From NCBI GenBank assembly GCA_001830835.1, contig MICJ01000003.1, positions 30,299 through 63,955 on the forward strand: a stretch of 33,657 nucleotides of DNA, read 5' to 3'. The notes under the pieces are model-generated. The model made no database searches. It was given only the letters and a program-made list of their open reading frames with translations, and was not told the origin of the DNA. The stretch is from Syntrophobacterales bacterium GWC2_56_13. GTDB lineage: Bacteria; Desulfobacterota; Syntrophia; Syntrophales; UBA5619. The position numbers and the translations under genes were made by a program. Shown here piece after piece: positions 1 through 33,657 of this stretch. Each line of letters opens with the position of its first letter. Position 1 is the first letter of the stretch.

Positions 1-57
1 AACAGGGTTCTGGATGGCGACATCGACGAGTTTATAGAGGCCTATCTGCTGCATTAA
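1..57 (+). CDS. prfB: Peptide chain release factor 2, C-terminal end (partial)
   Basis: Only the last 18 codons and a TAA stop are inside the window; the gene starts upstream. The visible tail has the pattern V-L-D-G-D-I-D-E-F-I-E-A-Y-L, which matches the usual RF2 ending (a DGDID/DGSLD motif followed by F-I-x-A). RF2 recognises UGA and UAA stop codons in the ribosomal A site and triggers peptide release. The assignment rests on this short tail alone, so it is likely but not certain. The gene runs in the same direction as mltD, 132 bp downstream. Confidence 0.65.
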   Translation, partial: NRVLDGDIDEFIEAYLLH

Positions 58-60
58 TAT

Positions 61-89
61 TTGGGGAAACAAAAGAATTATGGTATAGA
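61..89 (+). promoter_or_regulatory. Weak sigma70-like promoter candidate for mltD
   Basis: TTGGGG (61-66) and TATAGA (84-89) are separated by 17 bp just after the prfB stop. The match to consensus is 3/6 and 4/6, so this is only a candidate. It would give a leader of about 90 nt before the mltD start. Confidence 0.25.
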
Positions 90-189
90 GCAGGCAGTGG
101 AGAAACGGATTAACCTGCACGCAAGGGGGATGCCATGGTGATCAGGCGTATTTCCGCAGTGCAGATCTGACAGCAAGGAGTCCGGCAAG

Positions 190-2298
190 ATGTCCCGAAT
201 GATGATCTGTGTAACCCTGATTATCCTGTTGATCGGTTGTGCTGGCCGTCCGATTCCCCAATTATCCGGAGCATCGGGCCAGATACTGGCGGAGAATGCA
301 GCGCCGGCTCCGGCGGTGAATGTGGGAAATCCATCATCTCCGGAACAGCGTCTTCCTCGGGCAGAGGAACGGGCTCTGGAGAAAAAGCCTGTTCCCTCTG
401 AGAAGGTAGAGTTGTCAAAACCGGAACAGGATCTTCCCCCGGCAGCGGAGACATCCCTGGAGAAAGCGCCCGCTCTCTCCAAAAAGATCGAGTTGTCAAA
501 GCCGGAAAAGAGTCTTCCCCCGGCAAAGCAAACGTCTCTGAATAAAACGCCCGCTTTCTCAAAGAAGAGCGGGTTGTCAAAGTCTTCTTCTACTGCGGAT
601 CAGTCAAAGCCGCCGCTTCATGAAGGCCTTAGAGAGAACGAGGAAGAAGCTGAGCGGGATATCATGGAAGAAGCGCTCGTACTTCTGGATGAATCCCATA
701 CCTACTGGGTCAGCGGCAACCTTGAAAATGCCCTGGAAATGCTTGATCAGGCTTATGCCCTCCTGCTCGATACCAACGGCAATCCGGATATCGCCAGACA
801 GAAGGATGACCTCCGTCTCATCATCTCGAAGAGGATCCTCGCCATCTACAATTCGATTCCGGCTGTTGCGAAAGGGAAACGCAGTGAGATCCCGGTCATC
901 ACCAATGCCGATGTCGAGAAGGAGATCCGTCAGTTTCAGACCGTAGAACGCGATTTTTTCATTTCTTCTTATCAGCGGTCGACAATGTATCGCCCAATCA
1001 TTCTGAAGGAACTCAAGAAGGCTGGCCTGCCGGAAGAGTTAGCGTGGCTGCCTCTGGTGGAAAGCGGCTTCAAAATCAACGCATTATCGACGGCGCGGGC
1101 CCTTGGTCTATGGCAATTCATCCCCTCCACCGGATATAAATACGGCCTGAACAGGGATGACTGGTTCGACGAACGAATGGACATTGAAAAATCCACCCGG
1201 GCGGCCATTGACTATCTCAAAGAACTGCACACGATGTTCGGCGACTGGTTGACGGTCCTTGCGGCATACAACTGCGGCGAGGGAAGGGTGATCAGGAACA
1301 TAGCCTCGCAGCATATCAATTATCTCGATCGGTTCTGGGACCTCTATCAGAAGCTTCCCTACGAAACGGCGCGCTACGTTCCCCGGTTTCTGGCAACGCT
1401 GGTGGTTATCAGGGATCCGCAGAAATACGGCATTGATCTTGGAGCCGGAGCCGGAAAGATCTCCGCCCTGTCCTATGAGATTGCGGAGATCAACAAATCC
1501 ATGCGTCTGCAGGACATAGCCCGGAAACTGGATATTTCAGAAGAAGTCCTGAATATCCTGAACGCTGAACTCCGGTATAGAATTACGCCGGATAAACCTT
1601 ATAAACTGAAGGTGCCTTTGGAGATGGCGGAACAGCTTCTTAAGGTTATAGATGAAATTCCGCAGGCAGAAGCGCCCCGTGCGTCCTTCTTTGCAAAGCC
1701 GGGGGCGGTCATCAGGCACAAGGTGCGGCGGGGGGAAACCCTTGCCTCTATTGCGAGTAAATACAAAACCTCCGTCGGGGCGATTACGGCCTATAATCAT
1801 CTGTCCAAGAAACGGCGTCTCGTGGCAGGTCAGCGGTTGAATGTGCCCATCCAGACATCAAAAATGGCTGGGCCTACCCGGAAAACTAATAAGCCGGAAA
1901 AGATTGGGCGCCATAAGGTTCAAAAAGGCGATACGCTGGCTTCTCTGGCAAGGAAGTATGACACGACTGTTGCTGAGATTAGAAGGTTCAATCATCTGGA
2001 AAAGGATGCCCTGAAAATCGGTCAGATCCTTCGGATCGAGGGGGACGATAACGAAGGTGATAAGGGGCAGAAAAGGAACAGCGGCGAGGAGAGCAAGGGG
2101 AAAGGCAAAACGGTGGTAAAGTCTAAATCAGGCAAGGACACGGAAACAAAAACGGCGAAGAAATACACGGTTAGAAAAGGCGACAGTCTTAACAAGATCG
2201 CACGGAAGAATAACATGTCCCTCGACAAACTGCTCGATATCAACAGACTGGCGAGAAAGGACAACATCTATCCGGGGCAGGTGATCATGATCCAATAG
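190..2298 (+). CDS. mltD: MltD-type membrane-bound lytic murein transglycosylase with LysM domains
   Basis: This 702-residue lipoprotein cleaves the glycan strands of peptidoglycan to 1,6-anhydro products at the cell envelope. The N-terminus is a lipoprotein signal with an L-I-G-C lipobox, so Cys17 should be lipidated. Residues 51-131 are three tandem 27-residue repeats rich in Pro, Glu, Lys and Ser, likely a periplasmic tether. An SLT catalytic domain lies at about 255-400; the motif L-P-L-V-E-S-G-F places the catalytic Glu at 291. A degenerate LysM-like segment (about 430-490) is followed by three LysM domains (about 510-553, 575-617 and 658-702), which bind peptidoglycan. The start is supported by AAGGAG at 175-180, nine bases upstream. 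The protein is longer than E. coli MltD because of the repeat tether and an extra LysM. It converges on ybeY with only 9 bp between the stops. Confidence 0.93.
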   Translation: MSRMMICVTLIILLIGCAGRPIPQLSGASGQILAENAAPAPAVNVGNPSSPEQRLPRAEERALEKKPVPSEKVELSKPEQDLPPAAETSLEKAPALSKKIELSKPEKSLPPAKQTSLNKTPAFSKKSGLSKSSSTADQSKPPLHEGLRENEEEAERDIMEEALVLLDESHTYWVSGNLENALEMLDQAYALLLDTNGNPDIARQKDDLRLIISKRILAIYNSIPAVAKGKRSEIPVITNADVEKEIRQFQTVERDFFISSYQRSTMYRPIILKELKKAGLPEELAWLPLVESGFKINALSTARALGLWQFIPSTGYKYGLNRDDWFDERMDIEKSTRAAIDYLKELHTMFGDWLTVLAAYNCGEGRVIRNIASQHINYLDRFWDLYQKLPYETARYVPRFLATLVVIRDPQKYGIDLGAGAGKISALSYEIAEINKSMRLQDIARKLDISEEVLNILNAELRYRITPDKPYKLKVPLEMAEQLLKVIDEIPQAEAPRASFFAKPGAVIRHKVRRGETLASIASKYKTSVGAITAYNHLSKKRRLVAGQRLNVPIQTSKMAGPTRKTNKPEKIGRHKVQKGDTLASLARKYDTTVAEIRRFNHLEKDALKIGQILRIEGDDNEGDKGQKRNSGEESKGKGKTVVKSKSGKDTETKTAKKYTVRKGDSLNKIARKNNMSLDKLLDINRLARKDNIYPGQVIMIQ
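340..582 (+). repeat. Three tandem 81-bp units inside mltD
   Basis: Units at 340-420, 421-501 and 502-582 each encode 27 residues. Each begins P-E-(Q/K), carries L-P near position 5 and ends (E/G)-L-S-K. The DNA units differ at many positions but keep exact length and register, so the repeat is old or selected at the protein level. They form the linker between the lipid anchor and the catalytic domain of MltD. Confidence 0.9.
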
Positions 2299-2307
2299 GG
2301 GGCATTA

Positions 2308-2769
2308 TCAGTCCAGATGGTAGCGCCTCAGGAGGGAAAATAGCTCCTGCTCGCGTTTGTTCATCTCCTCGACTTTTGCAGCGCTGGTGTTTTCGTGATT
2401 ATATCCGAGCAGATGAAGAATACCGTGAATGAGGAGAAACTCCAGCTCCTCCATGAGATCGATATGGGCGGTTAATGCGTCACGAGATGTGGTTTCCACG
2501 GAAATGACTACATCCCCGAGGATCTGCGGGTTGATATGGCCGAAGTCGCCTTCCGTCATAGCGAAAGAGATCACATTGGTCGGACAGTCCCGGTTGAGGT
2601 AATATTTGTTTATTTCCCTGATCTGATTGTCATCGACCAGCAGGAGACTGATCTCCCTGTCTTCGTAGTTCAGCTCTTTCAGAAGCCTTTTCAGGCTCCT
2701 CCGTATCCTGTTCAAGTCAATCTTGAACGATTTCTGGCGATTTGTTATAGAAACCGGCATATCGGGCAT
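2308..2769 (-). CDS. ybeY: YbeY endoribonuclease / rRNA maturation factor
   Basis: This 153-residue protein belongs to the UPF0054/YbeY metal-dependent RNases, which act in 16S rRNA 3'-end maturation and ribosome quality control. The zinc signature H-G-I-L-H-L-L-G-Y-N-H is intact, with ligands His115, His119 and His125. The family motif N-V-I-S-F lies at about 65-69. It sits 51 bp downstream of phoH on the same strand, the widespread phoH-ybeY pairing, so they probably form one transcript. The start is not well defined: neither this ATG nor the in-frame ATG three codons later has a clear Shine-Dalgarno sequence. Confidence 0.93.
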   Translation of the reverse strand: MPDMPVSITNRQKSFKIDLNRIRRSLKRLLKELNYEDREISLLLVDDNQIREINKYYLNRDCPTNVISFAMTEGDFGHINPQILGDVVISVETTSRDALTAHIDLMEELEFLLIHGILHLLGYNHENTSAAKVEEMNKREQELFSLLRRYHLD

Positions 2770-2820
2770 TCTGTCACGCGGAAGATCTGTTCAGGGGTTT
2801 AAAAAAAAACGCCCTTCCTG

Positions 2821-3825
2821 CTACGCTTCCGAACGGCCGCCGTCCCTCCTTTTCCTGCGATCAAGATGGTTGTATGCACGAATGACATCCTGAACCAGGG
2901 GATGTCTGACCACGTCAAGCTCCGAGAAGTGGATAAAACGAATCCCCTCCGTTTTACAGAGGAGCTCTTCGGCTTCGATAAGACCGGATATTTTCTCCGT
3001 CGGCAGATCGATCTGCGTAACGTCGCCGGTGATTACGGCCTTGGAGCCGTATCCGAGCCTCGTCAGGAACATTTTCATCTGTTCGGATGTCGTATTCTGG
3101 GCTTCATCGAGGATGACAAAGGAATCATTCAGCGTCCGGCCCCTCATAAAGGCCAGAGGGGCGACCTCGATGACCCCCTTGTGAATCAGTGCCGATGCCC
3201 GGTCAAAGTCGATCATGTCAAAAAGGGCATCATAAAGGGGACGCAGATAGGGGTTGACCTTTTCCGAAAGATCGCCCGGCAGGAAGCCAAGCTTTTCGCC
3301 CGCTTCAACGGCAGGCCTCGCCAGGGAAATACGGTTGACCTTCTTTTCCAGCAATGCGGAAACGGCCATGGCCATGGCCAGATAGGTTTTCCCCGTTCCC
3401 GCCGGTCCGACGCCGAAAACCATGTCCGAGTTCCTGATCGCATCGATGTAGAGTTTCTGGGCGATACTCTTGGGAGTGATGATTCGCTTCTTCGCGGAGA
3501 TGAAGACAATATCCAGGAAGAGACGTTCCAGATCGGCCATGCAATCCTCGGACAGGATACGATAAGCGTATTCGATGTCAGCGGAAGAAAGGGGATATCC
3601 CTTTCCGGCGATTTTATATAATTGCGACAGGAGGCTCCTGACGAGAACTACTGAGAGTTGGCTGCCGGCAAGGGATACGACATTTCCGCGGACGCTTAGC
3701 GTGACCGCTGCGAGTCTTTCAATAAGCTTGACATTCCTGTCATGCTCGCCGAAGAGATTGCGCAGCAGCTCGTTGTCGGCAAAATCGATCTTTTCTACGC
3801 TGAGGGGTTCTTTAATTTGCTTCAA
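2821..3825 (-). CDS. phoH: PhoH family ATPase
   Basis: This 334-residue cytoplasmic protein has an N-terminal KH-like region and a PhoH P-loop ATPase domain. Walker A is G-P-A-G-T-G-K-T (140-147) and Walker B is F-V-I-L-D-E (Asp240, Glu241). Family members are thought to be RNA-linked ATPases or helicases and often neighbour ybeY, as here. The start is a TTG preceded by AGGGTAA at a normal distance; no in-frame ATG gives a full N-terminus. A separate promoter candidate lies just upstream, so phoH-ybeY may be transcribed independently of the peptidase genes. Its biochemical role is known only in outline, also in other bacteria. Confidence 0.92.
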   Translation of the reverse strand: MKQIKEPLSVEKIDFADNELLRNLFGEHDRNVKLIERLAAVTLSVRGNVVSLAGSQLSVVLVRSLLSQLYKIAGKGYPLSSADIEYAYRILSEDCMADLERLFLDIVFISAKKRIITPKSIAQKLYIDAIRNSDMVFGVGPAGTGKTYLAMAMAVSALLEKKVNRISLARPAVEAGEKLGFLPGDLSEKVNPYLRPLYDALFDMIDFDRASALIHKGVIEVAPLAFMRGRTLNDSFVILDEAQNTTSEQMKMFLTRLGYGSKAVITGDVTQIDLPTEKISGLIEAEELLCKTEGIRFIHFSELDVVRHPLVQDVIRAYNHLDRRKRRDGGRSEA

Positions 3826-3855
3826 TAAATAGTTACCCTATAAAGAAGTGTGCAA

Positions 3856-3884
3856 ATTTTAACATGTTATAATTAGTAACGCAA
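3856..3884 (-). promoter_or_regulatory. Sigma70-like promoter candidate for phoH-ybeY with a palindrome in the spacer
   Basis: On the minus strand TTGCGT (3879-3884) is followed after 17 bp by TAAAAT (3856-3861). The spacer holds the perfect 10-bp palindrome TAACATGTTA (3860-3869), a plausible operator. Transcription would begin about 24 nt before the TTG start. Confidence 0.45.
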
Positions 3885-3906
3885 ATCATTTTACGGCCGG
3901 TTCACT

Positions 3907-5175
3907 TTATTTCGCCGAGGGACGCGCAGCGGCATCGCCCTGCATGAACAGGTGGGCATACACTTTTGCATTGCCGACCATATTGGCAATCAGGCAGTTT
4001 TCATTGGGCTGATGGGCCGTTTCCTGAAGTCGGGACCAGACGGCTGCCGGATAGCCCGCTTTGCGGAAACAGGCAGCTACCGTTCCGCCGCCGATACCGG
4101 CCAGTCGCGGTCTAAATCCGTATATTTCCTGAAGTGCGTCCTGCAGCGCCCCCACGACAGGGGCATCCGACGGGGTGGGCGGAGGGGCCTGGATCTTTTC
4201 AACAGGCGCGATTTCAACGGTTACTCCAAAACGCCTTTCGATTTCATCAGCTATGCGGCGAACCGTTTCAAGGACCTTTTCCAGGGGGTAACAAGGGAGG
4301 ACACGACAGTCGGAGAAGAAGATGTCCTCCCCGGGGATTGTGTTGATATTGGGTATATTGGCATCCTTGCGCGTTGGCTGAAACGTGCTCTCCGGAGGGT
4401 CGAAGAGGGGGTCAAGCAGATTAAATACCTCATGAAGCCCCTGAAGTTTTACGACAAGGTGGGATGCCGCCAGAAAGGCATTTTGCCCTAAGGAGGGCTT
4501 GCTTCCGTGACATTGGCGGCCTGTCGTCTTAAATCGAAGCCAGAGCATGCTTTTTTCCGTGATTTCGATAAAGCTGCCGTCCTGATTGCCCGCATCCGGA
4601 ACGATGATAAGGTCCGTCTTCCGGAAGGGATTGGCTTCATCGGCGAGAAGGTAACCAAGGCCTTTTCGGCTGGAGGTCTCTTCATCGGAGACAAAGGAAA
4701 GGCCGATGGAATTTTCTGGAAGAATACCTTCATCAAGAATGGCCCTGGCCGCAAAGAGGGAGGCAACGAGGTCCTGCTGGTTATCCTCCATGCCCCGGCC
4801 GAACAATCTTCCTTCGCTGATGTAGCCGCGATAGGGGTCTTCATACCAGAGGCTGCTCTCGCCGGGAGGAACAATGTCCATATGCGTCAGAACCCAGACC
4901 GTTTTCTCCGTATTGATCCCCTGAATCCGAACGATCAGATTGGGGCGGACTCCGGCAGAGACCCGGTCGTCGGGTGCGTTGATCTCCTGAATATTGCATA
5001 AACCGGCTTCACGAAGGTAGGCATTCAGGAAAGAGGCCTTCCGATATTCACCGTCACCGCCATTCTCAGGGGCAAGAGCGGGAATGGCGCAGAGTTGGAT
5101 CTGCAGGCGGATCATCTCCTGTTCGTACATTTGGATGCGCCGGATAATCCTTTGGAAAGAGCTCTGATCAATCAT
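3907..5175 (-). CDS. M20 family metallopeptidase (ArgE/DapE/CPG2-like)
   Basis: This 422-residue cytoplasmic hydrolase has a two-zinc M20 fold with an inserted dimerisation domain. Visible metal and catalytic residues are His98 in T-H-M-D, the bridging Asp131 in G-R-G-M-E-D, the catalytic pair Glu165-Glu166 in S-D-E-E-T-S, Asp194 in V-P-D-A-G, and a late His in E-T-A-H-Q-P. A longer open frame reaches 5238, but the ATG at 5175 has a good GAGGG Shine-Dalgarno and overlaps the end of the upstream M16 gene by 8 bp, the usual sign of translational coupling. Substrate cannot be read from the sequence; amino acylase, dipeptidase and deacylase activities all occur in this family. Its place behind two M16 genes suggests a role in peptide turnover. 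Confidence 0.88.
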   Translation of the reverse strand: MIDQSSFQRIIRRIQMYEQEMIRLQIQLCAIPALAPENGGDGEYRKASFLNAYLREAGLCNIQEINAPDDRVSAGVRPNLIVRIQGINTEKTVWVLTHMDIVPPGESSLWYEDPYRGYISEGRLFGRGMEDNQQDLVASLFAARAILDEGILPENSIGLSFVSDEETSSRKGLGYLLADEANPFRKTDLIIVPDAGNQDGSFIEITEKSMLWLRFKTTGRQCHGSKPSLGQNAFLAASHLVVKLQGLHEVFNLLDPLFDPPESTFQPTRKDANIPNINTIPGEDIFFSDCRVLPCYPLEKVLETVRRIADEIERRFGVTVEIAPVEKIQAPPPTPSDAPVVGALQDALQEIYGFRPRLAGIGGGTVAACFRKAGYPAAVWSRLQETAHQPNENCLIANMVGNAKVYAHLFMQGDAAARPSAK

Positions 5176-6622
5176 ATTTTCCCTCAATCCTCTTAATCTT
5201 AGTAAAAGCAGTGGAAATATCCCGGTAGACCGCGTCATTGCCGATGATCAGAACAACCGCCTTTCCCTGAGCAAGATAAAGACCAGCAACTTTCCTTATC
5301 TCGTCTGCTGTTACATTATCTACTTTATTACGATAAGATACAAGAAAATCATCAGGAAGATCATTATATTTTAACAGTAACTGCTGAAAAGCGATCTGGT
5401 CTGCCGAGGTGAAAGAAAAGATAAAGCTGTTCAGAATTGCATTCTTTGCCATTTTCAGTTCCTCGGGCAGGACCGGTTTTTCTCCAATCTCCCGGAGGAT
5501 GCTTTGTATCAGAGAAAAAACGCTGGCTGTGGATTCTGACTTCGTCAGGGCATAGGCGACGAACAGGCCATGTTCCTTTCCTGCCTTGTAAAAGCTGCCT
5601 GTACTGTAGGCCAGACCGCGATTCGTTCTGATCTCCTGAAAAATTCGCGAGCGGAATCCGCCGCTCCCTACGATAAAGTCCAAGATCTCAAAAGGATAGA
5701 ATTGAGCATCCTTTTTTGAAGGGGCAAACCAGCCGAAAAGGACGACCGATTGGGGGATATCCTTGGGAAGGAAAAAAATTTCTCCTTCGCGTGGATGCGG
5801 AAGGGGAGGGGCGGGAACCTTCTTTTCTGACAATTTCCAAATCCCGAAATAGCGGTTGAGGAGGATTTCCGCTTCCTTCCTGCCGATATCACCGCTTACC
5901 GCTATCATGACATTCTCCGGGTTGTAAAAAAGCTCATGCGTGCGAATCAGATCATCCCTTTGGAGACGGCTTATGGATTCCCTGTTAGCGACCTTTCCCC
6001 ATTGACTGTCCTCATACATGAGTCGGCCGAATTCGCGGAAAGCGAGTTTTTGCGGGTCATCAAAAATCCGCCGCAGCTCTTCGATTTTCAAGCCTTTTGC
6101 CAGGGTCAGCTTGTCCTGTTCGAAAACCGGCTGCATTAGGATGCGCGAAAAGATATCCAGTCCTTTTTCCAGATCATTCTTCAACAGAGAAAGGGAAAAG
6201 GTTCCGTAATCCCGATTGATGGACGTTTGCAGCAAAGCCGCCATTGACTCCAGGGTTTCGTCAACGCTATTTCCGGTCATGCCGGCAATTCCCCCGGTCT
6301 CCATCACCGTCGCAGTCAACTCCGCAAGACCTTCCTTGCCGGGCGGATCATATATGCTGCCGGTACGGACGACGACCCTTATTTTCAATAGGGGGAGTTC
6401 TCCATTTTCAAGTAAATAGACGACAAGACCATTTGTAAGTATGATCCGATCCGCAATGGGAGGATGAAAGGACAGGGGTTTGTAGCGGATCCGGTCCGGA
6501 TCGGTCAATGCCGGTGGGGCCGCAGCCAATGTTGTAACCGGGGAAAAATGAACAAAACACAGGCAGAACAGAAAGGCGCCAATCAGCAACGATGGTTTGC
6601 CAGAGGTTTGTTTATGTTGCAT
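5168..6622 (-). CDS. M16 family peptidase-like subunit without the zinc motif (R/Y subunit)
   Basis: This 484-residue protein has a signal peptide (hydrophobic 11-33, A-A-A site), so it is exported. It has the two-lobed M16B layout, but the zinc motif HxxEH is replaced: at the equivalent place (101-105) it reads E-L-T-A-T after G-L-A. It therefore cannot bind zinc in the normal way. It keeps the substrate-binding motif R-G-L-A-Y in its second lobe (Arg332/Arg335, Tyr339). This matches the non-catalytic partner of known heterosubunit bacterial M16B proteases. AAGGAGG lies 12 nt upstream of the ATG, and the upstream M16 gene stops 3 bp before this start, so the two are surely co-translated. Confidence 0.88.
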   Translation of the reverse strand: MQHKQTSGKPSLLIGAFLFCLCFVHFSPVTTLAAAPPALTDPDRIRYKPLSFHPPIADRIILTNGLVVYLLENGELPLLKIRVVVRTGSIYDPPGKEGLAELTATVMETGGIAGMTGNSVDETLESMAALLQTSINRDYGTFSLSLLKNDLEKGLDIFSRILMQPVFEQDKLTLAKGLKIEELRRIFDDPQKLAFREFGRLMYEDSQWGKVANRESISRLQRDDLIRTHELFYNPENVMIAVSGDIGRKEAEILLNRYFGIWKLSEKKVPAPPLPHPREGEIFFLPKDIPQSVVLFGWFAPSKKDAQFYPFEILDFIVGSGGFRSRIFQEIRTNRGLAYSTGSFYKAGKEHGLFVAYALTKSESTASVFSLIQSILREIGEKPVLPEELKMAKNAILNSFIFSFTSADQIAFQQLLLKYNDLPDDFLVSYRNKVDNVTADEIRKVAGLYLAQGKAVVLIIGNDAVYRDISTAFTKIKRIEGKYD

Positions 6623-6625
6623 GGT

Positions 6626-8245
6626 TTAATGTTTCCTCCTTACCAGCGTAGCGACCGTGCGGTTTTCCCGTGTCAGGTAGGTTTGCGCCACATTTAGAAT
6701 ATCGTCCGGAGTGACTCGGTCAATCGTATCGAGATAGTCTTTAAGGTAGTGAAAATCCCCCAACAGCGCTTCAAAATAAGAGAGCATTTCGGCAAGGCCT
6801 GTATTGGAATCGAGTCTTCTGAGGAAATCAGCCCTGATCTGATTCTTGGCTTTTGTCAGCTCGGAGAGGGGAACAGGTTCCCTTTTGATCCTTTCTAATT
6901 CCAAGTCAATCGCCTCTTCCAGCTCACTGCAGATATGAGGGTGTCGAGGCTTAGCTAAGATAGCGAATTGATTCTGATAGCGTGCACCGGGCAAACCGTT
7001 GACAGCCTGAATGCTCTCCGCAAGCCGTTTTTCCTCAACGATGGTTTTGAAGAGCCTCGCTGTCCTCCCACTGCTGAGAATGGATTCCAGGATATCGAAT
7101 ACATGATCAGCATAGGCCGGGGGGGGCGGTTTGTGGTATCCGAGGATCATCTGCGGCTCGGCATCAAAGACCACTTCGATCCGTCTTTCCCCGGATTGAG
7201 GTGGTTCCTCCGTGACAGGGACGGAGAAAAGCTTTCGGGGTGGTATCCGGCCAAAGTATTTCTCGACGATCTTAAGGACCGCAGGCGGCTTTATATTTCC
7301 GACGATGGCGATGACCGTATTGTTTGGCGTGTGCGTCTCCTTGAAGAACTTCTCCATATATGCCATATCGAGGAAAAGCATGTCCGAAGGCCAGCCCAGA
7401 ACCGGTCTCTGGTAGGGATGAGCGATGAACGCTGCGGAAAGATAGGATTCGAAGAGTTTTCCTTCCGGATCCGATTCAGTACGCTGCCGTCTTTCCTCCC
7501 TGACCACATCGCGCTCGGTATAAAACTCGCGGAATACGGGATTGATCATGCGGTCAGATTCGATTCTGGCCCAGAGTTCGATCCGGTTCGCCGGGATGCT
7601 GACCTTATAGGTTGTCAGGTCATGACCGGTCGAGGCGTTCAGATTGACTGCGCCGTTCTTCGTGTAGAGTCGGTCGATCTCGTTGGCGACCATCAGAGGC
7701 TGATGCGACTTCAGTAGCGTTGCCAATTGCAGCGTCAGGCGGGCGATTATTGCCTGATCAGCCGCCTTGCCCTTCATTCTTTCACGGTCCAGAGCGGTTC
7801 CAGCCTCTTCGATCTTACGCAGGATCTTCTCTTCCCGGAGGTAATCCTTTGTTCCAATGGTTTTTGTTCCCTTGAACATCATGTGTTCTAACAGGTGCGC
7901 CGTTCCGGTTTTACCATCCGCCTCATCCGCAGCCCCCGCACGACAGCGGATATAGATGGAAACAGTAGGACTCAGGTGACGTTCGACAATCAACAGCCGG
8001 AGGCTATTTGCGAGGGTGAAGGCATGAACCTGTTTTTCCAGGTTGTAGGAAGACAGAGGGGAAGGGAGAAGAAGCGAAATGAAAAGTCCCATGGCCGTGA
8101 GAAGGGCGTATAAAACAGCGGGGTGTCTTGCAAAGAAAGGGGGAATCACGCTCTCGTAAAAAGGTGGTAAGATCCAGAATTTGTGGCGACTTTGCAAAAA
8201 GACGCCAGCAGTGGGGCACGTAAAGGGCATATTTTTACATGTCAT
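6626..8245 (-). CDS. M16 family zinc metallopeptidase (catalytic subunit)
   Basis: This 539-residue protein carries the M16 zinc motif H-L-L-E-H (His117, Glu120, His121) and a downstream glutamate-rich stretch, E-R-D-V-V-R-E-E, for the third ligand. A long basic N-region and a hydrophobic stretch at about 42-60 suggest export or membrane anchoring. In its second lobe the usual R..G-L-A-Y motif is absent; V-E-E-K-R-L-A-E stands there, so this subunit probably relies on the partner encoded 3 bp downstream. The frame is open back to 8359, but the ATG at 8245 has a strong GGAAGG at 6 nt and overlaps the end of the small membrane protein gene by 11 bp, so I prefer it. Confidence 0.88.
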   Translation of the reverse strand: MTCKNMPFTCPTAGVFLQSRHKFWILPPFYESVIPPFFARHPAVLYALLTAMGLFISLLLPSPLSSYNLEKQVHAFTLANSLRLLIVERHLSPTVSIYIRCRAGAADEADGKTGTAHLLEHMMFKGTKTIGTKDYLREEKILRKIEEAGTALDRERMKGKAADQAIIARLTLQLATLLKSHQPLMVANEIDRLYTKNGAVNLNASTGHDLTTYKVSIPANRIELWARIESDRMINPVFREFYTERDVVREERRQRTESDPEGKLFESYLSAAFIAHPYQRPVLGWPSDMLFLDMAYMEKFFKETHTPNNTVIAIVGNIKPPAVLKIVEKYFGRIPPRKLFSVPVTEEPPQSGERRIEVVFDAEPQMILGYHKPPPPAYADHVFDILESILSSGRTARLFKTIVEEKRLAESIQAVNGLPGARYQNQFAILAKPRHPHICSELEEAIDLELERIKREPVPLSELTKAKNQIRADFLRRLDSNTGLAEMLSYFEALLGDFHYLKDYLDTIDRVTPDDILNVAQTYLTRENRTVATLVRRKH

Positions 8246-8471
8246 GATCGACCTTCCGGGGTTTAAACCAGGAGCGGATTTGAAAAGCGGGATAGATAAT
8301 GCCGACGAGGCTAACCAGAATGATGAGACTCGCCGAGAAGAAATACATGATGAATTCAATAGGGTTGTGAAGATGAAATGCCCCGATGATGGTCTCTATG
8401 CCGAATATGAGAAAAATAACTGAGAAAACGGCAATCAGGATATTTTTCCCCCACCAGATGTACGAACCCAT
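8235..8471 (-). CDS. Small two-helix membrane protein of unknown function
   Basis: This 78-residue protein has two clear hydrophobic segments (about 9-31 and 41-64) joined by a short loop with H-L-H-N-P, and a basic C-terminus. AAGGAG sits about 9 nt before the ATG. It is the first gene of the peptidase cluster: its stop overlaps the start of the catalytic M16 gene by 11 bp, so the reading frame is supported by coupling. I do not recognise the family. It may be an inner-membrane partner of the M16 pair, but this is only an inference from position. Confidence 0.7.
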   Translation of the reverse strand: MGSYIWWGKNILIAVFSVIFLIFGIETIIGAFHLHNPIEFIMYFFSASLIILVSLVGIIYPAFQIRSWFKPRKVDHDM

Positions 8472-8495
8472 GTATTTTATCTCCTTACAACGGCT

Positions 8496-8524
8496 ATCTT
8501 AGCGGTATCGGTCTTCAGGAGCAA
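8496..8524 (-). promoter_or_regulatory. Promoter candidate for the M16/M20 peptidase operon
   Basis: Minus-strand TTGCTC (8519-8524) and TAAGAT (8496-8501) are spaced by 17 bp, about 25 nt before the small membrane protein start. Matches are 3/6 and 4/6, so support is moderate and comes mostly from spacing and position. Confidence 0.4.
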
Positions 8525-8530
8525 GAAAAA

Positions 8531-9404
8531 TTAAATGTCAGTGCTCTCAGGAGTTCTCGTCATGAGCTTCAGTGAATGATACATCTCATAAGTGAGATGA
8601 TCATTCCGGCAGGGAAGGAGGGAATTGTTCTGGAAAAGGGGCTTCTCAGCGATAGGGTAGGGCGAGGAAGCCACCGCTTCATCCCACAAATCCGTTCCCG
8701 GTATGGGAGAATATTCGGCAATAATTTGACGCGCCCCACAGGACCGGACAAAACGGACGCTCTCCCTTACCTCTTCCGCGGTTTGTCCGGGGAGACCGCA
8801 GAGAAGATATATCCCGATGTCTTGATCCCGATAACCGGCGCGCCTCAAACAGATGAGGGCTTCTGTAAATTCTTCATTGCAGACTTTGCCGCCAGTCATT
8901 ATCTGCCGGGCGGCGTCTGATGATTCCAAGCCAAAACGCAGAGTTTTAAAGCCCGCCTTAAATATGAGCGTGCTGAGCTCTGAAGAAATGTCACGCAGAT
9001 GAAGGCCGTTCGGACAGTGAAACTGAATCGGCAATTTCCTCCGGATGATCTCTTTCAGAAGCCGAATCGCCATATCCCGGGGATCAACAAAAAGTGCGTC
9101 GCCATAAATCGAGGTCATTGTTGTCAGGAAGGAAGATCATCTCATGGTTGAAGAGATCCTTCAGCAGAGCGGGAATAGATGCTTCCGCAGGGCCGGGCAA
9201 ACAGAAATCAGCCCCGGACCTTGATGCATGACGCGGACAGAGGGTGACATAATTTCCTCCCAGGACGACAGGTACGCCTGGAAACATCGTACGCACGATA
9301 GTGATGATGTCGAATACCGCCGGATACCAATATGTCATCATTAAATCATAGGCTGCAAAATCATAGGTCCAGGGATTGATGAGAAGTATTATTCTCCGCT
9401 TCAT
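8531..9404 (-). pseudogene. Decayed B12-binding / radical SAM protein, catalytic core deleted
   Basis: Two overlapping reading frames form one broken gene. The first (9404 down to 9084) begins M-K-R-R-I-I-L-L-I-N-P-W and continues with a cobalamin-binding-like segment (F-P-G-V-P-V-V-L-G-G-N-Y). It seems to lack residues normally found between A-A-Y-D-L and M-M-T-Y-W. The second (9118 down to 8531) resembles the radical SAM barrel after the cluster site: Y-G-D-A-L-F-V-D-P, L-R-F-G-L-E-S, L-L-C-G-L-P-G-Q and a C-terminal P-I-P-G-T. The CxxxCxxC motif for the 4Fe-4S cluster is missing, and the frames are out of register at about 9084-9118. At least one deletion, probably two, removed the catalytic core. 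No good Shine-Dalgarno precedes the first ATG. Two separate working proteins are unlikely. Confidence 0.75.
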
Positions 9405-9494
9405 AAATAAACCAATAGCACATATTCTATATTCCGACAATTTCTGAAGAAAAAATTATATATGGTAATGCATATAATAATATTACATTGTCCA

Positions 9495-9562
9495 TTATAC
9501 TGTTATTATTCAATAATCAAGATGCTTTGTAACTTTTTAGACATTATAATAATACAGTATAA
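9495..9562. repeat. Inverted repeat around ACAGTATAA
   Basis: The 16 bases at 9495-9510 (TTATACTGTTATTATT) are the reverse complement, with one base gained, of 9548-9562 (AATAATACAGTATAA). The arms are 37 bp apart. A further arm pair, GTCCATTAT (9490-9498) and ATAATGGAC (9643-9651), brackets the promoter region. These could be operator half-sites; in AT-rich DNA chance is a real alternative. Confidence 0.5.
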
Positions 9563-9569
9563 ATAATTC

Positions 9570-9596
9570 TTGACAAATCGTTATGAAGCGTATAAA
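9570..9596 (+). promoter_or_regulatory. Upstream promoter candidate for the MerR-cyclase gene
   Basis: A perfect TTGACA (9570-9575) is followed by TATAAA (9591-9596), but the spacer is only 15 bp. The palindromic motif ends just upstream of the -35 box. A short spacer would make it weak without an activator. Confidence 0.35.
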
Positions 9597-9611
9597 CAGA
9601 ATCCGAAATAG

Positions 9612-9640
9612 CTGTCACTGTCATATATTGTTGATATAAT
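9612..9640 (+). promoter_or_regulatory. Proximal promoter candidate for the MerR-cyclase gene
   Basis: CTGTCA (9612-9617) and a perfect TATAAT (9635-9640) are spaced by 17 bp. The repeat arm ATAATGGAC (9643-9651) lies at the expected transcription start, where a bound regulator would block initiation. The ribosome site GGGGAGGG follows before the ATG at 9679. Confidence 0.5.
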
Positions 9641-9678
9641 GGATAATGGACTGTTCAACATAATAGGGGAGGGTTATT

Positions 9679-11277
9679 ATGGCAGAACTTGAAAGAACGA
9701 AAAACGGTTTGATCAGCAGCATCGATATCCTTGACAGAACCGGGCTTTCCCGAGCCACCTTGAACAATTATATCAAAATGGGAATAATTCCCCGTCCAAT
9801 CGTCCGAAAACCTGAGAAGGCTTCGATCAAGGCAAGACAGATCGGCTATTTTCCCGGCTCTGTATTGGACACTATAAATAAAATTATACAGTATAAATCA
9901 GAGGGGTATTCCATGGACGAGATATGCGATCACATGAGGTTGAAAGCAAATGATTCGACTGTAATTACTGATTCTGTAACCTATGATGCCGATGAACAAG
10001 GCAGAGATGACGGCCTGATACCGGACGAGGAACGCAGGACAGATCAGGAAACGAGCCAGGAAATGAGTGATATAATGATCGCTGTTAAAACGAATGAAGT
10101 GAAATTGACGATTAATGATCTCCAATGCCCTGCATATCTGATCAGTAACAATTTCGAAATTGATTGGATCAATACGGAGGCGGAGGAAACTATTTTTGGT
10201 CAAAACATACATTCGCTAACAATAGCGGAATCCAGGAATATATTCAGACTGTTTATCGGTATGGGTCTCATGCAGTCGGTCGAGTCCCGTCATGCGATCC
10301 TCGATTTCCACATGTCGCTGTTTAAGCAGAGATCTTCAAAAGAGGATCTGGAAAAACTCTTTCTGGGCATCACAAAGAGAGATGTCAAAATGCTGTCAGA
10401 CATCTATGATATTATAGATGTTACTTCCTCTCCGGCCCTTCCTGAGACATATCTGAACCTGAATTTCCACCAAGATTCTGAAATGGTTTATCGAGTGAAC
10501 AACATCAAATTTCGGGAAGGGATTTTATGTGTATATGTCCCGGTAAACAAGATGATGCAGGGAATTGTCGAGCTGCTGTCCAGAAGAGGTAGAATCATTC
10601 AGGATCTTCTCAAACAACGCATGCCGACACTGGTATCTTTCTCCGTTCTGGTTGCAGATCTTCAAGACTCGATCAGGATTTGTGCCGAACTCCCTCCGGA
10701 AGAATATTTCCAGCTGATCAATGAGATCTGGAAGTGCATGGAAGGTTCATTCAAAAAATATTATGGCACATATGGAAAACACACCGGTGACGGCATGGTC
10801 TACTACTTCCTCAAGGAGCGCGATTCCAATTATCTCATGAACGCCATTCTCTGTTCGCTTGAGTTGAGGGAAAGCATGAAAAATTTGAGTAATAAGTGGA
10901 AAATGACCAAGGGATGGTTTAACGATCTCTATTTGAACGTTGGAATCAACGAAGGACAGGAATATTTCGGAACGATTCCATCATCGCCGACAATCGAATT
11001 TACGGCACTTGGCGATTCGGTCAATTATGCGGGCCGATTATCTGACTTTGCCCGTTACGGTTCAATCTGGACGACAAAGAATCTTATGAACCGGTTAAGC
11101 GATGAGGAAAGAAAACAAATTTGCTACGGCATCCGAAAGAAGGAGCAGAACCGTGATTTCATGATTGAAAATATCTTTTCACGTGTGGTCGACCTTATGC
11201 CTCCGGACAGTCCCAAATACAGTAAATACATGGATATTGCAACCTTAGCCGTGACAGAAATCCACGACATCCGCTGA
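9679..11277 (+). CDS. MerR-type HTH / PAS-like / class III nucleotidyl cyclase fusion
   Basis: This 532-residue protein combines three regions. Residues about 11-83 resemble a MerR winged helix (D-R-T-G-L-S-R-A-T-L-N-N-Y, then Y-S-M-D-E-I). Residues about 139-310 include a PAS-like start (P-A-Y-L-I-S-N-N-F-E-I-D) and a region I cannot assign. Residues about 318-490 are a class III adenylate/guanylate cyclase domain: metal Asp327 in V-A-D-L, Lys367 and Asp371 in G-K-H-T-G-D-G, Thr442 in F-T-A-L-G-D, and the transition-state pair Asn449 and Arg453 in G-D-S-V-N-Y-A-G-R-L. All key residues are present, so it should be active; cAMP or cGMP as product is open. GGGGAGGG precedes the ATG. The gene stands alone and is richer in A/T codons than its neighbours. 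A palindrome, TTATACAGTATAA, lies inside the coding region at 9884-9896. Confidence 0.85.
   Translation: MAELERTKNGLISSIDILDRTGLSRATLNNYIKMGIIPRPIVRKPEKASIKARQIGYFPGSVLDTINKIIQYKSEGYSMDEICDHMRLKANDSTVITDSVTYDADEQGRDDGLIPDEERRTDQETSQEMSDIMIAVKTNEVKLTINDLQCPAYLISNNFEIDWINTEAEETIFGQNIHSLTIAESRNIFRLFIGMGLMQSVESRHAILDFHMSLFKQRSSKEDLEKLFLGITKRDVKMLSDIYDIIDVTSSPALPETYLNLNFHQDSEMVYRVNNIKFREGILCVYVPVNKMMQGIVELLSRRGRIIQDLLKQRMPTLVSFSVLVADLQDSIRICAELPPEEYFQLINEIWKCMEGSFKKYYGTYGKHTGDGMVYYFLKERDSNYLMNAILCSLELRESMKNLSNKWKMTKGWFNDLYLNVGINEGQEYFGTIPSSPTIEFTALGDSVNYAGRLSDFARYGSIWTTKNLMNRLSDEERKQICYGIRKKEQNRDFMIENIFSRVVDLMPPDSPKYSKYMDIATLAVTEIHDIR
9884..9896. promoter_or_regulatory. Perfect 13-bp palindrome, possible intragenic operator
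   Basis: TTATACAGTATAA is a perfect palindrome around a central A, inside the coding region just after the HTH. A 13-base stretch (9886-9898) is identical to 9552-9564 upstream of the promoter. Its role as a binding site for the encoded regulator is inference. Confidence 0.35.
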
Positions 11278-11427
11278 TGGATCCTTATGAGGAGCCTTGA
11301 AGAGTTGGGGATTAAGGGCGCAACCTAATATCTCTTTCTTGCCGGAATGCTCTGCCCTGCCGGCGGGGAGCTTCCCCGTATAAACGCCCAAACTGCCTGC
11401 CTTCGTAGAATAACCACCAGAAAAGAC

Positions 11428-11456
11428 TTGAAGCAAAAGGTGTTTGTTGCTAACAT
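11428..11456 (+). promoter_or_regulatory. Sigma70-like promoter candidate for dtd
   Basis: TTGAAG (11428-11433) and TAACAT (11451-11456) are separated by 17 bp, each matching consensus at 4/6. The start of transcription would fall about 18 nt before the dtd ATG. The remaining intergenic bases (11278-11427) show nothing I can name. Confidence 0.45.
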
Positions 11457-11480
11457 CAGCGCTTATAAAAGGTGTATGTC

Positions 11481-11930
11481 ATGCGTTCGGTGGTGCAGAG
11501 GGTTGATAGAGCCGAGATCCGTAGCGGCGACAGGTATATTTCCAGCATAGAAAGGGGTGTTCTCGTATTTCTCGGGATCGAGCATGGTGATCGGGAAAGC
11601 GACGCCGATTATCTGTCCAATAAGATCATCAATCTCAGGATCTTTGAGGATGAGGCTGGAAAGATGAATCTCTCCCTTCTTGATATACAGGGGGAGATGC
11701 TTGTTGTTTCTCAATTCACTCTTCTGGGCGATTGCCGGAAAGGCAGAAGACCTTCTTTCACGGGGGCAGAAAATCCAGATGATGCACAAAAGCTTTACGA
11801 TCACTTCCTCAGTCTGGTAAAGAAAAAAGTAAAGCATGTGGCTCAAGGCTATTTTCAGACCATGATGTTGATCGAACTTGTCAATAATGGACCGGTCACG
11901 ATGCTTTTAGACAGCCGAAGAAACTTTTAA
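11481..11930 (+). CDS. dtd: D-aminoacyl-tRNA deacylase
   Basis: This 149-residue homodimeric enzyme hydrolyses D-aminoacyl-tRNA (and Gly-tRNA-Ala), a proofreading step in translation. The family motifs are S-Q-F-T-L near the middle and N-G-P-V-T near the C-terminus; the latter holds the Gly-cis-Pro selectivity loop. An in-frame GTG lies three codons upstream, but AAAGGTG directly before the ATG at 11481 and the family's M-R-x-V-V-Q-R-V beginning favour this start. It is followed closely by a possible small gene and guaB. Confidence 0.93.
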   Translation: MRSVVQRVDRAEIRSGDRYISSIERGVLVFLGIEHGDRESDADYLSNKIINLRIFEDEAGKMNLSLLDIQGEMLVVSQFTLLGDCRKGRRPSFTGAENPDDAQKLYDHFLSLVKKKVKHVAQGYFQTMMLIELVNNGPVTMLLDSRRNF

Positions 11931-11942
11931 GGAAAGCGCGTT

Positions 11943-12062
11943 ATGCCGTCACAGGATGATCAAATCGAGATCCGGATACACAAGGAAAGGAAGAAGGGGC
12001 GCCTGTTCTGTAAATTTCTGGATTATGCTCCCCAGAGAAATCATCATCACATCAGACATTAA
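11943..12062 (+). CDS. Possible 39-residue basic protein of unknown function
   Basis: A 39-codon frame starts 12 bp after the dtd stop, with TAAGGAAA at normal Shine-Dalgarno distance. It contains a basic stretch (H-K-E-R-K-K-G-R) and ends with a His-rich tail (N-H-H-H-I-R-H). I know no matching family. It could be a real small protein, a remnant of a longer gene, or a chance frame in the 185-bp dtd-guaB gap; the ribosome site is the only positive evidence. Confidence 0.35.
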   Translation: MPSQDDQIEIRIHKERKKGRLFCKFLDYAPQRNHHHIRH

Positions 12063-12103
12063 AATATCGTTCTTATACCATTGAAAACGATCATAAATCG
12101 TAA

Positions 12104-13579
<1,476 letters not shown>

Positions 13580-13582
13580 ATT

Positions 13583-16500
13583 ATGAAACACGCCGATTTT
13601 GTTCATCTTCACGTTCATACCCAGTACAGTCTCCTCGACGGCACCATTCGTCTCGATGACCTTTTTCAGAAGGCAAAAGCATATCAGATGCCTGCCGTTG
13701 CGATGACGGATCACGGCAATCTTTACGGGACGATTGATTTTTATAAGCATGCCTATAAATACGGAATCAAGCCCATTATCGGCTGCGAAATGTATGTCGC
13801 CCCCAAAAGCCGCTTTGACAAGGCGGGATACGGAATCGGCGAGACGGCAAACCATCTCGTTCTCCTTGCCCGGAATAGGCAGGGATACAGGAATCTCATG
13901 AAATTATCGACCGCAGGCTTTCTGGACGGCTTTTACTACCGGCCGCGCATCGACAAGGAGATCCTGGCCCAGTATCACGAGGGACTGATCGGAATGAGTG
14001 GCTGTCTCCATGGTGAGATCTCCGGGCATCTGCTCCGGGGAAATTCCGATGAAGCCATCCGTGCTGCAAATCGATACCAGGAGATTCTTGGAGCGGGAAA
14101 TTTTTTCATCGAAATCATGGAAAACGGCCTGCCCGAACAGAAGGCGGCTAATCAGGCATTGATCGAACTGAGTCGCCGGCATGACTTTCCGCTGGTCGCT
14201 ACCAACGATTGTCATTACCTGAATCAGGATGATGCCGAGGCCCATGAGGTTCTTCTCTGTATTCAAACCGGGAAAACAATGGAGGATTCCGAGCGGATGA
14301 AATTTGGAACCGATCAATTTTATTTCCGCTCTCCCGAAGAAATGAAACGCTTGTTTTCCGATTGCCCGGAAGCGATCGACAACACGATCAATATTGCTGA
14401 AAAGTGCAATCTCACCTTTGAGTTCGGCAGCATTCTCCTGCCCCACTTCGAGATCAATCCTGATGAAACACTGGATGAACGTTTGAAACGGGAGGCAACA
14501 GAAGGGCTTGCGGCTCTTTTGCCGAAAATTTTGAAGGGTGAGAATGGAAATCTTCGGGAACAGTATGTAAAAAGGCTCCGGCACGAACTGGAAATAATCC
14601 GGTCCATGGGTTTTGCCGGATATTTTCTCATCGTTTCCGACTTCATCAATTATGCCAAGAAAAAGAATATCCCGGTTGGACCGGGAAGGGGTTCCGCCGC
14701 CGGCAGTCTCGTGGCCTATGCCACAGGGATTACCAATATCGATCCCATCCGCTACAACCTCTTCTTTGAAAGATTTCTCAATCCTGACAGGATCAGCATG
14801 CCGGATATCGATACAGACTTCTGCCCGGAGGGGAGGGAGGAGATCATCCGCTATGTGACGGAAAAATACGGGAGCGACAAGGTATCCCAGATCATCACCT
14901 TCGGAAAAATGCAGGCGAGGGCCGTCATTCGCGATGTGGGACGGGCGCTGAATATTTCCTATGGCGAGGTGGATCGCATCGCCAAGTTGATTCCCAATGT
15001 ACTCAACATCAAATTGGATGATGCCATTAAGCGGGAACCCCGGCTTCAGGAAGAGGCGAAGAACAATCCACGGGTCAAGAAACTCCTTGACCTGTCACGG
15101 GCGCTGGAAGGTCTGAACCGTCATTCGTCGACGCACGCGGCGGGCGTTGTGATCTCTGATCTGCCGCTGGTGGAGAGGATTCCGCTGTGCAAGAGTCCCA
15201 AGGATGACGTCGTGACGCAATTTTCCATGAATGATATTCAGGAGGTGGGGTTGACGAAATTCGATTTTCTCGGATTGAAGACCCTGACCGTCATCAAGAA
15301 TACCCTCAGATTTATCCGCGAAGGGCGGGGAGTTGAGGTTGACATCGATTCCCTGCCCCTCGATGACCGACCGGCCTACGAATTGCTCATGAGGAGCAAC
15401 ACCGACGGAATCTTCCAGTTGGAAAGCGCCGGCATGAAGGATATCTTAGTGCGAATGAAACCGGATTGCATCGAGGATGTGATCGCTCTGATCGCCCTTT
15501 ATCGTCCCGGCCCCATGGAGAATGTTCCCGAATTCATTTCGAGAAAACAGGGCAAAACAAAGATTGTCTATGAAATCCCAGAATTGCAGGCGATCCTGAA
15601 GGAGACTTACGGGATCATCGTCTATCAGGAACAGGTCATGCAGATCGCCGTGGCCATCGGCAACTATACTCTGTCCGAAGCCGATACCCTCCGCAAGGTC
15701 ATGAGCAAGAAGAAATCTGAGGAGATGGAGAGCAAGGAGAAACCGAAGTTTCTCGAAGGGGCGCGGAAAAAGAAGATCCCTGAAGTCAAGGCCACAAGAA
15801 TATGGGAACAGATGGAAACCTTCGGAAAATATGGCTTCAACAAATCTCACAGTACCGCTTATGCGGTCATTTCCTACCAGACGGCCTATCTAAAGGCCCA
15901 CTATCCCGCCGAATTCATGGCCGCACTGCTGACCAGCGAAAAGGACAACCGGGACAAAATCATCAGCCATATCGCCAGCTGCAGAGAGATGGGGATCAAT
16001 GTACTTCCGCCCGATATCAATGAGTCCAAGAGTGATTTCAGCGTAGTGGGCGAAAATATCCGTTTTGGGCTTGCCGCAGTAAAAAATGTAGGCGTCGGCG
16101 CGATTGATTCGATCATATCGGTGCGGGAGGAGGGGGGACGATTCGTTTCCCTTCTGGATTTTTGCGATCGCGTCGATCAGCGGAAGGTCAACAAAAGGGT
16201 TATCGAAAGTCTGATCAAGTGCGGTGCGTTCGATTCCACGGGCAACAACCGGTGTCAGTTGATGGCCTGTTACGAAGATATCATGGATCAGGCCCAGAGA
16301 CGCCAGCGCGAACGATCCAGCGGCCAGGTCAATATCTTTGAAGATCATGGCGGCAAACCGCTTGTGGATACAGGCGATTCGCTGCTACCCGATTTTCCCG
16401 AGTGGGATCATAAGGAGTTATTAGCTAACGAGAAAGAGACCATCGGATTTTATATTACCGGCCACCCGCTTTCCCGATTTTCCGATCGCCTGGGCATGAT

Positions 16501-17038
16501 CGCGAATGCCGATTCTTCTACCATTTCCAGGAAATCAGATCGCGAAACGGTGGCAGTGGCAGGCGTTGTCACCAGCATCCGCGAGGTGATCACCAAGCGA
16601 AAAGAGACCATGGCTTATGTGACGCTTGAGGATCTGAAGGGGTCCGTTACCGTCATCTTTTTTTCCGATGTCTATCGGTCCACATACGATTTACTGCATG
16701 GCGACGATCCTCTGCTGATCCAGGGAACTCTCGATATTGCGGAAGACAGCATCAAGGTCATCGCAACGGAGGCAACGCTCCTGGCGTCTGCGGCTGAAAA
16801 ACCATATCAGACCGCATATTTTACGATCGACGTGAAGAAAACATCCGCAGAGGATATCCAACTTCTAAGACGAAGCCTGAAGCAGTTTCCCGGAACGCAG
16901 GACGGATTCATCAGGCTTATGGAAGAGAGGTGCGAAACGGTCATCTACCTTGGAGAGGATATGAAACTGGATCTTACGTGGCCGCTGAAAAAGGAGGCGG
17001 AACGGATTATCGGAAGCGGAGCGGCCCAGTTTTTGTAA
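13583..17038 (+). CDS. dnaE: DNA polymerase III alpha subunit (DnaE1 type)
   Basis: This 1151-residue protein is the replicative polymerase subunit. An N-terminal PHP domain starts with H-L-H-V-H-T-Q-Y-S. The polymerase catalytic aspartates are Asp408 and Asp410 in P-D-I-D-T-D-F, and Asp561 in K-F-D-F-L-G-L. A tandem helix-hairpin-helix region and an OB fold (about 985-1060, V-A-G-V-V-T-S-I) follow. There is no inserted 3'-5' exonuclease, so proofreading would come from a separate DnaQ-like subunit. The size is normal for DnaE1. The ATG is 3 bp after the guaB stop with only a weak ribosome site, suggesting translational coupling. Confidence 0.97.
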   Translation: MKHADFVHLHVHTQYSLLDGTIRLDDLFQKAKAYQMPAVAMTDHGNLYGTIDFYKHAYKYGIKPIIGCEMYVAPKSRFDKAGYGIGETANHLVLLARNRQGYRNLMKLSTAGFLDGFYYRPRIDKEILAQYHEGLIGMSGCLHGEISGHLLRGNSDEAIRAANRYQEILGAGNFFIEIMENGLPEQKAANQALIELSRRHDFPLVATNDCHYLNQDDAEAHEVLLCIQTGKTMEDSERMKFGTDQFYFRSPEEMKRLFSDCPEAIDNTINIAEKCNLTFEFGSILLPHFEINPDETLDERLKREATEGLAALLPKILKGENGNLREQYVKRLRHELEIIRSMGFAGYFLIVSDFINYAKKKNIPVGPGRGSAAGSLVAYATGITNIDPIRYNLFFERFLNPDRISMPDIDTDFCPEGREEIIRYVTEKYGSDKVSQIITFGKMQARAVIRDVGRALNISYGEVDRIAKLIPNVLNIKLDDAIKREPRLQEEAKNNPRVKKLLDLSRALEGLNRHSSTHAAGVVISDLPLVERIPLCKSPKDDVVTQFSMNDIQEVGLTKFDFLGLKTLTVIKNTLRFIREGRGVEVDIDSLPLDDRPAYELLMRSNTDGIFQLESAGMKDILVRMKPDCIEDVIALIALYRPGPMENVPEFISRKQGKTKIVYEIPELQAILKETYGIIVYQEQVMQIAVAIGNYTLSEADTLRKVMSKKKSEEMESKEKPKFLEGARKKKIPEVKATRIWEQMETFGKYGFNKSHSTAYAVISYQTAYLKAHYPAEFMAALLTSEKDNRDKIISHIASCREMGINVLPPDINESKSDFSVVGENIRFGLAAVKNVGVGAIDSIISVREEGGRFVSLLDFCDRVDQRKVNKRVIESLIKCGAFDSTGNNRCQLMACYEDIMDQAQRRQRERSSGQVNIFEDHGGKPLVDTGDSLLPDFPEWDHKELLANEKETIGFYITGHPLSRFSDRLGMIANADSSTISRKSDRETVAVAGVVTSIREVITKRKETMAYVTLEDLKGSVTVIFFSDVYRSTYDLLHGDDPLLIQGTLDIAEDSIKVIATEATLLASAAEKPYQTAYFTIDVKKTSAEDIQLLRRSLKQFPGTQDGFIRLMEERCETVIYLGEDMKLDLTWPLKKEAERIIGSGAAQFL

Positions 17039-17182
17039 ACCGGGGGTTGTTTTGATAATATGAGAACGAATCCAGGAGATTATTCCGAAAGGACCTACGG
17101 GGAGAGAATATTAAAAAGACCGTACATGTAAGTTTACATAACATATCTTATCAGACAATGACTCCGCGTCCGCAGACCTTTT

Positions 17183-18130
17183 CTAAATGCCCTCATCGGC
17201 CAGTTTTTTGATTAACTGCAGTTGTTTATCCGTGATTTTACGCGGGACCGCAATGCTGATCTTCACATACTGGTCCCCCTTCGCGGTGCCGGAACCTTTC
17301 ATCGCCGGGACGCCGTAACCCTTCATCCGGATTTTGGTATTGTTCTGCGTTCCGGCGGGAATTTTAATCCTCTTGATCGTCCCGTCCAGGGTCGAGACAT
17401 CGATACTGGTCCCCAGTACGGCTTGTGTGAAGGAGATTGATTTCTCAATATAGATGTCGTTTCCGTCCCTGGCGAAGACCGGATGTGACTGGACGATGAT
17501 GTTCAGATAGAGATCGCCTCCGGGACCTCCGCGGAATCCAGTATTTCCCTTGCCTGACAATCGTAGTTTCTTCCCAGTATTGATCCCCGCGGGGATCTTG
17601 ACGCTGATCTCATCAACCTGCTGATCGCGCTGGAGCGCCAGCTTCTTGTCCGCTCCCAAAACGGACTCCTCCAGGGTAATGGAAAGATTGTAATGCAGAT
17701 CCTCCCCCTTCTGGGGCATCTGGTAGTGCTCCTGACCCCTCTGACTGAAGAGGTCTGCGAAGGGATCGCCGCCGCGGAATGTATAGGTTCCTTGTCTGCC
17801 GGCGCCGCGATACCGTGGATCATCCTTTCCCGGGCCGCCGAATCCGAGGTCGCGGAGGATCTGGCTGAAGTCGAAGTTTCGGAAGATCTCCTCTTGGCTG
17901 AAACGCTGACTGAACTGATCCGAGCCGAAACTGTCGTACTGTTTTCGTTTCTCCGAATCGCTCAGAACGGCATAGGCCTCGCTGATTTTCTTGAACTTCT
18001 CTTCTGCTTCCCGGTTGTTCGGGTTGCGGTCGGGATGATATTTCAGGGCCAGCTTCCGGTAGGCCTTCTTGATATCCTCAGGACCGGCGCCTTTTTCCAC
18101 TCCCAGGATCTGATAGTAATCCTCAACCAT
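17183..18130 (-). CDS. Class II DnaJ (CbpA-like) co-chaperone
   Basis: This 315-residue cytoplasmic J-protein starts with a J domain carrying the HPD motif (32-34), which stimulates DnaK ATPase. A Gly/Phe-rich stretch (about 90-135) follows, then two C-terminal substrate-binding beta domains. The four CxxCxGxG zinc repeats of class I DnaJ are absent, so it is the CbpA/DnaJ2 class. It lies 79 bp downstream of iorB. The Shine-Dalgarno before the ATG is weak. It converges on dnaE; the 144-bp gap holds only a short palindrome and no convincing terminator. Confidence 0.9.
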
Positions 18131-18209
18131 AAATCGCCCGATCGTATTTTTATTTTAATGAAATCATCGCTACCTTATGCACTGAATGCCGTTTGTCAAT
18201 GGGAAGTCA

Positions 18210-18782
18210 TTAGACCGCCCTTCCCAATTGGAAGGCTTTAAGATTTGCTTCAAGAAGTTTCGGTAAGAAGGTGTTCTTCAAGACCGTTTCCCAGATTTCA
18301 AGCGGCAGTGGCAGACATGATGAGAGTGTGCCCAGCAGGACCGTATTGACGGCCCGGATATTACCGGCCCGGACTGCAAGACCCGTGGCGTCGACCACCT
18401 TGACAATACCGAACAGCTGCCTTACGGACTCGATTATATCCTCCGGATATACCGCATCGCCGAGATTAACGGCCGGCGGATAGAGTTCCTCCGTGTTGAT
18501 GATGATCGTTCCTTCCGGTTTCAGAAAGTACAAATAACGCAAGGTATCCATTTTTTCAAAAGAAACGAGGATATCCACATCATTTTTTCTGGCAATCGGC
18601 GAATAGACCTTCTGTCCGTAACGGACGTGGCTCGTGACGCAGCCCCCCCGTTGGGCCATTCCGTGCACCTCGCTTTTCTTTACATCAAGGTCTGCGGCCA
18701 TCATGACCCGGCAGAGGATGTCGCTGGCAAGGAGGATGCCCTGCCCGCCAACGCCAGCGATCAATATTCCCTTGGTATCCAT
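18210..18782 (-). CDS. iorB: Indolepyruvate:ferredoxin oxidoreductase, beta subunit
   Basis: This 190-residue subunit has the gamma-type 2-oxoacid oxidoreductase fold: G-V-G-G-Q-G-I near the start and H-G-M-A-Q-R-G-G at about 40. With IorA it oxidatively decarboxylates aryl pyruvates (indolepyruvate, phenylpyruvate) to aryl-acyl-CoA and reduces ferredoxin. The frame is open to 18803, but the ATG at 18782 begins directly with the conserved N-terminus and lies 4 bp after the iorA stop. Confidence 0.92.
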   Translation of the reverse strand: MDTKGILIAGVGGQGILLASDILCRVMMAADLDVKKSEVHGMAQRGGCVTSHVRYGQKVYSPIARKNDVDILVSFEKMDTLRYLYFLKPEGTIIINTEELYPPAVNLGDAVYPEDIIESVRQLFGIVKVVDATGLAVRAGNIRAVNTVLLGTLSSCLPLPLEIWETVLKNTFLPKLLEANLKAFQLGRAV

Positions 18783-18786
18783 AGAT

Positions 18787-20601
18787 CTATATCTGCTCCA
18801 CAATCGCGTCCGATTTGCATAACTGCCGGCAGAGGCCGCAGCCGCTACAGATATTCAGGTCAATGACGGCGATCCCCTGCTGTTTTTCCCCCTTTTTCTT
18901 CTGATCACCTGAGGGACCAACGAGTTTCTTCCAAGCGATGGGAGGACAGCCAAGACCGAGGCAGAGCCTGCATCCGGTGCACTTCTCCGGATCGACCCGA
19001 AGCGGTTTCCCCGGCGACAATTTCTCCCTTTTGAACAGGACACAGGCGCGTCTGGAGATCACCACGGAGGGACCGGGTTTGGCCAGTTCCTCTTTCAGTA
19101 CGGTTCGGGTTTTCTTCAGATCGTAGGGGTCAACCAGGCGGACGCTTTTGATTCCAAGAGCCCTGACCAGTTTGGCCAGATCAACCCCCATCGTCTTTTC
19201 CCCCTGGAGGGTGAAACCGGTGGCGGGGTGTTCCTGCATGCCCGTCATGGCGGTGGTCAGGTTGTCGCAAATGACGATGAGCGCGTCGCTATGATTATAG
19301 GCCATATTGAGCAGGGGCGTCATCCCCGAATGGAGAAAAGTCGAATCGCCGATCACACCGACCACCTTTCCCCTCCCCTTTTCTCCCAGGGCCTTGCTCA
19401 TCCCGTGGGCCATGCCGATACTGGCCCCCATGCAGATGCAGGAATGGAGAGCATCGAGAGGCTTCATAAAGGAGAGGGTATAGCAGCCGATGTCTCCGGA
19501 AATGAAAACTTTCAGGCGGCCGAGGACGTAAAAGAGGCCGCGATGCGGGCAGCCGGGACAGAGATTGGGCGGACGCAGGGGAAGCTGGCGTTCCGGAAGA
19601 GTCCGCAAAATCTTGTCGTGACCGATAATCGCCTGTTCGACGATTCCCGGATTGAACTCGTTTGTGTAGGGAAAAATCGCCTTGCCGGTCACCTCGATCC
19701 CCAGGGCGCGAACCTGTTCCTCGATGAAGGGGTCCAGTTCTTCAAGCGCATAGAGTTTCCTGACGCGCGAGGCGAACTCCCTGATCAGGCCGACAGGCAG
19801 GGGGTGTACCATCCCCAGTTTCACGTAGGAGTAGTCGGGAAAGACATCTTTGGCGTAATGGTAGGACATCCCCGCCGTGATGATACCTACTTCCGGATCA
19901 TTGATCTCCATGCGATTTTCGGGAAAGTTTTCGGCGAAGGCCTCCAACAGGCGCATCCGCTTTTCGACTTCGACCCGGCGCTTGCGGGCATTCATCGGGA
20001 CCATGACATATTTTTCCGCGTTGCAACGGATCGCGGTGCGGTCTTCCATAGTTTTAGGCGCCTCAAGCGTCACGACCGATTTTGAATGAGACACGCGCGT
20101 GGTCGAACGGAGAAAGACGGGGGTATCGAACCTCTCGCTGATTTCGAAAGCGATCTTGATAAATTCCTTTGCTTCCTGGCTGTCGGATGGTTCGAGCATG
20201 GGGATCTTCATAAATTTGGCATAGTTGCGATTGTCCTGTTCGTTCTGGGAACTATGCAGCGAAGGGTCGTCGGCGCTGACGACGACTAGGGCTCCGTTGA
20301 TTCCGGTATAGCTTACTGTAAACAGAGGGTCCGCGGCGACATTGACCCCCACGTGTTTCATGACCACCATCACCCGGGCGCCCGCCAGAGCAGCGCCGAT
20401 TCCGACCTCCATCGCCACCTTTTCATTGGGCGCCCATTCCGCATAGACCCCCTCGTAGGTGGCAAAAGCCTCCATGATTTCCGTACTCGGGGTCCCGGGA
20501 TAGCCGGCGGCGAATCTCACCCCGCATTCATAAGCGCCGCGGGCGATCGCCTCATTTCCGGATAGCAGTTCTTTCAAAAAACACCCCTTCTTTTTATCCA
20601 T
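18787..20601 (-). CDS. iorA: Indolepyruvate:ferredoxin oxidoreductase, alpha subunit
   Basis: This 604-residue subunit carries the thiamine pyrophosphate and Fe-S sites of the complex. An N-terminal pyrimidine-binding domain (G-Y-P-G-T-P-S-T-E) and a TPP domain (G-D-I-G-C-Y-T-L; G-D-S-T-F-L-H-S-G) are followed by a C-terminal ferredoxin module with C-T-G-C-R-L-C and C-S-G-C-G-L-C cysteine clusters for two 4Fe-4S centres. The first cluster's spacing (C-L-G-L-G-C-P-P) is unusual, as in other IorA proteins. A TTG two codons upstream is possible; neither start has a strong ribosome site, and I prefer the ATG. Fits amino-acid fermentation or aryl-acid metabolism in an anaerobe. Confidence 0.95.
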   Translation of the reverse strand: MDKKKGCFLKELLSGNEAIARGAYECGVRFAAGYPGTPSTEIMEAFATYEGVYAEWAPNEKVAMEVGIGAALAGARVMVVMKHVGVNVAADPLFTVSYTGINGALVVVSADDPSLHSSQNEQDNRNYAKFMKIPMLEPSDSQEAKEFIKIAFEISERFDTPVFLRSTTRVSHSKSVVTLEAPKTMEDRTAIRCNAEKYVMVPMNARKRRVEVEKRMRLLEAFAENFPENRMEINDPEVGIITAGMSYHYAKDVFPDYSYVKLGMVHPLPVGLIREFASRVRKLYALEELDPFIEEQVRALGIEVTGKAIFPYTNEFNPGIVEQAIIGHDKILRTLPERQLPLRPPNLCPGCPHRGLFYVLGRLKVFISGDIGCYTLSFMKPLDALHSCICMGASIGMAHGMSKALGEKGRGKVVGVIGDSTFLHSGMTPLLNMAYNHSDALIVICDNLTTAMTGMQEHPATGFTLQGEKTMGVDLAKLVRALGIKSVRLVDPYDLKKTRTVLKEELAKPGPSVVISRRACVLFKREKLSPGKPLRVDPEKCTGCRLCLGLGCPPIAWKKLVGPSGDQKKKGEKQQGIAVIDLNICSGCGLCRQLCKSDAIVEQI

Positions 20602-20632
20602 CCCCAATCGTGTATGCAGAATCTCAATTTAA

Positions 20633-21310
20633 TCAACCCAGCAGGGAGATCTTCCTCTTCAGGTAAAGCGTCATCAGGGGATCAGTTGTCTTTTCCAGAG
20701 CCTTTCGGTAATATTCTGCTGCTTTGGCTGTATTGTTCATGGCTTCATAGACCCTGGCGATATGGCGGTAGTTGAGCAGCTCAAACGAGAGCGCCGTTTT
20801 TGTTTTCATCGCCTTTTCATACGAATCCAGTGCTTTATTAAAGTCATTTTTCAGTTCATAACAGGAACCCAGGCTGTTATAGGCCAGGGTAACGAGATCA
20901 CTTCCCTCCCCCGCCCTGTCGAGAAAATCCTGATAGGCACTGATCGCCGCATCAACCTCCTGACGGCCGAAATAGAGATTTCCGAGCCGGTAGTAGGCTG
21001 TAATCGCTGCCCGGCTCTGCGGATGCCGGGCGATAAGATCCTTATACCCCTTGATCGTCTCCGCATCACCCGCAGGAGAGCCGGCCTTCATAGCGCTTTC
21101 AAAAACACGGGCGTAGGTATTGCCTGCGCTGGTTTCATAGTTGAGCCGGTAGAGGTACCATCCGCCGGCAACCACGGCAATCAGGAGGAAAAGCCCTGCC
21201 CCGGCGTAGATCCGGTTCCTGTTTTTTTTTGCAAACATCCGGACGCGGTAGAAGAAAAGTTGCAGCTTGTCCGGCTCCGTGAGCTCTTTCTTATCGATCT
21301 TTGCCGCCAT
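20633..21310 (-). CDS. Membrane-anchored tetratricopeptide repeat protein (YfgM-like)
   Basis: This 225-residue protein has a charged cytoplasmic N-terminus, one membrane helix (about 34-54) and a TPR array (about 75-222) facing the periplasm. The layout resembles YfgM/TPR_21 proteins, which assist the Sec translocon, but the assignment is by architecture only. The frame is open to 21412; the ATG at 21310 has GAGGG before it and overlaps the thioesterase gene by 20 bp. It precedes iorA by 31 bp. Confidence 0.78.
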   Translation of the reverse strand: MAAKIDKKELTEPDKLQLFFYRVRMFAKKNRNRIYAGAGLFLLIAVVAGGWYLYRLNYETSAGNTYARVFESAMKAGSPAGDAETIKGYKDLIARHPQSRAAITAYYRLGNLYFGRQEVDAAISAYQDFLDRAGEGSDLVTLAYNSLGSCYELKNDFNKALDSYEKAMKTKTALSFELLNYRHIARVYEAMNNTAKAAEYYRKALEKTTDPLMTLYLKRKISLLG

Positions 21311-21740
21311 TGGTTTCCCTCTGCTCCTTAGATTTTCTGATAAATTGATTGATCTTATCTGCCGTTGTCGCCGGGATGCGAAGGACCTTTCCGTTCCTGT
21401 CGGTACAGGCATGCACGGTGTACCCTTCCGTGAGGAGATTTTGCCGGTTTTCGTCCCAGATGCGATAAGTGAACTTAATGCTGGCCCGCTTCAGATAGTT
21501 GATATCCGTTTCAACTAGGACGATATCATCGTAGTACGCCGGAAGAAAATAGTGGCAGTACGCCTGTGTGAGGGGAAGATTGAGACCGGAAGCCTCCATC
21601 TCCGCATAGAGGATTTCCATCTCCCGGAAAAGCTCGGTGCGTCCGATCTCGAACCAGCGGATATAATTGGTGTGATAGACGATGCCCATGGCATCGGTAT
21701 CCGCATAGATGACCCTGATCTTAACGGGTGTTCTTTTCAA
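21291..21740 (-). CDS. YbgC-type acyl-CoA thioesterase (hotdog fold)
   Basis: This 149-residue hotdog protein carries the 4-hydroxybenzoyl-CoA thioesterase/YbgC signature A-D-T-D-A-M-G-I-V-Y-H near the N-terminus, followed by W-F-E-I-G-R. Family members hydrolyse short-chain or aromatic acyl-CoA. The start is TTG, supported by GGAGGGG seven bases upstream and by overlap with apgM (20 bp); no ATG precedes the catalytic motif. In an organism with aryl-acyl-CoA metabolism an aromatic substrate is possible, but not shown. Confidence 0.85.
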   Translation of the reverse strand: MKRTPVKIRVIYADTDAMGIVYHTNYIRWFEIGRTELFREMEILYAEMEASGLNLPLTQAYCHYFLPAYYDDIVLVETDINYLKRASIKFTYRIWDENRQNLLTEGYTVHACTDRNGKVLRIPATTADKINQFIRKSKEQRETNGGKDR

Positions 21741-22950
21741 GAAAACCCCTCCAGTTGCCGATGAAAGTTTCCATGAAAAGATATCCCGGCGAAATGAGAT
21801 TGCCTGTCAGGCCCGCCTCCCTTTCCCCGAAGGCCATCCCCCTGGCCTGGTTCTCCCTGCTTGAAGATGACAGGACGGCAAAGGGACTGGGATCCCCGGT
21901 GTGTGTTTTGAGTCTGATTGGAGTGGGATGATCACTTAAAACGACCACCCGGAAGGCCCCGAGACTTCCTATCCCCGCCAGGACCGTTCCGACGACCTTC
22001 TCATCGAAATCCTCGATGGCCTTTATCTTTCCTTCCACGTTCCCCTCATGACCCATCTCGTCGGGGGCCTCGACATGGGCAAAGACCAGATCGAGCTCCT
22101 TCAGGGCAGAAAGTGCCTTTTCGGCCTTTCCCAAATAGTTGGTGTCCGTGTATCCTGTGACCCCTTCGACCTGCAGGACCTCCAATCCGGCGCAGACGCC
22201 GATGCCGTTGAGAAGATCCACCGCCGAGATCACACCGCCACGCAGGCGGTACTTTTCTGAGAAATTCCGCATGTGCGGCCTCCTCCCCTGTCCCCAGAGC
22301 CAGATTGAGGTCGCCTGCTTCAAGCCCCGGTCTCTTCTTTCCCTGTTGACCGGATGGTCGGCAAGGAATTCCTGTGAGAGCCGCATCAGTCGCTTCATCT
22401 GTTCGGCCCCCTCGCCCTGCGGAAGATGCGGGCCGGCGGCCTTGCCGGTAATATCATGGGGCGGTATCGTGGTCAGATCCGCTTTTCCCCCTTTCCAAAC
22501 CAGCAGATGCCGGTAGCCAACGCCGGGGTAAAATCGGAAGGTTTCCGATCCGATCCCCTCATCGAGATCAATGATGATTCTTCTCGCCTCTGCGGATGAG
22601 ATATGACCGGCCGTGAAATCGTCCATCACAGGGTCCGCACTGTCACTGAGGGCGACAAGATTGCAGCGAAAGGCTACATCCTCCGGCGAAAGGGTAATCC
22701 CCATATTTGCCGCCTCAAGGGGGCCCCTTCCAGTGTAACAGAGCCCGGGATCATAACCAAGAACCGCCAGATTGGCCACGTCGCTTCCCGCTGGAAGCCC
22801 TGGGGGAATGGTGTCGATCAGCCCCAGGGTTCCCCGGGAGGCCATCCGGTCCATATGAGGGGTCCGGGCATACTCCAGGGGGGTTTCCCCTCCGAGGAGG
22901 TCGAGCGGATAATCGGCCATCCCGTCGGCAAGCAAGATCACGTATTTCAT
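21721..22950 (-). CDS. apgM: 2,3-bisphosphoglycerate-independent phosphoglycerate mutase, archaeal type
   Basis: This 409-residue enzyme interconverts 3- and 2-phosphoglycerate. It belongs to the alkaline phosphatase superfamily: metal-binding Asp9 in L-A-D-G-M-A and nucleophile Ser56 in A-G-S-D-V-A-N, followed by G-Y-D-P and, near the C-terminus, H-V-E-A-P-D-E and L-S-D-H-P-T-P. It is the ApgM subfamily, not GpmI or GpmA. It follows hom on the same strand, a pairing I recall from deltaproteobacteria. GAGGAAA stands about 11 nt before the ATG. The start of the leader lies in a repeat element. Confidence 0.93.
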   Translation of the reverse strand: MKYVILLADGMADYPLDLLGGETPLEYARTPHMDRMASRGTLGLIDTIPPGLPAGSDVANLAVLGYDPGLCYTGRGPLEAANMGITLSPEDVAFRCNLVALSDSADPVMDDFTAGHISSAEARRIIIDLDEGIGSETFRFYPGVGYRHLLVWKGGKADLTTIPPHDITGKAAGPHLPQGEGAEQMKRLMRLSQEFLADHPVNRERRDRGLKQATSIWLWGQGRRPHMRNFSEKYRLRGGVISAVDLLNGIGVCAGLEVLQVEGVTGYTDTNYLGKAEKALSALKELDLVFAHVEAPDEMGHEGNVEGKIKAIEDFDEKVVGTVLAGIGSLGAFRVVVLSDHPTPIRLKTHTGDPSPFAVLSSSSRENQARGMAFGEREAGLTGNLISPGYLFMETFIGNWRGFLEKNTR

Positions 22951-22996
22951 CAGAGCTGGTTTCCTCGTAAAAAATTTCTTAAATCATGACATCCGA

Positions 22997-23128
22997 GGCG
23001 GTTCCGTAAAAAGCTCCAAAGGCAAGGCGCGCAACTCCTGAGGAGTGAGGCGTACTTATTCGTACGCTGCAGTGACGAAGGAGGAAGCGCAACGCGGAGA
23101 GAGGTCTTGGACTTTTTGCGGAGCCGTC
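22997..23128. repeat. About 130-bp inverted-repeat element between hom and apgM
   Basis: Imperfect terminal inverted repeats lie at 22997-23020 and 23106-23128 (cores CCGTAAAAAGCTCCAA and TTGGACTTTTTGCGG). Inside are two hairpins: ACTCCT-G-AGGAGT (23034-23046) and GCGTAC-TTATTC-GTACGC (23050-23067). The right end reaches into the hom stop codon, so the TGA belongs to the repeat. It encodes no protein. The structure resembles dispersed intergenic repeats I recall in deltaproteobacterial genomes; only one copy is in this window, so dispersal is not shown here. Confidence 0.7.
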
Positions 23129-24437
23129 AGAGTTTATCGTCCTCGATTCGTATCAGCATAGTTTTTCCCATGACCACATCGAGCCGGTCGATATCCTCCA
23201 TGGCCCTGCGGACGTCCAGTTCCCGGGCTTTGTAGGTGGTCATGACAACGGGAACGGCGCCACCCTGTTTCCGCCCCTTCTGAATGACGGCGGCGATACT
23301 GATGTTGTTTTCACCCAGGATGCCGGAGATCCTGGAAAGGACGCCGGGACGGTCGACTGCGGAGAAACGGAAATAATAATTCGTCCTGATCTGATCGAAA
23401 GGCAGCAGCCTGATATCCTCGATAATCTCTTCATGGAGTACCCGCGGGGGAATGCGACCGGAGATCCCTTTGAGTACATCGCGTGCAATATCGACGATAT
23501 CAGAGACCACGGCGCTGGCCGTGGGCATCATGCCCGCGCCCTGGCCATAGAGGAACACCGAATCCGCTGCGTCGCCGATGATGTGAAAGGCGTTGAAATT
23601 CCCGTTGACATTGGCAAGCAGGTGATCGAAGGGGATCATCGTCGGGTGAAGCCGCGCTTCGACCTCCTGGTCTCTTTGGATCGCGATGGCCAGAAGTTTG
23701 ATCCGATAGCCTAGTTCATGTGCAAATTCGATATCCTGTTCGCTGATCCTGGTGATTCCCTCCCGGTAAAGATCTTCCAGACGTACTTTTTTCCCGTAGG
23801 CTAAGGAGAGGAGAATCGCCAGTTTATGTGCCGTGTCGATCCCTTCGACGTCGTAAGCGGGATCGGCTTCGGCAAAACCCAGGGCCTGGGCCTCCTTCAA
23901 AACCACGGCGAATGCCTTCCCCTCGTCAGTCATTTTAGTGAGAATAAAATTGGCGGTTCCATTCATGATGGCGGAGATGGACAGAATTCGATTGGCGATC
24001 AGACTCTCCTTTACGGTCTTGATGATGGGGATAGTCCCTCCGACGCTGGCCTCAAAGCCGATATTGACCCCGTGGCGCACAGCGCTCTGAAAGATCTCGT
24101 CTCCATGGGTTGCGAGCAGGGCCTTGTTTGCCGTGACCACGTGCTTTCCCTGACTCAGGGCTGCAAGGATGAAGGTGCGGGCCGGTTCGTAACCGCCCAT
24201 GAGTTCAACGACGATATCGATCCCCGGATCATTCAGGATGTCGCCGGCATCCGTCGTGAGCAGCGCGGCATCCACCGGTATCCCTCGCGATCTCCGGATA
24301 TCGATATCCGCAATCCTTTTCACATCGATCTTGGCGCCGAGTCGTCCGGCGATGAGCTCTCCATTTTCCTGGAGGAGCTTGACGAGCCCTGTGCCGATCG
24401 TTCCGAAGCCGATGAGTCCTAAAGATATCTTTTTCAT
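23127..24437 (-). CDS. hom: Homoserine dehydrogenase
   Basis: This 436-residue enzyme reduces aspartate semialdehyde to homoserine with NAD(P)H, at the branch to threonine and methionine. The Rossmann motif is G-F-G-T-I-G (10-15). The catalytic region is recognisable (E-L-M-G-G-Y, then A-D-P-A-Y-D-V-E-G). A C-terminal ACT domain (about 352-430, D-R-P-G-V-L) suggests feedback regulation by threonine. Length is typical for the monofunctional type. A promoter candidate lies 64 bp upstream. The stop codon is formed by the end of an inverted-repeat element. Confidence 0.96.
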   Translation of the reverse strand: MKKISLGLIGFGTIGTGLVKLLQENGELIAGRLGAKIDVKRIADIDIRRSRGIPVDAALLTTDAGDILNDPGIDIVVELMGGYEPARTFILAALSQGKHVVTANKALLATHGDEIFQSAVRHGVNIGFEASVGGTIPIIKTVKESLIANRILSISAIMNGTANFILTKMTDEGKAFAVVLKEAQALGFAEADPAYDVEGIDTAHKLAILLSLAYGKKVRLEDLYREGITRISEQDIEFAHELGYRIKLLAIAIQRDQEVEARLHPTMIPFDHLLANVNGNFNAFHIIGDAADSVFLYGQGAGMMPTASAVVSDIVDIARDVLKGISGRIPPRVLHEEIIEDIRLLPFDQIRTNYYFRFSAVDRPGVLSRISGILGENNISIAAVIQKGRKQGGAVPVVMTTYKARELDVRRAMEDIDRLDVVMGKTMLIRIEDDKL

Positions 24438-24500
24438 GTCTTTATTACCTGGAGTTGCATATTATCGCCTGTGCTGCCATTTCCGAAAAGACTGCCAGTT

Positions 24501-24528
24501 TCTATATCAATTTGTCAGGCTTTGTCAA
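24501..24528 (-). promoter_or_regulatory. Promoter candidate for the hom-apgM operon
   Basis: Minus-strand TTGACA (24523-24528, perfect) and TATAGA (24501-24506) are spaced by 16 bp in the 104-bp gap between recG and hom. It would allow hom and the genes behind it to be expressed apart from recG. Confidence 0.55.
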
Positions 24529-24541
24529 AAGAATTCATCCG

Positions 24542-26995
24542 TCATCCGATCTTGGCCAGCTCCAGCCTGCCGCCCCATCTTCTCAGAAGCGCCTCCCGGA
24601 GCGGGATATGTTCGGACATTTCCAATCGCGGATCTTCATCCACAAGGGCAAAGGCGTCCGCTTTGGCCTCGCTAAGGATACGGCCGTCGCGGAGGATACT
24701 GGCCACCCGGAAATCAGGCAACCCGGATTGTCTCGTCCCCATAAATTCTCCCGGGCCCCGGATGGCAAGATCCTCTTCGGCAATCCGGAAACCATCGGTC
24801 GTTTCCTCCATGATTCGCAGGCGTTTTCGCGCATCTTCCGAGCGGCTGTACTGCGTCAGGAGAATACAGAAGGAAGGGATGTCGCTCCGCCCCACCCTGC
24901 CCCTTAACTGGTGAAGCTGCGAAAGACCGAAGCGCTCCGCATGTTCGATGACCATCAACGACGCCTCCGGGATATCAATGCCGACCTCGATGACCGTCGT
25001 TGAAACGAGGATCTGTATTTCCTTTGAGATAAAATCAGCCATAACCCGATCTTTCTCTGCCCCTTTCATTCGCCCGTGGACGAGACCGATCCGGCAGTCA
25101 GGAAAGATTTCCTCCCGCAGATGCTGTGCCATTCGCGTGGCATCCTTGAGGTCGAGGTTTTCTGACTCTTCGACGAGCGGGTAGACGATGAATATCTGAT
25201 TTCCCTTCTGCACCTCGCGGTGGATAATTGCGTAGACGCGGTTTCGCTGGGCCTCTGAAAAGATCTTCGTCCGGACCGGCTTCTTGCCTGGCGGCATTTC
25301 GTCGATGAGGGAGACATCAAGATCCCCGTATACGGTCATGGCCAGGGTCCTCGGAATCGGGGTAGCGGTCATGACGAGAACATCCGGGATAGCGCCCTTC
25401 TTCCTCAGTGCCGCCCTCTGAACTACTCCGAAGCGATGCTGCTCGTCGATCACGACCAGCCCCAGACGCTGGAAGGCCACCTCCTCCTGGATCAGGGCAT
25501 GGGTCCCGACGGCGATATCGATCTCCCCGTTCTCCAGGCGTGCCTGAAGTTCCCTTCTTTCCGCCGTTTTCAGGCCTCCGGTCAGGAGTTCGCTCTTCAG
25601 TCCGAGTTTGTCCGACCAGAGCTTCAGATTTCGGTAGTGCTGTTCCGCGAGGATTTCCGTCGGCGCCATCATCGCGGACTGATATCCGTTTTCGCAGGCG
25701 ATGATCATGGCGGCCATGGATACAACCGTTTTCCCGGAACCTACGTCTCCCTGAAGCAGGCGATTCATTACCCGAACCGCTGTCATGTCCCGTTCGATTT
25801 CCGCGATGACCCGGCGCTGCGCCGACGTGAGCGCAAATGGAAGCAGAGTGTAGAATCTCTGCAGCATCTCCCCGCCCGGACGGAAGGCTATCCCATGCTC
25901 TAAGACGTCCCCTCTCTTCCTCAGGGCCATGCCGAGCTGGAAATAAAAGAATTCATCATAAATGAGCCTTCTGTGGGCATCAGTCCTCATCTCCTGGCAG
26001 GCCTCCATCTCCTGATCTGCCGTGGGAAAATGGACCTGACGGACGGCGTCACTGATCTCCATGAGCCCGCGTTTCCGGCATATCCTTCCCGGAATGGGAC
26101 TCCACATGAGATGGGCAAAATCCCGCACTACCTGCCACATGATTCTTCTGATGGTTTTCTGGTGCAGACCTTCCGTTTCAGAATAGACGGGAACGATTCT
26201 TTTGAAATGCAGCAGCTGATCCTCGTGCTCATCGAGAATTTCAAAATCGGGGTGGATCATCTCCCTCTCGAAGGGAAATCCAGTGATCTCCCCGGTCAGG
26301 ATGAAACGCCGTCCCGGTTTGAAGGTCCCTCTCAGAAAGGCCTCGCGCCCCTTGAACCATTTGGCCTTGAGAATGCCGTGGCCGTCATCGAACGTCACTT
26401 CAAAGATCCTTCTTCTGCCGTAAAAACGCATGTCCGCCAGGGCGATCCTGCCCACGACGGTCTGTCTGATCCCGGGAACTGTCTCCGAGATCCGGCAAAC
26501 CGTTCGGCGATCATCATACCGACGCGGCAGAAAATATAGCAAGTCTTCGACGGTGGAGAGGTTTTTTCTGGTGAGGAGTTCGGCAACCCGGGGACCGACT
26601 CCCCGGACGGACTGGACCGGCAGGGAAAGAAGATTAAGGGCACTTCCCCCCTCTTCAGGCGCGGAGAGCCCGCCGCCTTCCCCCGCCGGCAGGTTCTGCT
26701 GGATCGACTTCAATAATGAGAGATGATGGATGGCCTCCGCAAGACGATCCCTTTTGAGTTCGGTGAGCAGGCTGTCGTATCCGTCGAACAGATTCAGCAG
26801 CGCGACGGCAATCCTCTCGAGTTCACCTTTCTGTGTTTCGGGCGCTTCACGGTTTATGCCATCCTGCAGCTGTCGTGCGAGGGAGGTCATGACGGCCTCC
26901 AGATTCTTGACCAGCGAGATGCGGTCGAAGGAGTCCCCTGCGGCAAACGAAAGAGGCGCCTCCATCTTTTCCAGTATTTTCCCCAGTGATTCCAT
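24542..26995 (-). CDS. recG: ATP-dependent DNA helicase RecG
   Basis: This 817-residue superfamily 2 translocase remodels stalled replication forks and Holliday junctions. A wedge (OB) domain begins near residue 130 (V-R-G-V-G-P-R-V-A-E-L-L). Walker A is G-D-V-G-S-G-K-T; the DExH box reads D-E-Q-H; the helicase C region has V-S-T-T-V-I-E-V-G-I-D and the Q-L-R-G-R-V-G-R motif VI. About 125 residues precede the wedge domain and are absent from E. coli RecG; similar extensions occur in some other phyla. The stretch is largely helical, with an acidic/Gly-rich linker. The ATG has only a modest ribosome site. Confidence 0.95.
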   Translation of the reverse strand: MESLGKILEKMEAPLSFAAGDSFDRISLVKNLEAVMTSLARQLQDGINREAPETQKGELERIAVALLNLFDGYDSLLTELKRDRLAEAIHHLSLLKSIQQNLPAGEGGGLSAPEEGGSALNLLSLPVQSVRGVGPRVAELLTRKNLSTVEDLLYFLPRRYDDRRTVCRISETVPGIRQTVVGRIALADMRFYGRRRIFEVTFDDGHGILKAKWFKGREAFLRGTFKPGRRFILTGEITGFPFEREMIHPDFEILDEHEDQLLHFKRIVPVYSETEGLHQKTIRRIMWQVVRDFAHLMWSPIPGRICRKRGLMEISDAVRQVHFPTADQEMEACQEMRTDAHRRLIYDEFFYFQLGMALRKRGDVLEHGIAFRPGGEMLQRFYTLLPFALTSAQRRVIAEIERDMTAVRVMNRLLQGDVGSGKTVVSMAAMIIACENGYQSAMMAPTEILAEQHYRNLKLWSDKLGLKSELLTGGLKTAERRELQARLENGEIDIAVGTHALIQEEVAFQRLGLVVIDEQHRFGVVQRAALRKKGAIPDVLVMTATPIPRTLAMTVYGDLDVSLIDEMPPGKKPVRTKIFSEAQRNRVYAIIHREVQKGNQIFIVYPLVEESENLDLKDATRMAQHLREEIFPDCRIGLVHGRMKGAEKDRVMADFISKEIQILVSTTVIEVGIDIPEASLMVIEHAERFGLSQLHQLRGRVGRSDIPSFCILLTQYSRSEDARKRLRIMEETTDGFRIAEEDLAIRGPGEFMGTRQSGLPDFRVASILRDGRILSEAKADAFALVDEDPRLEMSEHIPLREALLRRWGGRLELAKIG

Positions 26996-27093
26996 GCCTC
27001 ATCCCATTCGGTCATTGAGATGAATCCATTATGATATCGAACAGAAAGCGATTGTACTGTTAGCAGATATTCCTTTTTTTCGCAAGGAAAGAA

Positions 27094-27121
27094 TTGACTT
27101 TCAAGAGGATTTCAGTTAGAT
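27094..27121 (+). promoter_or_regulatory. Weak promoter candidate for purM
   Basis: TTGACT (27094-27099) and TTAGAT (27116-27121) are spaced by 16 bp in the divergent recG/purM gap. The -10 match is poor (3/6). A hairpin follows at once. Confidence 0.25.
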
Positions 27122-27128
27122 GAAAAAA

Positions 27129-27148
27129 CCGCTTCCGAAATGGAGCGG
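27129..27148 (-). terminator. Terminator-like hairpin in the recG/purM divergent region
   Basis: A 7-bp stem (27129-27135 with 27142-27148, one G-T pair, 6-base loop) is followed on the minus strand by six T (27123-27128). It looks like a terminator for transcripts running leftwards, towards recG. Read on the plus strand it would be a hairpin in the purM leader without a T run. Confidence 0.4.
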
Positions 27149-27219
27149 ATATGCCTTGCATCGCCGATCGATGTTTTTTCTTCTTTCCGGACGCAGGCGC
27201 AGAAAACACGGGAGTTCTT

Positions 27220-28263
27220 ATGCAGGAAAAGATGACATACAGTGCAGCGGGTGTTGATATCGACCGGGCTAATTCTTTTGTCGAAAGGATAAAACCCCTG
27301 ATCAAGGGGGCTTCGCGCCGCGAAGTGATGAGCGGCATCGGCGGGTTCGGAGGTCTCTTTCATCTGGATATCAGCAAAAACAGGGATCCTATCTTGGTTT
27401 CCTCAACCGACGGTGTGGGCACCAAGCTCAAAATTGCCCAGATGATGGACAAACACGATACGGTGGGGATAGACCTCGTGGCCATGTCCGTAAACGACGT
27501 CATCGTGCAGGGGGCGGAGCCGCTCTTCTTTCTGGACTATATCGCCACGGGCAAGATCCATATTGAAACGACCGTTCAGATCGTGGAGGGTGTCGTCAGG
27601 GGGTGTCAGGAAGCCGGGTGTGCACTTATTGGGGGAGAAACGGCGGAGATGCCCGGGTTTTACCCGGCCGGTGAGTATGATCTGGCCGGTTTCTGCGTCG
27701 GAGTGGTTGAGGCGGATAAATTGATCGACGGTTCCGATATTCGCGTCGGAGACCGGATCGTCGGTATTGCCTCTTCGGGTCTTCACAGCAACGGTTTTTC
27801 TCTGGCCAGGCGGGTCCTTTTTGACGAAGGAAAGCTCCATCCCAACGATCGGGTGGATGGTCTCGAACAGCCCCTCGGACTGGAACTTCTCAAGCCCACG
27901 AAAATCTACGTGAAACCGATTTTGAACCTCATAAAGGACTTTAACATCCTGGGACTCGTGCACATTACCGGCGGCGGTTTCCTGGACAATATTCCGCGAA
28001 TCGTACCCGGCCCTTGCCGGGCCGTCATTAGGAGGGGAACATGGCCGGTGTCGCCCGTTTTCGATCTGATCCGCAAAACGGGGAACATTGAGGAGATGGA
28101 AATGCTCCGGGTCTTCAACATGGGGATCGGCATGATCCTCATCGCAGCCGAGAAGGACGAGGCGGAAATCTTAGAGAGGTTGGAAATGTTAGGCGAAAAG
28201 GCTTATGCTATCGGCATGATCGAAAAGAGGGAAAACGATCAGTTAGCGGTCTCTTTCGTGTAG
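27220..28263 (+). CDS. purM: Phosphoribosylformylglycinamidine cyclo-ligase (AIR synthetase)
   Basis: This 347-residue enzyme closes the imidazole ring of purines: FGAM plus ATP gives AIR. Motifs include Y-S-A-A-G-V-D-I-D near the start, S-T-D-G-V-G-T-K and G-G-E-T-A-E-M-P-G-F. The frame is open from 27151, but those extra 23 residues do not fit the family; GGGAG directly before the ATG at 27220 marks the start and gives the usual length. purN follows 61 bp downstream. Confidence 0.96.
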   Translation: MQEKMTYSAAGVDIDRANSFVERIKPLIKGASRREVMSGIGGFGGLFHLDISKNRDPILVSSTDGVGTKLKIAQMMDKHDTVGIDLVAMSVNDVIVQGAEPLFFLDYIATGKIHIETTVQIVEGVVRGCQEAGCALIGGETAEMPGFYPAGEYDLAGFCVGVVEADKLIDGSDIRVGDRIVGIASSGLHSNGFSLARRVLFDEGKLHPNDRVDGLEQPLGLELLKPTKIYVKPILNLIKDFNILGLVHITGGGFLDNIPRIVPGPCRAVIRRGTWPVSPVFDLIRKTGNIEEMEMLRVFNMGIGMILIAAEKDEAEILERLEMLGEKAYAIGMIEKRENDQLAVSFV

Positions 28264-28324
28264 AGGAGATGATTTTTCAATCTGGCGGCAATTACGTTGA
28301 CGTTTTGAACGCAGGAACCATATC

Positions 28325-28990
28325 ATGCTGCAGAAAATAGGTATCGGGGTTCTTGTTTCGGGAAGCGGCTCCAATCTGCAGTCCATTATCGATCATATCG
28401 AAAACGGGACACTCGATGCGGAAATCAGGGTAGTCCTCAGCAACAACCCGGAGGCCTATGCCTTAGAGCGATGCAGAAAGCATCGGATCCCGGCGACCGT
28501 GGTCGATCATCGCCAGTTCAGCTCCCGCGAGGAATTCGACCGCAGAGTGATCGAAATACTGAAAACGTCCGGCGTTGATCTTGTGGTGATGGCCGGTTTC
28601 ATGAGGATCCTCTCTCCTGAATTCTTCCGGGCGTTTCCCCGAAAGATCCTGAACATCCACCCGGCGTTGCTCCCCGCTTTTCCCGGCACCCACGTACAGC
28701 AGAAGGCTGTGGAATACGGAGTCAAATTTTCGGGTTGTACGGTACATTTTGCCGATGAAGGGGTCGATACGGGGCCCATAATCATCCAGGCCGTTGTCCC
28801 GGTTCGCGAAGATGATACCGCTGACGACCTTGCTGCAAGGATCTTGAAAGAAGAACACAGGATTTACCCCCAGGCCATCCAGTATTACGCGGAGGGAAGA
28901 ATCGAGATCGAGGGCCGGAAGGTCCGCATCAGATGCGACCGCCGGATGGAGGACATTGCGCTGCACAATCCTCCTTTGACCCGGTTTTGA
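28325..28990 (+). CDS. purN: Phosphoribosylglycinamide formyltransferase
   Basis: This 221-residue enzyme transfers formyl from 10-formyl-THF to GAR. The N-terminal nucleotide site has V-S-G-S-G-S-N-L-Q. The catalytic triad is Asn110 and His112 in L-N-I-H-P-A-L-L and Asp148 in D-E-G-V-D-T-G. It has a slightly longer C-terminus than E. coli PurN. AGGAA lies about 9 nt before the ATG. It likely shares a transcript with purM. Confidence 0.96.
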   Translation: MLQKIGIGVLVSGSGSNLQSIIDHIENGTLDAEIRVVLSNNPEAYALERCRKHRIPATVVDHRQFSSREEFDRRVIEILKTSGVDLVVMAGFMRILSPEFFRAFPRKILNIHPALLPAFPGTHVQQKAVEYGVKFSGCTVHFADEGVDTGPIIIQAVVPVREDDTADDLAARILKEEHRIYPQAIQYYAEGRIEIEGRKVRIRCDRRMEDIALHNPPLTRF

Positions 28991-29050
28991 TTTCTTCCCC
29001 ATCGGTCGGACAGGTGTTTTTTCCGTCACACATCTCTTGGATTCATTCAT

Positions 29051-30502
29051 ATGTGCGATGCAATTGTCATAGGCCGGGATTTGAGCTCCTTGACCGCCGC
29101 CCTGACTGCGGTCCGGATCGGATTGAAAACGGTCCTGGTCGCGGAGGACTCACTGGAGGCAGAACATCGGGAAGCTGGATATGCCTTTCCGATCGACCCA
29201 ACTCCTCTGTCAGGTTTTGGACAGAAACAGATAATCTCACGGCTTCTGGCGGAACTGCACCTGACGCAAGAAGGCGCTCCCCCGGTTATGCTTTTGGACC
29301 CCGCCTTGCAGGTGATCCTCCCCGGACACCGGGTGGACATTTTTCAAGACCGGGAGCGGTTGATCGCTGAGATGATCCGCGAATTTCCTGAAATGGCACG
29401 TGAGATAATGCGTTTTCACCATGCCGTCGCAAGAGCCGGCGCGCTGGTGGAGAGGTGGATCGGCGAAGATTTCCCTGGCGGCCGGCGGGATTTCAGAGGG
29501 CTTCTCCGCCGGCTTGGTCGCCTTCCCGCCGCCATCACGGGTCGTTCTTCCCTTGCCTTCCGGGGAAATGAAAAGGTCGACTCATTCAGGAGGGTTATTG
29601 AAGCCCAGATGACCATCCTTTCCTATCTCGATATCAACGGCCACCTTCCCCTGTCTGCTGCGTATCTCCTTTCCCTGCCCGCAAGGGGCCTTTTCTACCC
29701 GTGCGCAGGCCGGAACTCCTGGCTGAAGTGGTTGTGCAAGGGGTTTACCGATAGCGGGGGAATTCTGCAAGAGGGATGTTCCGTCATTCGAATCGACACA
29801 GAGCCGGAAATCATGGTCGATCTGGAAAGCGCAGGGACATTGTCAACCCTTAGCGGCAAAAAGCTCATCGTCAGCACAAAGTGGGAAAAACTCAATCTCC
29901 TGCTGCTTGATCAGAAGCCATTCCGTCGGCTGGTTCGCCGGTTCGGTGCAATCCGTCCGGCTGCTTATCTCTTTTGCCTTCATATGGGCGTTCATGAAGG
30001 GGGGTTTCCGGAGAGGATGGCGCCTTATACCGTGGTGGTCCCGGATGAAAACCGCCCCGTAACAGAGGGTAATCTCGTTTTTCTCGAAGCCAGTTTCCCG
30101 GGTGAGACGGGCCGGGCGCCCGAAGGACGTCGCGCAATCACTGCCACTGTTTTTCTAAAGGATTCGCCGCTAAGGCTCAATGATGGTGAACTGAAGGAGT
30201 ATGCCACAGGCATCATCGATTCCCTGGGGGGATTCCTCCCGTTTCTTCGGGAGAGTATCGATTATATTCATGTTGAAAAATCCATTGCCCTATCGAGGCA
30301 ATGCCAGGAATTGGTCAACCAGAAATACCGGACCCGGAAGCGCCTCTTTTTCGGGATCAGTATCTTCTCGCCGGAAACACCCGTTCGGGATGTATTCTTG
30401 ACGGGGGGGATGTTGCTGGCAGGGCAAGGTTTCGAAGGGGAGATTCTCTCCGGGATAAATGCCGCCTTCTTGGCGGAAAGCGAGGTTAGAAAACATGGAT
30501 AA
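29051..30502 (+). CDS. FAD/NAD(P)-binding amine-oxidase/phytoene-desaturase-like protein, function unknown
   Basis: This 483-residue protein has an N-terminal Rossmann fold (D-A-I-V-I-G-R-D-L-S-S-L-T-A-A), but the usual G-x-G-x-x-G dinucleotide motif is degraded to G-R-D-L-S-S. The C-terminal F-L-T-G-G-M-L-L-A-G-Q-G-F-E-G-E resembles the FAD-contact ending of CrtI-like and amine-oxidase flavoproteins. In between it has no features I can name. The ATG has only a weak ribosome site. Its end overlaps the pfkA start by 8 bp, so both are probably made together. It may be a flavoprotein with altered cofactor binding or a non-catalytic relative; I cannot name a substrate. Confidence 0.7.
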   Translation: MCDAIVIGRDLSSLTAALTAVRIGLKTVLVAEDSLEAEHREAGYAFPIDPTPLSGFGQKQIISRLLAELHLTQEGAPPVMLLDPALQVILPGHRVDIFQDRERLIAEMIREFPEMAREIMRFHHAVARAGALVERWIGEDFPGGRRDFRGLLRRLGRLPAAITGRSSLAFRGNEKVDSFRRVIEAQMTILSYLDINGHLPLSAAYLLSLPARGLFYPCAGRNSWLKWLCKGFTDSGGILQEGCSVIRIDTEPEIMVDLESAGTLSTLSGKKLIVSTKWEKLNLLLLDQKPFRRLVRRFGAIRPAAYLFCLHMGVHEGGFPERMAPYTVVVPDENRPVTEGNLVFLEASFPGETGRAPEGRRAITATVFLKDSPLRLNDGELKEYATGIIDSLGGFLPFLRESIDYIHVEKSIALSRQCQELVNQKYRTRKRLFFGISIFSPETPVRDVFLTGGMLLAGQGFEGEILSGINAAFLAESEVRKHG

Positions 30503-31808
30503 GAATTTTCCGTACGATTTTACCATTCAGAACCTGGGGGAATGTACCATTCCTTCTCCCGTAAACGTCAGTTATTTCACTACGGATGCCAAGAAAGTCC
30601 TGTTCAACATCTACCTCGATCAGTACGACCGCCTCAAGTCTCCTGACGGTATGCCCCTTGCCGTCGAGGTGGCCGGGCCACGGGAGAAGATCTTCTTCGA
30701 TCCCTCTAAGACCAAGGCGGCCATTGTCACCTGTGGCGGACTCTGCCCGGGTATCAACGACGTAATCAGGGCGCTGGTCATGGAGCTTCATCACCGGTAT
30801 GGAGTCCGGAATATCGTCGGGATAAAATACGGGTTTCAGGGACTGATCCCTAAATACGGTTATCCGGTCATTGAGCTTACCACGGATATCGTGAAGGATA
30901 TCCATACGATCGGGGGTAGCATCCTTTCGTCTTCACGGGGACGTCAGGATATCGGGGAGATGGTGGATGCGCTCAAGCGGATGAATGTGGATCTCCTGTT
31001 CTGCGTGGGCGGAGACGGGACTATGAGGGCCACGGAATGGATCACTGAGGAAATCACACGGCGGGATCAGAATATCGGCGTGATCGGCATCCCGAAGACG
31101 ATCGACAATGATCTGAACCTGATCCAGAAGACCTTCGGATTCGATACGGCCATTTCCGAGTCGGTCAAGGTGATCCAATGCGCCCATATCGAAGCCAGGG
31201 GGAGTCCCAACGGCATTGGTCTGGTCAAGATCATGGGGCGACAGTCGGGGCATATAGCGGCCAGCGCCGCCCTGGCACAGTCCGATGTCAACTTCGTCCT
31301 GATTCCGGAGGTTCCCTTTGACCTGGAGGGGGAAAAGGGTTTATTAAAGGCCGTCGAGAAACGTCTTCGTGACCAAGCGCACTGCGTGATTCTTGTAGCC
31401 GAGGGGGCCGGACAGGAATACCTCCGGCAGGATGGTCATCCTGTGGACACGGATGCCTCGGGCAATTTACGTCTGCTCGATATCGGCATCTTCCTGAAGA
31501 CCACCCTGGAGGGATATTTTCGGAAGATCGGCATGGAGGTCAACCTCAAGTACATAGACCCGAGCTACATCATCCGCAGTGTTCCTGCAAATGCCAGCGA
31601 CAGCATGTACTGCGGAGCGCTCGGACAGTATGCGGTCCATGCCGGCATGGCCGGAAAGACAGGCATGCTCGTCGGACTGATGAAGGACGAATATGTCCAT
31701 ATACCCTTGAAAATGGTTAGTTCCGGCACCAAAGTCGAACCGGTTGGCAATGTCTGGATGCGGGTCCTCGAAGCGACGGGCCAGCCCCCACTGATGAAAA
31801 ACGTTTGA
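30495..31808 (+). CDS. pfkA: ATP-dependent 6-phosphofructokinase, TP0108 type
   Basis: This 437-residue enzyme phosphorylates fructose 6-phosphate. The substrate site has G-G-D-G-T (Asp174, Gly175) and P-K-T-I-D-N-D (Lys201, Asp204), and later M-G-R-Q-S-G. Gly at the 175 position is typical of ATP users, while Lys before T-I-D-N-D is typical of pyrophosphate users; the combination is known from long ATP-dependent enzymes such as Treponema TP0108 and plant PFKs. An N-terminal extension of about 70 residues precedes the catalytic core, also as in that group. The frame is open to 30459; GAGG and the 8-bp overlap with the flavoprotein gene support the ATG at 30495. Confidence 0.9.
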   Translation: MDKNFPYDFTIQNLGECTIPSPVNVSYFTTDAKKVLFNIYLDQYDRLKSPDGMPLAVEVAGPREKIFFDPSKTKAAIVTCGGLCPGINDVIRALVMELHHRYGVRNIVGIKYGFQGLIPKYGYPVIELTTDIVKDIHTIGGSILSSSRGRQDIGEMVDALKRMNVDLLFCVGGDGTMRATEWITEEITRRDQNIGVIGIPKTIDNDLNLIQKTFGFDTAISESVKVIQCAHIEARGSPNGIGLVKIMGRQSGHIAASAALAQSDVNFVLIPEVPFDLEGEKGLLKAVEKRLRDQAHCVILVAEGAGQEYLRQDGHPVDTDASGNLRLLDIGIFLKTTLEGYFRKIGMEVNLKYIDPSYIIRSVPANASDSMYCGALGQYAVHAGMAGKTGMLVGLMKDEYVHIPLKMVSSGTKVEPVGNVWMRVLEATGQPPLMKNV

Positions 31809-31886
31809 AATATTTTATCATATCGGGACCGGCTCAGGGGAAAGCGCAAAGCAGCATACGGACTTTTAAAAGCCGTTAAAAAATGC

Positions 31887-31915
31887 TTGCATTCTGGAGA
31901 GTTTTGGTTTACTAA
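31887..31915 (+). promoter_or_regulatory. Weak promoter candidate for rpmB
   Basis: TTGCAT (31887-31892) and TACTAA (31910-31915) are spaced by 17 bp, about 30 nt before the rpmB start. Consensus matches are low (3/6 each); spacing and position are the support. Confidence 0.25.
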
Positions 31916-31944
31916 CCGGCAGCATTTCAGAGAGGAGCCTGTGT

Positions 31945-32142
31945 ATGTCGAGAATCTGTGAAGTATGCGGTAAAAAACCGGTGGCGGGTCACAAGGTCAG
32001 CCATGCAAACAACAAAAGCAAAAAGATCTGGTACCCCAATCTTCAGAAGATACGCTGTATCGACGCCAAGACGGGGACGGTGAAGCGCGTGAAGTCCTGC
32101 ACCCGGTGCATCCGTTCGGGTTTTATTAGAAAGGCCGTCTGA
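31945..32142 (+). CDS. rpmB: 50S ribosomal protein L28, zinc-binding form
   Basis: This 65-residue protein of the large ribosomal subunit has the L28 start (C-E-V-C-G-K-K-P) and end (S-C-T-R-C-I-R-S-G). Cys5, Cys8, Cys52 and Cys55 form the two CxxC pairs of the zinc (C+) version. A strong GAGGAG precedes the ATG. It is not joined to rpmG here and ends in its own terminator. Confidence 0.96.
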
Positions 32143-32167
32143 AAAGAATTGCAGCAAAGGGATTACG

Positions 32168-32210
32168 GGCCGGAACAGCTGAGCGATGCTGTCCCGGCCT
32201 TTGTGATTTC
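32168..32210 (+). terminator. Rho-independent terminator after rpmB
   Basis: GGCCGG-A-ACAGC (32168-32179) pairs with GCTGT-C-CCGGCC (32188-32199): 11 base pairs with one mismatch and an 8-base loop. TTTGTGATTT follows. It lies 26 bp after the rpmB stop and just before the end of the convergent gene. Confidence 0.8.
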
Positions 32211-32213
32211 ATC

Positions 32214-32639
32214 TCACCTCTGTGGAGCGTCTGATATCTCGATCTTTTTAATATCCTGCAGCTTGATCTGGAAGGTGCCGTACCTGGTCCGGCCGTACAA
32301 TTTCTGGTTTTTATTCAGCGTCAACTCGGACGATCCCCCGTCGTGCAGTTTTACTATGCCGGTCAATCTGTCCGCATTAAAGAGGAACAGAATCTGCTCA
32401 ATGTTGTCAAAGGAGATGGTGTAGTTCCCCTCCCCGCGCTTCCCTTCCAGGAAGGTCTCACCTTCAATGCTTACGTCACTGCACTGAGCGACCACATCCA
32501 TCTGATCCAGGATGGTAGCGGTATACTTCTTGACCGGTACGGGAATCTTTTCCGGAGAGGCTGGTCCTTGAAGGGAGCCCATCCCCAGGAGGACAGGCAT
32601 AACTGTCATCAGAATAAGGAACAATAGGAATCTTTTCAT
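32214..32639 (-). CDS. Secreted protein of unknown function
   Basis: This 141-residue protein begins with a signal peptide (M-K-R-F then a hydrophobic stretch to about 20); there is no lipobox Cys, so it is probably soluble in the periplasm. The mature part is short, with alternating beta-type residues and motifs such as L-T-L-N-K-N-Q-K-L-Y-G-R-T and I-K-L-Q-D-I-K-K-I-E. The pattern suggests small beta strands, but I recognise no family. GGAGG stands a few bases before the ATG. It converges on rpmB and is divergent from recJ; no clear promoter of its own was found. Confidence 0.72.
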   Translation of the reverse strand: MKRFLLFLILMTVMPVLLGMGSLQGPASPEKIPVPVKKYTATILDQMDVVAQCSDVSIEGETFLEGKRGEGNYTISFDNIEQILFLFNADRLTGIVKLHDGGSSELTLNKNQKLYGRTRYGTFQIKLQDIKKIEISDAPQR

Positions 32640-32784
32640 GAGGCCTCCAATCGTTGTAGTAACCTGTGTGCAAAAATGGCGATTTCAGCGGACAGATCTG
32701 CATCTCACAACGATTAATGACTATCATGCCCCCAGGGAAATTTCAAGATTAAAAGAGAGGGAAAAATAGAAAGGAATTCTCTCC

Positions 32785-32812
32785 TTGACATCGAGGTCCA
32801 CCTTGATATGAT
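32785..32812 (+). promoter_or_regulatory. Sigma70-type promoter for recJ
   Basis: TTGACA (32785-32790, perfect) and TATGAT (32807-32812, 5/6) are spaced by 16 bp, about 45 nt before the expected recJ transcript would reach its ATG at 32865. It is the best promoter match in the window. Confidence 0.7.
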
Positions 32813-32864
32813 AAAATTATTTTAGAGCCGGATGTGACGGCATGACAGGGAGTCAAACTGAGAA

Positions 32865-33657
32865 ATGGCTATCTCGGCAGCAAGACTGCCCATCACCCGC
32901 TGGCGTTTGCGGGAGGGCAACAGAGATATTCAGGATCTGCTGGTCAGGGAACTGGGCCTCAGCCCGATCATATCCCGGATTCTCATGAGTCGCGATATCG
33001 TCGATCCTGATGATGCCCTCCGGTACCTCTCCCCTTCCCTTCGCGACCTCCACAATCCTTTTCTGATGCAGGATATGAAAAAAGCGGCGGATCGAGTTAT
33101 CCGCGCCATCTACAATCAGGAGAAGGTAGTCATCTACGGGGATTATGATGCGGACGGCATCACTTCCGTTGCCGTTCTTATCCAATTTCTGCGACAGATC
33201 CATCGGGGGGTGACCTTCTATATCCCTGACCGTATCACGGAGGGTTATGGACTTAACCGGGAGGCGGTAGAGCGACTGAGATCCGAGGGGGTCGGTCTGA
33301 TCATCACCGTAGATTGCGGCATATCCGATCATGAACCGATCGCCTATGCACGACAGCTGGGCATGGACACGATCATCCTGGACCATCATGAGCTCTCCGA
33401 TACCCTTCCGGAGGCGTTCGCTGCTGTCAATCCTCATCGCACGGATTGTGGATTTCCCTTCAAACATCTCGCCGCCGTTGGCATTGTATTCAACTTTCTT
33501 ATTGCCCTCCGCGGCGCCCTGAGGCGGGAAGGATTCTGGAAGAATGATGCCTATCCCAATCTCAGGGAATACCTTGATCTTGTGGCGCTCGGGACCATCG
33601 GTGATATTGCGCCGCTTGTGGATGAAAATCGCATATTTGCCAAAATAGGGCTCGAAC
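32865..33657 (+). CDS. recJ: Single-stranded-DNA-specific exonuclease RecJ (partial, 3' end outside window)
   Basis: The first 264 codons are present. RecJ degrades single-stranded DNA 5' to 3' in recombination and mismatch repair. The DHH phosphoesterase motifs are visible: Y-G-D-Y-D-A-D-G (Asp93, Asp95, Asp97), T-V-D-C-G-I-S-D (Asp150) and L-D-H-H-E-L (Asp173-His174-His175), followed by V-N-P-H-R and L-A-A-V-G. A TGA stop lies two codons before the ATG in the same frame, so this is the first possible start. GGGAG stands 12 nt upstream, a little far. A strong promoter lies at 32785-32812. Confidence 0.95.
   Translation, partial: MAISAARLPITRWRLREGNRDIQDLLVRELGLSPIISRILMSRDIVDPDDALRYLSPSLRDLHNPFLMQDMKKAADRVIRAIYNQEKVVIYGDYDADGITSVAVLIQFLRQIHRGVTFYIPDRITEGYGLNREAVERLRSEGVGLIITVDCGISDHEPIAYARQLGMDTIILDHHELSDTLPEAFAAVNPHRTDCGFPFKHLAAVGIVFNFLIALRGALRREGFWKNDAYPNLREYLDLVALGTIGDIAPLVDENRIFAKIGLE

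Follow-up and report, generated by a model that had tools for sequence, protein, structure and literature searches.

In most bacterial cAMP circuits, the cyclase enzyme is separate from the DNA-binding receptor CRP. The two functions do meet in single proteins of Mycobacterium tuberculosis, in which the Mclx proteins (Rv0386, Rv1358, and Rv2488c) consist of a cyclase, an NB-ARC/AAA part, and a LuxR-type helix–turn–helix (HTH) domain, two of the three lacking some of the canonical catalytic residues (PMC4452763). An MmyB-like regulator with an MLTR_LBD-type domain has been crystallised with a fatty acid (PMC3406030; PDB 3pxp). For the fusion of a MerR-type HTH to a cyclase, we found no description in open-access full text, which covers part of the literature. 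Here, we outline a family of such proteins, which unite cyclase and DNA-binding part in one chain, unlike the split cyclase/CRP circuits.

The member studied here is encoded in a 33,657-nucleotide stretch of the genome of Syntrophobacterales bacterium GWC2_56_13 (contig MICJ01000003.1; order Syntrophales, phylum Desulfobacterota), analysed as a whole and hereafter called the window. Its gene is an intact open reading frame in the window's list of such frames, encodes 532 amino acids (9679–11277, + strand), and has full-length relatives that are 49–62% identical in the nearest group. An original prediction, made from the nucleotide sequence, described this gene as AT-rich and standing alone. 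The former is borne out by a GC content of 43.0% (vs 51.9% for the window), and the latter holds approximately: the gene's divergent neighbour is broken, and dtd, guaB, and dnaE follow downstream on the same strand. The broken neighbour, a B12-binding radical SAM gene that adjoins the HTH-cyclase gene at 8531–9440 (− strand), persists as two overlapping pieces in different frames, of 118 amino acids (B12-binding) and 195 amino acids (radical-SAM C-terminal), with the middle gone. Across many genomes of the order, the common arrangement is a divergent B12-binding radical SAM gene, the HTH-cyclase gene, dtd, a DUF1285 gene, guaB, and dnaE (the names guaB and dnaE being taken from the sequences, without a family search). 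In a relative without the HTH-cyclase gene (G012, locus L170), the radical SAM gene directly adjoins dtd-guaB-dnaE.

The three-part composition originally predicted—HTH, middle part, and cyclase in one protein—recurs in relatives that are 35–62% identical. The cyclase domain spans residues 314–532 (10618–11274, +), within which residues 321–477 match PF00211 (Guanylate_cyc) with E = 1.9e-10 and 41.1 bits against a curated cut-off of 21.9. In the PDB, CyaB is matched by sequence at E = 6e-9, and CyaB, CyaC, Cya2, and photoactivated cyclases are the nearest relatives of known structure. In an AlphaFold model built from a 34-member alignment (mean pLDDT 84.6), the cyclase part superimposes on CyaB with Z 22.4 (2.2 Å over 187 residues) and on CyaC with Z 21.8. 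All six catalytic residues that had been named beforehand are present and, in the family alignment, in register across the family: metal-binding Asp327 (10657–10659, +), purine-specifying Lys367 and metal-binding Asp371 of the KHTGD motif (10777–10791, +), and Thr442 at the class IIIb purine-specifying position together with the transition-state pair Asn449 and Arg453 (11002–11037, +). Lysine and threonine at the purine-specifying positions are the signature of class IIIb adenylyl cyclases. The K367/T442 pair therefore makes ATP the predicted substrate, and the window protein a predicted adenylyl cyclase of class IIIb-like type. In sAC-like cyclases, threonine at this position is described as predictive of bicarbonate regulation (PMC3383692).

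The MerR-type winged HTH occupies residues 11–92 (9709–9954, +), close to the extent first proposed (about 11–83), as judged from MerR_1 matches, fold, and family alignment. Taken alone, residues 1–99 of the window protein match MerR_1 with E = 0.005, which is under the Pfam cut-off, but MerR_1 is matched by 30 of the 35 family members (best 9.3e-9), and a family profile finds the PDB MerR entry 4ua1 (E = 3e-4). A separate model of the HTH is most like TnrA (Z 10.9, 81 residues, 2.6 Å), with GlnR, CadR, MtaN, and SoxR also matched (Z 9.7–10.9). The domain search that the original prediction had named as its own check thus recovers Guanylate_cyc above the cut-off and MerR across the family, though under the cut-off in the window protein by itself. 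Nine positions form an invariant core across the family (S14, S24, R25, T27, N30, Y31, I32, P40, and G56), and the recognition helix, SRATLNNY, is near-invariant. The linker that follows (residues 93–140; 9955–10098, +) is predicted to be disordered (pLDDT <50 for 91–139), and the AlphaFold model does not predict, directly after the HTH, the coiled-coil dimerisation helix of classical MerR. Such an antiparallel coiled-coil helix is not universal in the MerR family, GlnR/TnrA being cases in point. As no dimerisation helix is predicted, we use the label ‘MerR-type HTH’ and do not call the protein a classical MerR regulator; with residues 91–139 predicted to be disordered, the PAS-like and cyclase parts would have to provide dimerisation.

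Between linker and cyclase, the expected PAS-like middle appears in the model as a domain with extra helices (residues 141–308; 10099–10602, +). MLTR_LBD (PF17765, MmyB-like ligand-binding) is matched by 5 of 25 relatives (best 1.3e-8) and has no direct match in the window protein. A sequence profile of the middle domain found no relatives in the PDB, and in a fold search with the full model the match list was filled by cyclases. The domain is absent from the short forms of the family.

A survey of the order with the HTH profile found the family gene in 24 of 155 genomes, one copy each, and outside the order about 10 further genomes of the phylum carry it, giving a family of about 35 members. 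Two further weak HTH-profile matches in the order are other proteins and were not counted; the counts likewise leave out weak matches in G082, G129, and G489, which belong to other MerR-like proteins. By eye, the G082 protein (L047 1–1746, −) contains a pair of MerR-like HTH and TetR-like domain twice in one chain, and the G489 protein (L059 1414–2325, +) contains a single such pair. Searching 84,980 species genomes with the full protein, an approach limited to close relatives, returned three loci, all in metagenome-assembled genomes labelled ‘Proteobacteria’ or Deltaproteobacteria, and a plasmid search gave no match to the family gene. Besides full-length proteins, the family includes PAS-less short forms (320–403 amino acids), two PAS-only forms, and one short HTH protein without a recognisable cyclase. 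In L055 and L056 (about 280 amino acids), the HTH and PAS-like domain are kept and the cyclase is entirely lost; downstream of these two genes, on the same strand, lies a gene for a protein of 726–746 amino acids.

Palindromes had also been predicted at the promoter, and side-by-side comparison of upstream regions first revealed a conserved 13-bp palindromic operator with the consensus TTA(T/G)AC-W-GT(A/C)TAA. Allowing one mismatch or fewer, we find 66 matches to the pattern TTAKACWGTMTAA within the 320 bp upstream of the 35 family genes (mean of dinucleotide shuffles 0.13), with copies at 32 of the 35; as the pattern was derived from those very regions, a cleaner test is the genome-wide one described below. 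Most relatives share a layout of two copies: the first precedes a TTGACA box by about 20 bp, and the second overlies the −10 element, to which its right half GTATAA contributes the TATAA, with the TTGACA 15–17 bp upstream. The window retains much of this layout. Pattern scanning places one copy with one mismatch (TTAGACATTATAA) at 9537–9549 and another, O1, also with one mismatch (TAATACAGTATAA), at 9550–9562 (operator positions carry no strand); by the relatives' layout, O1 is just upstream of the −35 box of a predicted promoter, TTGACA-15 bp-TATAAA (9570–9596, +), which was read from the sequence by analogy with relatives and is omitted by a consensus promoter scan with a 16–18 bp spacer rule. 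Of O2, a half-site alone is left in the window, the right half GTATAA at the predicted −10. No operator was found within a 19–20 bp promoter spacer, where MerR operators lie: the sites here are upstream of −35 and over −10, and the spacer is 15–17 bp. With O2 over the −10 and O1 just upstream of the −35, the arrangement would fit autorepression by promoter occlusion, unlike MerR-mode activation within a long spacer. A perfect copy (TTATACAGTATAA), the sole exact one in the 2.6-Mb genome, lies inside the coding sequence (9884–9896), and several close relatives have near-copies at the matching place; this in-gene site carries less weight than those at the promoter, since conserved codons (I-x-x-Y-K) account for part of it. 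That the HTH binds the palindromes preceding its own gene is a prediction with strong comparative support.

Exact operator copies occur in 17 of the 24 gene-bearing genomes of the order, and all 24 copies sit at the family gene, whereas the 131 genomes without the gene yield 10 (Fisher p = 4e-11, kinship ignored). Relaxing the search to one mismatch yields 103 sites in 23 of the order's gene-bearing genomes, with 56 located at the family gene and 47 elsewhere; the latter are fewer than the 163 matches of a reversed control pattern, a rough yardstick because its base composition is equal but its dinucleotides differ. In the window's own genome, three of four such sites are at the HTH-cyclase gene. 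A regulon search detected no motif excess outside the family gene in this genome and 24 other family-bearing genomes, and a tblastn search found no remnants of the family gene near motif copies in gene-less genomes. With every exact copy in the gene-bearing genomes located at the family gene, the only target of the protein is most likely its own gene. A one-mismatch copy (TAATACAGTATAA) is located upstream of one gene in both G124 (L129 1536–1548) and G126 (L130 130–142), two genomes of the same genus that carry the family gene. The gene behind this site, which by eye we take to be DUF169-like, is the only candidate second target seen, and the sharing of the site may just reflect shared ancestry.

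The protein combines intact catalytic residues, an architecture conserved across many genera, and an operator confined to its own control region. In our preferred reading, which we consider probable, it is an autorepressed, soluble, one-component adenylyl cyclase with a MerR-type HTH, a PAS-like domain, and a class IIIb-like cyclase domain, acting as a dimer, in a family in which catalysis has repeatedly been lost. The HTH would bind the 13-bp palindromes, and occupation of O1 and O2 would block the gene's own promoter and keep the cyclase level low. The PAS-like domain may sense a ligand, possibly fatty-acid-like, that alters dimer geometry—a step suggested by weak MLTR_LBD similarity in a minority of relatives—and the geometry would set the activity of the cyclase, perhaps also the affinity for DNA. 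The resulting cAMP would act on CRP-type receptors, candidates for which are the eight cNMP-binding domain matches in the genome, which also encodes about eight or nine other cyclases. In several lineages, loss of the PAS-like domain and of catalysis would leave a DNA-binding autoregulator with a cyclase-like domain. Several observations weigh against this reading: O2 of the window is a half-site, no classical MerR dimerisation helix is predicted for the dimer that would read a 13-bp palindrome, the motif is absent upstream of two or three distant members, and conserved, catalytically dead members are hard to explain if cAMP is the sole output.

Two other readings reassign the palindromes. They could serve to regulate the divergent B12-binding radical SAM gene together with the cyclase gene from the shared intergenic region, as divergent adjacency in about 10 genomes of the order places the operators between the two genes. 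This is very improbable: of the order's 155 genomes, 128 have the radical SAM gene, most of them lacking the cyclase gene, and at none of 11 such cyclase-less loci is the motif found, while many carriers of the family gene have another neighbour and the copy in the window is broken; we rejected this neighbour as the main target. Similarly remote is the idea that another transcription factor binds the palindromes and controls the cyclase gene, the HTH having some other target. Binding by the HTH is indeed a prediction from sequence, which leaves room for this idea, but a separate factor with no exact copy elsewhere in the gene-bearing genomes would have to be dedicated to one gene in every lineage and location. 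Moreover, the motif also accompanies an HTH-only form (L018) and the pseudo-cyclase forms, and it is missing upstream of the distant L058, in which the recognition helix is changed to SRVTLHNY.

The third reading concerns the rank of the two activities: the protein may be first of all a transcription factor that responds to a nucleotide or ligand, and a cyclase second, its cyclase fold serving mainly as a dimerising sensor that binds ATP or cAMP and steers DNA binding, with catalysis optional. Of 23 members with both PAS-like and cyclase domains, 18 keep an intact catalytic set (one T442A counted as intact); of nine PAS-less short forms, none does (Fisher p = 7e-5, relatedness ignored). All nine PAS-less members and five PAS-bearing ones are thus catalytically broken while HTH and operators persist, which speaks for this reading, as does the reversal of conservation. 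Identity to the window protein is 62–82% for the cyclase and 45–68% for the HTH in nearly all intact members (about equal in L058), whereas in most degenerate members the HTH is the better conserved. Substitution rates point the same way: L013, whose sole catalytic change is D371E, has a dN/dS relative to L025 of 0.15 in the HTH and 0.22 in the rest, both far under 1 although one protein of the pair is catalytically dead. Two points count against it. Nearly all intact members conserve the cyclase best and keep every catalytic residue, a sign that catalysis is under selection in them, and no target was found beyond the protein's own gene for such a factor to control; we consider this reading unlikely. 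On the tree, the PAS trait changed at least six times and the catalytic trait at least eight times, some degenerate members sitting on long branches with uncertain placement, and independent pairs on well-supported branches show the same direction or no difference (four pairs, p = 0.125, too few for significance). In the reading that we prefer, the catalytic domain has repeatedly turned non-catalytic, and several lineages have lost the PAS-like domain as well. Conserved dead members imply a role of the family protein that is independent of catalysis.

Returning to the autorepressed cyclase that we favour, a stronger form of the idea would be a closed one-gene circuit: a cyclase whose HTH recognises its own gene alone, at the promoter and sometimes at an internal site, and that was several times converted to a conserved non-catalytic DNA-binding protein on loss of its sensor. 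We put this forward tentatively, as somewhat less probable than its opposite. If true, one family would hold the steps from a signal-making enzyme to a pure nucleotide- or DNA-binding regulator. In any case, the family offers natural intermediates of an enzyme domain becoming non-catalytic, tied to sensor-domain loss, and a binding sequence predicted by comparative genomics, which makes binding, autoregulation, and nucleotide effect directly testable. It also poses a puzzle, namely the job of a conserved, catalytically dead protein when its sole visible DNA target is its own gene.

The individual parts of the protein have familiar counterparts. Its catalytic fold (Z ~22) and residues, including the Lys/Thr pair, are those of class IIIb CyaC (Spirulina) and CyaB (Pseudomonas aeruginosa), but the matched catalytic-domain structures are without a DNA-binding domain. 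Like MerR-family regulators (closest fold TnrA/GlnR and CadR), it has a winged HTH with two further helices and palindromic sites; unlike them, it has no predicted coiled-coil helix, its sites lie outside a 19–20 bp spacer, and its partner is an enzyme domain. A PAS-like ligand-binding domain beside an HTH is shared with MltR/MmyB-like regulators (PDB 3pxp, PMC3406030), although these have an Xre-type HTH and no cyclase, and the middle of the window protein has no direct MLTR_LBD match. A further parallel is Mclx: both are soluble proteins that carry a class III cyclase together with a DNA-binding HTH on a single chain, and both include members without canonical catalytic residues. In Mclx, however, the HTH is LuxR-type and C-terminal to the cyclase, an arrangement that the window protein does not have, and the middle is an ATPase; in the window family, the HTH is MerR-type and N-terminal, the middle is PAS-like, and conserved private operators accompany the gene. 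DNA-binding cyclases are therefore known in principle (Mclx), and what we rate as new here is the MerR/PAS version with a private operator.
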